Source of the DNA: an uncultured Clostridia bacterium
GTDB taxonomy: Bacteria; Bacillota; Clostridia; Christensenellales; Borkfalkiaceae
Direction of reading: 5' to 3'
Assembly: GCA_947624005.1 (NCBI GenBank)
Contig: CANQHV010000001.1
Location: forward strand, 124,001 to 188,000
DNA: 64,000 nucleotides
Made by a program: the position numbers and the translations under genes. Positions 1 through 64,000 of the stretch are shown piece after piece. The notes beneath the pieces are model-generated. The model searched no databases and was not told the origin of the DNA. It saw nothing but the letters and a program-made list of their open reading frames with translations. How positions within the stretch are numbered: the first letter of the stretch is position 1; the number at the start of each line of letters is the position of its first letter.

Positions 1-632
1 AGGCGGAAATCCCCGAAATACAGTACCCCGCGGTAATAATGCTTGTGGGCGTAAACGGCGTGGGCAAGACTACGACGGTGGGGAAGCTCGCGAACTATTT
101 TCTGCGCGAAAAAAAGAGCGTAACCGTTGCGGCGGCGGATACTTTCCGCGCCGCCGCGGCAGACCAGCTTACTGTTTGGGCGGACAGGGCGAAAGTGAGA
201 ATAGTCAAGCACGAGGAGGGAAGCGACCCGTCGGCGGTGGTATTCGACGCCGTTTCCTCGGCGAAAGCGCGTAAAACCGACGTGGTGATAATAGACACGG
301 CGGGCAGGCTGCACGTCAAGGCAAACCTTATGGAAGAGCTTAAAAAGATGTCGCGCGTAGTTATGCGCGAATATCCCGAGGCGCACTTCTACAAATTCCT
401 TATTCTCGACGCGACGACGGGCGGGAACGCGGAAAAACAAGCCGAGGTATTCAACCAATCGGTCGCCCTCGACGGCATAATTTTGACAAAACTCGACAGC
501 TCGGCAAAGGGCGGGTTCGTCATATCGCTCTGCTCCGATTTGGGGATTCCCGTGGTGTTTACGGGGGTAGGCGAAAAGCTCGAAGACCTCGAACTTTTCA
601 ATCCCGAAGAATTTATTGACGCAATAATATGA
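1..632 (+). CDS. ftsY: Signal recognition particle receptor FtsY, C-terminal part (5' end outside window)
   Basis: GVNGVGKTTTVGKLA P-loop, DTFRAAAADQL, DTAGRLHVKANLMEEL, TKLDSSAKGG SRP-GTPase motifs; frame open from the window start. Confidence 0.95.
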   Translation, partial: AEIPEIQYPAVIMLVGVNGVGKTTTVGKLANYFLREKKSVTVAAADTFRAAAADQLTVWADRAKVRIVKHEEGSDPSAVVFDAVSSAKARKTDVVIIDTAGRLHVKANLMEELKKMSRVVMREYPEAHFYKFLILDATTGGNAEKQAEVFNQSVALDGIILTKLDSSAKGGFVISLCSDLGIPVVFTGVGEKLEDLELFNPEEFIDAII

Positions 633-1165
633 CCGAAAAAGAAAAAATGCTTGCGGGCGAGCTTTATACGCCCGACGCGCAACTTAAAAAAGAGGGCGAA
701 AGGGCGAGGGAACTGTGCGCCCTTTTGGACTTGCCCGGAAACCGTAGCTCCGTTCCGCAAAAGCTGTTCGGAAAATGCGGCAAAAATCCCTGCCTTACAC
801 GCGGGTTTTACTGCGATTACGGGTACAATATCGAGGTGGGCGACAATTTTTACTGCAACTACGGCGTATGTATCCTCGACGTATGCAAAGTCGAGATAGG
901 CGACAACTGTCTTATAGGACCGCAGGTCGGAATATACGCCGCCGCGCACCCGCTCGACAGAAAAACGCGCACGGCGGGGCTGGAATACGGCAAGGGCGTA
1001 AAGATAGGCAACGATTGCTGGATAGGCGGCGGGGCCGTGATAAACCCCGGGGTCACGTTGGGCGATAATGTGGTAGTCGGAAGCGGCGCGGTGGTAACCA
1101 AGTCTTTTCCGTCGGACGTAGTGATAGCGGGCAACCCCGCGCGGATTATAAAAAAACTCAAATAG
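629..1165 (+). CDS. Sugar O-acetyltransferase (maltose/galactoside acetyltransferase family, left-handed beta helix)
   Basis: MLAGELYTPDAQL N-terminus, hexapeptide repeats, GNDCWIGGGAVINPGVTLGDNVVVGSGAVVTKSFPSDVVIAGNPARIIK; ATGA overlap with ftsY. Confidence 0.92.
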   Translation: MTEKEKMLAGELYTPDAQLKKEGERARELCALLDLPGNRSSVPQKLFGKCGKNPCLTRGFYCDYGYNIEVGDNFYCNYGVCILDVCKVEIGDNCLIGPQVGIYAAAHPLDRKTRTAGLEYGKGVKIGNDCWIGGGAVINPGVTLGDNVVVGSGAVVTKSFPSDVVIAGNPARIIKKLK

Positions 1166-1187
1166 GCGTTAAAACGCGTTAAAAAGG

Positions 1188-1220
1188 ATTGCGGCGGCGA
1201 GTAAAACTCGCCGCCGCAAT
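1188..1220. terminator. Intrinsic terminator (best T-tract on - strand)
   Basis: attgcggcggcgagt-aaa-actcgccgccgcaat, 15-bp perfect stem; minus-strand 3' side reads ccttttt. Confidence 0.8.
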
Positions 1221-1227
1221 TTCGGAA

Positions 1228-1335
1228 TTACAGGTCGTCCGCGTCCTGAACGGGTTTACCGCCGTCCGTGGGCGCGCCCGTGTAACTCCCGTTGGGGTCG
1301 TATGCGTCTTTGAACTTATTTGCAGTCTTTCGCAT
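1228..1335 (-). CDS. Small protein, 35 aa (MRKTANKFKDAYDPNGSYTGAPTDGGKPVQDADDL)
   Basis: Manual translation; overlaps the 30-aa ORF upstream; plausible conserved acidic tail; not in ORF track. Confidence 0.55.
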   Translation of the reverse strand: MRKTANKFKDAYDPNGSYTGAPTDGGKPVQDADDL

Positions 1336-1408
1336 TCTTACCGGCCTTTCCGCTGCAATCCTTGTTCTTGGAACTGTTGGACTGCTTCTTGTCGTTGGTC
1401 TTTCTCAT
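1316..1408 (-). CDS. Small Lys/Asn/Ser-rich protein, 30 aa (MRKTNDKKQSNSSKNKDCSGKAGKNAKDCK)
   Basis: Manual translation; ATG overlaps the rubrerythrin stop (ATGA) and has an aaggag RBS inside the rubrerythrin 3' end. Confidence 0.55.
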   Translation of the reverse strand: MRKTNDKKQSNSSKNKDCSGKAGKNAKDCK

Positions 1409-2001
1409 ATTTTCTCCTTATTGTACGGAATATGCAATTCGACCTCGCCCTGGCTCGAATTACACAAGGGGCATTTATCCCAAGCCTTTTTCGCGGTGTG
1501 CATATAGCCGCACTCGCTGCAAACGTAAAGAATGGGGCTTTCGTTGGAATATAAAACGCCCTTTTTAAACGCTTCGTACAGGTATCTGAAAATTTCTTCG
1601 TGTCTTACTTCGACCTGTGCGACGAGTCTGAAAAGTACGGCGATATCCCCGAAACCTTCCTCTTCGGCGTCCTTTGCAAAAGTCGGATAAATTTCCGCGT
1701 GTTCTTTATGCTCGTCTTCCGCGGCGAGCAAAAGGCACTTTTCGAGGTCGCCCGAATGGTAGGGGTAGCCCGCGTCCAAAACGATTTCGTCCAGCTTTTC
1801 TCCGCGCTTTGTCAGTTCTTCGAAAAATCTCCTTGCGTGAACCGTTTCGTTTTTTGCAAGCGTTTTCACGGTTTCGGCAAGCGTAATATAGCCCTGTTGG
1901 TTTGCCATACGGGCAATCAACTGATAGCGCATACCCGCCTGCGATTCTCCCGCAAAACTCCTTGCAAGGTTTTTGTAAGTTTTAGTGTTGTCAAATTGCA
2001 T
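1405..2001 (-). CDS. Rubrerythrin family protein
   Basis: NLARSFAGESQAGMRYQ, EETVHARRFFE-type diiron helices, C-terminal YVCSECGYMH...CPLCNSSQ rubredoxin-like site; ggaggttatt RBS before ATG at 2001. Confidence 0.93.
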   Translation of the reverse strand: MQFDNTKTYKNLARSFAGESQAGMRYQLIARMANQQGYITLAETVKTLAKNETVHARRFFEELTKRGEKLDEIVLDAGYPYHSGDLEKCLLLAAEDEHKEHAEIYPTFAKDAEEEGFGDIAVLFRLVAQVEVRHEEIFRYLYEAFKKGVLYSNESPILYVCSECGYMHTAKKAWDKCPLCNSSQGEVELHIPYNKEKI

Positions 2002-2116
2002 AATAACCTCCGTCACAAGTTATTTTGCGCCCCGACCCCGCTTTTATGTAAACGCGCAAATGGTATATTTTTGAAATCCCGAAAAAGCCGCCTTTTGACC
2101 GCTTCGCATTTTCGCC

Positions 2117-2145
2117 TTGCAATTTGTAGTTATATATGTTATATT
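2117..2145 (+). promoter_or_regulatory. Sigma-A type promoter for methyltransferase
   Basis: TTGCAA-17-TATATT, 18 nt before ATG 2164. Confidence 0.6.
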
Positions 2146-2163
2146 TTAGTTGGTGTTATTAAT

Positions 2164-2949
2164 ATGAAAAACGAAAATATAGACGGCGGCAAGCCTTTTG
2201 ATTGGGGCAGAACTTCGCCCGACTACGCAAAATACCGCGATATATATCCTCGTGAATTTTACGATAAGATAATTAGCAGAGGGCTTTGTATAAAAGGGCA
2301 GAATGTATTGGATTTGGGTACGGGTACGGGTGTATTGCCGAGAAATCTTTACTGCTTCGGCGCAAAATGGACGGGAGTGGATATTTCCGCAAACCAAATA
2401 GAACAAGCAAAAAGGCTTGCGCACGAATCCGATATGCGCATTGATTTTATTACCGCGGCGGCGGAAGATATAGACTTTTCGGACGATTCTTACGACGTGG
2501 TTACGGCTTGCCAGTGTTTTTGGTACTTCGACGCAGATAAATTAGTTCCAAAGTTATATAAAGCATTAAAAAAATCGGGTAAACTTTTACTTTTATATAT
2601 GGCGTGGTTGCCTTTCGAGGATAAAATAGCGTATGAAAGCGAAAAACTCGTACTTAAATACAATCCGGGTTGGTCGGGAGCGCGGGAAACAAAAAAACCG
2701 ATAGCTATTCCGAAAATTCTTAACCGATATTTCCGCATTGCCGACCACGAAGAGTATGACCTGAAAGTGAATTTTACCAGAGAAAGCTGGAACGGCAGAA
2801 TGAAGACGTGTCGGGGAGTAAGCGCTTCGCTGACGGACGTTGAAATCTGCGCATGGGAAAAGGAACATACGGAAATGCTTAAAAAAATCGCACCCGAAAG
2901 GTTCGATATAGCGCACTATGCGGCTTTTACCGTTCTTCAAAAGCGTTAA
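2164..2949 (+). CDS. Class I SAM-dependent methyltransferase
   Basis: VLDLGTGTGVLPRNL motif I, GVDISANQIEQAKRLA, ITAAAEDIDFSDDSYDVVTACQCFWYFD; start chosen at MKNENIDG, not the upstream ORF start. Confidence 0.88.
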   Translation: MKNENIDGGKPFDWGRTSPDYAKYRDIYPREFYDKIISRGLCIKGQNVLDLGTGTGVLPRNLYCFGAKWTGVDISANQIEQAKRLAHESDMRIDFITAAAEDIDFSDDSYDVVTACQCFWYFDADKLVPKLYKALKKSGKLLLLYMAWLPFEDKIAYESEKLVLKYNPGWSGARETKKPIAIPKILNRYFRIADHEEYDLKVNFTRESWNGRMKTCRGVSASLTDVEICAWEKEHTEMLKKIAPERFDIAHYAAFTVLQKR

Positions 2950-2979
2950 AAAGCGGAAATTTTTGATTATAATAATAAA

Positions 2980-3017
2980 AACGCCCCTCGGCGCAAAACT
3001 TTGCGCCGAGGGGCGTT
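2980..3017. terminator. Bidirectional intrinsic terminator
   Basis: aacgcccctcggcgcaaa / tttgcgccgaggggcgtt perfect stem between convergent genes. Confidence 0.85.
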
Positions 3018-3040
3018 ATATAATTCCTTTTATATAAAAG

Positions 3041-4396
3041 TCAGTCTTTGAACAAGGCTTTTATCATCGTATTGACGTAAAGCACGGGCACAATCGAAAT
3101 TTTGTCGGCGTATTTTGCCACGGACTTCATATTTTTTGCGGGCACAAGCACCTTTTTAAAGCCCATTTTTACACATTCCGCAACCCGTTTTTCGCAGTAA
3201 GACACGGCGCGAACTTCGCCCGTAAGCCCGACTTCCCCGAACACCGCCGCGAATTTGTCCACGGGTTTTGAAAAGTAGGCGGAGGCGAGGGCGGCGCATA
3301 TTGCAAGGTCGCAACTCGGCTCGGAAAGCTTCATTCCGCCCATAGCCGTCACATATACGTCCGACGACGAAAAATTCAGCCCGCACCTCTTTTCAAGTAC
3401 TGCAATAAGCATCGCAAGCTTATTGTAATCCACCCCGAGCGGCATTCTGCGCGGCACGCCGTAACTCTTTGCGACAAGCGTCTGAATTTCCACGTTCATA
3501 CACCGCGCGCCCGTTTCGGCGGGGGTTACGCACGACCCCGGTTCCTCGCCGCGGCTTTCCGAAAGGAATACGCCCGAATAATCGGTTACGGCGCGAATCC
3601 CCGAGTCTGTCATTTCGAAAACCCCGACCTCGGACACGTTTCCGAACCTGTTTTTGACGGCGCGGAGTATTCTGAAATTTTCCTGCTTTTCGCCCTCGAA
3701 ATAAAGGACGGTATCCATAATGTGTTCCAGAACTTTCGGACCCGCAAGCGCGCCCTCTTTGGTGACGTGCCCTACTATAAAAAAGGTGATATTGCGGCTT
3801 TTTGCTATGCGCATAAGCTTTGCGGCGCACTCTCTGACCTGCCCTACCGAACCCGCCGAAGAAGTCAAATCGTCGGTGTAAACCGCCTGAATCGAGTCGA
3901 TAACGCAGTATTCCACGCCGTCAAGCTCGCTTTCTATTCCGTCAATGCACGTTTCGTTCAGAAGAAACAGACTGTCGCTTTCAAGTCCCAGCCTTTCCGC
4001 GCGCATTTTCACCTGCGAACAACTTTCCTCGGCAGAAAGGTACAAAACCTTGTGTTCGCGCGATATATGCGCGGCAATCTGCGTAAGAAGAGTGGATTTT
4101 CCTATGCCGGGGTCGCCGCCGAGAAGTACAAGACTGCCCGAAACTATGCCGCCGCCCAAAACGTTGTCAAATTCGGAAATACCCGACGAAATGCGGCTGT
4201 ATTTTTCGAAAACGACGGAAGAAAGGGGTTTTGCCCGCCCGCCCTGCGCCGTTTTTACGGCTTTCGGCGCGGCTTCGGTTTTTACCGTTTCCTCCGCCAT
4301 AGTATTGAATTTTCCGCACGAGGGACACCGCCCGAGCCACCTCGGACTGACCGCGCCGCATTCCGCGCATACGAATTGTGTGAATGTTTTAGCCAT
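3041..4396 (-). CDS. radA: DNA repair protein RadA
   Basis: MAKTFTQFVCAECGAVSPRWLGRCPSCGKFNT zinc motif, LGGDPGIGKSTLL, KNRFGNVSEVGVFEM (KNRFG), Lon-like C-terminus. Confidence 0.96.
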   Translation of the reverse strand: MAKTFTQFVCAECGAVSPRWLGRCPSCGKFNTMAEETVKTEAAPKAVKTAQGGRAKPLSSVVFEKYSRISSGISEFDNVLGGGIVSGSLVLLGGDPGIGKSTLLTQIAAHISREHKVLYLSAEESCSQVKMRAERLGLESDSLFLLNETCIDGIESELDGVEYCVIDSIQAVYTDDLTSSAGSVGQVRECAAKLMRIAKSRNITFFIVGHVTKEGALAGPKVLEHIMDTVLYFEGEKQENFRILRAVKNRFGNVSEVGVFEMTDSGIRAVTDYSGVFLSESRGEEPGSCVTPAETGARCMNVEIQTLVAKSYGVPRRMPLGVDYNKLAMLIAVLEKRCGLNFSSSDVYVTAMGGMKLSEPSCDLAICAALASAYFSKPVDKFAAVFGEVGLTGEVRAVSYCEKRVAECVKMGFKKVLVPAKNMKSVAKYADKISIVPVLYVNTMIKALFKD

Positions 4397-4398
4397 AA

Positions 4399-5541
4399 TT
4401 ACGATTTTCCGAGCGCTACCGCGCAATAGGCGCAGATTCCGCGGCTTTCGCCCACGAATCCGAGCTTTTCGCAAGTGCCCGCGGCAACCGCCACGCAAGA
4501 GGGGTCAATGCCCGTCAAAGCGGCGATGTTTTTGGTCATTTTATCAATATATATTGCGAGTTTCGGCTTTTCGGCTTGAATTGTGATTGAAATGTTAAGG
4601 GGTTTGAAACCCGACTTCGCCACTTCGCCGAGAGCGATTTTCAAAAGTTTTCCGCTGTCGGCGTTAAGGTATTTGTCGTCGTCGGGCGGGAAGTAGTGAC
4701 CTATGTCTTTAAGCCCCGCCGCGGACAAAAGCGCGTCTGTAAGCGCGTGAAGCGCCACGTCGCCGTCGCTGTGCGCCACAAGCGAACAATCGCACGGAAT
4801 TTTTATTCCGCACAGCGTTACTTTGTCGCCCTCGCCGAAAGCGTGCACGTCCACACCGAACCCGACTCTGCCGTCGGCGTTCAGCGGGGGATATTCCCGC
4901 GCGAAGTCCTCGGCATAGGTGAGTTTGACGTTCGACCTGTCGCCCTTAATCACAAAGGGAGGGGCGATAAATTCGGCGTAAACCGCGCTGTCGTCCGTGT
5001 AAGTTTTGTCGCCCGCCAAAAGGTACGCGGCGCGTATGTTTTCCGTGACAAAGCCCTGCGGCGTCTGCACAAGGCAGGTTTCGTTTCGGGGCAGAGTTTC
5101 GACTATTACGCCGTATTCCACGTGCGCAACGGTGTCGGCGGCGTTCACCGCGCATATCGCGCTGCCGTAATTTTCCACGGCGGAAATGCAGTCGAGAATA
5201 AGTTGTTTTTTGACGAACGGGCGCGCTCCGTCGTGAATCAGAACGGTGTCGCCCGTAACGCAGGCAAGCGCCTTTTTAACCGATTCGGTGCGCGTTTTTC
5301 CGCCCTCGATTACGCGGCAGGAAAAGGGGGCGGCAATAGCCCGCATTTCGTCCATATCCTCGGGCGCGCAAGCCAAAATTATCTCCGAAATTTCGGGGAC
5401 GGAAAATGCTTTAAGCGTGTGATAGATGACGGGCGCACCGCCTATTGCGGCAAGCAGTTTGTTTCGTCCGAAACCTGCCCGCTCGCCCTTGCCCGCCGCG
5501 CATATTACCGCGCTTACTTTAAGGTTCTTCGAATGTGTCAT
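4399..5541 (-). CDS. ispDF: Bifunctional IspD/IspF (MEP cytidylyltransferase / MECDP synthase)
   Basis: IspD AAGKGERAG...HDGARPFV; IspF GFGVDVHAFGEGDKVTLCGIKIP...AHSDGDVALHALTDALLSAAGLKDIGHYFPPDD fused in one ORF. Confidence 0.95.
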   Translation of the reverse strand: MTHSKNLKVSAVICAAGKGERAGFGRNKLLAAIGGAPVIYHTLKAFSVPEISEIILACAPEDMDEMRAIAAPFSCRVIEGGKTRTESVKKALACVTGDTVLIHDGARPFVKKQLILDCISAVENYGSAICAVNAADTVAHVEYGVIVETLPRNETCLVQTPQGFVTENIRAAYLLAGDKTYTDDSAVYAEFIAPPFVIKGDRSNVKLTYAEDFAREYPPLNADGRVGFGVDVHAFGEGDKVTLCGIKIPCDCSLVAHSDGDVALHALTDALLSAAGLKDIGHYFPPDDDKYLNADSGKLLKIALGEVAKSGFKPLNISITIQAEKPKLAIYIDKMTKNIAALTGIDPSCVAVAAGTCEKLGFVGESRGICAYCAVALGKS

Positions 5542-6616
5542 AAATACTGTCGTCCTTTGTCGGTGTTTCCTGCGCTTTTTCCTGCGCGCCGTCGGTTTGC
5601 TGTTGAGCTTGCGCTTCCGCCTGCGCTTTTTCCTGCGCTTCGCGCAATTCTCTGCGCTGTTTTATGAATTTTTCGTTTACTCTCTGATACTTTATCGACG
5701 TGCCTATTACGTCGGTTATATCCATAAGCGTTACAAACGCCACGTTGTCCACTTTTGACACGACCTCGCGCAGTTTTGCGACCTGAAAGCGGTTTATAAC
5801 GCAGTATATAACCTGTTTGTCGCTCTGCGAATAATAACCCTTTGCGTCGATAACGGTAAGCCCGCGCCCGAACTCGTCCGAAAGCGCGTGGCAGACTTCG
5901 TTGTACTTTGAAGTTATAATAAGCGCGCCTTTCGCCTGGTCAAGACCCGTCGAAATGAAGTCGACCGCTTTCGAAGCCACGAAGTATGCCGCCATCGAAT
6001 ACAGCGCGGGGAGGAAAAAGTCCGCGCTGCCCGCGCCGGGTATACAGCCCAAATACGCGAGTTCGCCTATGACTATGTACAGAAATACGTTGAATATAAG
6101 CACGAAATTGCCCACCGAAAGGTTAAGCCTTTTCGCGAACATAACGGCAAGCGTTTCCATACCGTCCATCGTGCCGCCGAAGCGTATCGCCATACCGCTG
6201 CCCACGCCCGAAAGAAGTCCGCCGAACACGGCGCAGATTATTCTGTCTTTGCCGCCTATGGGCGAGGTCTTGTCCGCAATCATCGTCGCAATTGGCTTTA
6301 TCAGATTTACGTTCTGGAACATAACCGACATAACCGAATACACCGCAATGGCAAACAGCGAATAAACGGTAAATTCCACGCCCTGTTTTTTCATTCCGAA
6401 CAGAAATACGGGGAGGTTTAAGACGACAAGCGGAATCCACAACTGTATGTAGGAGGGGGTGACGTTGTTTATTATCATCGCCACGCCCGAAATCCCGCTG
6501 TCGTAAAAGCCCGCGGGAAGCAATAAAAGCGTAACGCCGACGGCGTTTATTACGCCCGCGACGAACAGCATTATAAAGTTTTTGACTTTGAAGTGAAGAT
6601 GCGGAAACTTTTTCAT
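5519..6616 (-). CDS. YitT family membrane protein (DUF161 + C-terminal DUF2179-like)
   Basis: GVTLLLLPAGFYDSGISGVAMI, SGVGSGMAIRFGGTMDGMETLA, GRGLTVIDAKGYYS. Confidence 0.9.
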   Translation of the reverse strand: MKKFPHLHFKVKNFIMLFVAGVINAVGVTLLLLPAGFYDSGISGVAMIINNVTPSYIQLWIPLVVLNLPVFLFGMKKQGVEFTVYSLFAIAVYSVMSVMFQNVNLIKPIATMIADKTSPIGGKDRIICAVFGGLLSGVGSGMAIRFGGTMDGMETLAVMFAKRLNLSVGNFVLIFNVFLYIVIGELAYLGCIPGAGSADFFLPALYSMAAYFVASKAVDFISTGLDQAKGALIITSKYNEVCHALSDEFGRGLTVIDAKGYYSQSDKQVIYCVINRFQVAKLREVVSKVDNVAFVTLMDITDVIGTSIKYQRVNEKFIKQRRELREAQEKAQAEAQAQQQTDGAQEKAQETPTKDDSIYDTFEEP

Positions 6617-6629
6617 CTCGACCAACGTA

Positions 6630-6869
6630 TTACAGAATTTCGTACAGAGAGGACGCTTCGTCCTTTTTTACCGTTTCTTTGACCTCGAGTATTCTGAACC
6701 TGACCGCGCCCGAGGTATACGAAAGTTCGACGATATCGCCCGCCTTAATCTGGTGGGCGGGCTTGACGCGCGCGCCGTTTACGCTGACTTTGCCGCCGTC
6801 GCACGCTTCCTGCGCAAGCGTTCTGCGCTTCAATATGCGCGAAACTTTTAAAAATTTGTCGATTCTCAT
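6630..6869 (-). CDS. S4-domain RNA-binding protein (RqcP/YabO-like)
   Basis: MRIDKFLKVSRILKRRTLAQEACDGGKVSVNGARVKPAHQIKAGDIVEL. Confidence 0.88.
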   Translation of the reverse strand: MRIDKFLKVSRILKRRTLAQEACDGGKVSVNGARVKPAHQIKAGDIVELSYTSGAVRFRILEVKETVKKDEASSLYEIL

Positions 6870-6886
6870 ATTTTCCCCGAAAACGC

Positions 6887-6915
6887 TTGACTTTGCCTTT
6901 TACATTAATTATAAT
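6887..6915 (+). promoter_or_regulatory. Sigma-A type promoter toward rpoB
   Basis: TTGACT-17-TATAAT. Confidence 0.65.
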
Positions 6916-7023
6916 GCTATAATGTATTAAAATGCGTATTATGCGCCTTTCTTCCCATTTTCGACGTCCGAAAGGGTGAAAAACGGCGCGGCAAGGGCGT
7001 CTTTTAACGGTCTGTACCGTTAA

Positions 7024-7052
7024 ATTATACTACGTATAACGCATTTTGTAAA
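7024..7052 (-). promoter_or_regulatory. Sigma-A type promoter toward S4-domain gene
   Basis: Minus strand TTTACA-17-TATAAT. Confidence 0.6.
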
Positions 7053-7231
7053 GCGCAGGGGCAAGAAATTTATCGCGCTGTGTGAAATTTTTTTGAAAAT
7101 TATTTTTTGTCAAGTCCCCGCGCAACCAAATTTCGGTAACATTGATTTTACCCGGTGAAAAGATATATACGGGTAATCGCCAAAATGTGAAAATAAAACG
7201 GCTGAATGCTAAAAGGAGTATCTTTTTTCCA

Positions 7232-10200
7232 ATGAATTTACCAATTCACAAGTATGGCAAAACAGAAAGAAGGAAATTCGGAAAGATAAACGAAGTCATC
7301 GACATTCCCGACCTTGTGGAAATCCAGAAGGCGAGCTATGACGCGTTTATCAACGAGGGCATCGACGAAGTGTTCGAGGACTTCATGCCCATAACCGACT
7401 ATTCCGACCATTACGAGCTGTATTTTCTCAGACATTGGTTTGACGAAAAGCCCAAGTACGACGAAAAGGAGTGCCGCAACCGCGACGCGACGTACGCTCT
7501 CCCCATGCACGTTATGGTAAGGCTTGTCAACAAGGTCAAGGACGAGGTTATAGACCAGCCCGTGTTTATGGGCGATTTTCCCCTTATGACCGAGTCGGGC
7601 TCGTTCATCATCAACGGCGCCGAGCGCGTAATAGTTTCGCAGCTCGTCCGTTCCCCCGGCGCGTACAACGATTCCACCCGCGACAAGACGGGCAAAGAAA
7701 TTTTCGGCACGACGGTTATACCCAACCGCGGCGCGTGGCTCGAATTCGAGCAGGACGCGCAGGGCGTTTTATGGGTACACGTCGACAGAAAGCGTAAAAT
7801 CTGCGTAACCGTGCTTCTGCGCGCCCTCGGCTTCGGCAGCGACCGCGCGCTTTTAGACCTTTTCGCGGGCGACAAAATGATTGAAAACACGATAGCCAAG
7901 GACACGACGAAGTCCGAATCGGACGGTCTTGTCGAACTGTACCGCCGTCTGCGCCCGGGCGAAGTTCCCACCGAGGCAAGCGTAAAACAGCACCTCAACA
8001 ACCTCTTTTTCGACCCCCGCCGTTACGACGTGGTAAAGGTTGGTCGCTATAAGTTCAACAAAAAGCTCAACCTTGCGTACAGACTTCCCGGCTGTAAGCT
8101 CGCCGAGGACGTGGTAAACCCCGAAACGGGCGAAATTATGGCGAAAGCGGGCGAAATCGTGCCCGAAAGCAAGGCAATCGAAATTCAGGACGCGGGCGTA
8201 AACGAAGTGTTCGTGCTCGTTTCCGACCCCGAACAGGGCGAAATCAAGCACAAGATAATCGCCAACAATACGGTTAACTTCAAGGCGTTAAGTTCCAAAA
8301 ATCCCAAGATTTTCGGACTTTTGCCCACGATATATTACCCCAACTTCAAGTTTATGCGCCTCATTGCGGAAGAATGCCGCACGCAGTCGTGCGAGGCGGT
8401 TGCGGAAAAGTATACCGACGAAATAAACGCGGTTTACTACACCGCCGAAACCCCCGAAACGGACGACGAAAAGCCCGAGGACAAGAAGAACAGGGACAAG
8501 CGCCGCGAAACAAGGCTTAAATTCGTCGCGGCGTGCAAAAAGTTTTCGGAACTGCTCGACTCCGACGTCGAGGCAATCGACCCCGAGGACAGAAAAGAAA
8601 TAAAGCCCATCGTCGAAAAGCTCGACCACAAGCATATCACGGTGGACGACATAGTCGCGGCAATCTCCTCGAATATAGATTTGCAGTACAATAAGCCCGA
8701 CGGTTCGAGAATAGGCACGATAGACAATATCGACCACCTCGGCAACCGCCGCGTGCGTTCGGTGGGCGAACTTCTGCAAAACCAGCTCCGCATAGGCATA
8801 GCAAGGCTCGAAAAACTTATAAAAGAGCGTATGGCTACGCAGGACGCTATGGAAGTAACCCCATCGGGACTTGTAAACGTGCGCCCCGTTTCGGCGGTTA
8901 TACGCGAGTTCTTCGGTTCGTCGCAGCTTTCGCAGTTTATGGACCAGACCAACCCCGCGGCGGAACTTACGCACAAGCGCAAACTCTCCGCGCTCGGTCC
9001 CGGCGGACTTAACCGCGACAGGGCGACTTTCGAAGTGCGCGACGTTCACCACTCGCACTACGGCAGACTCTGCCCCATAGAAACCCCCGAAGGTCAGAAC
9101 ATAGGTCTTATTTCGTCGCTTGCGACTTTTTCGAAGGTCAACGAATACGGGTTTATAATGAGCCCTTACAGACGTGTTATAAAGGACGAAAACGGCGTGC
9201 CTACGGTAACCGACACGGTCGATTACCTCACGGCGGACGAAGAGGACAGATATATAGTCGCGCAGGCTAACGAACCTCTCGACGAAAACAATCATTTCGT
9301 CAATACGCATATAGGTTGCCGCCATCAGGACCTTATCACGCACTATCCCCCCGAAAAAATGGATTATATGGACGTTTCGCCCAAACAGCTTGTTTCGGTT
9401 GCGACCGCGCTTATTCCTTTCCTCGAAAACGACGATACCAACCGCGCGCTGATGGGTTCGAACATGCAACGTCAGGCGGTGCCTTTGATGAAGACCGAAT
9501 CCGCGATAGTCGCGACGGGTATCGAGGCGGCGATAGCGCGCGATTCGGGCGTTATAGTCCGCGCAAAGAAAGCGGGCGTCGCGGTAGGCGTCGCTTCCGA
9601 CCTTATTCAGATTCAGGAAGACAACGGTTTCATAACCGAATATCCGCTTAAAAAATTCGAACGTTCCAACCAATGCACCTGCCTAAACCAGCGCCCCATA
9701 ATCAACACGGGCGACAGAGTAGAGGAGGGCGAGATAATCGCCGACGGTCCCGCCACCAACAACGGCGAGCTTGCGCTCGGCAAAAATATACTCGTCGGCT
9801 ATATGGAGTGGGAAGGTTACAACTACGAGGACGCGATTCTTATATCCGAAAAACTCGTACAGGACGACGTGTTCACGTCGATTCACATCGAAGAACACGA
9901 AACCGAAGCCCGCGACACCAAGCTCGGCGAAGAGGAAATCACCCGCGACATACCCAACGTGTCGGAGGACGCGCTTAAAGACCTCGACGAAGACGGCATA
10001 ATCCGCATAGGCGCGGAAGTTCAGCCGGGCGACATACTCGTCGGCAAGGTAACGCCCAAGGGCGAAACCGAACTTACCCCCGAAGAAAGGTTGCTTCGCG
10101 CAATCTTCGGCGAAAAGGCAAGGGAAGTGCGCGACACCTCCCTCAAAGTTCCCCACGGCGAGGGGGGTATAGTCGTAGACGTAAAAATCTTCACCCGCGA

Positions 10201-11338
10201 AAACAAGGACGAACTTTCGCCCGGAGTTTCAAAACTCGTGCGCGTATATATCGCGCAGAAGCGTAAAATTCAGGTCGGCGACAAAATGGCGGGACGTCAC
10301 GGCAACAAGGGCGTTATCTCGCGCGTATTGCCGCAAGCCGATATGCCTTTCCTCGCGGACGGCACGCCCTTGCAGATAGTGCTTAACCCTCTCGGCGTTC
10401 CCTCGCGTATGAATATCGGACAGGTCCTCGAAGTGCACCTCGGTCTGGTGTGCAAACAGCTCGGCTGGAAGATAGCCACCCCCGTATTCGACGGCGCGAC
10501 CGAACAGGATATCAAAAAGCTTTTCAGCGAAAACAATATACTCAACCCCGAGGGCAAAGTAGACGGCAAAATTCAGGTCTACGACGGCAGAACGGGCGAA
10601 CCCTTCGAAAACAGGGTCACCGTCGGCGTGCAGTATATGATAAAACTCATACACCTTGTAGACGACAAAATTCACGCCCGCAGTATCGGACCTTACAGCC
10701 TTGTCACCCAACAGCCTTTGGGCGGCAAAGCGCAGTTCGGCGGTCAGCGTTTCGGCGAAATGGAAGTCTGGGCGCTCGAAGCATACGGCGCGGCGCATAT
10801 TTTGCAGGAAATTTTAACCGTCAAGTCCGACGATATAGCGGGGCGCGTTAAAACCTACGAAAGCATAGTAAAGGGCAACAACATTTCCGAACCGGGCATT
10901 CCCGAAGCGTTCAAAGTTCTGTTAAAGGAATTGCAGGCGCTCGCGCTCGACGTAAAGGTGCTTACCGAAAGCGGCGAAGAACTTATTATCCGCGAACTCG
11001 ACGACGAGGACGACGCAATTCCGAACGCGCGCGTAAGGGAAGTGCAGGAACGCGAAGAACGCGAACCCGAAGACGAATTCGAAATCATCGGCGACAGACC
11101 CGTCGAGGGCGAAACCGAGGGCGGAGATTTCTCGATATTCGACAACGACGAGGACGAAGACGATTATACGTCGAAAGAACTCTTCGACGACGCGGCTCAT
11201 TCCGCCGATAAGGACGACGACGAAGATTTCAAGGAGTTCAGCCTTTTCGACAAAGACTTAATGCTTGAAGACGACGACGAAGAAAACGGCGACGACGGCG
11301 AAAGCGACGAAGACGGCGACGGAAAGGACAAGGAGTAA
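7232..11338 (+). CDS. rpoB: DNA-directed RNA polymerase subunit beta, with long acidic C-terminal tail
   Basis: [76 protein letters not shown]; start [10 protein letters not shown] after aaaaggag. Confidence 0.98.
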
Positions 11339-11350
11339 GGGAGGTCTGAA

Positions 11351-14300
11351 ATGTTTGAATTAAACGATTTTTACTCGATTAAAATCAGCGTAGCTTCCCC
11401 CGAGAAAATCAGGGAACTTTCCAAGGGCGAGGTAACCAAGCCCGAAACGATAAATTACAGAACGCAGAAGCCCGAAAAAGACGGACTTTTCTGCGAGCGC
11501 ATTTTCGGACCGATGAAGGACTGGGAGTGCCACTGCGGCAAATACAAGCGCATACGCTATAAGGGCATAGTATGCGAAAAGTGCGGCGTCGAAGTAACCC
11601 GTTCGAAAGTCCGCCGCGAGCGTATGGGGCACATCGAGCTTGCCGCTCCCGTATCCCATATATGGTATTTCCGCGGAGTACCCTCGCGCATAGGTCTTAT
11701 TCTCGATATGAGCCCCAAGGCGTTGGAACAGGTCATATATTTTGCGGCTTACGTCGTAATAGACCCCGGCACGGTGCCCACGCTCGAATACAAACAGGTT
11801 ATAAACGACAAAGAGTTGCGCGAAATAGAAGAAAAGTACGGCGAAAGCAACGTAACGGGGCTTAAAGTCGGAATGGGCGCGGAGGCAATCCGCGAACTCC
11901 TTATGGCGGTGGACCTCGAAAAAGAATGCGCCGAAGCGCGCAGTATCATCGACGGCGGCGCAACCAGCCAGAAGCGCATAAAAGCCGTTAAAAGGATAGA
12001 AATTCTCGAAGCTTTCAGAAAGAGCGGCAACCGTCCCGAGTGGATGATTTTAACCGTGCTTCCCGTGCTTCCCCCCGAACTCCGTCCTATGGTTCAGCTC
12101 GACGGCGGCAGGTTCGCCTCGTCCGACCTCAACGACCTTTACAGACGCGTCATAAACAGAAACAACCGTCTTAAAAGAATGATGGAACTCGGCGCGCCCG
12201 ATATGATAGTCAAAAACGAAAAGCGTATGCTTCAGGAAGCGGTAGACGCGCTTATAGACAACGGTCGCAGGGGCAAGGCGCTTTCGGGTCCGTCGAACAG
12301 AGAGCTTAAATCGCTTTCGGGAATGCTCCGCGGCAAGCAGGGCAGATTCCGTCAGAACCTCCTCGGCAAGCGCGTAGACTATTCGGGCCGTTCGGTTATC
12401 GTCGTAGGTCCCGAACTCAAACTCTATCAATGCGGACTTCCCAAGGAAATGGCAATCGAACTTTTCAAGCCCTTTGTAATGAAAAGGCTTGTCGAAAGCG
12501 GTCAATGCCATAATATAAAGAGCGCGAAGCGCACCGTCGAAAAGGCGAAACCCCTTGTATGGGACGTCCTCGAAGACGTTATAAAAGAGCACCCCGTGCT
12601 TTTGAACCGCGCGCCCACCCTCCACAGACTGTCCATACAGGCGTTCGAACCCGTGCTTATCGAGGGCAGAGCGATAAAAATTCACCCTCTCGTATGTACG
12701 GCGTTCAACGCTGACTTCGACGGCGACCAGATGGCGGTGCACGTGCCCCTTTCGATAGAGGCGCAGGCGGAAGCGAGATACCTTATGCTCTCTTCCAATA
12801 ATATATTGAAGCTGTCCGACGGCAAGCCCGTAATGCAGCCCTCGCAGGATATGGTTATGGGCGCGTACTACCTCACCATAATACGCAGGGAAGAGGGCAA
12901 GTACTACCGTTTCAGCGGCGACAGATATTACGAATGTAACGCGGGCGACGAGGGGGCGGAAAAGTACGTTCCCGGCGCATATATTTCCGAAGACGAGGCT
13001 ATGATGGCTTATCAGATGAAGCTCATTCATATGCAGGACGAAATATATGTGCGCCGCAACATAACAATAGACGACAAAAATTCGCCTTACTTCGGGCAAT
13101 CGGTACAGGGTACCGTCAAGACCACCGTCGGCAGAATAATATTCAACTCGAATATGCCGCAGGACCTCGGATTTATCGAAAGAAAGGAAAAAGAGGACTA
13201 TCTCAAATACGAAATTTCGTACGAATTTCTCGGTTCCAACGTAGCCGTCGGCAAAAAGCAGCTCGGCAAAATCGTCGAAAGGTGCTTCAAGACGGGCGGC
13301 GCGCCCAGAGCGGCGGAAGTTCTCGACAGAATCAAAACGCTCGGCTATAAGTATTCCACGGTCGGCGCGATTACGACGTCGGTATTCGATATGCATATTC
13401 CCGCCGCAAAGCAGAAAATCGTCGAAGATACCGAACAGAAAGTTTTCCAAATCGAAAAGAAGTATCAGCGCGGACTTTTGCGCGAAGAAGAGCGTTACAA
13501 CGCGGTTATCAACGCATGGGACGCGGCGACCGACGCGGTAACCGACGCGCTTAAATCCACGCTCGACAAGTTCAACCCCATATGGATGATGGCGAACTCG
13601 GGCGCGCGCGGCTCTATCGACCAGATGAAACAGCTTTCGGGTATGCGCGGACTGATGGTAAACCCGCAGGGCAAAAAGATTGAAGTACCCGTTAAATCGT
13701 GTTTCAGACAGGGACTTTCCGTTCTCGAATACTTCATTTCTTCGCACGGCGGACGTAAAGGACTTGCCGACACCGCGCTTAAAACGGCGGACTCGGGCTA
13801 TCTTACACGTCGTCTTGTAGACGTTTCGCAGGACGTTATCGTCCGTGAAGAGGACTGTATGGCGGGAAGCAAAAAGCCCCGCGGTATGATAGTCCGCGCG
13901 ATAAAAGGTCCCAACGGCGAAGTAATCGAAAACCTCGAAGACAGAATTCAGGGCAGATTCGTCGCGGAAGACGTAGTCGCGCCCGACGGCACGGTTATTT
14001 TGGAACAGAACGGCTTCGTAACCGACGCGCTCGCCGATAAAATAGTAAAAGCGGGCGTAACCGAAGTTTCGATACGTTCGATATTCTCGTGCAATTCGCG
14101 CTTCGGCGTATGCGCAAAGTGCTACGGCAAAAATATGGCTACCAACACGCCCGTAATGCCGGGCGAGGCGGTCGGCGTAATCGCGGCGCAGTCGATAGGC
14201 GAACCCGGCACACAGCTTACAATGCGTACCTTCCATACGGGCGGTATCGCGGCGACGGGCGACATTACGCAAGGTCTGCCCCGCGTAGAAGAGCTGTTCG

Positions 14301-15055
14301 AGGCGCGTAAACCCAAGGGTTGCGCTACCCTCTGCGAAGTTTCGGGCGTCGCGCATATTGACGATAAAGACAACTTAAAACACGTAATCGTCCGCGACGA
14401 AATCACGGGCGACCAGAAAAAGGAATACGTTCTTCCTTTCAACGCGGAATTGCTTGTTAAGGACGGCGAAAAGCTTACCCCCGGGCAGCAGCTCAACGCA
14501 GGTTCGGTATATCCTCAGGATATATTAAGGATATCGGGCGTGCGCGGCGTGCAGGATTATATCCTCGAACAGGTTCAGTCCGTTTACCGCTCGCAGGGCG
14601 TCGATATAAACGACAAGCACGTCGAAATAATCGTGCGCCAGATGCTCAGAAAGGTAAGGATAGAGGACGCAGGCTCGACGGGACTTCTGCCGGGCGAAAC
14701 CGTCGATATGTTCACCGTCGAAGAAGAAAACGTAAAGGCGATGGAAGCGGGCGGCACCCCCGCGCTGCAAAAGCGCGTGCTTTTGGGCATAACCAAGGCG
14801 GCTCTTTCCACCGATTCGTTCCTTTCCGCGGCGTCTTTCCAGGAAACCGCGCGCGTGCTTACCGACGCGGCTATCAAAAACAAGGTAGACCCGCTTATCG
14901 GTCTTAAAGAAAACGTCATTATAGGTAAACTCATTCCCGCGGGCACGGGCGTAAAAGAATATAAAAATATGTCGCCCGTTTTAAATCAGAGTTACAACTC
15001 CGTAACCGACCCCGCCGACAAGGCGGCGGAAATCGCGGACGCGGGCAACGAGTAA
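11351..15055 (+). CDS. rpoC: DNA-directed RNA polymerase subunit beta'
   Basis: [23 protein letters not shown] zinc, [16 protein letters not shown] catalytic motif, [21 protein letters not shown]. Confidence 0.99.
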
Positions 15056-15394
15056 ATGGCGACTTTCGAAGATTTGCGAATGAACGACCTTATAGGGCGC
15101 TTCGAAAATACGGTGGAAGAAATAGCGGCAACGCGCAACACTTCGCTTTTAAAAAAAGCGGGCGCGGAATTGCAAAGCGTTTACAACTTCCACCTTACCG
15201 CCGACAGCTCGTTTACCGCTGTCGAAGAATACCTTAAAAATATGTATTCCACGTTCAATTACGCCGCGGTAATAGTCAACGACGCGCTAAAAAAAGGCGC
15301 GCTCGACAAACAGTCAAACGAACTTCTGTCGGAATGCGTCGAAATACTTTTGAAGTGCTGTAAAATAGTCAAAAGCAAACTTGTGCAAAATTAA
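15056..15394 (+). CDS. Hypothetical 112-aa helical protein coupled to rpoC
   Basis: ATG immediately follows rpoC TAA; followed by terminators. Confidence 0.7.
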   Translation: MATFEDLRMNDLIGRFENTVEEIAATRNTSLLKKAGAELQSVYNFHLTADSSFTAVEEYLKNMYSTFNYAAVIVNDALKKGALDKQSNELLSECVEILLKCCKIVKSKLVQN

Positions 15395-15398
15395 TAAA

Positions 15399-15429
15399 CG
15401 CCCGCCTGCGGCGATGCCGCAGGCGGGCG
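15399..15429. terminator. GC-rich terminator hairpin
   Basis: cgcccgcctgcggc-gat-gccgcaggcgggcg. Confidence 0.7.
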
Positions 15430-15441
15430 CTTGATATGTAA

Positions 15442-15475
15442 ACGCCGCCGACCGCAATTTTGCGGTCGGCGGCGT
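15442..15475. terminator. Bidirectional terminator hairpin
   Basis: acgccgccgaccgcaa / ttgcggtcggcggcgt followed by actttatt. Confidence 0.75.
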
Positions 15476-15510
15476 ACTTTATTATAATATGGTATATAAA
15501 GGTAGGCGGT

Positions 15511-16464
15511 TTATTCGCCTTTTCCGTCGTCCTTTTCCGTCTGCCCGCCGTCGGTTGCCGCTTGTGTGCCGTCGGTTGCCGCTTTCGCGGCTTTTTTAGA
15601 CTTTGCCTCGGACAGGGCGGTAAGCGCAAACGCGGCTATAATTCCCGCAATACAAAGCGTAACGCCCATACCTGTCTGTATTCCGTCGAACGCGGGGCGG
15701 TCGGGGAAGTTGCCGTCAAACGAGATAAACAGCGCGGCTATACTGCCGACCACGAACGAAATTATAGCCCAATAGGTGCCGCGGGGGAATTTCGTCAGAA
15801 GAATTTTCATTATTTTCGCAATAGTGAAAAATCCGATAACCACGCCCACCGCAAACAGTAAAAGCACAAGGAAGTAGTGCCCGAAACTGTCTTTCAGACA
15901 GCTTACGCTGTCGAGAATGGGGCGGTAATAGCCTAAAATAAGCAACAGCATACTGCCGCTGACCCCGGGAACTACCAGCGCGCAACTGCCTAAAATTCCT
16001 ACTGCGATAAGCGCGAAGTAGCCCCAAGCGGGCATAGTTTGCGAAAGGTTCTGCGTTCCGAGTTCGGGTATAAAGCATATTCCCACCACAAGCGCGAGCG
16101 GGAGTACGGCGGACAATATGTCGACAGGTTTGAACCCGCGCCCGACGCCCTCTTTCAAAAGCTTCGGAAAGCTCCCCGCCATAAGCCCCGCAAACAGCAT
16201 TACGGTGGGGAACGGGGCGTACTTCAAGGCGTATTTTATGGGGAAGTACAGCGCGGCAAACGCAAGCGCCGCGCCTAAAAGCACGGGCAGAAGAAACAAA
16301 ACGCTTTTTTTGAACTCGCGCCGCAGATTGCTTACGCTGTCTATGATTTTATCGTAGACGTTCATCATAACGGCTATGGTTCCGCCCGAAACCCCGGGGA
16401 TTATCATACCCGTGCCGATTGCCGCGCCCGCGGCGAGGTTGTACAGAAAATTTTTTATTTTCAT
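15511..16464 (-). CDS. DUF368 (PopT-like, putative polyprenyl-phosphate transporter) membrane protein
   Basis: AAGAAIGTGMIIPGVSGGTIAVMM...ALVVPGVSGSMLLLILGYYRPIL duplicated PGVSG motifs typical of DUF368. Confidence 0.9.
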   Translation of the reverse strand: MKIKNFLYNLAAGAAIGTGMIIPGVSGGTIAVMMNVYDKIIDSVSNLRREFKKSVLFLLPVLLGAALAFAALYFPIKYALKYAPFPTVMLFAGLMAGSFPKLLKEGVGRGFKPVDILSAVLPLALVVGICFIPELGTQNLSQTMPAWGYFALIAVGILGSCALVVPGVSGSMLLLILGYYRPILDSVSCLKDSFGHYFLVLLLFAVGVVIGFFTIAKIMKILLTKFPRGTYWAIISFVVGSIAALFISFDGNFPDRPAFDGIQTGMGVTLCIAGIIAAFALTALSEAKSKKAAKAATDGTQAATDGGQTEKDDGKGE

Positions 16465-16473
16465 AACAATATT

Positions 16474-17370
16474 TTATATATAATCGCCTACGTTTATATT
16501 CGCGGCTTTAAGTTTTTCGTCGCATTCGCGGTAATATTTTTTGTAGAGCCTGTAAATTCCTTTCGCCTTGTCGGGGACATAGGGGAAAGGCAGATTTCCG
16601 TCCTTTGCAAGCTGTTCGACTTTGTAGTCGCCGTGTACTTTCCAGAACCTGAAAATACCCACTTTCACCGCGTCTTGCGGGCACCAGAACGAGCAGTCCA
16701 TACAAAGACAGCAATCGTGCCCGAATTTATACTTGTCCTTTTTTATTTTTATATTGTTTTGGGGGCAGGCTTTAACGCACCGCCCGCAGTTTATGCATTT
16801 TTTCGCGTCAACCTTGAAAAATCCGCCGTGCAGGTGCGCAAAGTGCCTTTCGGTAAAGCCGATAAATTCGACAAACGGTCGCCAGATTCTGCGCTTTACA
16901 ACTTTTTCGCGTACGCCGCTTAAAAGTTCGCGGCAATTCAAATCCACCATCGCCTGCGCATATATCCACATTTGCTTCGCCATTTCGTCGCGGTGGCGGT
17001 AAATCATATTGTACGGCATTACAAAGTGCCGCTCGCACGTCACGTCGTAGCCTTTCTTTTTGAGTATTTTGATTATTTTCTGCGACGAGCAGTCGTTAAT
17101 ATGCAGTCCTTCGCCGCTCGATTTAAACACGAACGCCCGCTTTCTTTCGACAGCGGGCATATTTTTGCAGAATTCGCGCACGGGTTCGGGCGCAACGAAC
17201 GCGTGTATGGGATACCCTATGCCCACGAGGTCGTAACCGTCGGGGGAGGGCGGGGGCGCGCTCTTTTTCGAAATATTGTAAATATCCACGTCCCCCAGAT
17301 ACCGTTTATAGAGATTTGCGATTTTCAGCGTATTCCCCGTGCCCGAAAAAACGTATAAAATTACTCTCAT
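16474..17370 (-). CDS. EFR1-type flavodoxin-ferredoxin protein
   Basis: YVFSGTGNTLKIA flavodoxin-like start, CINCGRCVKACPQNNI and CCLCMDCSFWCPQDAV 4Fe-4S motifs. Confidence 0.9.
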   Translation of the reverse strand: MRVILYVFSGTGNTLKIANLYKRYLGDVDIYNISKKSAPPPSPDGYDLVGIGYPIHAFVAPEPVREFCKNMPAVERKRAFVFKSSGEGLHINDCSSQKIIKILKKKGYDVTCERHFVMPYNMIYRHRDEMAKQMWIYAQAMVDLNCRELLSGVREKVVKRRIWRPFVEFIGFTERHFAHLHGGFFKVDAKKCINCGRCVKACPQNNIKIKKDKYKFGHDCCLCMDCSFWCPQDAVKVGIFRFWKVHGDYKVEQLAKDGNLPFPYVPDKAKGIYRLYKKYYRECDEKLKAANINVGDYI

Positions 17371-18932
17371 TTCAGATTCTTGATAAATTCGTCTTCGTCG
17401 TCGGAAAGGGGGTAAACGTCGTCCGTTTCGCTTTCGTCGTGACTGTCAAAATATACCTGCGCGTAAAAAGGCGCGCTTTTTGCAAGTTTTCCGTACTTCC
17501 AGGGCAGAGGTTCGCAACAGTGGGGGCAGAAGTAACCGCCGCGTAAAACGGTGAAAGGCGAAGCCTCGAATTCGTGCCCCTCGAAGCACTTCCAACGCGT
17601 TTTTCGGTATACGTCGCCCGTTTCGAAGCTTTCTTCAAGACATTCGCCGCCGCGGAACGCCGCCGCCGATTTAAGGTCTTCAAGCGTAACCTCGCCGTCG
17701 GACTTCGAATCGTCCCAGCCGTGGTCCAGAAGCAGCTTTTTTTGCTCTGCCGTTTCGGGGTCTTTAAGCGAAGCGTAATTTATCTTGCCGTCCGCAAGCT
17801 TGCCCTCGCACAAAAGCGGATAGTTTTCCCAATCTCCGCCGATTTTTTCATAGTCGTCGCGGCTTTTGAAAAACGCCTTAATTCTGCCCTCTTTATTGTT
17901 TTCGACCCAATAACAGGGCGAATTAGTGCTTTTGAACAGTCTTTTTATCGCAAATTTCGAAATAAGCGGGGAGGGAACTATTCTCGCAAGTTTGAAAATT
18001 CTGTGCGACGAGCCGATATTTTTCCAGAAGTCGTCGAAAGTCTGCGTTCTGAAATGCAGAATATTGTCTAAAATGTCGCTGTCGTAAAACCACACGCCGT
18101 GAAAGTTGCGCGCGACGTTGAAGTCCGGCTTGAACACTTTTTTGGTCTTTATGCCGAAAATTTTAAACCCGCCGTCAATCGATTCGAAACCCGTAACGCG
18201 GCAACTCGCGCCGCCGCCGATATTGTAAATTTTGCGCCAGAAATTCTTTAATCTGCCGTCCTCGTCAGCCTCGATAAGGTTTTTGCAAAGGATACCGCTG
18301 TCAACGTCGGTGACCCATTCGAGGGGCGCGTTCCACGCAGTATGGAACATAAGCCCGTCTTTTAAATTGTTTTTGAAAAGATACTTGTGCGCGATTGCGG
18401 TCTGCCTTAACGAAACAAACTTTATTCCGCTTTCGAGAACGTACCTTTCGGCTTTAAGCTTGTACAGCGAATACTTGTCGTAGTCGCTCGAAATAATCGG
18501 GTCGCCGACCCTGCCCCAGACGTGGGGGTAGCCGCGGTGACCGTACAGCGCGACGGTCGCTATATGCACAAGCGGGATACGCGCGCCGCCCTCTTTTATC
18601 GCGTCGACGATGTTTTTCGTGCCGACGAAATTCGAAAGGTACGCGCCGTCGGGGTCGTGGTCGCTTTTAGGCGGGATTATCGCGGCGCAGTGAATACAGT
18701 AGTCCGCGCCCTCCAAAAGTTTTTTGCAGTCTTCGGCGCGCGAAATGTCGCCCTTTAAAATAAAAACCCTGTCGGGAAATTGCTTGAATTGTTTTTTGAC
18801 GAAAGAGGGAATTTTTTTCTCTTTTTCGTAGACAAGACATCTGACGTAATAGTTGCGCTCGGAATGCAGAAGGCTGTACAAAACCTCGCCGCCCATCGCG
18901 CCCGTTACGCCCGTCAAAGCGATAGTAGTCAT
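17367..18932 (-). CDS. NAD(P)-dependent SDR/epimerase with C-terminal zinc-binding (treble-clef-like) domain
   Basis: ALTGVTGAMGGEVLYSLL Rossmann start, YSLYKLKAE YxxxK; C-term WKCFEGHEFEASPFTVLRGGYFCPHCCEP. Confidence 0.88.
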   Translation of the reverse strand: MTTIALTGVTGAMGGEVLYSLLHSERNYYVRCLVYEKEKKIPSFVKKQFKQFPDRVFILKGDISRAEDCKKLLEGADYCIHCAAIIPPKSDHDPDGAYLSNFVGTKNIVDAIKEGGARIPLVHIATVALYGHRGYPHVWGRVGDPIISSDYDKYSLYKLKAERYVLESGIKFVSLRQTAIAHKYLFKNNLKDGLMFHTAWNAPLEWVTDVDSGILCKNLIEADEDGRLKNFWRKIYNIGGGASCRVTGFESIDGGFKIFGIKTKKVFKPDFNVARNFHGVWFYDSDILDNILHFRTQTFDDFWKNIGSSHRIFKLARIVPSPLISKFAIKRLFKSTNSPCYWVENNKEGRIKAFFKSRDDYEKIGGDWENYPLLCEGKLADGKINYASLKDPETAEQKKLLLDHGWDDSKSDGEVTLEDLKSAAAFRGGECLEESFETGDVYRKTRWKCFEGHEFEASPFTVLRGGYFCPHCCEPLPWKYGKLAKSAPFYAQVYFDSHDESETDDVYPLSDDEDEFIKNLK

Positions 18933-18957
18933 ATAATCTTCCTATGTATATATAACA

Positions 18958-18986
18958 ATTTTAACAGACTTATATCACGTTGTCAA
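18958..18986 (-). promoter_or_regulatory. Sigma-A type promoter for SDR-EFR1-DUF368 cluster
   Basis: Minus strand TTGACA-17-TAAAAT. Confidence 0.6.
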
Positions 18987-19152
18987 ATCAATATCGTAAT
19001 ATACTCCGCAAAAAGTGCCGTAAACGCCCGCGTTCGGCTTAAAATTCAAGCCCGATATCGGAAATTTGCGCGCCGCGGTTTACAAGGACGGCGTATTTTT
19101 AGCTTCCGCCCGCCGCGGACGAAAATTTCACATTGAGCGGGCGTTATTTTGA

Positions 19153-19181
19153 TTGACATAAAATTTTTGTCATACTATACT
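19153..19181 (+). promoter_or_regulatory. Sigma-A type promoter for aquaporin
   Basis: TTGACA-17-TATACT, aaggag RBS downstream. Confidence 0.7.
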
Positions 19182-19218
19182 TGTTTCAAACATAAAAGAT
19201 TTAAGGAGATGTAAAAAA

Positions 19219-19968
19219 ATGGCAGACATGAAAAAGTACATTGCCGAATTTATCGGCACGTGCGTACTCGTGACTATTGCCTGCGGCGTAGCCGTCGTAA
19301 CCGGGGCGGACGTAATCGCAACTTCGCTTGCGTTCGGTCTTGTTATCGTGGGTATGGCTTATTCCATAGGCAATATTTCGGGTTGTCACATCAACCCCGC
19401 GGTTTCTTTCGCAATGTTTATTTCGAAAAAGCTTTCGGGCAAAGATTTTCTTTTCTACGTTATAGCGCAGGTACTCGGCGCAATCGTAGGCGCGGTTTTC
19501 GTAGGACTTATCTGCGGCTCGTTCTCTGACAAGGGCATAACGTATGGCGCGTTCGGTCAGAATATGGCTCAGGGGGTACTCACTTCGGCTTACGGCAGCG
19601 GCGGCGCGCTTGCGGTTGCCCTGATTGTCGAAATCGTACTTACTTTCGTTTTCGTAACGGCAATTATGGGCGTTACGTCCAGAACGGAAAACAAGGCTGT
19701 TACGGGCATAGTAATAGGTCTTGCCCTCACCCTTGTACACCTTATCGGCATCAAACTTACGGGCACGTCGGTGAACCCCGCGCGTTCGATAGGTCCCGCG
19801 CTTATGTCGCTTGTAAACTCGACCGAGGCTATAAAGCAGATTTGGATATTCATAATAGGACCCATGGCAGGCGGCGGGCTTGCCGCGCTTGTCTATAACT
19901 TCCTCGATAAAAAGAAGGGCGACAAGCAGGCTGAAATGAAAGATACCCTCGACAAGGGCAACGAATAA
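19219..19968 (+). CDS. Aquaporin / MIP family channel
   Basis: Two NPA boxes (GCHINPAVSF, GTSVNPARSIGPAL), AEFIGTCVLV. Confidence 0.94.
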   Translation: MADMKKYIAEFIGTCVLVTIACGVAVVTGADVIATSLAFGLVIVGMAYSIGNISGCHINPAVSFAMFISKKLSGKDFLFYVIAQVLGAIVGAVFVGLICGSFSDKGITYGAFGQNMAQGVLTSAYGSGGALAVALIVEIVLTFVFVTAIMGVTSRTENKAVTGIVIGLALTLVHLIGIKLTGTSVNPARSIGPALMSLVNSTEAIKQIWIFIIGPMAGGGLAALVYNFLDKKKGDKQAEMKDTLDKGNE

Positions 19969-19986
19969 TAATCGGAAAAATTGTAT

Positions 19987-20019
19987 AAGCCGCCCGCGGC
20001 AGGTTGCCGCGGGCGGCTT
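19987..20019. terminator. Intrinsic terminator
   Basis: aagccgcccgcggca-ggt-tgccgcgggcggctt then tatttaaa. Confidence 0.85.
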
Positions 20020-20033
20020 TATTTAAAAAAACC

Positions 20034-20062
20034 TTGAAAATGCCGCGGCGATATGTTACACT
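20034..20062 (+). promoter_or_regulatory. Sigma-A type promoter for ABC transporter operon
   Basis: TTGAAA-17-TACACT. Confidence 0.55.
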
Positions 20063-20090
20063 TTAAGTATAAAACCGCGCGGAGGTTGAA

Positions 20091-20792
20091 ATGAGCTATC
20101 TTAAACTCGAAAACGTTTGCAAGGACTATAAAGTGGGAATGCAGACGGTAAACGCCCTTAAAAACGCCTCGTTCGAGCTGAACGACGGCGAATTTGCGGT
20201 CGTGCTCGGTTCGTCGGGCGCGGGCAAAACTACGCTTTTGAACCTTTTGGGCGGTATGGATACGGCGACCTCGGGCAAAATCTTTCTCGACGGAAAGGAC
20301 GTAACCGCTCTCAATAAAAAGGGGCTTACGGGGTTCAGACGTTTCGACGTCGGCTTTGTTTTTCAGTTTTATAACCTTATGCCCAACCTCACCGCGCTCG
20401 AAAACGTCGAAATCGCAGTGGAAATCTGCAAAAACGCCCTTGACCCCGCCACGGTATTGAAAGAGGTAGGGCTGGGCGACAGAATGAACAGCTTTCCCGC
20501 CCAGCTTTCGGGCGGCGAACAACAGCGCGTGTCGATAGCCCGCGCCGTTGCGAAAAATCCGCGGCTTTTGCTGTGCGACGAACCGACGGGCGCGCTCGAC
20601 TACGCCACGGGCAAAAAAATATTAAAGCTTTTGTACGACGTTTCCAAACAGCAGAAAAAGCTGGTGGTCACCGTTACTCACAACTCCGCGCTCAAAGATA
20701 TGGCGGATAAGGTCATTTACATAAGGAGCGGCGAAATAGAAAAAGTCGAAACCAACGAACACCCCTTGTCTGTCGAGGAGATAGAGTGGTAA
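20091..20792 (+). CDS. ABC transporter ATP-binding protein (MacB/LolD-like)
   Basis: [43 protein letters not shown]. Confidence 0.95.
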
Positions 20793-22738
20793 TGAAGACT
20801 TACTTTAAAAGCCTTGCGCGGAGTTTTAAGCACCATATTACAAGGCTGCTGTCGATAATTTTCATAGTCCTTGTTTCGGTGGGCTTTTGCGCGGGGATAG
20901 GGCTTGCCTCCGACAAGATAGGCTATTCTCTGACCGACTATTATAAGTCCGCCGACGTTTCCGATTTTATTTTGAAGTCGTCGGCAGGCTTTGACGCGGA
21001 CGCGGGCGAAAAACTCGAAGCCGTTTTCCCCGACGCGCATATCGAGAGCGCGACCGTGATTGACGCCGACGTCGTAATTGACGGAAAAGCCCGCCTTACA
21101 AGGCTGTATTTTCTCGATTTTTCTTCTTGGCGGGTAAATTCGCCGCGCGTAATTTCGGGCGAAATCAAGCGGGGCGACAGCTATTCGGTTCTTTCCGAAA
21201 ACCCCGACAATAAAATTTCGGGCGCGCCCGCGGGCAGTAAAATTACCCTCGATTTCGGCGCGGTATTAAACAGCGCCGCGGCTTATTCGCGCGGCTCCGC
21301 CTCCGCAAACGACGCGCATACCGTGCCCGAGGGCGTTTGTACGGCGGAATTTACCGTTTCGGCGGTGGTGCAAAGCCCTTTGACGTTTTCGGTAAACGGC
21401 GAGGCGAGCAATTACAGCTATCTTGACGAAAACGGCAACCCCTTAAACGCGCCCGTGGCGGACACCACCGACGGAATGAACAAGGTGAAAAACCTGCTCG
21501 AAGATATACTTTATATCGACTCGTCCGCGCTTGACGTTTTGCCGCCGCTCTTGCGCCCGTACTTCGGCGTAACCGATTACTTTGTTTCGGCGCACGGCGA
21601 ATACGCTCCGTTCACCTCGGCGTATGACTCGTTTGCAGAAGGTAAAGCCGCGCAGATTTCCTCGCTTTTCGAGGGCGTAACGGTGCTTACTTTACAACAG
21701 AATTACAGTTTCAAGTCGCTGAACGCCTACGTGGACAGACTGCTTATGATAGGAATAGTCTTAATGGTTGCGTTTCTGCTTGTGACTATGCTTGTGGTGC
21801 TTTCCACAATGACGCGGCTCGTCGAGGAGGAAAGGGGGCAGATAGCCTGTCTTTCGACAATGGGTTATTCCCCCGCGAAAATCATCTCGAAGTACATTCT
21901 TTTCGCGCTTATCGCCACGGTTATAGGCGGAATCGCGGCGTACTTCATAGGTCTTGGAGTCGCCGACCTTATCTATTGGGTATTCAATTATTCGTTTACG
22001 ATGCCGCCCGCCTCGTCGAGTATCGCGATAACCTTTTTTGCGATAACTTTTTCCGTGATAATAGTGGGAACGCTTGCCGCAACGGTAATCGCGGGCGTCA
22101 GAACTCTCGGCGAAAACTGCGCCGAGCTTCTCCGTCCGCGCGCGCCGCGCGCGGGAGGAAAGGTGCTTATCGAAAAGATACCCTTTATCTGGAACAGACT
22201 GTCTTTCAAGTACAAATCGACCGTTCGGAACGTTTTGCGGTATAAAAGCAGGTTTATAATGACCGTTATAGCCGTCGCCGTGTCGATGGCTCTCGTTATG
22301 GCGGGGCTTACCTTGCTCGATATCTGCCTTTTCAGGGGAGTCGAAAGCGTGTCGATAACCATAATTTCGCTTGTAATAGTATTTTTCGCGGGGCTTTTGA
22401 CCGCCGTGGTAGTTTACACGCTTACAAGCATAAACATTTCCGAGCGCACGCGCGAGCTGGCTACGCTTAAAGTGCTCGGGTATTACGACGGCGAGGTGGC
22501 GTGGTATATCTACCGCGAAATTTTTATCGATACCGCCGTGGGCATAGTACTGGGATTTCCGCTTTCCGCGCTTATTATGGCGTTTTTGTTCCATATAATG
22601 GCGGCGGGAACTTTCGCCACCTTTATGTGGGCGGTCGCGCCCGTCGTTATAATGCTGTTTACGGGGGCGGTCACGCTTATTTTAAGAAGAAAAATAACCA
22701 AAATAGATATGAACGGCAGTCTGAAAGCGATAGAATAG
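20792..22738 (+). CDS. ABC transporter permease, FtsX-like
   Basis: N-terminal TM plus periplasmic-like domain, two FtsX-like TM blocks, ERTRELATLKVLGYYDGEV motif. Confidence 0.93.
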   Translation: MKTYFKSLARSFKHHITRLLSIIFIVLVSVGFCAGIGLASDKIGYSLTDYYKSADVSDFILKSSAGFDADAGEKLEAVFPDAHIESATVIDADVVIDGKARLTRLYFLDFSSWRVNSPRVISGEIKRGDSYSVLSENPDNKISGAPAGSKITLDFGAVLNSAAAYSRGSASANDAHTVPEGVCTAEFTVSAVVQSPLTFSVNGEASNYSYLDENGNPLNAPVADTTDGMNKVKNLLEDILYIDSSALDVLPPLLRPYFGVTDYFVSAHGEYAPFTSAYDSFAEGKAAQISSLFEGVTVLTLQQNYSFKSLNAYVDRLLMIGIVLMVAFLLVTMLVVLSTMTRLVEEERGQIACLSTMGYSPAKIISKYILFALIATVIGGIAAYFIGLGVADLIYWVFNYSFTMPPASSSIAITFFAITFSVIIVGTLAATVIAGVRTLGENCAELLRPRAPRAGGKVLIEKIPFIWNRLSFKYKSTVRNVLRYKSRFIMTVIAVAVSMALVMAGLTLLDICLFRGVESVSITIISLVIVFFAGLLTAVVVYTLTSINISERTRELATLKVLGYYDGEVAWYIYREIFIDTAVGIVLGFPLSALIMAFLFHIMAAGTFATFMWAVAPVVIMLFTGAVTLILRRKITKIDMNGSLKAIE

Positions 22739-22767
22739 TTGACAAATTTTTCATATTTGTTTAAAAT
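22739..22767 (+). promoter_or_regulatory. Sigma-A type promoter
   Basis: TTGACA-17-TAAAAT, ggagga RBS downstream. Confidence 0.65.
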
Positions 22768-22797
22768 TGAATGGTAATATACTTTCCGGAGGAAGTA

Positions 22798-24138
22798 ATG
22801 GAAGAGGAAGTCGAAGAAGAAAAAAGAGGTATTACGGTAGGCGAAGTTTTCCGCGTGGCTTTCACGCAGAAATGGCTTATCCTTATTATAGCGGTTATAA
22901 TAACCATAGCGGGTACTTTGGGAATTTATTTCGGTTATAATAAAACCAAAACGCAATACGCCGCGACCTTTACCGTCAATTTTACCGACAGCGCTACGGG
23001 CGTTTACCCCGACAATACGCCTTTCAACTATTTAAGTATTATTCAGCTTTCCACGCTTGAAAGCGTAAAGGCTTCGGACGAAAGTTTTGCGAATCTGAAA
23101 GTTACCGAAATGTTCAACTCCAACGATATCGATATTAAACAGACCGTTACCACGGTAGGCTCGGCGGCGCAGGTTTCGTATTCGCTTACCGTCAAGACAA
23201 AGTACTTCAAAAATATCGAGCAGGCGCGCGACTTTATATCGAAGCTCGTCAGCGTTCCCGTCGATTACATTACGACGTGGGCGGGGCGGCAGAAGCACGA
23301 CGCCAACCTCGAAAGTTACAAAAACGCCGACAATTTCGCCGACAGGTTGGAATATTTAAACAAACAGGCGGAACAGCTTGAAGGTCTTTTTGCGGATTTG
23401 CCCGCCAACTTCTCTTACGAAAAGACGCTTGCGGCGGCGGACCTCAAAAACGTTAAGGCGCAACTTACTTCGGTTAAAGGTATTCTCAACGAAAATTACT
23501 ACGTCGAAGAGATGGCGACGCTCGAAAGATATAAAAATTCAATCACCGCGCTCGCTCACGAACTCAAACAACTTCAAGACGTATGGGACAAGGTATTCCC
23601 CGACGTTTCGCCCGATACGGTTGTCCGCGACGGAACGTATGTAACCGAGGCTACCAAACTCGCGCAGGAAATCGTCGATAAGCAAACTTCTATTGCCGAT
23701 TATTCGGCTTATATCAAAGAAAACGGCGGCTCGGTCAGCGAAGATAGGGGCGTATATACGATATCGTTGCCCGCGTCGATTCCCGCCGAAAAGCTTGAGG
23801 GGGCGGAAAAACTCGACGGCGAACTCAAAGCGATAAACGATTCGCTTGCCACGCTTACCTCGACCTACGACAGAGCGTTCGTAAAAATGTACACCGACAC
23901 TTCGTTCATAACCATAAACGGTATAACCGAAAGCGGCGGTATGGGCGTAATAATCGCATTCGCGTTAAGCTTTGTTTTAGGCGTAATAGTAGCGTTTGCG
24001 GTCGCGCTTATAGTGGCAATGCCGAAGTATATGCGCGAAAAGCGCAAAGCCGCGACGGCGGGAGCGGACGACGGTTCGGACAATCCTGACGGCGAAACCG
24101 CGGCGGAAACGTCGGTCGAAGACGGAAATAAACAATAA
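22798..24138 (+). CDS. Wzz-like/coiled-coil protein with two terminal TM segments
   Basis: N-terminal TM (WLILIIAVIITIAGTLGIYFGY), long extracellular helical region, C-terminal TM (GVIIAFALSFVLGVIVAFAVALIVAM); topology like chain-length determinants. Confidence 0.65.
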   Translation: MEEEVEEEKRGITVGEVFRVAFTQKWLILIIAVIITIAGTLGIYFGYNKTKTQYAATFTVNFTDSATGVYPDNTPFNYLSIIQLSTLESVKASDESFANLKVTEMFNSNDIDIKQTVTTVGSAAQVSYSLTVKTKYFKNIEQARDFISKLVSVPVDYITTWAGRQKHDANLESYKNADNFADRLEYLNKQAEQLEGLFADLPANFSYEKTLAAADLKNVKAQLTSVKGILNENYYVEEMATLERYKNSITALAHELKQLQDVWDKVFPDVSPDTVVRDGTYVTEATKLAQEIVDKQTSIADYSAYIKENGGSVSEDRGVYTISLPASIPAEKLEGAEKLDGELKAINDSLATLTSTYDRAFVKMYTDTSFITINGITESGGMGVIIAFALSFVLGVIVAFAVALIVAMPKYMREKRKAATAGADDGSDNPDGETAAETSVEDGNKQ

Positions 24139-24150
24139 AATCACAATAAA

Positions 24151-24180
24151 AAAAGCGCCTTGCGACCGCAAGGCGCTTTT
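24151..24180. terminator. Bidirectional intrinsic terminator
   Basis: aaaagcgccttgc-gacc-gcaaggcgctttt. Confidence 0.85.
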
Positions 24181-24187
24181 TCAAAAG

Positions 24188-24955
24188 TTACGGTTTTTTT
24201 ACCCTTTTTAAAACCGCCGAAAGGGGGAGAAACAGAAAGGCGAAAGTGCATACCGTACAAAGGGTCTGCGGAACCATCGCCGTAAACGAAGCGTAAAAGT
24301 ACGCCCGCGCCGCCGCTTCGCCCATTCCCGCGACAAGCGGCGAAATTACGTCGTCCGCAAGCGTAAAAACAATCGTGCAAACCGCGCCGACCGCGCAAAG
24401 AGTTACGAGTTTCAGACCCTGCGCGCCGCACTTGCCCGACATTTGCATAAAAAAGAGAACCGCAAGCGCGGCAAGCCCCGCCGCCGCAAGCGAAAACACC
24501 GTCCATAGCAACGCTTTCCCCGTCGCGCGCCATAACGACGTAACGTGGCTTACGCCCTCGACCGCGCCCCATACGCTCGCCGCGCAGACGGCGGCAAGCA
24601 AAACGAACGCGGCGATATATATTTTAACCGACCCGCGCGCAAACGTTCCGTCGCTTATATTCCCTAAAAGTCCGAACACAACCGCAAGCAGGGGGTAGTA
24701 TACAAGGTATAAAATAACCACGGCGGGGTAAAAGCCGTAAATCGCGCACCTTAAAAGCGAAAAGGCGGTTGCGGCAAGCGCGCCCCTTTTCGCGCCGAAG
24801 TTATACGAAAAAACGGCGAGGATTATTGTAACGATTTCCACGCCGACGACGGCGGAAAATACCAATTGTCCGCCTAAAAGCAGGGCTACCGCCATACCCG
24901 TATAAGCTATTTCCCGCGCGGGGGAAAGCTTTTTTTCTTTTGTCAAAGCTTTCAT
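24188..24955 (-). CDS. Multi-TM protein, ECF transporter S-component-like
   Basis: REIAYTGMAVALLLGGQLVFSAVVGVEIVTIILAVFSYNFGAKRGALAATAFSLLRC resembles S-component N-terminus. Confidence 0.65.
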   Translation of the reverse strand: MKALTKEKKLSPAREIAYTGMAVALLLGGQLVFSAVVGVEIVTIILAVFSYNFGAKRGALAATAFSLLRCAIYGFYPAVVILYLVYYPLLAVVFGLLGNISDGTFARGSVKIYIAAFVLLAAVCAASVWGAVEGVSHVTSLWRATGKALLWTVFSLAAAGLAALAVLFFMQMSGKCGAQGLKLVTLCAVGAVCTIVFTLADDVISPLVAGMGEAAARAYFYASFTAMVPQTLCTVCTFAFLFLPLSAVLKRVKKP

Positions 24956-25020
24956 ACCGATTGAAAAACACCGCGGAATATGCGCCGTTTTCGGTGATAT
25001 TTTATAATTTCCGCCCGTAA

Positions 25021-25051
25021 TTGTCAAGCATTCGGGGCGTTAGGTTGACAA
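25021..25051. promoter_or_regulatory. Candidate shared operator between ECF-like gene and bioY
   Basis: TTGTCAAGC-N13-GGTTGACAA, 8/9 complementary half-sites, each containing a -35 hexamer. Confidence 0.45.
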
Positions 25052-25073
25052 CCCCTGCCAAAAGATGTAAAAT
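25045..25073 (+). promoter_or_regulatory. bioY promoter (possible leaderless mRNA)
   Basis: TTGACA-17-TAAAAT, then 6 nt, then ATG 25080. Confidence 0.65.
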
Positions 25074-25079
25074 ATACTT

Positions 25080-25637
25080 ATGAAAGGACGTAAATCTGTC
25101 GTCGCGGATATAGCGGAGTGCGCGGTTTTCGTCGCGCTTATGGTCGCGGCGGCGTATATAAGAATACCTTTTCCCTTGGTGCCGCTCACTTTTCAGACGG
25201 CGGTAAGCGTGCTTGCGGGGCTGTTGCTCGGCTGGAAAAAGGGCGTTTTGAGTATGACCGTCTACACCCTCGCGGGGCTTATCGGATTGCCAGTATTTTC
25301 CGAGGGCGGCGGCGTTTATTATGTTTTTAAACCCTCTTTCGGGTATATTGTCGGCTTTATCGCCGCGGCGGGCGTGGGAGGCGCGGTGGCGCGCGGTTCG
25401 TCCTCGTTCGTGCGCGCGCTTATAGCCGCCTTTTCGGCTCTTGCGGCAAACTATTTAATAGGAATACCCTATTGCATAGTCGCGGCGCATCTGTCGGGAG
25501 TGGAAAATCTTACCCGACTTTTTATATTCGGAAATCTTATCTATCTGCCCAAAGACGCGGTTTTGTGCGTAGTCGCGGCAATAGTTGCGGGCAAGGTGGC
25601 GCCCGCGTTGAAAAGGCTTTCCGCGCGCGGCAATTAA
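25080..25637 (+). CDS. bioY: Biotin transporter BioY
   Basis: AAAYIRIPFPLVPLTFQTAVSVLAGLLLGWKKGVLSMTVYTLAGLIGLPVFSEGGG. Confidence 0.94.
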   Translation: MKGRKSVVADIAECAVFVALMVAAAYIRIPFPLVPLTFQTAVSVLAGLLLGWKKGVLSMTVYTLAGLIGLPVFSEGGGVYYVFKPSFGYIVGFIAAAGVGGAVARGSSSFVRALIAAFSALAANYLIGIPYCIVAAHLSGVENLTRLFIFGNLIYLPKDAVLCVVAAIVAGKVAPALKRLSARGN

Positions 25638-25669
25638 CGCCGATTTTTCCCGCTGCATAAAATGGCGGT

Positions 25670-26638
25670 ATGCAGAAATCAACGGCGGTCGTATCGCTTG
25701 AAGCCATAAGAAAAAACGCGCGTTTTGTAAAAAGTCTTTTGAACGGCAAAAAGTTTTACGCGGTGGTCAAGGCGGACGCCTACGGTCACGGCGCGGCGCA
25801 GGTCGCGCACGCTCTTTCGGATATTGCCGACGCGTTCTGCGTGGCGATTACCGACGAGGGCGAAGCCCTTCGGATTGCGGGAATAGATAAAGAAATTCTC
25901 GTTTTCACCCCGCCGCTTTCCCGCGGCGACGTCGCAAGGGCGGAAAGCTATAACCTTACGCTTACGGTAAACGGCGTTGTCGCCGCGCGGCTTTCCCGAG
26001 GTCTGCCCTGCCATATAAAGTTAAATACGGGTATGAACCGCGTAGGCTGTTCGCTTTCGGAACTTGCGAAAATTCTTAAAATACTTTCTCCCGAACAGAT
26101 AAAGGGAGTATATTCTCATATTTACGCCCCGTGCGACGAACTCCACACCCGCGCTCAACTTGAAGCGTTTAAAAGCGCGGTCGCCCTTGTAAAATCGGAA
26201 AACAGCGATATATGCGCTCACTTTTCCGCCTCGGCAGGCATTTTAATGGGAGGGGAATACCTCTTTGACGGCGCGCGGGCGGGGATACTTTTATACGGTT
26301 ATTGCCCGTCGGGTTTTTCGGCTCCCGTTATTCCCGCAATGAAAATCTACGCGCCACGCGTGCAGCGCACTTCGGTATTCGGTTACGGCGTGGGTTACAA
26401 ACAGGCGGAAAAAAAGTATAAAACTCTTGCAACCTACCGCTACGGTTACGCCGACGGCGCGCCCCGTCGCGCCCGCCTCGGCGAAAGTCCGCTGTGTATG
26501 GACGGCTTTGTTTCGCGCGACGTCGGGAAGTTTTATCTTCTGGACGACGCGGGCAGGCTCGCCGAGGACTGCGGCACGATAAGTTACGAAATTTTATGTT
26601 CCGCGGCAAGGCGTTGCCGCATTGTCTACGAAAATTAA
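25670..26638 (+). CDS. alr: Alanine racemase (shortened)
   Basis: AVVKADAYGHGAAQVA PLP-Lys motif, HIKLNTGMNRVG, YRYGYADGAPRRA, CGTISYEILC. Confidence 0.85.
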   Translation: MQKSTAVVSLEAIRKNARFVKSLLNGKKFYAVVKADAYGHGAAQVAHALSDIADAFCVAITDEGEALRIAGIDKEILVFTPPLSRGDVARAESYNLTLTVNGVVAARLSRGLPCHIKLNTGMNRVGCSLSELAKILKILSPEQIKGVYSHIYAPCDELHTRAQLEAFKSAVALVKSENSDICAHFSASAGILMGGEYLFDGARAGILLYGYCPSGFSAPVIPAMKIYAPRVQRTSVFGYGVGYKQAEKKYKTLATYRYGYADGAPRRARLGESPLCMDGFVSRDVGKFYLLDDAGRLAEDCGTISYEILCSAARRCRIVYEN

Positions 26639-26652
26639 GACGGAAAAAGGTT

Positions 26653-27180
26653 ATGAAAGACGAAATACGCAAAAAACTCAAAATCAAGCGCGCGTATTTT
26701 CAGAATATCCGAAGAACGGCGGCGGACGACGCGATTTTCGAAAATTTTCTGACCGCGTTTTCCTCTTACGACAGTTTTTTCATATACAATTCTTTCGGCT
26801 CCGAGGCGGACACGAAAAAGATAATCTCCGCCCTTTCCGACCTCGGTAAAAAGGTATATCTCCCGAGGGTAGAGGGCGGGGACATAGTACCCGTGCCCGC
26901 GGGCGAAACGGTAAAGGGCGCGTTCGGAACGGACGAACCGCTCGGACAAGCCTATACGGGCGATATTGATATCTGCGTTATTCCGCTTCTTGCGGTGAAC
27001 GGCGACGGGTACCGCATAGGCTACGGCGGCGGATATTACGACAGATATTTGAAACACAGCTCCGCAAAACGCGTGGGTTTGGGATATTTTATACAGTTTG
27101 AGGACTTCGTGCCCGACGAGTGGGACGAAAAACTTGATATGTTTATTTGCGAAAGGGGGATTTATACCTTTGACAACTGA
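26653..27180 (+). CDS. 5-formyltetrahydrofolate cyclo-ligase
   Basis: DICVIPLLAVNGDGYRIGYGGGYYDRYL. Confidence 0.93.
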   Translation: MKDEIRKKLKIKRAYFQNIRRTAADDAIFENFLTAFSSYDSFFIYNSFGSEADTKKIISALSDLGKKVYLPRVEGGDIVPVPAGETVKGAFGTDEPLGQAYTGDIDICVIPLLAVNGDGYRIGYGGGYYDRYLKHSSAKRVGLGYFIQFEDFVPDEWDEKLDMFICERGIYTFDN

Positions 27181-27781
27181 TTTCGGCGCCGCGGACAAGC
27201 GCAAAGCGGCAGGTTACGAATTTTTGGATATGCTTGCAAGCGTGGCGTTTCCGTTTATGCTTCAACTTATATTTTCCGCCTCGGTAATACTCTTTGCCGA
27301 CAGCGGCGACGCGGCGGTAAAACTTGTCGCGCTGATTTTCGGCGAGCTTCTGCTTATAGGCGCGTATATAATTTTCGGCAGACAGAACGGAATCGCGGGA
27401 GTAAGAAAAAGCGTGCAAAACGTAACAAAGCGCGCCAATTCCGACGATTTGAAGGCTCATTTCCACGTCGGGGAATACGCGCTTTGGAAAGGCTTTGTAA
27501 TAGGGCTTATGTCGTGCGTGCCCTTCGCGCTGTTCCAGCTTATAAACTGCGCCGTTCCAAATTCCGTGTGCGAATTTATCTTAAAATACGCTTTCGGTTG
27601 GGCGTGGTATCCGCTCGGAATGGCGGGCGTTACCCAATGGCTCAACTTCATTTGGATTATACCCCTTACCTGCGTACACGCGGGCGCGTATTTCTGGGGC
27701 GGCAGTTTGGAACGCAAGCGCCAGCAACAGGTGGCGGCTGCGGCGGAAATGGGCAAAAAGGATAAAAAAGGCAAAAAGTGA
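27170..27781 (+). CDS. Hypothetical membrane protein (probable TTG start overlapping upstream gene)
   Basis: Three to four TM segments, Lys-rich C-terminus; ggggga before TTG 27170. Confidence 0.65.
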   Translation: MTTDFGAADKRKAAGYEFLDMLASVAFPFMLQLIFSASVILFADSGDAAVKLVALIFGELLLIGAYIIFGRQNGIAGVRKSVQNVTKRANSDDLKAHFHVGEYALWKGFVIGLMSCVPFALFQLINCAVPNSVCEFILKYAFGWAWYPLGMAGVTQWLNFIWIIPLTCVHAGAYFWGGSLERKRQQQVAAAAEMGKKDKKGKK

Positions 27782-28308
27782 GAATAATTTCGGGTACTTT
27801 CCGCGGTCTTAAACTTTGCGAATTCGAGGGCAAGGACGTCCGCCCCACTTCCGACAGAGTAAAAGAAAGTCTTTTCAACATAATTTATTCGCGGGTTGCG
27901 GGCGCGCGCGTTCTCGACCTCTTCTGCGGAAGCGGCAATTTGGGCATAGAATGTCTTTCCCGCGGCGCGGCGGAAGTACACTTCAACGATATTTCGCCGT
28001 CAAGCCTTAAAATTCTCGGAAAAAATCTCGCCAAAATAAAAAGGACGGCGGTAATAACCGCCTGCGATTTTTCCGACTGTCTGAAAGGGCTTAAAGGTAA
28101 GTTCGACCTTATATTCATCGACCCTCCGTACAGGTCGGAGGCGGGAACCGAAGCGTTGGGGCTTATTTCCGAACTCGGGCTTTTGGCGGACGGCGGAATT
28201 GCCGTATACGAGCGCGACCGCGCGTTTTCGGGCGCGGTAAAAGGGCTTGAAAAGTTTGACGAGCGCAAGTACGGTAAAACGTACATAACCTTTTTCAGGG
28301 GTGCGTAA
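27778..28308 (+). CDS. rsmD: 16S rRNA (guanine966-N2)-methyltransferase RsmD
   Basis: RIISGTFRGLKL, RPTSDRVKESLFNII, VLDLFCGSGNLGIE, FIDPPY; GTG start overlapping TGA. Confidence 0.94.
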   Translation: MRIISGTFRGLKLCEFEGKDVRPTSDRVKESLFNIIYSRVAGARVLDLFCGSGNLGIECLSRGAAEVHFNDISPSSLKILGKNLAKIKRTAVITACDFSDCLKGLKGKFDLIFIDPPYRSEAGTEALGLISELGLLADGGIAVYERDRAFSGAVKGLEKFDERKYGKTYITFFRGA

Positions 28309-28309
28309 T

Positions 28310-28798
28310 ATGAAAAAATGCGTTTTTGCGGGTACTTTCGACCCGCCCACAAAGGGTCACGAGCAGGTTGTAAAAGCCGCGCTCGGCATATTCGACGCCG
28401 TTACCGTCGCCGTAATGGTGAACACGGGCAAAACCTGCGCGCTTTCTACGGACGAGCGGGTGACGTTGCTTAAAAAACTTTTCGGCGGCGAGCCGCGGGT
28501 AAAGGTCGTGAGTTTCGATGGCGCGGCGGTGGACCTTCTGAAAAAGGAGGGCACGCCTTATTATGTGCGCGGGGTGCGGAATACAATAGACTTCGAGTAC
28601 GAAAAGTCGGATTTTTTCGCAAGCAAAAAGCTTATGCCCGAGCTTGTCGGAATTTTTATCCCGTCCGCGCAGGAAGACGAGCATATAAGCTCGACGCTTG
28701 TCAGAAACAGCGTCAGATTCGAAAAGGACTACGCGGACTATATCCCCGAAGCTATTTTAAGCGACGTCAGAAAAATTCTGGAGAGCAAATATGTTTGA
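28310..28798 (+). CDS. coaD: Phosphopantetheine adenylyltransferase
   Basis: CVFAGTFDPPTKGHEQVV, YYVRGVRNTIDFEYE, ISSTLVR. Confidence 0.95.
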   Translation: MKKCVFAGTFDPPTKGHEQVVKAALGIFDAVTVAVMVNTGKTCALSTDERVTLLKKLFGGEPRVKVVSFDGAAVDLLKKEGTPYYVRGVRNTIDFEYEKSDFFASKKLMPELVGIFIPSAQEDEHISSTLVRNSVRFEKDYADYIPEAILSDVRKILESKYV

Positions 28799-29813
28799 AA
28801 AGCAGATAAAAATTCCCGAACCCGAGCAATTGAAAGAACAGATTCCTGTGCCGCCCGCGCTTAAAAAACTGCGCGAAGAGCGCGCCGCGGCTGTTTCGGA
28901 AGTTATAACGGGCAAGTCCGACAAATTGCTTGTAATAGTCGGTCCCTGTTCCGCGCACGAAAGCGCGCCCGTCCTCGATTATGTCGAAAGGTTGGGCAAG
29001 CTTAACCTTAAATTAAAGGACAAGCTTGTGCTTGTTCCCAGAATTTATACAAACAAGCCCCGCACAAAGGGCGTGGGGTACAAGGGTATGTTTTCACAGC
29101 CCGACCCCACGAAGTCGGAAGATATTTTAAACGGCATAATCTCTATACGCCGCCTTAATATCGCCGCAATGCAGGCTTCGGGGCTTGTCGCGGCGGACGA
29201 AATGCTGTATCCGTCGAATATAGCGTATGTAGACGATTTGCTTTGCTATCACGCGGTCGGCGCAAGGAGTTCGGAAAATCAGCTTCACAGGCTTGTCGCA
29301 AGCGGTATGGACGTGCCCGTAGGCATAAAAAATCCGATGAGCGGTTCGATACCCGTGCTTTTGAATTCCATTTACGCCGCGCAAAGCCCGCAGGTGTTCA
29401 AGCTTAACGGCTGGCAGGTTAAAACCAGCGGCAACCCGCTTGCGCACGCTATACTTCGCGGCGCGGTGGACAGCTACGGCAACGATATACCCAATTTCCA
29501 TTACGAAACGGTTATAGCCGCGGCGGAGGGGTATAAAAAATCGGGGCTTTCCAACCCCGCGATTATAATAGATTCCAACCACTCGAACAGCGGCAAAAAA
29601 TTCAAACAGCAGATAAGGATATGCGAGGAAGTAATGCAGAACAGAATTTACTCCCCCGAATTCAAAAAAATAGTAAAGGGCTTTATGATTGAAAGCTTTA
29701 TCGTCGAGGGCAACCAGACCGAAGATAAGGTGTACGGTCAGTCGATAACGGACGCGTGCCTCGGCTGGGAAGATACCGAAAGATTGCTTTGCGACATAGC
29801 GGAAAAGGTGTGA
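28791..29813 (+). CDS. 3-deoxy-7-phosphoheptulonate synthase (class I, AroF/G type)
   Basis: IVGPCSAHE, PRIYTNKPRTKGVGYKG, GARSSENQLHR, DSNHSNSGKK. Confidence 0.95.
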   Translation: MFEKQIKIPEPEQLKEQIPVPPALKKLREERAAAVSEVITGKSDKLLVIVGPCSAHESAPVLDYVERLGKLNLKLKDKLVLVPRIYTNKPRTKGVGYKGMFSQPDPTKSEDILNGIISIRRLNIAAMQASGLVAADEMLYPSNIAYVDDLLCYHAVGARSSENQLHRLVASGMDVPVGIKNPMSGSIPVLLNSIYAAQSPQVFKLNGWQVKTSGNPLAHAILRGAVDSYGNDIPNFHYETVIAAAEGYKKSGLSNPAIIIDSNHSNSGKKFKQQIRICEEVMQNRIYSPEFKKIVKGFMIESFIVEGNQTEDKVYGQSITDACLGWEDTERLLCDIAEKV

Positions 29814-29814
29814 A

Positions 29815-30612
29815 ATGAAAAGAATTGCCTATCTCGGACCCGAAGGCACGTACAGCTATTTCGCGGCGAAAAAAATGGGAAGGGGCGCGCAACTCGTGCC
29901 CGTCGAAAATTTCCCTTTAATATTTAAGGCGCTTATTTCGGGCGAGGTCGATTTTGCCGTTCTGCCCATTGAAAACACCTTAAACGGCGGCGTTTTGCAA
30001 AATCTCGACCTGTTACAGTCCACGCAGGACGTATTCGCTTTCAAAAGCGTTACAATACGCGTCGACCACCGCCTTGCGATGCTTCCCGAAGCGGACCCGA
30101 AAAAAATCACCGCAATTTATTCCCACCCGCAGGCGCTTGCGCAGTGTTCGAAATTTCTCAATTCGCACTTCCCGCACGCCCGCCTTTTGCCCACTACTTC
30201 GACGGGCGCAAGCGTGAAAATGATAACTTCGCCCGAATGCGCGGGCATTGTAAGCGCGCACGCCTCCGTGGACGGGCTTAAATTTTACGGCGGCAACATT
30301 GCCGACGAAAAACACAATTACACCCGTTTTCTGCTTGTCAGAAAGGGCGGGGCGAAAAACGCCGCAAGCAGCAGAATTTATTTCTGTGCGACGCTTGCGC
30401 ATAAACCCGGGTCGCTGTACGATTTTCTGCATATAATCTACTGCCGCGGGCTTAATATGACCAAAATAGAATCGCGCCCCGTCAAAGATAAACCGGGCGA
30501 ATACAGATTTTTTATCGAAATCGAGGCAAATTACAAAGACGACGAGGTAAAAACCTCGCTTGCGGCTTTAAAGAGCGCCGCAAATTCTTTCAAACTGCTC
30601 GGCTGCTACTGA
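29815..30612 (+). CDS. pheA: Prephenate dehydratase
   Basis: YLGPEGTYSYFAA, PIENTLNGGV, TRFLLV plus C-terminal ACT domain (HKPGSLYDFL, IESRPVKDKPGEYRFFIE). Confidence 0.94.
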   Translation: MKRIAYLGPEGTYSYFAAKKMGRGAQLVPVENFPLIFKALISGEVDFAVLPIENTLNGGVLQNLDLLQSTQDVFAFKSVTIRVDHRLAMLPEADPKKITAIYSHPQALAQCSKFLNSHFPHARLLPTTSTGASVKMITSPECAGIVSAHASVDGLKFYGGNIADEKHNYTRFLLVRKGGAKNAASSRIYFCATLAHKPGSLYDFLHIIYCRGLNMTKIESRPVKDKPGEYRFFIEIEANYKDDEVKTSLAALKSAANSFKLLGCY

Positions 30613-31556
30613 ACGGGCAACAATAACAGAAAACACACCGCCGCCTGAATTAATTTGACGGCGGTGAATTTTAAAGGCGACACGCCGCATTCGGTAAGAT
30701 AGCATAACTGCTGAAAGAGTATCGACGCGCCGCCGAAAGTTATAACCGCGCCCGCAAGCGGCACCGAAAGTCCGCCGCCCGCCGCCGCGATGGCGCGGCA
30801 ACCCGCCGTCGATTCGAACAGCCCCGTGCACAGCCCGAAGGCAAGCCCGTCGGAAAGAAACAGCGAAAAAAAGTTTTCAAGCGGCGAAAGTAAGCCGAAG
30901 TCGTAAAAAACGCTTGCCGCAGTCGCGAAAAAGGCTATAAAGCCGCCCGCCACGGCGACCGAAATTATCGCGGAATAAAAACTTTCGTAAAGGGCGTTTC
31001 CCGAATAAATTGTCGGAGTATATTGCGACTTTCGGTTATTTTTCGAAAAAATGGCGATAATCAGACCGACGGCAAGCACCGCGCACGCGTGCGAGAGGTA
31101 AATAAGAATCCCAAGGGCTTTTTTTGCGAACATCTTGTACCCGACCGCGCCTATTATAAACAGCGGACCCGACGTCGAACACAGATACGAAAGTTTGGCA
31201 CAATCCTGCCTTTGCACCGCGCCGCGTTTTGAAAATTCCGAAACGAGCCTTGCGCCCGCGGGGTAGCCCGAGCATATGCTCATCATAAAGCACACCGCGG
31301 CGGCGGGCGGGAGTCCGAAAAGTCCCGAGGCGCGTCTTAACGGAAGCGAAGCTTTTTCGGCCATCCCCGTCTTTATGAACAGAAGAGTAATCACCATAAA
31401 CGGAAAAAGCGAGGGAAGCACGCACTCCGCCCACAGCGAAAACCCGCCGAAAGTCGTTTTAATGTATCTTTCGGGGTAGGCGATAATCGCCGCCGCCAAA
31501 AATAAAAGACAAGCCGACAAGACGGCGTATTTTACATATTTTTTATACTTTTTCAT
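30606..31556 (-). CDS. YlbJ-like membrane protein (nucleoside recognition/gate domain)
   Basis: CVLPSLFPFMVITLLF, MSICSGYPAGARLVSE, STSGPLFIIGAVG. Confidence 0.8.
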   Translation of the reverse strand: MKKYKKYVKYAVLSACLLFLAAAIIAYPERYIKTTFGGFSLWAECVLPSLFPFMVITLLFIKTGMAEKASLPLRRASGLFGLPPAAAVCFMMSICSGYPAGARLVSEFSKRGAVQRQDCAKLSYLCSTSGPLFIIGAVGYKMFAKKALGILIYLSHACAVLAVGLIIAIFSKNNRKSQYTPTIYSGNALYESFYSAIISVAVAGGFIAFFATAASVFYDFGLLSPLENFFSLFLSDGLAFGLCTGLFESTAGCRAIAAAGGGLSVPLAGAVITFGGASILFQQLCYLTECGVSPLKFTAVKLIQAAVCFLLLLPVQ

Positions 31557-31588
31557 TCAGTATACACTATTTTTGCAGGCGGTGATTT

Positions 31589-32380
31589 ATGAGTAAAACT
31601 TTGGGGCTTGCGTTGGGCGCGGGCGGCGCGCGCGGCGCGGCGCACGCGGGTTTTCTGCGCGCGCTCGACGAAGAGGGCGTTAAGCCCGATTATATCGCGG
31701 GTTCGTCGATGGGTGCGGTGGTAGGCGGGCTGTATGCGGGCGGCGTTTCGCCAGAAGAAATGGAAAAAATAATCCGCACGATAAAAAAGCGCGACATAAT
31801 AGATTTCAGCCCTGCGTTTGTTTCGAAAATGGCGTTGCTCCGCACAAAAAAAGTGCACGACCTTTTGCGCCGACTGCTCGGCGACAGAAAAATCGAGGAT
31901 TTCGCAATTCCGTTTGTCTGCGTCGCGACGGATATTTACGCGGGCGAAACCTTTGTGTTCGACAGCGGCGAAGCCGCGTTTGCCATTCAGGCGTCAAGCA
32001 CCATACCCGGCGTTTTCAGACCGGTAAAATACGGTAACAGACTGCTTGTGGACGGCGGTTGCCTCTGCCGCGTGCCCGTAAAAGCCGTAAAGGATATGGG
32101 CGCGGACGTCGTGGTGGCGGTGGACGTGCTTAAAAACTGCGCCAAGCCCGTCGCCGAAGTTAAGAATATACTTTCGGTTATGCTTAGGGTGTACGACGTT
32201 ATTGACAATAACCAAACGGGGCTTACGCGAAAACTCGAAGGCGGTATGTGCGACCTTTTGCTCGAACCCGAGCTTGAAGGCATAAGCCAATACGACGTAA
32301 AAGCCGCGGAAAATACGCTTGAAGAGGGCTACGCTCTGGGTAAAGCCAACGCGCAAAAGATAAAGGAGCTTTTGAAATAA
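31589..32380 (+). CDS. Patatin-like phospholipase family protein
   Basis: GLALGAGGARGAAHAGFLRAL, GSSMGAVVGGLYAGG (GxSxG), DGGCLCRVPV. Confidence 0.94.
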   Translation: MSKTLGLALGAGGARGAAHAGFLRALDEEGVKPDYIAGSSMGAVVGGLYAGGVSPEEMEKIIRTIKKRDIIDFSPAFVSKMALLRTKKVHDLLRRLLGDRKIEDFAIPFVCVATDIYAGETFVFDSGEAAFAIQASSTIPGVFRPVKYGNRLLVDGGCLCRVPVKAVKDMGADVVVAVDVLKNCAKPVAEVKNILSVMLRVYDVIDNNQTGLTRKLEGGMCDLLLEPELEGISQYDVKAAENTLEEGYALGKANAQKIKELLK

Positions 32381-32537
32381 TTTACGGCAACTGGTAAGGC
32401 TTTTGCCGTCAAAGGCATTTATAAGCCGCCTTATCGCGGTTTTGTGCGGACGGAACAAAATCCGAACGGATTCGGAACGTTAAAGGGGCGTTTTAGCGGG
32501 TATAAATAAAATCAAAGCCCCAACGCGCGCAAATCAA

Positions 32538-32566
32538 TTGACATTTCCGCGCGGGATTATTATAAT
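32538..32566 (+). promoter_or_regulatory. Promoter for T-box aspS-gatCAB operon
   Basis: TTGACA-17-TATAAT. Confidence 0.75.
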
Positions 32567-32572
32567 TTGAGT

Positions 32573-32822
32573 ATAAATGCGACGACCGGGAAGAGTACCG
32601 CGCGTTATCGCCCACAGGGAGCGGGGAACAGTGAAACCCCCGCGGAATGAACGGGCGCGAAAAACCCCCGCGAGCAGCAACCCGAAAGGCGACGAGTAGG
32701 GCGCGCCGCAGACCTTGCGTAAAAGGAAAGAAGCGGTCCGTATTTTTTGCGGACAATTCAGGTGGCACCACGGTTATAACCGTCCTGAAATTTCCCAAAC
32801 GGGAATTTCGGGACGGTTTTTT
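32573..32822 (+). promoter_or_regulatory. T-box leader (tRNA-responsive) of aspS-gatCAB
   Basis: GACGA k-turn, AGTA specifier-loop 5' side, conserved CAGGTGGCACCACGG T-box, terminator aaccgtcctgaaatttccc/gggaatttcgggacggtttttt. Confidence 0.92.
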
Positions 32823-32878
32823 TAATTATCGCGGCGAAAACCGCGGCAAAAATCAGCGAATAAGAAAGGGAGCAGTAT

Positions 32879-34621
32879 ATGGAAAATATTTACCGCACGC
32901 ACACGGCGAACGAAATAGGCGAGGATACGGTTGGGAAATCGGTTGTACTTTCGGGTTGGATTGAAAACATACGCGACCACGGCGGCGTATCGTTTATCGA
33001 CCTCCGCGACTTTTACGGGGTAGTTCAGGTGGTAATGCGCGACACAAGCCTTTTGGACGGTCTTAATAAAGAGGACTGCGTCTGCGTTTCGGGCGTTATA
33101 GAACACCGCGACGAAGAAACGTATAACCCCAAAATCCAATCGGGAACGGTCGAACTCAATTGCAAGTCGGTTAAAATTCTCGGAAAGGTGCGCGAACAAC
33201 TTCCTTTCGAGATAATAACTTCCAAGGAAACGCGCGAGGACGTAAGGCTTAAATACAGATTTTTGGACCTCCGCAACAGAAAGGTCAAAGACAACGTGGT
33301 TTTCCGCGCCGAAGTAATACGCTTTTTGCGCGGGCAGATGGAAAGCGAGGGCTTCCTCGAAGTGCAAACGCCCATACTTTGCGCGTCTTCGCCCGAGGGC
33401 GCACGCGACTACATCGTCCCCAGCCGCAGATATAAGGGCAAGTTCTATGCCCTTCCGCAGGCTCCCCAGCAGTATAAACAGCTTCTGATGGTTTCGGGAA
33501 TAGACAAATACTATCAGATTGCCCCGTGTTTCCGCGACGAAGACGCCCGCGCCGACCGTTCGCCCGGCGAGTTTTATCAGCTCGATTTCGAAATGGCGTT
33601 CGCCACTCAAGAGGACGTTTTCCGCGTGGGCGAAAGGGTGCTTTACAACACTTTCAAAAAATTCGCGCCCGAGGGCGCGCAGGTTACGGCAACTCCTTTT
33701 CCCGTAATTTCTTATAAGCAGGCGATGCTCGAATTCGGTTCCGACAAGCCCGATTTAAGGAACCCTCTCAGAATTATCGACCTTTCGGAATTTTTCTCGC
33801 GTTGCACTTTCAAACCTTTTCATAACCGCACCGTGCGCGCCGTTAAAGTCCACGCCGAAATGTCAAAGGGCTTCCACGAAAAACTGTTACAGTTCGCCCT
33901 CTCGATAGGTATGGGCGGGCTTGGGTACCTCGAAGTGCAGGACGATATGACTTTCAAGGGTCCCATAGACAAATTCATACCCGCCGAAATGAAAGGCGAG
34001 ATGATAAAGCTTGCAAACCTCGGCGCAGGCGACACGATATTCTTTATCGCCGACTCGGCGGAAAACGCGCCCAAGCTTGCGGGTCAGATAAGAAACGAAC
34101 TCGGTTTGCGCCTCAATCTTACCGAAAATAACGCGTACAGGTTCTGTTTCGTCAACGATTTCCCTATGTACGAGGCGGACGACAACGGCAACCCCGCGTT
34201 TACGCACAATCCTTTTTCGATGCCGCAGGGCGGTTTGGAAGCGTTGAACACAAAAAATCCCTACGATATACTCGCATATCAATACGATATAGTCTGCAAC
34301 GGCGTCGAACTTTCGAGCGGCGCGGTCAGAAATCACGACCTCGATATAATGAAGCGGGCTTTTGAAATCGCGGGCTACGACGAACAGACCTTGCAGGCTA
34401 AATTCGGCGCGCTGTATACGGCGTTCAAGTTCGGCGCGCCCCCGCACGCGGGAATGGCGCCCGGCATAGACAGAATGATAATGCTTTTGAAAAACGAAGA
34501 AAACATAAGGGAAGTTATAGCCTTTCCGATGAGCGCGTCCGCGCAGGATTTATTGTGCGGCGCGCCGAGCGAAGTTACCGAAACCCAACTTCGCGAAGTC
34601 CATATAAAAGTGAGGCAGTAA
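32879..34621 (+). CDS. aspS: Aspartyl-tRNA synthetase, bacterial type (non-discriminating signature)
   Basis: GWIENIRDHGGVSFIDLRDFYGVVQVV, FRDEDARADRSPGEFYQLD, GMAPGIDRMIMLL. Confidence 0.97.
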   Translation: MENIYRTHTANEIGEDTVGKSVVLSGWIENIRDHGGVSFIDLRDFYGVVQVVMRDTSLLDGLNKEDCVCVSGVIEHRDEETYNPKIQSGTVELNCKSVKILGKVREQLPFEIITSKETREDVRLKYRFLDLRNRKVKDNVVFRAEVIRFLRGQMESEGFLEVQTPILCASSPEGARDYIVPSRRYKGKFYALPQAPQQYKQLLMVSGIDKYYQIAPCFRDEDARADRSPGEFYQLDFEMAFATQEDVFRVGERVLYNTFKKFAPEGAQVTATPFPVISYKQAMLEFGSDKPDLRNPLRIIDLSEFFSRCTFKPFHNRTVRAVKVHAEMSKGFHEKLLQFALSIGMGGLGYLEVQDDMTFKGPIDKFIPAEMKGEMIKLANLGAGDTIFFIADSAENAPKLAGQIRNELGLRLNLTENNAYRFCFVNDFPMYEADDNGNPAFTHNPFSMPQGGLEALNTKNPYDILAYQYDIVCNGVELSSGAVRNHDLDIMKRAFEIAGYDEQTLQAKFGALYTAFKFGAPPHAGMAPGIDRMIMLLKNEENIREVIAFPMSASAQDLLCGAPSEVTETQLREVHIKVRQ

Positions 34622-34624
34622 AAA

Positions 34625-34918
34625 ATGGCGATAACCGAAAAAGAAATCAAAACGCTTGCGCGGCTTGCGCGCCTCGATTTCGACGACGAGCGGTGCAGAG
34701 AGTTTTCGGGCGAGTTCGGCGAGATAATAGCCTTTGCCGACAGAATAAACGCGCAGGTCGGGGGCGCGACTTCGGACATACGCGAAGTCGGCGGCAGAGA
34801 AATAGCCTACGGCGATTTACGCGACGACGAGGTAAAAGAAAGCCTGCTCAACGAAAAAGTTCTTTCCAACGTTCAAAGCGAGGGCGGCTTTTTCCCTGTA
34901 AGGAGAGTGGTGAAATGA
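34625..34918 (+). CDS. gatC: Glutamyl/aspartyl-tRNA amidotransferase subunit C
   Basis: ITEKEIKTLARLARLDF, LREDEV-like C-terminus; upstream of gatA. Confidence 0.93.
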   Translation: MAITEKEIKTLARLARLDFDDERCREFSGEFGEIIAFADRINAQVGGATSDIREVGGREIAYGDLRDDEVKESLLNEKVLSNVQSEGGFFPVRRVVK

Positions 34919-36366
34919 AAAGCGTAATATCGTCGCTTTCACGTCTTTTGTCCTCGCGCGAAATAAGCAGCGCCGAACTTACGGACAAATATATATCGGC
35001 AATCGAAAGCCGCAACCCCGAACTCAACGCCTACGTTCACACCACGTTCGAAGAGGCGAAAAAAAACTCCGCGGCGGCGGATAAAATGCTTAAAGAGGGC
35101 GGCGCTTCGCCCCTCTGCGGCATACCTATGACCTTAAAGGACAACATAGCCACCGACGGACTTCCGACTACGTGCTGTTCGAAAATTTTACAGGGCTTCA
35201 AGCCCTATTACGACGCTACCGTATGGCGGAAATTAAAGGCTTGCGGCGCGGTATTGCTCGGCAAAACCAATATGGACGAATTCGCTATGGGCTCGACAAG
35301 CGAAACTTCCGTCTACGGCGCGCCCTCCAACCCCAGAAATCTTCAAAGAGTTACGGGCGGTTCCTCGGGCGGCGGCGCGGCGGCGGTCTGCGCCAATCTC
35401 GCGGCGTACGCCCTCGGCTCGGATACGGGCGGCTCGATACGCCAGCCCGCGGCGTTTTGCGGAGTGGTGGGTTTCAAACCCACGTACGGCGCGGTTTCGC
35501 GCTACGGGCTTATCGCTTACGGCTCTTCGCTCGACCAGATAGGTCCTATAACCAATTCCGTAACGGACGCGGCCGTCGTTTACGACGCGATAAGGGGCGA
35601 GGACGAAAAAGATATGACAAGCTGCCCCACCGAAAAGGGCAAAACAATATTGACCCCCGACGTAAAGGGGCTTAAAATAGGGCTTGCCGACGAATTTTTC
35701 GACGGTCTTGACACCGAAATAAAGTCCGCAGTCGAAAACGCCGTAAAAAAATACGAAAAGGCGGGCGCGCAGGTCATGCGCATAAGCATACCCGCGCTTA
35801 AACTTGCGTTGCCCGTGTATTATATAATAGCGTGCGCCGAAGCTTCGTCCAACCTCGGAAGATACGACGGCATACGCTACGGTTACCGCGCGCAAAGCTA
35901 TTCGTCGGTGGACGATATGGTGGTAAAAACCCGCACGCAGGGGTTCGGAAAAGAGGTGCAAAAGCGCATAATGCTCGGCACATACGTGCTTTCGAGCGGT
36001 TATTTCGACGCGTACTACAAAAAGGCGTGCATAATACGCGAGAGCTTGCGCGCCCAGCTTAAATCGGCGTTCGGAACGTGCGACGTTTTAATCGCGCCCA
36101 CCGCGCCCAATACGGCGTTCGTAAAGGGATATACGGGCGGCAACGCCATCGAAATGTATCTTTCCGACGTCTGCACCGTGCCCGTAAACATAGGCGGGCT
36201 TCCCGCAATTTCGTTGCCCTGCGGAAAAGACAAAAACGGGCTTCCGATAGGTATGCAGATAATAGGCGACGTGTTCGAAGACGGAAAAGTGCTTTCGGCG
36301 GCATATTTTGCGGAAGAAGAAAAACTCTGCGAACTCGAAGAGGTGCAAGGGGGTGTAAGCTTATGA
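34915..36366 (+). CDS. gatA: Glutamyl/aspartyl-tRNA amidotransferase subunit A
   Basis: PMTLKDNIATDG, GGSSGGGAAAV, LGSDTGGSIRQPAAFCG amidase signature. Confidence 0.97.
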   Translation: MKSVISSLSRLLSSREISSAELTDKYISAIESRNPELNAYVHTTFEEAKKNSAAADKMLKEGGASPLCGIPMTLKDNIATDGLPTTCCSKILQGFKPYYDATVWRKLKACGAVLLGKTNMDEFAMGSTSETSVYGAPSNPRNLQRVTGGSSGGGAAAVCANLAAYALGSDTGGSIRQPAAFCGVVGFKPTYGAVSRYGLIAYGSSLDQIGPITNSVTDAAVVYDAIRGEDEKDMTSCPTEKGKTILTPDVKGLKIGLADEFFDGLDTEIKSAVENAVKKYEKAGAQVMRISIPALKLALPVYYIIACAEASSNLGRYDGIRYGYRAQSYSSVDDMVVKTRTQGFGKEVQKRIMLGTYVLSSGYFDAYYKKACIIRESLRAQLKSAFGTCDVLIAPTAPNTAFVKGYTGGNAIEMYLSDVCTVPVNIGGLPAISLPCGKDKNGLPIGMQIIGDVFEDGKVLSAAYFAEEEKLCELEEVQGGVSL

Positions 36367-37772
36367 AATACGAACTTGTTTCGGGCTTCGAAACGCACGT
36401 CGAACTCGCCACCGCCACAAAAATTTTCTGCGGCTGTACGACGGCTTTCGGCGGCGAGCCGAACACTCATTGCTGTCCCGTCTGCACTGGTCAGCCGGGG
36501 GCTTTGCCCGTTCTCAACAAAAAGGCGGTAGAGTTTGCAATTCGCGCGGGGCTTGCGACCCATTGCGAGATAAACACCGTAACTCACCTCGACAGAAAAA
36601 ATTACTGCTACCCCGACCTTCCAAAGGCGTATCAGATATCTCAGTTCGACAAGCCGCTGTGCGAACACGGCTACGTCGAGCTTGAAAGCGGCAAAAAAAT
36701 ACGCATATTGCGAATCCATATCGAAGAGGACGCGGGCAAGCTTGTACACGAGCGCGGGTTTACGCTTATAGACTATAACCGCGGCGGCGTTCCGCTTATC
36801 GAAATAGTTTCCGAACCCGACATTTCTTCGCCCGAAGAGGCGCGCGAATACGTCGAAAAATTGCAGCTTATAATGCGGTATATCGGCGTTTCCGATTGCA
36901 AAATGCAGGAAGGGAGTATGCGTTGCGACGTCAACATTTCTCTCCGTCCCGAGGGGTCTGAAAAACTCGGCACGCGCACCGAAATAAAAAATATGAACTC
37001 AATCGCGCATATCGAAAAGGCTATGCGCTACGAATACGGCAGACAAGCCGAAATACTTTCGGGCGGCGGAAAAGTCGAGCAGGCGACGATGCGCTTCGAC
37101 GAAACGACGGGCGAAACAAGCGTAATGCGCACCAAAGAGGACGCGCAGGACTACCGCTATTTCCCCGAACCCGACATACTGACGGTCAATATACCTCAAA
37201 GCGAAGTGGACAGAATAAAAAACTCGCTTCCCGAGCTTCCCCTCGAAAAACTGCGCAGATATATCGACGTTTTGCACCTCAACGCACAAAACGCGCGCCT
37301 TATTTATAAGTATAAAGCGGCGTGCGATTGGTTCGAAGAGGCGGTTGCCGCGGGCGCTTCGCCAAAAAACACTTTGAACCTTATAGTCGGCACGGTTTTC
37401 TCGCGCCTCGACACCGAAGAGGACAAAGAAAAGTTCGACGTCGGTATTTCGGGCGCGCAGGCGGCGGAACTTATAAAACTTCTCGACGGCGGCAAAATAA
37501 ACGCCACGCTCGCGCAGATGACGCTTGCGAAAATGCTCGAAACGGGCGACGGCGTTGAAAAATTCATATCTGCGGAGGACATGCGCGGTATGGACGACGG
37601 CGAACTTACAAGACTTTGCAAAGAGGCTATCGCGGCTAATCCTCAGGCTGTCGCCGACTACAAGGCGGGCAAGGAAAAGGCGATTTTCGCGCTCTACGGG
37701 TATTTAAAGCGCGCCACGCAGGGTAAAGCGGACGTGCAGAAAGCCACCGAGATAATTAAATCGTTAATCTGA
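36363..37772 (+). CDS. gatB: Aspartyl/glutamyl-tRNA amidotransferase subunit B
   Basis: GFETHVEL, HCCPVCTGQPGALPVLN, RKNYCYPDLPKAYQISQ, EDAGKLVHE. Confidence 0.97.
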   Translation: MKYELVSGFETHVELATATKIFCGCTTAFGGEPNTHCCPVCTGQPGALPVLNKKAVEFAIRAGLATHCEINTVTHLDRKNYCYPDLPKAYQISQFDKPLCEHGYVELESGKKIRILRIHIEEDAGKLVHERGFTLIDYNRGGVPLIEIVSEPDISSPEEAREYVEKLQLIMRYIGVSDCKMQEGSMRCDVNISLRPEGSEKLGTRTEIKNMNSIAHIEKAMRYEYGRQAEILSGGGKVEQATMRFDETTGETSVMRTKEDAQDYRYFPEPDILTVNIPQSEVDRIKNSLPELPLEKLRRYIDVLHLNAQNARLIYKYKAACDWFEEAVAAGASPKNTLNLIVGTVFSRLDTEEDKEKFDVGISGAQAAELIKLLDGGKINATLAQMTLAKMLETGDGVEKFISAEDMRGMDDGELTRLCKEAIAANPQAVADYKAGKEKAIFALYGYLKRATQGKADVQKATEIIKSLI

Positions 37773-37789
37773 ACGCAATTTAAAATTTA

Positions 37790-37821
37790 CGCGGCGGCGC
37801 ACATAAAAGTGCGCCGCCGCG
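37790..37821. terminator. Bidirectional intrinsic terminator
   Basis: acgcggcggcgcac / gtgcgccgccgcgt then ttcaattt. Confidence 0.8.
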
Positions 37822-37843
37822 TTTCAATTTGCCGCATATATGT

Positions 37844-38548
37844 TCAGTTGAGCTTATATTCAACCGAGGCGACGGTAGCCGAAAACACCTTTTTCGCGCC
37901 CGCCGCAAGCAGTTTACGGGTCACCGCGTCAGCCGTCGCGCCCGTTGTCAGCACGTCGTCTACTATAAGCACGCTTTTGCCCTTTACAAGACTTCTGTCG
38001 GGAATTTTAAAACAGCTTGCAAGGTTTGTGCATCTTTCTTCGAAAGTAAGGCTTTTCTGTTCGGACGTTTCTTTAAGCTTTACAATCGCGCCCGTAAGCG
38101 CGGGCGTAGAAATCTTTTCCGAAAGACTTTCGGCAAGCAATTTGCTTTGGTTATAGCCCCTTTTGCGCTCGGCGCGTTTGGTCATGGGCACCGATACTAT
38201 GCAGTCGATTTTTTCGAAGCCGACAAGCTTGCTTTTGATAAGGTCCGAAAACCAATCCGCAAGGTGGGGGCTTCCGTTTTTGAATTTATGAACGAGCTTC
38301 GCCCCGCCGTCCTTGTAAAGCATACACGAAACGCCCTTTTTGAAGAGCGGCAGGCGCGCCTTGCACTCTACGCAAACGCACAAAAACGGCGTTTTTCTGC
38401 CGCAGACCGTGCAGGTCGCCCCGTCGTTCATTTCGACCGACTTTTTACAGTTTCCGCAAAGTTTCCCGCCGTCGAATAATTCGCGCGAACACAACTCGCA
38501 CGTAAAATTTCCGCCGAAAAACGCGTCGAGTAATTTCTTTGCTTTCAT
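37844..38548 (-). CDS. ComF family protein (phosphoribosyltransferase domain)
   Basis: N-terminal CxxC pairs, [33 protein letters not shown] motif. Confidence 0.92.
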
Positions 38549-39678
38549 TTAAGGTGTTTTTTAAGGCTTTCCGCTCTGTCGCATTTTTCCCACGCGAGCC
38601 CGCTCTTTCCGAAGTGCCCGTAGGCGGAGGTCGCCGAAAATACGGGCGCGGTCAAACCGAGGGCTTTTATAATAGCCGCGGGGCGCAGGTCGAATTCGTT
38701 TACGACTATGTCCGCGATTTCGCCGTCGGGGATTTTCCCCGTGCCGAAAGTATCGACGAACACCGAAACGGGTTTCGCCACGCCTATCGCGTAGGCAATC
38801 TGAATTTCCGCCTCGTCGCACAGCCCCGCCGCAACAAGATTTTTGCAGATATATCTCGCCATATACGCCGCGGATCTGTCCACTTTGGTGGCGTCCTTGC
38901 CCGAAAACGCTCCGCCGCCGTGCGCGCATCTGCCGCCGTAGGTGTCTACTATTATCTTTCTGCCCGTCAGTCCGCTGTCGCCCTCGGGTCCGCCGATTAT
39001 AAATCTGCCCGTGGGGTTAATGAAGTACTTCGTTTTATCGTCGAGAAATTCGGCGGGTATTACCTTGTTTATGACTTCGCGCTTTATATCCTCTTTAAGC
39101 TTTTCCTGCGACGCGTTTTCCGCGTGTTGAGTCGAAATCACAACCGCCTCAACGCGCACCGCGCGCTTGCCGTCGTACTCGACCGTAACCTGCGTTTTTC
39201 CGTCGGGGCGGAGGTAGGGCAAAAGCCCGCTTTTTCTTACGTCCGCAAGTCTTTTTGCAAGCTTGTGCGAAAGCGACAGAGGGAGGGGCATAAGCTCTTC
39301 CGTTTCGCGGCAGGCGTAGCCGAACATCATACCCTGGTCGCCCGCGCCCGTTTCGTTTCCGCCGTCTACGCCCAACGCGATATCGGGGCTTTGGCGGTGA
39401 AGCGCGACGTCTATTCTGCACTTGTCGTAGGCGAAACTGCCCTCGGTGTAGCCTATATTTTCAATGACGTTTCTTGCAACCTTTTCAACGTCCACTTTCG
39501 CGGTCGTGGTGACCTCGCCCATAATCAGAAGCCTGTCGTAGGCGGCGCAGCATTCTATGGCGCATCTCGCGTTTTTGTCGGATTTGAGAATTTCGTCCAG
39601 AATCGCGTCCGAAATCTCGTCGCAAACCTTGTCGGGGTGACCTTCCGTCACGCTTTCGCTTGTAAAAAACTTTTTCAT
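38545..39678 (-). CDS. metK: S-adenosylmethionine synthetase
   Basis: [79 protein letters not shown]. Confidence 0.98.
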
Positions 39679-39702
39679 CGCAGTTTCCGTAAAATAAAAA
39701 AT

Positions 39703-39825
39703 TAACCCCGCCTTAACCCGCGGGGCTTTATAACTTTATTTCCCCATCGGTACGGCGTTAGCACCTTGCGTAGCAGGTTGCTGTGTGGTCGTCGAGCCGT
39801 TCTCTCGCACACTCTTTATAGGTTT
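39703..39825 (-). promoter_or_regulatory. SAM-I (S-box) type riboswitch with terminator upstream of metK
   Basis: Minus strand AGAGTGTG...CACACAGCAACCTGCTACGCAAGGTGCTAACGCC core (GCAACC / AAGGTGCTAA), followed by agccccgcgggttaaggcggggttaattttttatttt. Confidence 0.85.
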
Positions 39826-39830
39826 TCTCA

Positions 39831-39859
39831 ATTATAACAAAGGCTGTCGTTTATGTCAA
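39831..39859 (-). promoter_or_regulatory. Promoter for SAM riboswitch-metK
   Basis: Minus strand TTGACA-17-TATAAT. Confidence 0.75.
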
Positions 39860-39866
39860 ACAAAAC

Positions 39867-39895
39867 TTGCAAAATGCGCGTAAATATTTTATAAT
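39867..39895 (+). promoter_or_regulatory. Promoter for radical SAM gene (possible leaderless mRNA)
   Basis: TTGCAA-17-TATAAT then atcgtt then ATG 39902. Confidence 0.65.
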
Positions 39896-39901
39896 ATCGT
39901 T

Positions 39902-40753
39902 ATGGAATGTAAACAGTGTCCCGTAGCCTGCGGCGCAGACCGCGAAAAGACAGTCGGAGCGTGCGGAGTGCGGGGCGTAAAAGTAGCAAAATATTATCTG
40001 CACCCGTTCGAGGAACCGCCGATATCTTTTTCGAAAGGCAGCGGCGCGGTGTTTTTCTGCGGCTGTTCGCTGAAATGCGTGTTCTGCCAGAACTTCGGAC
40101 TTTCGAGGAATATGCGCGGCAAGGAAATCGACGAACGCGGACTTGCGGACATTTTCCGCACGCTCGAAGAGGAGGGCGCGGACAACATAAATTTGGTCAA
40201 CCCGACCCATTATTTAAGGCATATTATGGGGGCAATCGAAATTTATAAGCCGAAAATTCCCATAGTTTACAACACTCACGGGTACGAAACAACCGAAAGT
40301 TTAAAGCTTGCCGACGAGTTCGTCGATATCTATCTGCCCGACCTTAAATTTCTCGACGGCGCGCTTGCGGCAAGGTACACCGCGCGCCCCGATTACCCCG
40401 ATTTTGCAAAGCCCGCGGTGCAATTTATGGCGCGCAAGCCACTCAAAACGACGGCGGAGGGCAAAATGCTGTCGGGCTGTATTGTCCGCCACCTTATTCT
40501 GCCGCTCGCGGCGTACGATTCGGTAAACGCAGTAAGATTTTTTTCTCGGCTCGACGGCGAACCCTATTTAAGCCTTATGAGCCAATATACTCCCTGCGGC
40601 GATATTGAAAATTTTCCCGAACTGCAACGTAAAATAACGGCGCGCGAATACAGGCGCGTGCTTGAAGAGGTGAATAATCTCGGTATAACCCGCGTGTTTT
40701 TGCAGGAAAAGTCCAGCGCGCAGTCGTCGTTTATACCCGAGTGGGATTTCTGA
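39902..40753 (+). CDS. Radical SAM protein, PflA/PflX-like (COG1313-like)
   Basis: CGCSLKCVFCQNFGLS CxxxCxxC motif, YNTHGYETTES, IYLPDLKF. Confidence 0.88.
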   Translation: MECKQCPVACGADREKTVGACGVRGVKVAKYYLHPFEEPPISFSKGSGAVFFCGCSLKCVFCQNFGLSRNMRGKEIDERGLADIFRTLEEEGADNINLVNPTHYLRHIMGAIEIYKPKIPIVYNTHGYETTESLKLADEFVDIYLPDLKFLDGALAARYTARPDYPDFAKPAVQFMARKPLKTTAEGKMLSGCIVRHLILPLAAYDSVNAVRFFSRLDGEPYLSLMSQYTPCGDIENFPELQRKITAREYRRVLEEVNNLGITRVFLQEKSSAQSSFIPEWDF

Positions 40754-40754
40754 T

Positions 40755-42635
40755 ATGCTTGTAAGTCTTGAAAGCGTAAGTTTTTCTTACGGCGACAACC
40801 TGATATTTTCCGACGTGGAATTTGCCGTAAACGAGGGCGACAGAATTGGGCTTATCGGCGCGAACGGCGAAGGTAAAACCACCCTTTTAAAGCTTATTTT
40901 GGGGGAGCTTATTCCCGAAAACGGCAATATACTCCGCAAAAACGGCATAAAAACGGGGTATCTCGACCAAAGCGGAACTTTCGAGGGCGGCACAACCGTT
41001 TTCGCCGAGGCGATGAAGGTCTTTTCCGAAGAGCTTTCGGCGATTTCGCGGCTTGAAGAACTCTCCGCCCGCCTTTCCGAAGAAGACGCGAAAAGCGACG
41101 AATACGGGCGTATTTCCGCGCAGATTGAAAGACTTCAAAGCTTTATCGCGGCGAAAGACGCGTACAACGTAAAAGTAAGGGTGAACGCCGTTTTAAACGG
41201 AATGGGCTTCGGCGGCAGAGAAAACGAACGCCTCGCCTGTATGTCGGGCGGCGAAAAAACGCGTTTCAAACTCGCGCGGCTTTTGCTCGAAGAACCCGAT
41301 TTGCTTATTTTGGACGAACCGACCAACCACCTCGACGTTCCCACTCTGTTCTGGCTCGAAGACTATCTCAAAACGTTTAAGGGCGCGCTTTTGATTGTTT
41401 CGCACGACAGATATTTTCTCGACCGCACGGTAACGAAAATCGCCGAGCTCGAAAACAGAAAACTTGCGGTATATAAGGGCAATTACACCAAATTCAAAGT
41501 AAGTAAAGCCGAGCGCGTCGCCCGACTTTCCAAAGAGTGGGAGGCGCAACGGCTCGAACGCGAAAAACTGCGCGTATATATCGAAAAAAACATAGCGCGC
41601 GCGACGACGGCTAAGTCCGCGCAGAGCCGCGTAAAACAGCTTGAAAAAATGCCCGAAGCCGAAAAGCCCTTTCAGCCGCCCCGCCCGCCCGAGTTCGAAT
41701 TTTTATACGACGAAGAACCTTACGGGCAAGCTCTGACGGTAAAAGACATCAACCTCGACCGCGGCGGCAAACGGCTTATAACCGCGGGGAATTTATGCGT
41801 GGCGCGCGGCGACAAACTCGCCCTCGTCGGCACAAACGGCACGGGCAAAAGCTCGCTTCTTTCCGAGATTGCGGACGGGGCAAATCCCGCCGTCCGCGTC
41901 GGTCGTCACGTCAGATTCGCGCGGTTCGACCAGGAGGGCGCGAACCTTTGCGGCGCGAACGCCGTTTTGGACGAAATAAGGGGCAGAAATGCGGGCGCGA
42001 CTCAAACCGAAATACGCTTATCGCTTGCAAAATGCGGACTGTTTGCCGAGGATATGCAAAAGACTGTAAACTCGCTTTCGGGCGGCGAACGCGCGAAGCT
42101 CGCTTTATGCGTGCTCGAAAACGAGCGCGGCAATTTTCTGCTTTTGGACGAACCCACAAATCACCTCGACCTGCCCGCACGCGAAAGCCTCGAACGCGCG
42201 CTCGCGAAGTTCGGCGGCACGCTTATAGTCGTTTCGCACGACAGATATTTTCTGTCTGCGGTCGTGAACCGCGTGGCGGAAATCGAGGACGGAAAACTCA
42301 ACGTATACGAATGCGGTTACGGCGAATATGCCGAGATAAAAAAGCGTATCGCGCAGGAAAAACTTGCCGCCGAAGAGCAGAAAAGGCGCGCAGATTCCGC
42401 CGCTAAAAATTACCGTTCGAAAACAGACCGTTCGGAAGAGGCGAAAAAAAAGAGCGAAGAAAAGCGTATCGCGGGCGAAATTTCCGCGCTCGAAGAAGAA
42501 CAGGAGGGGCTGTACGCAAAACTCGCCTCGCCCGAGGGCGCGGACTTTGCCGCCGCCAAACGGATTTCGGAAAGATTGGAAGAAATAAGAAATTTGCTCG
42601 ACGCCCTTTACAAAGAGTACGAAAGCGTGATATAA
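40755..42635 (+). CDS. ABC-F family ATP-binding protein
   Basis: Two ABC domains (GANGEGKTTLLKL, MSGGEKTRFKLARLLLEEPDLLILDEPTNHLD; GTNGTGKSSLL, LSGGERAKLAL...LLLDEPTNHLDL), linker between, no TM. Confidence 0.95.
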   Translation: MLVSLESVSFSYGDNLIFSDVEFAVNEGDRIGLIGANGEGKTTLLKLILGELIPENGNILRKNGIKTGYLDQSGTFEGGTTVFAEAMKVFSEELSAISRLEELSARLSEEDAKSDEYGRISAQIERLQSFIAAKDAYNVKVRVNAVLNGMGFGGRENERLACMSGGEKTRFKLARLLLEEPDLLILDEPTNHLDVPTLFWLEDYLKTFKGALLIVSHDRYFLDRTVTKIAELENRKLAVYKGNYTKFKVSKAERVARLSKEWEAQRLEREKLRVYIEKNIARATTAKSAQSRVKQLEKMPEAEKPFQPPRPPEFEFLYDEEPYGQALTVKDINLDRGGKRLITAGNLCVARGDKLALVGTNGTGKSSLLSEIADGANPAVRVGRHVRFARFDQEGANLCGANAVLDEIRGRNAGATQTEIRLSLAKCGLFAEDMQKTVNSLSGGERAKLALCVLENERGNFLLLDEPTNHLDLPARESLERALAKFGGTLIVVSHDRYFLSAVVNRVAEIEDGKLNVYECGYGEYAEIKKRIAQEKLAAEEQKRRADSAAKNYRSKTDRSEEAKKKSEEKRIAGEISALEEEQEGLYAKLASPEGADFAAAKRISERLEEIRNLLDALYKEYESVI

Positions 42636-42653
42636 TAGACGGGAGGTGGGCGT

Positions 42654-43685
42654 ATGGACGACGAAGAACGCGACGACCGCAAGGCGGAAATCCGCCACAC
42701 AATAACCGCGGAAGAAACTTTCACTCTCGCGAAAGACGTTTTCGATATACGCTGTTTTATCAAAAACGTCTACAACAACCGCGCCGTTATAAAGCGCAGA
42801 ATAAACCTTTTTTCGCTGTCCGTAAGCATAGCGTTCACTTTGCTGTACCTTGCGTACGTTTTTTACGTCAGCCTTACCCGCGCGCTCTCGCTTAATATCG
42901 AAATCGCGCTGTATGTGCTTTTGGGGGTATACGCGGTCATAGCGATACTTCTTATCGTGTTCACCTGCGTTTTCGCGGGCAGCAACACCTCGAACGTGCG
43001 TAAAATTTCGTACGTCATACATATATGCCGAATGATTGCGCGCGTGCTGTCGCTTGCGATAGCGATAACCGCAATCGCCCTCAATTTTTCGTCGGTGGTA
43101 ACCTCGCCGAGCATAGTTTTCAACGTATTCATAATAGTAATGTCCGTAATAAGCCTTATCGTGCAGGCGATTCTGCTTATCGCGGGCGGAATTTCGGGCT
43201 TTGCGCGCTGGCTGTTATCGCCCGTAAAAGTCAAAAAACGCTTTTCGTTCGTCGTTTTGGAATGGTACGAACTTGCCGTTTCGGACAGTTCGCCCCAAGG
43301 CGACGGCAAAAAGGTAAAGCGCGTCAACAACAAATATCTCGACGACGTTGCGAATTGCATCGACGAATATATCCTGCCCGAACTCGGCAAGCGCAAGATA
43401 ACGTCCATAAAGCCCGTCACCGTGCTTAACGTGGTAGACAGCGCGCCCGAAAACGAACGCGAAGTGGTGGGCGGCACGTTACGGAGCGTGTTCGCATACG
43501 CGGAGGATTGCGGCTACGTCAACTTCAATCCCTGCCGCAGTCTTGACCTCGGCAACATAGAGGAAGAGGTTAAGGAAAAAAGGACTTTGAAACAGCGCAT
43601 TTTCGGCATAGGCAAACGGTTCGTCAAAAAACGCCTCGATAAGTATATCAACGATTCCGTCGAAAACGGCGGCGATGCGAAATAA
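42654..43685 (+). CDS. Hypothetical multi-TM protein
   Basis: 343 aa, about 4-5 hydrophobic segments, gggaggtgg RBS; no family recognised. Confidence 0.75.
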   Translation: MDDEERDDRKAEIRHTITAEETFTLAKDVFDIRCFIKNVYNNRAVIKRRINLFSLSVSIAFTLLYLAYVFYVSLTRALSLNIEIALYVLLGVYAVIAILLIVFTCVFAGSNTSNVRKISYVIHICRMIARVLSLAIAITAIALNFSSVVTSPSIVFNVFIIVMSVISLIVQAILLIAGGISGFARWLLSPVKVKKRFSFVVLEWYELAVSDSSPQGDGKKVKRVNNKYLDDVANCIDEYILPELGKRKITSIKPVTVLNVVDSAPENEREVVGGTLRSVFAYAEDCGYVNFNPCRSLDLGNIEEEVKEKRTLKQRIFGIGKRFVKKRLDKYINDSVENGGDAK

Positions 43686-43708
43686 GTTTATACGGCAGAC
43701 AATTATAA

Positions 43709-43736
43709 AAGCCGCCCTTGTCCATAAGGGCGGCTT
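43709..43736. terminator. Bidirectional intrinsic terminator
   Basis: aagccgccctt / aagggcggctt. Confidence 0.75.
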
Positions 43737-43776
43737 CCGTATTTTATAAATAACCGTAAGCGTACAAACGCGCTTG

Positions 43777-45183
43777 TCAGAATTCGAGGCTTTTTGCGAT
43801 ATAGTCTTCGAGTTCGCTTATTTTAAGGCGTATCTGCCGCATCGTGTCGCGGTCGCGCACGGTAACGGTGTCGTCTTTAAGCGTGTCGAAGTCAACGGTA
43901 ATGCAGTACGGCGTTCCTATCTCGTCCTGTCTGCGGTAACGCTTGCCTATCGAAGCCGTCACGTCGTAGGTTACGGAAAACTTCTTCGCAAGCATTCTGT
44001 ATATTCCGTCCGCTTTTTCCGACAAATCCTTTTGAAGGGGAAGCACGGCGGCTTTGAAAGGCGCAAGGAAGGGGTGCAGGCGCAAAACAGTCCTCGTTTC
44101 GGTTTTGTCGCCGCTTTGCACAACCTCTTCGTCGTAAGCGTCCGTAAGGAACGCAAGCACCATTCTTTCCACGCCGAGCGAGGGCTCTATTACGTAGGGC
44201 ACGTATTTTTCGCCCGTCACGGGGTCGAGGTAGTCCATCGGCTGACCGCTTTCTTTCTGGTGCTGAGTCAAATCGTAGTCCGTTCTGTCGGCAACGCCCC
44301 ACAGTTCGCCCCAACCGAATGCGAAGTTGTATTCGAAGTCGGTCGTCGCTTTCGAGTAAAAGGCAAGTTCTTCGGGGTCGTGGTCGCGCAATTTAAGGTT
44401 TTCGCTTTTCAGACCGAGCGACAGTAAAAAGTTGTGACAGTAATCTTTCCAATAGCCGAACCATTCGAGGTCGGTTCCGGGCTTGCAGAAAAATTCAAGT
44501 TCCATCTGCTCGAATTCGCGCACGCGGAAGATAAAGTTCCCGGGCGTTATCTCGTTTCTGAACGATTTTCCTATCTGACCTATGCCGAAAGGCACGCGCA
44601 TACGCGAGGTGCGCTGAACGTTTTTGAAGTTTACGAATATGCCCTGCGCCGTTTCGGGGCGGAGGTATACGGTGTTTACCGTGTCCTCGGTAACGCCCTG
44701 AAAAGTTTTGAACATAAGATTGAATTTTCTTATGGGCGTAAAATCCGATTTGCCGCAAACGGGGCAGTTTATCTTGTTATCCGCGATAAACTTTTCCATT
44801 TCTTCGTTGCTTAAAGCCTCGACCTTGACGTCGAGGTTGTGTTTTTTGCAATAATCCTCGATAAGGTTATCCGCGCGGTGGCGCGAGCGGCAGTTGCGGC
44901 AATCCATAAGGGGGTCCGAAAACCCGCCTATATGCCCCGAAGCTTTCCAGGTTTTTGTATTCATTAAAATTGCGCAGTCAACGCCCACGTTAAGCGTGTT
45001 TTCCTGAACGAATTTTTTCCACCAGGCTTTTTTGACGTTGTTTTTGAACTCTACGCCGAGGGGTCCGAAGTCCCAGGTATTGGCAAGCCCGCCGTAAATT
45101 TCGCTTCCGGGGTAAATAAATCCCCTTGCCTTGCAAAGCGCGACCAGCTTTTCCTGAGTCACGGCTCTTTTGTTATCCGCCAT
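43777..45183 (-). CDS. glyS: Glycyl-tRNA synthetase (alpha2 type)
   Basis: [59 protein letters not shown]. Confidence 0.96.
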
Positions 45184-45228
45184 AATCTCTCCTTTGCCGC
45201 ATTTGGCTTAATGCGGACGAAATAAAAT

Positions 45229-45250
45229 AGGGTAGCCGACAAGCTACCCT
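45229..45250. terminator. Intrinsic terminator between XRE gene and glyS
   Basis: agggtagc-cgacaa-gctaccct flanked by A/T tracts on both sides. Confidence 0.7.
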
Positions 45251-45306
45251 TTAATTTTATTTTAAACGCCCTTTCAAGTCAAGTAATTGACGGTTGTGCT
45301 TTCGCG

Positions 45307-45513
45307 TTATTTGAAATTCCGCGAAAATAATTCGTCGATACTGACTTCGTAGAAGTCCGCTATCGCCGCAAGCGTTTCATAGTCGGGGCGCGCCTTGTCG
45401 GTTTCGTACCTTGTATAGTTTACTCTGCTGATTTTAAGCAGTTCCGCAAGTTTTTCTTGCGTAAGCCCCTCGTTCTTACGCAATTCTTTTAATTTTCTGC
45501 CAATCTGTATCAT
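45307..45513 (-). CDS. XRE-family HTH transcriptional regulator (68 aa)
   Basis: IGRKLKELRKNEGLTQEKLAELLKISRVNYTRYETDKARPDYETLAAIADFYEVSIDELF. Confidence 0.93.
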   Translation of the reverse strand: MIQIGRKLKELRKNEGLTQEKLAELLKISRVNYTRYETDKARPDYETLAAIADFYEVSIDELFSRNFK

Positions 45514-45540
45514 TTTCTTACAACTTTATTATTTTAACAA

Positions 45541-45569
45541 TTGACATTGTACATATTTTGTACTATAAT
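45541..45569 (+). promoter_or_regulatory. Consensus sigma-A promoter for InlB-repeat lipoprotein gene
   Basis: TTGACA-17-TATAAT with GTACA-tattt-TGTAC dyad in the spacer. Confidence 0.8.
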
Positions 45570-45604
45570 GTTTTAAAATGTACGAATAATGTACATTTTA
45601 AAAC
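45570..45604. repeat. Perfect inverted repeat / candidate operator
   Basis: GTTTTAAAATGTAC-GAATAAT-GTACATTTTAAAAC, 14-bp arms. Confidence 0.85.
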
Positions 45605-45616
45605 AAAAACGGAGTT

Positions 45617-47257
45617 GTGGAAAAAGTGAAAAGGCGGTACAAATTTTTAATAGTTATTTTAAGTTGTATATTGGCTATGTCAATTGCGCTGTTTTCGGGT
45701 TGTGGAATGTTCAGCAGTTGCTGTGCCAGACACTATTATGTTACATATTCAGATAAAGACATTGTACATTCTGGAATAGATGTCAAAAAAGGCGATAAAA
45801 TTTTTGTTAACAATAATCATATACCGTATAAAGATGGCTACATTTTTTTGGGTTGGTTTGACAAAGAAGAGGGTGGCGAAATGTATATTGACGCACAAGG
45901 TCAAGGCTTAAAAGGCATAAAAAAGGATTTAACACTTTATCAGCAGTACAAAGCAATTGATATTACGGTAAAACTCAAATATCCCGAAGAATATACCGGT
46001 GCCAAAACCGAAACGTTGGTGTTAAAATACGACGATAAAATCGACGGCTTGCCGCTTGATTTAACTTTGGCAAATTGTGATTTTGACGGGTGGTATACTC
46101 AAAACGCGGGGCACGGCAAAAAAATCGCAAATGCGTCCGGTATGCTTGCGGGAGTTTCAGCTATAAACTACAATGAGTACAATATTTGCGAAGACGAGCT
46201 GACGCTTTACGCGAATTTTACTCCGAAAAAATATATTGTAACTTTAAAATTCGGCGACGAACATTTGGACGAGGAGGTGCGCGTTGAATACGGTACACCG
46301 GTAGCGGGGATAAATTATAAAACGCGTAATGCTGACGGCTTTGCGGTCAACGGTTGGTCAAAGTCAAAAGGCGGCGAAAACTTTTCGGGAAAAATAACGG
46401 GAAATACGGTTTTATATGCTTCCGGCAAATGGTCGCCGATTATAACTTTCGACAATAACGGCGGAAGCGGTGCATATTCAATTGTTGCCGATGAAAACGA
46501 AGATATAACATTGCCAATACCCGAAAAGATAACGGGAGAATTTAATGGTTGGAATGACGATAAGGGCAATGTAGCCGAATTTGACAAAATGCCCTCGGAA
46601 AGCGTTAAACTGACTGCAAGTTGGACGCCCAAAATCGTATTAGACGAAAATGGCGGTGAAAAAGTGAACGATATTAAGGCAAAAGCCGGAGCCTCTGTAA
46701 GTTTACCGTATATAACAAAGAATGGCTATATTTTCGGCGGCTGGTTCGACGAGGACGGCAAAAAATATGAAACTAAAACTATGCCAAATGAAGGAGCGTT
46801 ACTTAAAGCCGGCTGGTATAAGGCTAAACAAATGACTATGACCTGGAAAGATGCATATGCCGACTGTGAGACAACATACAGAGGTCACGAATCTTCAATT
46901 TACGAAGAAACTAATTTGGAGGGAATATATTACTTGATATTAGATATTTCTTTCGAGTGTGATCACTATTCAAGTAAAAATTCAATAATTGGTTTTGACG
47001 GTTATAACAGTTTGTATTTCTGCATATATTCAGCTGCGACTACAGATTCAAATTTCGCCTTATGCGACCAAGATTATTTTCCCCATCAAAAAGTATCAAG
47101 TTACAGAAAATATAACGTCAAAAAAACTATCAAAGTAACAGATGGTTTATTTTATATGTCTTTTACGGCGAGTACAAGATATAGCGGTGTTTCAATACGC
47201 AATATTTCAGCGAATGTTACTTACCCGCTTATAAAGAGTTTGTATTTGGATTTTTAA
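45617..47257 (+). CDS. InlB B-repeat (Listeria-Bacteroides repeat) lipoprotein; start may be GTG 45626
   Basis: Lipobox LFSGCG, repeated GYIFLGWFDKEEGGE / CDFDGWYTQN / GYIFGGWFDEDGKKYE units. Confidence 0.85.
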   Translation: MEKVKRRYKFLIVILSCILAMSIALFSGCGMFSSCCARHYYVTYSDKDIVHSGIDVKKGDKIFVNNNHIPYKDGYIFLGWFDKEEGGEMYIDAQGQGLKGIKKDLTLYQQYKAIDITVKLKYPEEYTGAKTETLVLKYDDKIDGLPLDLTLANCDFDGWYTQNAGHGKKIANASGMLAGVSAINYNEYNICEDELTLYANFTPKKYIVTLKFGDEHLDEEVRVEYGTPVAGINYKTRNADGFAVNGWSKSKGGENFSGKITGNTVLYASGKWSPIITFDNNGGSGAYSIVADENEDITLPIPEKITGEFNGWNDDKGNVAEFDKMPSESVKLTASWTPKIVLDENGGEKVNDIKAKAGASVSLPYITKNGYIFGGWFDEDGKKYETKTMPNEGALLKAGWYKAKQMTMTWKDAYADCETTYRGHESSIYEETNLEGIYYLILDISFECDHYSSKNSIIGFDGYNSLYFCIYSAATTDSNFALCDQDYFPHQKVSSYRKYNVKKTIKVTDGLFYMSFTASTRYSGVSIRNISANVTYPLIKSLYLDF

Positions 47258-47270
47258 TTTAAAAGTTTAT

Positions 47271-47308
47271 AAACCGCGCCCCGCGGCAACTGCCGCGGGG
47301 CGCGGTTT
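47271..47308. terminator. Intrinsic terminator
   Basis: aaaccgcgccccgcggca / tgccgcggggcgcggttt. Confidence 0.85.
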
Positions 47309-47556
47309 ATGCGGTTTTTTGCCAAAATTTCACTAATATAAAAAATTGCAAAATTTTAAAGCAAAATAATATACTTTTCGCGCGCGCGTATGGTATAATA
47401 CAAACGAAGAAGTTTGCTTGCAAGGTTTTTGCGCGCAAAATACCCGTTTCGGCGTATTTTCCGCAAAAAACCGTCGGTAAGGCGCGGCCGCGAATAACTT
47501 TGATTTTTTACGCCGCCGTGTTACAATATATAAACCGAAAGAAAAAAGGAATTGAT

Positions 47557-49218
47557 ATGCTTTCAGATATCGAAATTGCCGAAAGTTGCAAAATGCGCCC
47601 CATACGCGAAATCGCGGCGAAGTTGGGTATAAAAGACGAAGCTTTGGAACTGTACGGAAACTACAAGGCGAAGATAAATCTTCCCGAAGTCAAGCCCAAG
47701 TCCAAACTTATTCTGGTGACCGCGATAAACCCCACGGCGAGCGGCGAAGGTAAAACCACCGTTTCGATAGGTCTTGCGGACGGGCTTTCGAAGATAGGCA
47801 AAAAGGTCTGCCTTGCCCTGCGCGAACCGTCGCTCGGACCCGTGTTCGGCGTAAAGGGCGGCGCGGCGGGCGGCGGTTACGCCCAGATAGTGCCCATGGC
47901 TGATATCAATCTGCATTTTACGGGCGATTTGCACGCGATAACCGCGGCGAACAACCTTTTGTGCGCTATGATAGACAACCATATTTTCCGCGGCAATACG
48001 CTCGATATCCGCGACGTTTATTTCAAACGCTGTCTTGATATGAACGACCGCGCTCTGCGCAACGTCCGTATAGACAGCGAAGCGGGAACTATGCGCGGCT
48101 GTCAAAGCTATTCCCGCGAAGAAAATTTCGAAATCACCGCCGCAAGCGAAGTAATGGCCGTGTTATGCCTTGCGACCGACCTTGCCGACCTTAAAGCAAG
48201 GCTTGCAAACATAGTGGTAGGCGTAAATTCCAAGGGCGAGTTCGTCCGCGCGGGTCAGCTTAAAGCCGAGGGCGCTATGGCGACCCTTTTAAAGGACGCG
48301 ATAAAGCCCAACCTCGTGCAGACTTTGGAAGGCACGCCCGCCGTCGTACACGGCGGACCGTTTGCGAATATCGCGCACGGCTGTAACTCGATACGCGCCA
48401 CATACACGGCTATGAGCCTTGCGGACTACACCGTGACCGAGGCGGGCTTCGGCGCGGATTTGGGAGCCGAAAAATTTCTCGATACCAAGTGCCGCATAGC
48501 GGGTATTGAACCTGACTGCGTTGTTATAGTCGCTACCGTAAAGGCGTTGAAGCTTCACGGGGGCGCGGACAAAGCCACCCTTTCGCAGGAAAATCTTACC
48601 GCGCTTAAAGCGGGGCTTCCCAACCTTATGAAGCACGTCGAAAACATACAAAAAGTTTACAATAAACCCGTCGTCGTCGCAATGAACAGATTTGCGACCG
48701 ACACCAAAGCCGAAATTGCCGAGGTTTTGGATTCCTGCGGCAAAGCGGGCGTTCGCGCCGTATTCTGCGACGTCTTTTTAAAGGGCGGCGAGGGCGGCGT
48801 AGCGCTTGCCGAAGAGGTGGTAAGCGAGTGCGCAAAAGGCGGAAAACTTCACTACGCATATAACCTTAACGACCCGATAAAGGTCAAAATCAACGATATA
48901 GTCACAAAAATTTACGGCGGAAAGGGCGCGGTATTCACCCCCGAAGCCGAAAGAAAAATTCAGGAAATAGAGAGCATGGGTATAAAGGGACTGCCCGTAA
49001 TAATAGCAAAAACGCAGTACTCGCTTTCGGACAACGCGAAACTTCTTGCGCGCCCCGAGGACTTTGAAATAACGGTCAGGGACGTGGCGTATAAGGGCGG
49101 CGCAAACTTTATAGTCGCGGTTGCTGGCGAAATAATGCTTATGCCCGGACTTCCCGCCGCGCCCTGCGCCGAACATATCGACGTAACCGCGGACGGCGTT
49201 ATTACGGGGTTGTCTTAA
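47557..49218 (+). CDS. fhs: Formate--tetrahydrofolate ligase
   Basis: KLILVTAINPTASGEGKTTVSIGLADGL, SLGPVFGVKGGAAGGGYAQ, GPFANIAHGCNS. Confidence 0.97.
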   Translation: MLSDIEIAESCKMRPIREIAAKLGIKDEALELYGNYKAKINLPEVKPKSKLILVTAINPTASGEGKTTVSIGLADGLSKIGKKVCLALREPSLGPVFGVKGGAAGGGYAQIVPMADINLHFTGDLHAITAANNLLCAMIDNHIFRGNTLDIRDVYFKRCLDMNDRALRNVRIDSEAGTMRGCQSYSREENFEITAASEVMAVLCLATDLADLKARLANIVVGVNSKGEFVRAGQLKAEGAMATLLKDAIKPNLVQTLEGTPAVVHGGPFANIAHGCNSIRATYTAMSLADYTVTEAGFGADLGAEKFLDTKCRIAGIEPDCVVIVATVKALKLHGGADKATLSQENLTALKAGLPNLMKHVENIQKVYNKPVVVAMNRFATDTKAEIAEVLDSCGKAGVRAVFCDVFLKGGEGGVALAEEVVSECAKGGKLHYAYNLNDPIKVKINDIVTKIYGGKGAVFTPEAERKIQEIESMGIKGLPVIIAKTQYSLSDNAKLLARPEDFEITVRDVAYKGGANFIVAVAGEIMLMPGLPAAPCAEHIDVTADGVITGLS

Positions 49219-49238
49219 AAACTTTCAAGGAAACAAGT

Positions 49239-50885
49239 ATGAAATTACCCGAGGCAACCAATTTTATCGAACAGTATATAAACGAAGAACTCGAAGCGGG
49301 CAAGTTTGCCGCTACGGGCAATAAAATAATAGTCCGCTTTCCGCCCGAACCCAACGGATATCTGCACATAGGTCACGTCAAGGCAATGTGCATAAACTTC
49401 GGCGTAAAAGAAAGGTACGGCGGCGAACTCAACCTCAGAATGGACGATACCAACCCCGCCAAAGAGGACTACGAGTACGTTAATTCGATAGTCGAGGCGG
49501 TAAAATGGCTGGGCTTTCAGCCCGACAGACTGCTTTTCGCGTCGGACTATTACGATAAGCTTTACGAAATCGCCGAAAAGTATATACTCGACGGCAACGC
49601 GTACGTCTGCGACCTGTCCGCCGACGAAATAACCGCAACCCGCGGCACTCTTACAGAGGCGGGCGTTCCCTCGCCTTACCGCGACAGAAGCGTAGAAGAA
49701 AACCTTAAACTTTTCAGGGAAATGAAGGCGGGCAAATACCCCGACGGCGCGAAAGTTCTGCGCGCGAAAATAGATATGTCGTCGCCCAATCTGAATATGC
49801 GCGACCCCGTGCTGTACAGAATAGCGCACGTTACCCATTACCGCACGGGCGACAAGTGGTGCATATACCCTATGTACGACTTCGCGCACCCTTTATCCGA
49901 CGCGATAGAGGGGGTAACGCACTCGCTTTGTTCGCTTGAATTCGAAAATCACCGACCGCTGTACGATTGGGTTATCGAAAAGGCTGGTTTCCCCGCGCCC
50001 GTACCCCGTCAGATAGAGTTTGCGCGGTTGAATATAACCAATATGCTTATGTCCAAGCGGTATCTTAAAAAGCTTGTGGACGAGGGCTTTGTGCGGGGCT
50101 GGGACGACGTAAGAATGCCCACTCTCGCGGGGCTTAAAAACAGAGGAGTTCCGCCCGAGGCGCTTAAAAAATTCTGCGCCGACGTCGGGGTGGCGAAAAA
50201 CTACGGCGTGGTAAACGCCGCGCAGCTCGACAGTTGCATACGCGACAACCTCAACGAAAACGCCGAGCGCGCGATGGCGATTGTCAATCCCGTAAAACTC
50301 ACCGTTACAAATTATAAGGGCGGCGAAAAGCTGAATTTCGAAAAGAACCCCGTAAAACAGCTCGGCACGCGCGAAATAGCGTTTTCGGGCAGCGTATATA
50401 TCGAGAGGGACGATTTTTCGCTTAATCCCCCGCCCAAATACAAAAGGTTGCAAAAGAGCGGCACCGTCCGTCTGAAAAGCGCGTATATTGTGCGTTGCGA
50501 CGACGTTTCGCTTGACGCGGACGGCAACGTAAAAGAAATTTTCTGCACCTATTTCCCCGAAACGCACAGCGGCAGTAACGCCCCCACCGACGTAAAGGCG
50601 AAAGGCACGATACAGTGGGTGGACGCGCAAACGGCGCAAGACTGCGAAATAAGGCAGTACGGTCCGCTTCTTAAAGACGAAGAGTACCCCGACCAGGACT
50701 ACGGCGAAAGGCTGAATTACGAAAGCGAAAAGATAATGCGCGGCAAAGCGGAGCCTTATCTTGCCGAAAGCGCGGACGGAACGGCGTTCCAGCTTATGCG
50801 CACGGGGTATTACAAAAAATGCACCGAGGACGGAAAGCTTGTCCTCTCGGAAATAGTTTCTTTGAAAGACAGTTTCAATAAATAG
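49239..50885 (+). CDS. glnS: Glutaminyl-tRNA synthetase
   Basis: VRFPPEPNGYLHIGHVKAMCINFGV, MDDTNPAKE, THSLCSLEFENHRPLYDW, MSKRYL. Confidence 0.96.
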   Translation: MKLPEATNFIEQYINEELEAGKFAATGNKIIVRFPPEPNGYLHIGHVKAMCINFGVKERYGGELNLRMDDTNPAKEDYEYVNSIVEAVKWLGFQPDRLLFASDYYDKLYEIAEKYILDGNAYVCDLSADEITATRGTLTEAGVPSPYRDRSVEENLKLFREMKAGKYPDGAKVLRAKIDMSSPNLNMRDPVLYRIAHVTHYRTGDKWCIYPMYDFAHPLSDAIEGVTHSLCSLEFENHRPLYDWVIEKAGFPAPVPRQIEFARLNITNMLMSKRYLKKLVDEGFVRGWDDVRMPTLAGLKNRGVPPEALKKFCADVGVAKNYGVVNAAQLDSCIRDNLNENAERAMAIVNPVKLTVTNYKGGEKLNFEKNPVKQLGTREIAFSGSVYIERDDFSLNPPPKYKRLQKSGTVRLKSAYIVRCDDVSLDADGNVKEIFCTYFPETHSGSNAPTDVKAKGTIQWVDAQTAQDCEIRQYGPLLKDEEYPDQDYGERLNYESEKIMRGKAEPYLAESADGTAFQLMRTGYYKKCTEDGKLVLSEIVSLKDSFNK

Positions 50886-50896
50886 CGAGGTATATT

Positions 50897-52087
50897 ATGA
50901 AATTAATAAGCCTTATAATAATCTGCGTGCTTGCGTTCGCAATTCTCGTCGGCTTATTCCGCGGGCTTCACAGAGGTTACACCCGTATTTCGAGCTTCGG
51001 AACGGAATATCTTCTGTGCTGTCTTTGCACGGTCGGCGTGGGCGCAATCGTCTATAAAACGCTCGGCAAAAACGGCGGTACGGACGCAGCGATTGCAGGC
51101 ATAATAATGCTTTTGGTGCCCGTCGCCTTTTACGGGATATTCAAAACCCTTGCCGTGCTTTTACGCAAACTTATAAATTCGAAAATGCAGGCGCGGCAAG
51201 AGCTGTCGTATTACGAACAGTACGCTGATATGGAAGAAAACCGCGAGGGAATATTGGACGCGGTTTACGACGGCGACAAAAAGAAGTACAAAAAACTCAC
51301 CAAAGAGCGCAAGTCTTTTAAGCTCGAACCGGGCGGTTGGAGAATGGTTGACCGCTTTATCGGCGCGTTCGTCGGAATGGTTCAGCTGTTCGTCATCACG
51401 GGAATTGTCTGCTGCGTTGCGCTTATGATTCTCGACTTCGCAAGGGTAAGCGCGCTTGCGGAAATTTTCCGGACCTCGTCGTGGCTGTCGTTCAAAGATA
51501 TGCTTTTCGACTGCCTTTTCATCGCGCTTATGTACCTTTGCATCAAATGCGGATATACAAGCGGCATAATGAATTCGCTTATAGGTATTTTAGTGCTTGT
51601 AATGCTTGCGGGGGCGGGAGTATTTTCGTATTATCTCGCTTTCAAAGTATCGGCTTTCGATTCCGCGGCGCACGCGATAACCGCAACTCTCGGCGCGTCC
51701 GAATCCGTTTCGCAGATTTTCGGGTCGGGGGTAAGCGACGTCGTCGGCAGAATAGTAATAGCGGTGGGGCTGTTCCTTATTATGCTTGTGGAAATAATAA
51801 TATTCGCTATTTTCATTCCACGGCTTGTCGATATGGCGCGCGGTTCGGCGGCGTTCCGCACGACGGACGGCATACTCGGCGCAGTCTTCCTCGTGATAGT
51901 CGCATTCGGCGTACAGCTTGTTTTGGGCTGGCTGTTGTCGTCGGTTTCCGAGCTTGAATTTATGCAGATTTTCAACGGTTATTTCGACGGAAGCAAACTT
52001 ACGAAGTACATATTCTCGGACAATATAATTTCCGAGTTCGGCGCAGGTCAGGCGACTTTCCTCCGCAATTGGTTCGGACTCGATTGA
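50897..52087 (+). CDS. Multi-TM protein, CvpA-like
   Basis: VGLFRGLHRGYTRI N-terminal motif and second TM block with a CvpA-like arrangement. Confidence 0.6.
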   Translation: MKLISLIIICVLAFAILVGLFRGLHRGYTRISSFGTEYLLCCLCTVGVGAIVYKTLGKNGGTDAAIAGIIMLLVPVAFYGIFKTLAVLLRKLINSKMQARQELSYYEQYADMEENREGILDAVYDGDKKKYKKLTKERKSFKLEPGGWRMVDRFIGAFVGMVQLFVITGIVCCVALMILDFARVSALAEIFRTSSWLSFKDMLFDCLFIALMYLCIKCGYTSGIMNSLIGILVLVMLAGAGVFSYYLAFKVSAFDSAAHAITATLGASESVSQIFGSGVSDVVGRIVIAVGLFLIMLVEIIIFAIFIPRLVDMARGSAAFRTTDGILGAVFLVIVAFGVQLVLGWLLSSVSELEFMQIFNGYFDGSKLTKYIFSDNIISEFGAGQATFLRNWFGLD

Positions 52088-52102
52088 AAACGTAAAAAAG
52101 TA

Positions 52103-52129
52103 CCGCCCGCGGCAAACTGCCGCGGGCGG
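52103..52129. terminator. GC-rich terminator hairpin
   Basis: ccgcccgcggca-aac-tgccgcgggcgg. Confidence 0.75.
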
Positions 52130-52134
52130 CTCTG

Positions 52135-52284
52135 TTATATCCTCTCTGCAAAACTCTCGCAGCAGGTGCACTGTTCGCCGCAGGCGCAACCCACCTTGAT
52201 TTTGTCGAGCGTGCAGTTGCAGCCGCCGTGATTGTGTCTGCATTCCGCAACGTTGCAGGCAATGTCGAAATTTATATTTTCCAT
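52135..52284 (-). CDS. DUF1540-type Cys-rich small protein (49 aa)
   Basis: Manual translation MENINFDIACNVAECRHNHGGCNCTLDKIKVGCACGEQCTCCESFAERI; ggaggttaattt RBS; absent from ORF track. Confidence 0.85.
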   Translation of the reverse strand: MENINFDIACNVAECRHNHGGCNCTLDKIKVGCACGEQCTCCESFAERI

Positions 52285-52371
52285 AAATTAACCTCCGTCG
52301 TTATTATGCGCAATTCCGCGGCTTATATTCGGTATATTCCGCATTTGACGCCGTTATTTTTTCCGCCGCCG

Positions 52372-52400
52372 TTGACAAGCGCGCGCTTTTGTAATAAAAT
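52372..52400 (+). promoter_or_regulatory. Promoter for rplI
   Basis: TTGACA-17-TAAAAT, aggagg RBS. Confidence 0.7.
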
Positions 52401-52417
52401 AGAAACAGGAGGAACAT

Positions 52418-52861
52418 ATGAAGGTTATTTTACTTCAAGACGTCAAGGGTCAGGGCAAGCGCGGCGACGTCGTGGACGTCAACGAGGGCTACGCAAGGAA
52501 CTTTCTTGTAAAAAAGGGAATGGCGGAAATCGCCACGGCGACCAAGTTGAACGATTTGAAACAGAAGCAGGCGGCGGCGGATTTCCACCGCGCGGAGGAG
52601 GTCAAGGCGACGCGCGCCCTCGCCGAAGAGATAAAAGGCAAAACTTTCACCGTAAAATTAAAGGCGGGGCAGGGCGGCAAAACGTTCGGCTCGGTAACCG
52701 CGGGAAATATCTCCGACGCGCTTAAAAGCGGCGGTTACGACGTCGATAAAAAGAAAATTCAGCTTTCCGCGCCCATTAAAAACGTCGGCGTGTACGAGGT
52801 GGACCTTCGCCTTATGGAGGGCATATCCTCGAAAATCAAAATTTCGGTCGAAAGCGAATAA
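52418..52861 (+). CDS. rplI: 50S ribosomal protein L9
   Basis: MKVILLQDVKGQGKRGDVVDVNEGYARNFLVKKGMA. Confidence 0.97.
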   Translation: MKVILLQDVKGQGKRGDVVDVNEGYARNFLVKKGMAEIATATKLNDLKQKQAAADFHRAEEVKATRALAEEIKGKTFTVKLKAGQGGKTFGSVTAGNISDALKSGGYDVDKKKIQLSAPIKNVGVYEVDLRLMEGISSKIKISVESE

Positions 52862-52898
52862 TTGCGCGGTTACGGCATAATACGTTCCGTTCGTTAAA

Positions 52899-52931
52899 AA
52901 CGCGGCGGCGAGTTCAACTCGCCGCCGCGTT
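52899..52931. terminator. Bidirectional intrinsic terminator
   Basis: aacgcggcggcgagtt-c-aactcgccgccgcgtt. Confidence 0.85.
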
Positions 52932-52945
52932 TTATAAACAGTAAA

Positions 52946-54865
52946 TTATCTTCCGAAGCCGCCGCCTCCGCCGAAGCCGCCCCCGCCGTGACTTCCGCCT
53001 CCGCCGAAACCGCTGTGCGAGGACGAGGCGGCTACGCTTGCCGCGCGCGCAATCATACTCGTCGCGATTTTTCCCGCCGAATGGCGTATCATCGAGTTCA
53101 TTACGGCAAAGGTTATAATCGTATTTCCGTTGGTTACGACCCAATCGGGAGGAGCGACGGTAAGCCCTTTGAATTTGTCTTCCCACTTGTCGGAAACGCC
53201 CAAAACCTGCGCGTAAGGCAAAATGTGGTAATATATCTGCGGGTTTTCTTCAAGCATTTTTTCGAGTTGCGGCTTTTCGACCGTCGCTATAAACTGCTTG
53301 AAGCCGAGTATTCCTTTAAGCTGTTCGTCGTATTCCTTTGTGTGCGATACAAGGCAGACGTTGAAGATTATCGCCGCAAACCCTACGAAGCACAAAATCG
53401 ATTTTACGAGTTTTCCGATAAGACAGTCGGGGATAAGCAGTACGTATATCGCGCTTGTAGCGACGGCGAACAGCACAATCCCCGTCATCCATAAAATAAT
53501 CTTCGGCTTTCCGAATTTCATTCGGTTGTACCATACGCTTTCGCTTAAACCGTAGGTTATAAGCGCGGGTATCAATATAAGTATAGAGGGAATGAAAATA
53601 AGCGACGAATTTACCGTGGCTACGCCCATAATAAGGGGGGCAAGCCCCATAATAAGCCCCGCAAGCACCGAAAACATTATCGAAACGCCCATACTTACCG
53701 TATTGTACATACCTTTCGTATGCGCGTCCACGCGCTGTCTAATCGTCCCCACGCTGTTTGCGAAAGAGGAATTTTTGGACGGATTCACTTCGTATCTTGT
53801 GCCGAAAAGCTTATTGAAAGCTATGTGCTGGTAATCGGGGCTGTCGGCGGGAAGCGCGGACACCTCGCGCAGTATCACGGGGTTGTTCTGGTCTTCCATA
53901 TTCAGCCTTACGTAGCCTTTATCCGCCCAATAGAAGATAAGCGCGGTTATATCCTCGGGATTTACCTTGTTGTCTATAAGTTTGCCTATTAAAAGGGGGT
54001 CCATTCCGTCGGGGGCGTCGAACCCGACTACGGGCGCGACTTTAAGCTTGTTGAAGAATAAAAGTTTTACAAGCGCCGCCGCAAGGAGCAGTATAACCAG
54101 CGCGATTATAAACCAATAGGGGGTGAAGTCGAAGTACTCCGAAAAAGTTCCGTCCTCGAATCCGAGCGCAAAAGTTACGGGCGTAAGCGAGGGGAGTCCT
54201 TCCAAATCCGCGGCGACATTAACCCGCCCGTCGATAGTCGAAACGTTAACTTCAAGCACTTCTTCACTGCCCGCGCCGACGTACATTTCAGCGCTGCCGT
54301 CGATATAGCCGTCGGGAAGAGCTATTCGCAACGAAGCCGAGTTTATATTGCACGACCAGCCGCTTCCCACAAGGTTGACGTTTAGCGTATTGTCCTTTAT
54401 TTTCCGCAGTGGGAAAATAAAGTCGTATGTAAGCGTATACGTGCAGGTGGTTTGGTATTTGTTCGACGAGTCGCCTATATCGACGTTGATATTTTCGTCG
54501 GCATAGTCTACCGAGTAGTCAACGTCCTTTTTTCCGTCGGTGATTTCGTATACCGAAATATTTTTTATGCTTTCGCCGCTGTTTAAGGGGAGAACGCGCA
54601 CAAAGCCCGTCGATTTTCTGCCGAGATAGTTCACCCGCATAACTTCGGTGACCGCGCATTTCAAATCGGACGACACGTCGTAAAATACGTCGTATTCGTC
54701 AAGTTCGAAGTTATGCGCGGTGTCAATTACGCTTTGTCCGCTTTCTTCGGCGCGCGCAAAACGTGCGGTACCGTCTTTGAATACCGCCGTTATCATCACG
54801 CCCGCAAGCGCAATTATAATCGCAAACAGGCATAATATGCGAAAAGAGGCGACCTTTTTCATCAT
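52946..54865 (-). CDS. DUF2207-type membrane protein with Gly-rich C-terminus
   Basis: Signal peptide, N-terminal beta-rich extracellular domain, TM pairs, C-terminal SHSGFGGGGSHGGGGFGGGGGFGR. Confidence 0.85.
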   Translation of the reverse strand: MMKKVASFRILCLFAIIIALAGVMITAVFKDGTARFARAEESGQSVIDTAHNFELDEYDVFYDVSSDLKCAVTEVMRVNYLGRKSTGFVRVLPLNSGESIKNISVYEITDGKKDVDYSVDYADENINVDIGDSSNKYQTTCTYTLTYDFIFPLRKIKDNTLNVNLVGSGWSCNINSASLRIALPDGYIDGSAEMYVGAGSEEVLEVNVSTIDGRVNVAADLEGLPSLTPVTFALGFEDGTFSEYFDFTPYWFIIALVILLLAAALVKLLFFNKLKVAPVVGFDAPDGMDPLLIGKLIDNKVNPEDITALIFYWADKGYVRLNMEDQNNPVILREVSALPADSPDYQHIAFNKLFGTRYEVNPSKNSSFANSVGTIRQRVDAHTKGMYNTVSMGVSIMFSVLAGLIMGLAPLIMGVATVNSSLIFIPSILILIPALITYGLSESVWYNRMKFGKPKIILWMTGIVLFAVATSAIYVLLIPDCLIGKLVKSILCFVGFAAIIFNVCLVSHTKEYDEQLKGILGFKQFIATVEKPQLEKMLEENPQIYYHILPYAQVLGVSDKWEDKFKGLTVAPPDWVVTNGNTIITFAVMNSMIRHSAGKIATSMIARAASVAASSSHSGFGGGGSHGGGGFGGGGGFGR

Positions 54866-54883
54866 TTTCTCTCGTTAATCAAG

Positions 54884-55480
54884 TCAGAATTCCACTTTCA
54901 CGTTTTTGCGCTCTTCGGGGCTTTCAAGCTCGAAGTAAGCGCATTTTTCTATCTTCATACGCTTTGCGACGATTGAAGAGGGGAACGACTCGCGCGCGGT
55001 GTTAAGCTCGCGTGCAAGCGCGTTGTAATACCTTCTTTGGTTTACAAGTTCGTTTTCGATACTCCTCAACTGCTGTTGAAGGTCCATAAAGTTTGCGTTC
55101 GCTTTCAGTTCGGGATATCTTTCAAGCGTCATATTAAAGCTTCGGATGGCCTGCGAAAGTTCTGCGTTGGCTTCTATCTTTTCGGTGTTGGTGGTAGCGG
55201 CGCTTACTTTCGAACGCGCCTCGGTAACCTTTGTAAACACCTCTTTTTCGTGTTCGGCATAGCCCTTGACCGTCGCGACGAGGTTGGGTATAAGGTCGAA
55301 CCGCTTTTTCAGATATACGTCTATGGTGTTAAACGCCTCTTCCGAGGAATTGCGCATTTTTACCAATTTGTTGTGAGTCGTGATATACCATACCGCAATT
55401 ACAACCAAAAGCAGTACGACAACGCACGCGACTGCAATACCGGCGATTGCTCCGCCTGAAAGTTTTCCGAGTAAGTTCAT
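54884..55480 (-). CDS. LemA family protein
   Basis: N-terminal TM, VKMRNSSEEAFNTIDVYLKKRFDLIPNLVATVKGYAEHE, RRYYNALARELNT. Confidence 0.94.
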   Translation of the reverse strand: MNLLGKLSGGAIAGIAVACVVVLLLVVIAVWYITTHNKLVKMRNSSEEAFNTIDVYLKKRFDLIPNLVATVKGYAEHEKEVFTKVTEARSKVSAATTNTEKIEANAELSQAIRSFNMTLERYPELKANANFMDLQQQLRSIENELVNQRRYYNALARELNTARESFPSSIVAKRMKIEKCAYFELESPEERKNVKVEF

Positions 55481-55489
55481 ATGTTACCT

Positions 55490-55984
55490 CTATTTAAGAT
55501 TTTTTATTTCGGGGATTGCGCTCTTCAAAAACGCCTCCGCCGTCGAATCGGGTTTAATGGCTTTAAGCGCGTCATCGGGCGTAAACCACTTGATTTCGTC
55601 AAGTTCTTCTTCGTCTATCGCGCTTTCGCCCTCTTCGGCGACCATCAGAAAGTTAAGCATAAGCACGTTTTTCGGCTCGTGATAGCGGCTGGACATAAAG
55701 CGGTATTTAACCGTGTTCAGCTTTGTTTCTTCCTTGAATTCGCGCACAATCGCCTTTTCGGCGGATTCGCCCTTTTTGATATAGCCCGCAAAAAGCACAA
55801 AGTCGTTTTCGCCCTTGTTTCTCGCAAGCAGAATTTTGTCTTTCGCGCGGTTTACCACAACCATCGAAACGGCGGTTGCAAACTGCGGAAAGCGGTATTC
55901 GGCGCAATTTTTGCAGTAAGGCACCAATCCTTCGCCTTTGCAGAACATCAACGTAAGTTTTTCTCCGCATTCCGTACAAAACAT
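55490..55984 (-). CDS. NUDIX hydrolase with N-terminal zinc ribbon
   Basis: CTECGEKL...CKNCAEYRFPQ and GYIKKGESAEKAIVREFKEETKL Nudix box. Confidence 0.92.
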   Translation of the reverse strand: MFCTECGEKLTLMFCKGEGLVPYCKNCAEYRFPQFATAVSMVVVNRAKDKILLARNKGENDFVLFAGYIKKGESAEKAIVREFKEETKLNTVKYRFMSSRYHEPKNVLMLNFLMVAEEGESAIDEEELDEIKWFTPDDALKAIKPDSTAEAFLKSAIPEIKNLK

Positions 55985-56094
55985 AAAATCGCCTCCCTAT
56001 CGTCTTTGCCGATATAATACTACAAACATATCACAATTATTATAATACACGCCGAAATTTTTTTCAATAGGTAATTGCAAAATTACCATATTTC

Positions 56095-56123
56095 TTGACA
56101 TATTTTTTGCGTTAATATATAAT
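56095..56123 (+). promoter_or_regulatory. Promoter for UDPGP gene
   Basis: TTGACA-17-TATAAT. Confidence 0.7.
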
Positions 56124-56163
56124 TGTTAATAATTTAGCGCACGCTTTTTATAAGGAGTTCGAG

Positions 56164-57381
56164 TTGGATTACAAAAGAGCCGTAACATATTTGACCCAGC
56201 GCGGTCAGGCGCATTTGCTCGATTATTTCGACGAACTGTCGCCGAGCGAGCAAAAACAACTTCTTTGCGACGTCGAAAACGCGAACTTCGCCGTCGTGAA
56301 AAACATAAAAAAAGCGCAGAACCACAAGACGGGTAAACTTACGCCCATACCCGCCGTTACCGTGGAAGAAATAAACGCGCGCCGTTCGGTATTCGAGGAC
56401 GTAGGTCTTAAACTTCTCGAAGACTGCAAAGTCGGCGCGGTTCTGCTTGCGGGCGGACAGGGTACGCGCCTCGGCTCGGATAAACCCAAGGGAATGTTCA
56501 ATATAGGCGTAACAAGAACGCTTACCATATTCGAACAGCAGATGAACAACATAAAGCAGGTCGTCGCCAGAACGGGCAGATTTTTTCCGCTGTTCATAAT
56601 GACGAGCTATATAAACGACGCCGCCACCCGCGCGTATTTCGAAGAAAACGGCTATTTCGGCTTCCCGAAAGACAGAGTGCACTTCTTTATACAGAACGTT
56701 GCGCCCACCTGCGATTTCGACGGCAAGGTGTTCCTCGACGAAAAATACAGAATATCTTTTTCGCCCAACGGCAACGGCGGTTGGTATTCGTCGCTTATAA
56801 ATTCGGGTCTGAACAGCGTTTTGGAACGCGAAAATATCGAATGGCTCAACGTATACAGCGTAGACAACGTTCTGCAACGCATCTGCGACCCCGCGTTTAT
56901 CGGCGCGACCGTTCTTAAAAGGTGTAGCTGCGGAGCCAAAGTGGTAAAAAAGGTAAGCGCGGAAGAAAAGGTGGGAGTGCTTTGCCGCGAGGACGGCAAG
57001 CCCGCCATAATCGAGTATTACGAAATGCCCGAAAAATTGGCGAACAAGCGCAAAAAGGGCGAACTTGTGTTCTGCTACGGCGTTACGTTAAACTACCTTT
57101 TCAGCGTTCAGGCTTTGAACTCGACGCTTTCGGGCAAACTTCCGTACCACCTCGCTGTAAAGGCTATACCTCACGTCGAGGGCGGCGAGCGTATAACTCC
57201 CGTAACGCCCTGCGGATATAAATTCGAAACGCTTATAGTCGATATGGTCAAGATGATGGACAGCTGTCTTGCGTTCGAGGTCGAGCGGGAAAGGGAATTT
57301 GCGCCCGTCAAAAACAGCACGGGCGTGGACAGCGTAGACACCGCGCGGGCTTTGCTTGCGCTTAACGGCGTTACGCTTTGA
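56164..57381 (+). CDS. UDPGP-family uridylyltransferase (UDP-sugar/UDP-HexNAc pyrophosphorylase type), TTG start
   Basis: VLLAGGQGTRLGSDKPKGMFNIG, MTSYINDAATRAYFEENGYFG, NVYSVDNVLQRICDPAFIG. Confidence 0.92.
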   Translation: MDYKRAVTYLTQRGQAHLLDYFDELSPSEQKQLLCDVENANFAVVKNIKKAQNHKTGKLTPIPAVTVEEINARRSVFEDVGLKLLEDCKVGAVLLAGGQGTRLGSDKPKGMFNIGVTRTLTIFEQQMNNIKQVVARTGRFFPLFIMTSYINDAATRAYFEENGYFGFPKDRVHFFIQNVAPTCDFDGKVFLDEKYRISFSPNGNGGWYSSLINSGLNSVLERENIEWLNVYSVDNVLQRICDPAFIGATVLKRCSCGAKVVKKVSAEEKVGVLCREDGKPAIIEYYEMPEKLANKRKKGELVFCYGVTLNYLFSVQALNSTLSGKLPYHLAVKAIPHVEGGERITPVTPCGYKFETLIVDMVKMMDSCLAFEVEREREFAPVKNSTGVDSVDTARALLALNGVTL

Positions 57382-57400
57382 CCGTTTAATTTTAATACTT

Positions 57401-57418
57401 CGCGGCGTTTTCGCCGCG
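57401..57418. terminator. Short terminator hairpin
   Basis: cgcggcg / cgccgcg. Confidence 0.5.
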
Positions 57419-57431
57419 TAACGGAATTTTT

Positions 57432-58796
57432 ATGAAGAAATTTTTTAAAGCGTTTGTAACTGTAATCGCAACAATATGTATTGTTTTTGCGCTTTTCGTT
57501 TCGGGTTGCGCGGTTCGCGACGGCGCGGACGGCAGGGACGGAAAGGACGGCAAAGACGTTACGTTAGACGAACTGTACGCCGCCGCGCGGTCAATCCCCG
57601 GCAACGAAAATATGACAATCGACGAATTTCTGCACGAGTATTTAAGCTATGACGACGCGCAGATTAAGCAGTTGGCGGATATGCAGTCGATAATAAACGG
57701 TTCCCTGCGTTCGGCGGTAGTGGTGGTTTCGGAATTCAAAACCACAAACAGGGGCATAAGCTATTCCGCCTCGGCGGGTTCGGGCGTGATTATAGAAGCG
57801 GATACCGCCGCAGGCGACGCGTACGTGGTTACAAACTGCCACGTCGTGTATAAACAAGGCGCGGACAATAACGGTTTTTCAAGCAACATATATCTGTTTT
57901 TGTATGCGCAACAGACAATAGGTTATCTCGGCGCAAGCGCTCAAAGGGGCGTTCAGGTGAACGAAAAATACGCAATCGAAGCCGAAGTCGTAGGGGCGTC
58001 GCCCGCGTACGACATCGCGCTTTTAAAGGTTACGGGTAGTTCGGTTCTCAAAGAAAACGCTTCTTTCGTCAAGCCCGCCGAATTCAGCGAAGAGGACGAC
58101 ATAAGCCTCGGCGAATACGTTTACGCCGTCGGCGACGCGGTAGGCGCGGGTACCGCCGTAACTTCGGGCGTAATTTCGATGGACAGCGAAACGATAAACG
58201 TCACCATAGACAAAACCCGTTCCGTTCGCGTTATGCGTACGGACGCGGCGATAAACAGCGGCAATTCGGGCGGCGGACTTTTCAACCGCGACGGCAAAAT
58301 AGTGGGCATAGTAAACGCAAGGCGGAATACGGACTCGGACGGCAGCGCCGTAGACAATCTATGTTACGCCTTGCCCGTTTCGAACGTAAGACGGCTTGTA
58401 TCGCTTATGAAAGATATGTATACGGCAAATCTCGGCGTTCCGGGCGCGACGAAAATCGCAAGGCTCGGCGTTACGCTTACAAGCACGGACATATATGCGG
58501 AATATAACGACGGGCGCGTCGAAATTATCGAACAGGTCGGAGTTTCCGCGGTTCCCGAAGATTCCGTGATAAAGGGGCTTGACGTGGGCGACGTCGTAAA
58601 ACATATCGAAATTTCGGACGGCGAGGGCAACGTGAAAGAAAGCAAGGACGTCACGCGCCGCTATCACGTAACCGATACGCTTATTTCGGTTCGCGCGGGC
58701 GATACCGTAAAACTTGCAATCGCGCGCGGCACGGAAGATAAGGAAGTAAGCGTTACTTTTTCGCAAAGCGATTTGACGGACGTAGACGAACAGTAA
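57432..58796 (+). CDS. S1C (HtrA/DegP-like) trypsin-like serine protease lipoprotein with PDZ-like domain
   Basis: Lipobox FVSGCA, SGVIIEAD..YVVTNCHVV (His), YDIALLKV (Asp), AINSGNSGGGLFN (Ser). Confidence 0.92.
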   Translation: MKKFFKAFVTVIATICIVFALFVSGCAVRDGADGRDGKDGKDVTLDELYAAARSIPGNENMTIDEFLHEYLSYDDAQIKQLADMQSIINGSLRSAVVVVSEFKTTNRGISYSASAGSGVIIEADTAAGDAYVVTNCHVVYKQGADNNGFSSNIYLFLYAQQTIGYLGASAQRGVQVNEKYAIEAEVVGASPAYDIALLKVTGSSVLKENASFVKPAEFSEEDDISLGEYVYAVGDAVGAGTAVTSGVISMDSETINVTIDKTRSVRVMRTDAAINSGNSGGGLFNRDGKIVGIVNARRNTDSDGSAVDNLCYALPVSNVRRLVSLMKDMYTANLGVPGATKIARLGVTLTSTDIYAEYNDGRVEIIEQVGVSAVPEDSVIKGLDVGDVVKHIEISDGEGNVKESKDVTRRYHVTDTLISVRAGDTVKLAIARGTEDKEVSVTFSQSDLTDVDEQ

Positions 58797-58809
58797 AAGG
58801 TAAAAGGGT

Positions 58810-58839
58810 ACGCCCCGCGGCAAACTTGCCGCGGGGCGT
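58810..58839. terminator. Intrinsic terminator between convergent genes
   Basis: acgccccgcggcaa / ttgccgcggggcgt. Confidence 0.8.
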
Positions 58840-58853
58840 TATATTAAAAGTAC

Positions 58854-59777
58854 TTATTTCGTAATTTCGCCGATATTGTAAGGCGTAACCTGATATACGT
58901 AATAGTTCAGCCAGTTTATGTAAAACAGATTGGCGGTGGAGGACCAGTTCATTTTCACTTCGTTCATTTCCCTGTCCGCAAAATAGTTTACGGGCGGTTT
59001 TATGTCAAGCCCCTTTTCCTTGTCGCGTTCGTACTCCTTTTTAAGGGTATATCTGTCGTATTCCATATGCCCCGTGACGAACACCTGACGGTTGTCGTTG
59101 CTCTTTATAATCGACGCGCCCGCGCGCTTTGAATAAGCTAAAATTTTAAGCTCTTTTACCTTTATTATATCCTTGGCGTAAATTATCGTATGGCGGGAAT
59201 GCGGCATATGAAATTCGTCCGAAATACCGCGCATAAGCGGCTCGATAGAGCCGTCGCGCACGCATTGGTGCGCAAAAATTCCGAAGCACTTTTCTTTAAG
59301 AGGGTGCTTTTTAATATTGTAAAAGTGGTGCAACGCCGCCTGCGCGCCCCAGCAAATGAACAGCGTAGACGTGACGTTTGTCCGCGTCCAGTCCAGAATT
59401 TCTTCGAGTTCGCGCCAATACGTCACCTTTTCGAACTGCATATTTTCGACGGGCGCGCCCGTCACTATCATTCCGTCGAACTTTTCAAAGCGCACTTCGT
59501 CGAAAGTCTTGTAAAACTTGTCGAGGTGCGACTTGTCCGTATGCGTGGAAGAATAGGTAGAAGTTTTTATAAGCGTAATGTTTACCTGCAACGGCGAGTT
59601 CGAAAGCAGCCGCATAAACTGCGTTTCGGTGGTTTCCTTGGTGGGCATAAGGTTTAAAATGGCAATTTCGATGGGGCGTATTTCCTGCGATACCGCCCTT
59701 TGCTTATCCATTACGAACAGCCCCTCGCCCGTCAAAACTCCGTATGCGGGAAGTTCTTTGTCTATGACTATGGGCAT
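58854..59777 (-). CDS. metA: Homoserine O-acyltransferase MetA
   Basis: EIRPIEIAILNLMPTKETTETQFMRLLSNSPLQVNITLI, FICWGAQAALHHFY. Confidence 0.96.
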   Translation of the reverse strand: MPIVIDKELPAYGVLTGEGLFVMDKQRAVSQEIRPIEIAILNLMPTKETTETQFMRLLSNSPLQVNITLIKTSTYSSTHTDKSHLDKFYKTFDEVRFEKFDGMIVTGAPVENMQFEKVTYWRELEEILDWTRTNVTSTLFICWGAQAALHHFYNIKKHPLKEKCFGIFAHQCVRDGSIEPLMRGISDEFHMPHSRHTIIYAKDIIKVKELKILAYSKRAGASIIKSNDNRQVFVTGHMEYDRYTLKKEYERDKEKGLDIKPPVNYFADREMNEVKMNWSSTANLFYINWLNYYVYQVTPYNIGEITK

Positions 59778-59784
59778 AATTACC

Positions 59785-61056
59785 TCACACTTTTTTCAGC
59801 GCGTTTTCAAGGTCGTCTATTATATCGTCCGCGCTTTCTATTCCGACCGACAGCCGCACAAGATTTTCGGGCACGCCCGCCTTTTTAAGGTCCTCTGCGG
59901 ACAGCTGTCTGTGAGTGGTGGAAGCGGGGTGCAGAACGCAGCTTCGTGCGTCCGCGACGTGCGTTTCCTGCGTTACGAGTTTAAGCGCTTCCATAAACGC
60001 CGCGCACTTTTTAACGTCGCCGCGTATACCGAAACTCATCATTCCGCCCTGTCCGTTGGGCAGATATTTTTCAGCGAGCTTATGATATTTGTTATCTTTC
60101 AGCGACGGGTGATTTATCCACTCGATTTTAGGGTGATTTGCAAGATATGTTGCGACTTTTGCGGCGTTTTCGGAATGTCGCGCCATTCTCAAAGCCAAAG
60201 TGTCGCAGCCGAGATAGGTTAAAAACGCGTTCTGCGGCGACATAATCGCGCCGATATCCCGCATCATCTGCGCGCGGCATTTCGTGCCGAACGCAACCGC
60301 GCAGTCGGCGTACACAAGTCCGTGATAACTTTCGTCGGGCGCGTTGAACGAGGGATATCTCGGGTTGTTTGCAAACCCGAAGTTGCCCGCGTCCACTATT
60401 ACGCCGCCGAGCGCCGCCGCGTGCCCGTCGAGGTACTTTGACGAGGAGTGCAGAATAAGGTTTGCGCCCCATTCGGCGGGTCTGCACAAAACGGGGGTGG
60501 CAAGCGTGTTATCCACCGCGAAAAGCACACCGTGTTTTTTGCAGATTGCGGCGATTTTTTCAAAGTCGAGTACAACTATCGCGGGGTTTGCAATCGTTTC
60601 GCAGAATACAAGCTTGGTTTTGTCGTCGATAAGCTTTTCGATTTCGTCCGACGGTGCGTCGGGGTCGAAAAAGCGACATTCTATTCCGAACTTCGGAAGG
60701 GTTGTCGAAAACAGATTGAACGTTCCGCCGTACACCGCCTGCGAACAGACTATGTTGTCGCCCGCGCCCGCAACGGTCATAACCGCGAGCGTAGTCGCGC
60801 TCATACCCGAGGCGCAGCCTATCGCGCACGCGCCCCCTTCGAGCGCGGCGACTTTGCCTTCGAGATTTGCGACGGTGGGGTTCGCAAGCCGCGTGTAAAA
60901 GTAGCCGTCGCTTTTTAGGTCGAAAAGGTCCGCCATATCCTGCGTTTTTTCGTAGACGTAGGTGGTGGACTGAATTATCGGCGGTATTCTCGGCTCTCCC
61001 GTGCGGGGAGAATACCCCGCCTGTACGCACAACGTGTCCAAACTTTTCTTTTTCAT
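59785..61056 (-). CDS. O-acetylhomoserine sulfhydrylase / Cys-Met metabolism PLP enzyme
   Basis: TLCVQAGYSPRTGEPRIPPIIQSTTYVYE, LILHSSSKYLDGHA PLP-Lys region, YTRLANPTVANLEGKVAALEGG. Confidence 0.95.
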   Translation of the reverse strand: MKKKSLDTLCVQAGYSPRTGEPRIPPIIQSTTYVYEKTQDMADLFDLKSDGYFYTRLANPTVANLEGKVAALEGGACAIGCASGMSATTLAVMTVAGAGDNIVCSQAVYGGTFNLFSTTLPKFGIECRFFDPDAPSDEIEKLIDDKTKLVFCETIANPAIVVLDFEKIAAICKKHGVLFAVDNTLATPVLCRPAEWGANLILHSSSKYLDGHAAALGGVIVDAGNFGFANNPRYPSFNAPDESYHGLVYADCAVAFGTKCRAQMMRDIGAIMSPQNAFLTYLGCDTLALRMARHSENAAKVATYLANHPKIEWINHPSLKDNKYHKLAEKYLPNGQGGMMSFGIRGDVKKCAAFMEALKLVTQETHVADARSCVLHPASTTHRQLSAEDLKKAGVPENLVRLSVGIESADDIIDDLENALKKV

Positions 61057-61508
61057 GATTTTATTACATCCTTTAATTGCCTTTCGAGCGCGCGTTTTTC
61101 GTCGCGTTCGGCAATTGTCCTCTTTTTGTCGTAATTCTGTTTGCCGCGGCAAAGCGCGATTTCCACTTTGACAAGGCTGTCCTTGAAATACACCGAAAGC
61201 GGCACCAACGTAAAGCCCTTTTGGTTTATTTTGCCCGTTATTCTGTCGATTTCGCCTCTGTGCATCAGCAGTTTTCTGTCGCGTTTGCTGTCTTTGGAAG
61301 AAAACGCCCCCGCCTTGTCGTATACGGGGATATGCACGTTTTTAAGCGTGACTTCGCCGTCGCGGATAAGGCAAAAGCCCTCTTTTAAGTTGCAGTTGCC
61401 CGCGCGCAGGCTTTTTACCTCCGCGCCTTCCAGAACTATTCCCGCCTCGAACTTTTCCTGTACGGAATATTCGAAAAGAGCGTACTTGTTATAGGCAATC
61501 TGCTTCAT
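61053..61508 (-). CDS. smpB: SsrA-binding protein SmpB
   Basis: NKYALFEYSVQEKFEAGIVLEGAEVKSLRAGNCNLKEGFCLI, ALCRGKQNYDKK. Confidence 0.96.
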   Translation of the reverse strand: MKQIAYNKYALFEYSVQEKFEAGIVLEGAEVKSLRAGNCNLKEGFCLIRDGEVTLKNVHIPVYDKAGAFSSKDSKRDRKLLMHRGEIDRITGKINQKGFTLVPLSVYFKDSLVKVEIALCRGKQNYDKKRTIAERDEKRALERQLKDVIKS

Positions 61509-61594
61509 ATATCAATTATACCATAAATTTAATCAAAGTAAATACTTTTTTGCCGTCACCAGCGCGCGAAAAGCAACGAAAAACAGCGCGTAAA

Positions 61595-63652
61595 TCATAA
61601 AAGTCCGAAAATCGGTCGCAGGTTATCTCTGTCGCACCCCGCGACGCGCACTTTTACGGGGTCGCCCAGACGGTAGGTATGCCTTTTTCCCGCAAGCGTG
61701 AATTTTTCTTCGTAAAATTCGTAGCCGTCCGCAGGCAGGTCTTCAATCGGCACAAACCCCTCGATACCTTTACTTGTTTCGCAGAAAAGCCCGAAGTTCG
61801 TAACGCCCGAAATCACCGCGTCGTATTCTTCGCCGAGCCGTTCTTCCGTATATGCGCATATATACAGCTTGTCCACGTCGCGTTCGGCTTCGTCGGCGAC
61901 CCTTTCGCAAAGCGACAGGTGCTTGCCCGCCTCGCCCGCTTCGCGCGCGTACTTTGAAATTCCGTCGTCGCTTCCGCGTAGCGCCGCCTTTACCATACGG
62001 TGGCAAAAGAGGTCGGGGTATCGACGTATGGGCGAAGTGAAGTGGCAGTAGTCGTCCAGCGCAAGCCCGAAATGCCCGCAATTCACGCTGTCGTAGCGCG
62101 CTTTCTGCATACTTCTTAGCATTACTTTATTTACCACTTCAAAGTACGGTTTGCCCTCGGCGGCGGAAATTATATTGCGGAAATCGGCGGGTTTTACCCT
62201 TTGGGCGTCGAAATCGGCCCTCATTCCCAAACCGCGCACAAATTCCGCAAAGCTTTCGCATTTTTCTTCCGCGGGCTTTTCGTGGATTCTGAAAAGACAG
62301 GGCAGTTTTTTGCTTTTCAGAAATTCCGCAACGGCGCAATTCGCCGCAATCATAAACTGTTCGATAATTCTTTCGGAAATCCCACGCTTGCAGTCGGGTA
62401 TTTCGATTTTCCCGTCGGCAACGGTAATTTTTACTTCGTTGACCGCAAGGTCCACCGCGCCGTCGGCGGAGCGCCGACTTTCGAGTTTTAAGCACAGCCC
62501 GCGCATAGCCTTTAAAACGTCCGCAAGGTCCGCATACTTTTTCAAAAGCTTTTCATCGCCGTCCAAAACGGCGTTTGCCTCGGTATAGGTAAGCTTTCTG
62601 CGGCTTTTTATAACGCTTTCGCACAGCTCGTAAGACAGCCTTTTCCCGTCTTTCGAATAAGTTATAAAGCAGGAAACGGTCGCTCTGTCCTCGCCCTCGT
62701 TCAACGAACACGCGCCGTTCGAAAGCGAGCGGGGGAGCATCGGAAGCGACCTGTCGGGGAAGTAGACCGAGGTGCCGCGCGCGTACGCCTCGCCGTCGAG
62801 CTTTCCGAAGGGCTTCACGTATTCCGCAACGTCCGCAATGTGCACGCCCAGAATATATTTACCGTCGCGAATTTCAAGCGAAACCGCGTCGTCCATATCG
62901 CGCGTATCTTCGCCGTCAATCGTAAACGCCGTAAGCCCGCGCAAATCCCTGCGCCCGTCGGTTGTAACGGGTCGGCGCGCGCTTTCGTCCGCTTCGGCTT
63001 TTGCGGCGGCGGAAAAATCTTCTTTAAGCCCGTGCGCGCGAATCAAAGCCAGCTCGTCCGTCAAAAAATCGCCGTCGCGCCCCAAAATTTCCGTAACTTT
63101 TGCAAACGGCACGCCGCCTTGGGGGTAAGACGTGATTTTCGCCGCGACTTTATCGCCCGTCTGCGCGCCGCCCGTAAGCGAGAGTGGCACGCTGACTTCG
63201 GGAAATCTGCGGTTGTCGGGTCTTACCCGTCCGACGCCTTTAAGTTTGTAAAATCTGCCGATTACCTCTTTTACGCCCCGTTCGAGAACGCGCAGAATCC
63301 TGCCCTCGTCCTCGGTCCCGCGCACGGGCGCGCATAAAACAGTGTCGCCGTCGTAAGCTCCGCACAGCGAACGGCGGGGGATAAACATATCCGCGCCGTT
63401 TTCGGGTCTGACAAACGCGAAACCGCGCGCGTTCGCCTGAACGACGCCGCGTACCGCGCCCGTCTGTTCGGATGTAGCCCAGCCGTCGCCGCAACTTAAA
63501 ATAAGCCCGTCCTTTTCAAGCTCGCGCAGTATTTTTTTGACCGCTTTCCTTTCGGAGGGGTGAATGTTAAGCGCGGCGAAAAGTTTTTCGGCGGGTTTAA
63601 AAGCGTATTCGCCGCTTTTTATAAGTTGTAGAATTTTATCGCGTACGTTCAT
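61595..63652 (-). CDS. rnr: Ribonuclease R
   Basis: AFTIDGEDTRDMDDAVSLE, HIADVAEYVKPFGKLDGEAYARGTSVYFPDRSLPMLP, HFTSPIRRYPDLFCHR, C-terminal S1. Confidence 0.95.
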   Translation of the reverse strand: MNVRDKILQLIKSGEYAFKPAEKLFAALNIHPSERKAVKKILRELEKDGLILSCGDGWATSEQTGAVRGVVQANARGFAFVRPENGADMFIPRRSLCGAYDGDTVLCAPVRGTEDEGRILRVLERGVKEVIGRFYKLKGVGRVRPDNRRFPEVSVPLSLTGGAQTGDKVAAKITSYPQGGVPFAKVTEILGRDGDFLTDELALIRAHGLKEDFSAAAKAEADESARRPVTTDGRRDLRGLTAFTIDGEDTRDMDDAVSLEIRDGKYILGVHIADVAEYVKPFGKLDGEAYARGTSVYFPDRSLPMLPRSLSNGACSLNEGEDRATVSCFITYSKDGKRLSYELCESVIKSRRKLTYTEANAVLDGDEKLLKKYADLADVLKAMRGLCLKLESRRSADGAVDLAVNEVKITVADGKIEIPDCKRGISERIIEQFMIAANCAVAEFLKSKKLPCLFRIHEKPAEEKCESFAEFVRGLGMRADFDAQRVKPADFRNIISAAEGKPYFEVVNKVMLRSMQKARYDSVNCGHFGLALDDYCHFTSPIRRYPDLFCHRMVKAALRGSDDGISKYAREAGEAGKHLSLCERVADEAERDVDKLYICAYTEERLGEEYDAVISGVTNFGLFCETSKGIEGFVPIEDLPADGYEFYEEKFTLAGKRHTYRLGDPVKVRVAGCDRDNLRPIFGLL

Positions 63653-63672
63653 AAATAGGCGTAAATTAAAAC

Positions 63673-63696
63673 GGGGCGGCAATAACTCGCCGCCCC
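63673..63696 (-). terminator. Hairpin between secG and rnr
   Basis: Minus strand ggggcggc-gagttatt-gccgcccc then gttttaattta. Confidence 0.6.
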
Positions 63697-63709
63697 TTAA
63701 AGAATTTGC

Positions 63710-63997
63710 TTATCTGTAAATAACCTGCAAAATAAACAGCACTATCGACAAAACGCCGATAATCGCAAGACAAATCCACGTCCATCTTTTGAGTTTGGAT
63801 TCAATAGATTTGCCCTTGTGCTTACCGAAGAAGGTTTCGCTTGAAGCGGTTATGCCCTGAATACCGTCGGAATTGCTCTTTTGCATAAGCACGATTATAA
63901 TCGTAAGCAATGCGACGAGGAAGATAATAATAAGTCCCGCTATCGTCAACCCAATATAGGTTTTATACAGCGCGTCGCTCATTTCCGCGGCTATCAT
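63710..63997 (-). CDS. secG: Preprotein translocase subunit SecG (start may be 63982)
   Basis: Two TM segments, VLMQKSNSDGIQGITASSETFFGKHKGKSIESKLKRWT. Confidence 0.9.
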   Translation of the reverse strand: MIAAEMSDALYKTYIGLTIAGLIIIFLVALLTIIIVLMQKSNSDGIQGITASSETFFGKHKGKSIESKLKRWTWICLAIIGVLSIVLFILQVIYR

Positions 63998-64000
63998 ATT

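Follow-up and report, generated by a model that had tools for sequence, protein, structure and literature searches.

Two GTAC dyads at fixed spacing as the predicted operator of a lone Cro/CI-type repressor in uncultured Clostridia

In the stretch of Clostridia DNA analysed here (64,000 nucleotides, hereafter the window), a perfect palindrome lies between two divergent genes, one encoding a 68-residue XRE protein on the minus strand and the other a lipoprotein on the plus strand. Is this palindrome part of a regulatory switch and, if so, which protein reads it and which genes does it control? We consider it highly probable that the region serves as both operator and promoter in a cassette with a one-component repressor, in which XRE dimers at two GTAC dyads would shut off the divergent gene and autoregulate.

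Architecture of the divergent promoter and its operator

A sigma-70-type promoter directed towards the lipoprotein gene comprises a -35 element TTGACA (45541-45546, plus strand), a 17-bp spacer and a -10 element TATAAT (45564-45569, plus strand). All 12 letters match the consensus, in agreement with an earlier, sequence-only reading of this DNA. The putative start site falls in AAAA (45575-45578, plus strand), 6-9 nt past TATAAT. Four TGTAC half-sites begin at 45548, 45559, 45579 and 45590, exactly as first reported, and the operator consists of two 17-bp dyads, TGTACATATTTTGTACT and TGTACGAATAATGTACA, whose centres (45556 and 45587) are 31 bp apart. The xre-proximal dyad (45548-45564) fills the -35/-10 spacer, where it had already been recognised, and the xre-distal dyad (45579-45595) sits just 3' of the predicted start site; both are conserved in relatives.

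The distal dyad is embedded in an extended perfect palindrome (45569-45605) with arms of 15 nt, not 14 as originally counted, at 45569-45583 and 45591-45605, and 7 nt between them. The extended arms, TTTTAAAA, are not conserved. In a comparison of 35 operator copies (see below) the outer arms are particular to this species, with lengths of 15 nt here and 5-11 nt in others (one copy carries a mismatch), and the conserved core is TGTACA-N5-TGTACA. The unit shared by the two dyads and conserved is [A/T]GTAC-N7-GTACA. Counted in the window alone, such dyads are only mildly unusual (two matches at up to one mismatch vs 0.53 expected).

The XRE protein and the distribution of its operator

The xre gene (45307-45513, minus strand) encodes a lone HTH_3 domain of the Cro/CI type (Pfam HTH_3, 4e-17); its score of 62.4 bits, against a gathering cut-off of 23, places it within the family. 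The AlphaFold2 model (pLDDT 92.7) contains five helices, with the recognition helix RVNYTRYE at residues 30-37, and R30, N32, Y33, R35, Y36 and E37 are invariant in 34 aligned sequences. The predicted fold, that of a simple Cro/CI domain, is nearest in the PDB to the DNA-binding domain of the ICEBs1 repressor ImmR (40% identity, TM 0.83), and at 68 residues the protein is too short to include a sensor domain. CylR2 of Enterococcus faecalis, a lone Cro-like protein of 66 residues that controls one cytolysin operon, shares this fold (TM 0.76-0.78). The neighbourhood is made up of the housekeeping genes glyS, fhs and glnS. Assignment as a type II antitoxin was rejected: xre stands alone, with no toxin in the operon, and is followed by a terminator-like hairpin (45229-45250, minus strand) and then glyS.

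Scanning 84,980 species for an exact 21-base pattern returned 32 stretches, all from MAGs with Clostridia or Clostridiales and, in one case, Christensenella in their titles; the relatives compared below are likewise MAGs. Together with other searches this gave 35 distinct operator copies, every one lying immediately upstream of an orthologous XRE. The xre start codon mostly lies 7-60 nt from the operator; a distance of 0 nt, assigned automatically in eight copies, reflects an upstream in-frame ATG. Within the genus, 10 of 93 genomes carry the bipartite pattern, with no matches for the reversed control, and in a sample of the order it occurs in 10 of 396 genomes, spread over six genera. The pairing of operator and orthologous XRE extends across seven or more families within the order. 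Because the site is conserved to this degree in the genus and always stands beside the same XRE, it exceeds chance, and by these comparisons the two-part switch is almost certainly real. The GTAC and TAGTAC letters were built into the search pattern, so their constancy proves nothing. Outside the pattern, TTGACA is identical in 34 of 35 copies, columns 18-21 of the 35-copy profile, where transcription is expected to begin, are almost always AAAA, and T12/A6 of the distal dyad are strongly preferred. The -10 reads TATAAT in 24 copies and carries one change in the remaining 11.

The same association was obtained from the protein side. With the window XRE as sole query, three genomes of the genus were found to hold orthologues (65-70% identity), all three with TGTAC-N7-GTACA within 100 bp of xre, the dyad lying about 60 bp upstream. 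An ungapped alignment of the four operators retains both dyads and their spacing. Among more distant XREs, with identities no higher than 52%, none of the 26 loci examined had the dyad. A profile made from 34 operator-linked XREs, a test that is partly circular where the single-sequence query is not, separated 11 XREs in the genus (123-133 bits, the next at 78) and 12 in the order sample (112-128 bits, the next at 82); the sets overlap by two genomes, giving 21 orthologues. The operator is present at the same spacing in 18, altered in two and lost in one. A conserved operator between the genes, as in an autoregulated divergent repressor cassette, is found in 35/35 copies and 20/21 orthologues. 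The sequence-only reading had made its case depend on the palindrome recurring upstream of orthologues, and the operator indeed tracks the orthologous XRE. As for dyads elsewhere, which the same reading had raised, bipartite sites adjoin an orthologous XRE in each of the 35 copies, and the window's own genome (77% complete) holds no second one. Single dyads at one mismatch in that genome lie mostly within long open frames and none is bipartite, on which grounds a genome-wide regulon was rejected. On this evidence the operator is that of the XRE.

The exceptions are of several kinds. In G324 two extra bases lie inside the distal dyad, and in G243 there is one mismatch together with one extra base between the dyads. 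G074 is the orthologue lacking the operator; its XRE comes after another XRE of a different kind, and the palindrome in the promoter of that second gene is unrelated, an arrangement suggestive of displacement of one repressor by the other. At this glyS-fhs locus (L131:1495-2000), AGACTTGACAAGTCT-type palindromes occupy the promoter instead of GTAC dyads. Separately, the xre-operator segment between glyS and fhs is inverted in G017 (L057) relative to the window genome (43777-49218).

A lower-scoring XRE, in G238, is accompanied by TAGC dyads, likewise spaced by 31 bp. A search with this frame matched 11 of 396 genomes and its reversed control matched four different ones; taken by itself, this pattern is accordingly less specific. 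At all 11 loci (L170-L180, for instance L177:168-1460), TAGC-N5-GCTA dyads lie 31 bp apart in the same promoter frame, accompanied by TTGTCAA, which contains the complement of the divergent -35, and by near-consensus -10 letters. The XRE is directly downstream in each, with the helix QPSYIRYE in place of RVNYTRYE. Four of the 11 divergent genes encode EcoRI-type adenine methylases (PF13651); others encode lipoproteins and membrane proteins. The joint change of helix and dyad letters within an unchanged frame speaks strongly for recognition of these dyads by the XRE.

Predicted mechanism and competing explanations

The sequences themselves show which parts are present, how they are arranged, that they are linked to the XRE and that helix and operator change in step; from these we infer binding, repression, cooperativity and autoregulation. 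In the mechanism that we favour, dimers of the 68-residue XRE would bind the two GTAC dyads, with centres three helical turns apart, the proximal within the -35/-10 spacer and the distal over the transcription start of the strong divergent promoter. Bound XRE would turn the divergent gene off, here the lipoprotein and elsewhere often a membrane protein or lipoprotein. The fixed spacing suggests that the two dimers bind cooperatively and, by analogy with C.Csp231I (see below), they may contact each other. The XRE would also limit its own synthesis: its start codon lies near the operator, and xre transcription would thus originate within these sites or pass through them. In some relatives the start codon is 7-8 nt from the operator, and there the xre promoter must overlap the operator or lie beyond it. 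No conserved promoter of xre itself was identified in the 35-copy operator profile, and the minus-strand TAAAAT formerly suggested for this role is not conserved.

Two genomes bear on the function of the dyads for xre. G243 has no divergent gene; an upstream DegV-like gene (labelled from sequence, not by a family search) reads towards xre and ends in a terminator-like hairpin. There the divergent -35 and -10 have both degenerated, but the two dyads persist. The closest divergent gene in G017 is glyS, whose start codon is 166 nt distant; in this genome, too, the -35 has decayed and both dyads are kept. As the dyads outlast the divergent promoter in both cases, the operator would also serve xre. 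Judged from these two loci, the two functions are separable: the dyads work for xre itself, and the promoter persists only at loci with a divergent gene that depends on it. Autoregulation combined with divergent repression, as the sequence-only reading had it, is the best reading of a site that accompanies its XRE across families.

Lone Cro/CI-type repressors with a divergent operator are a kind already known. In the open-licence literature we found nothing direct on an XRE with a TGTAC operator or on such a cassette, and no earlier description of the cassette family. The class of C.Csp231I and C.EcoO109I likewise combines a small XRE dimer with two short dyads of 5-bp half-sites, about three turns apart, beside its own gene (PMC4321490). 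In C.Csp231I, two CTAAG-N5-CTTAG sites are separated by an 18-bp gap, the length of which, not the sequence, is needed for two-dimer binding (PMC4321490). Unlike C.Csp231I, which is part of a restriction-modification system, the 68-residue XRE stands alone and, within the GTAC class, its divergent target is unrelated to restriction-modification. Rco of plasmid pLS20 resembles the present case in having overlapping divergent promoters under one regulator at operator sites (PMC4207663), but is tetrameric, with a distant second operator, a DNA loop and conjugation genes.

A C-protein-like switch is possible, if doubtful. The distal dyad would recruit polymerase to xre at low dose, the proximal dyad would repress at high dose and the divergent gene would be repressed throughout, an arrangement that would refine the autoregulated repressor rather than oppose it. 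The geometry resembles that of C.Csp231I, whose sites are about 33 bp apart centre to centre (PMC4321490), and the 35-copy profile contains no conserved -35 for xre. The EcoRI-type methylases (4/11) of the sister class point the same way, as does the example of Rco, which activates as well as represses its own promoter (PMC4207663). However, while two dyads do stand beside the regulator's own gene, as for a restriction-modification controller protein, no restriction-modification genes were recognised by eye among the ORFs at 40-52 kb, and no methylase is among the GTAC-class targets scanned. Furthermore, relative to a putative xre start of the TATAGT type the distal dyad would be centred at about -31, closer in than the -42 at which classical activators sit.

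It is quite improbable that the locus is what remains of the immunity region of a phage or integrative element, comprising a repressor and an early promoter. ImmR of ICEBs1 is closest to the XRE among solved structures in both fold and sequence, ImmR and phage CI/C2-type repressors also have a divergent operator, and phages carry XREs less than 60% identical. Here, however, the flanks are housekeeping genes, no mobile element is present, the divergent gene is not recognisable as a phage gene and the 68 residues lack a C-terminal regulatory domain. The operator matched no viral contig (0), and both a phage origin and a role as phage or ICE immunity repressor were rejected.

There is a very slight chance that the palindrome acts as RNA, as a 5'-leader hairpin of the lipoprotein mRNA affecting stability or translation. 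The full palindrome folds well (-15.7 kcal/mol, z -7.3), but a transcript from 45576 is structurally ordinary (z -0.5), the second dyad sits in the untranscribed spacer and there is no Rfam match. Rejection of the hairpin followed from a predicted start inside the left arm and from outer arms that are not conserved. Finally, binding by the XRE is itself a deduction, yet that another, global regulator binds the dyads beside an incidental XRE is scarcely credible given the 35/35 linkage, the single bipartite site in the genome and the joint change of helix and operator in the sister class.

Targets of the divergent promoter

For the autoregulated repressor, the predicted target in the window is a lipoprotein with List_Bact/InlB-type repeats (45617-47257, plus strand; Pfam Flg_new, 1e-26), starting at GTG 45617 or GTG 45626, the second better spaced from GGAG. 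Its C-terminal 145 residues had no match in other genomes of its genus. Where divergent genes could be read (n = 31), 26 begin no more than 40 nt from the operator. Few targets resemble one another: they belong to many unrelated families, including repeat lipoproteins, zinc-ribbon/DUF4190 and B-box-like proteins, a trypsin-like protease, DUF1653, DUF6809 and others without a family, and at the syntenic nth-tuf site four species carry four unrelated targets. The earlier proposal of lipoprotein repression thus stands as repression of the divergent gene, still the best reading, but the lipoprotein is the target in this species only and unrelated genes take its place elsewhere. Hydrophobic segments occur in 19 of 26 targets vs 34.5% of background ORFs (Fisher p = 1.6e-4), a difference that is indicative only, the species being related and the background crudely called. 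The divergent -35 is kept in 34/35 copies although the target differs between species, even at one syntenic locus.

These observations raise a prospect that we regard as plausible, if somewhat short of probable: a "socket" cassette family in which a strong divergent promoter is held under a lone small XRE and the 31-bp frame of the two dyads does not vary. The family would include at least the GTAC and TAGC specificity classes. Varied genes, mostly for membrane proteins and lipoproteins, would have been repeatedly exchanged while repressor, promoter and genomic position stayed. If true, such exchange would make visible the capture of genes by a regulated promoter already in place. The two natural classes, with the same frame and different helices and half-sites, offer a compact test set for DNA reading by Cro/CI-type proteins, and the GTAC and TAGC pairs are candidate orthogonal repressor/operator parts for gut Clostridia.

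In this genome, the prediction is of a tightly controlled lipoprotein. Inside its gene, GACATTGTACAT at 45758-45769 is a 12-nt exact repeat of 45543-45554, a lone half-site that is possibly an auxiliary site or a chance occurrence.
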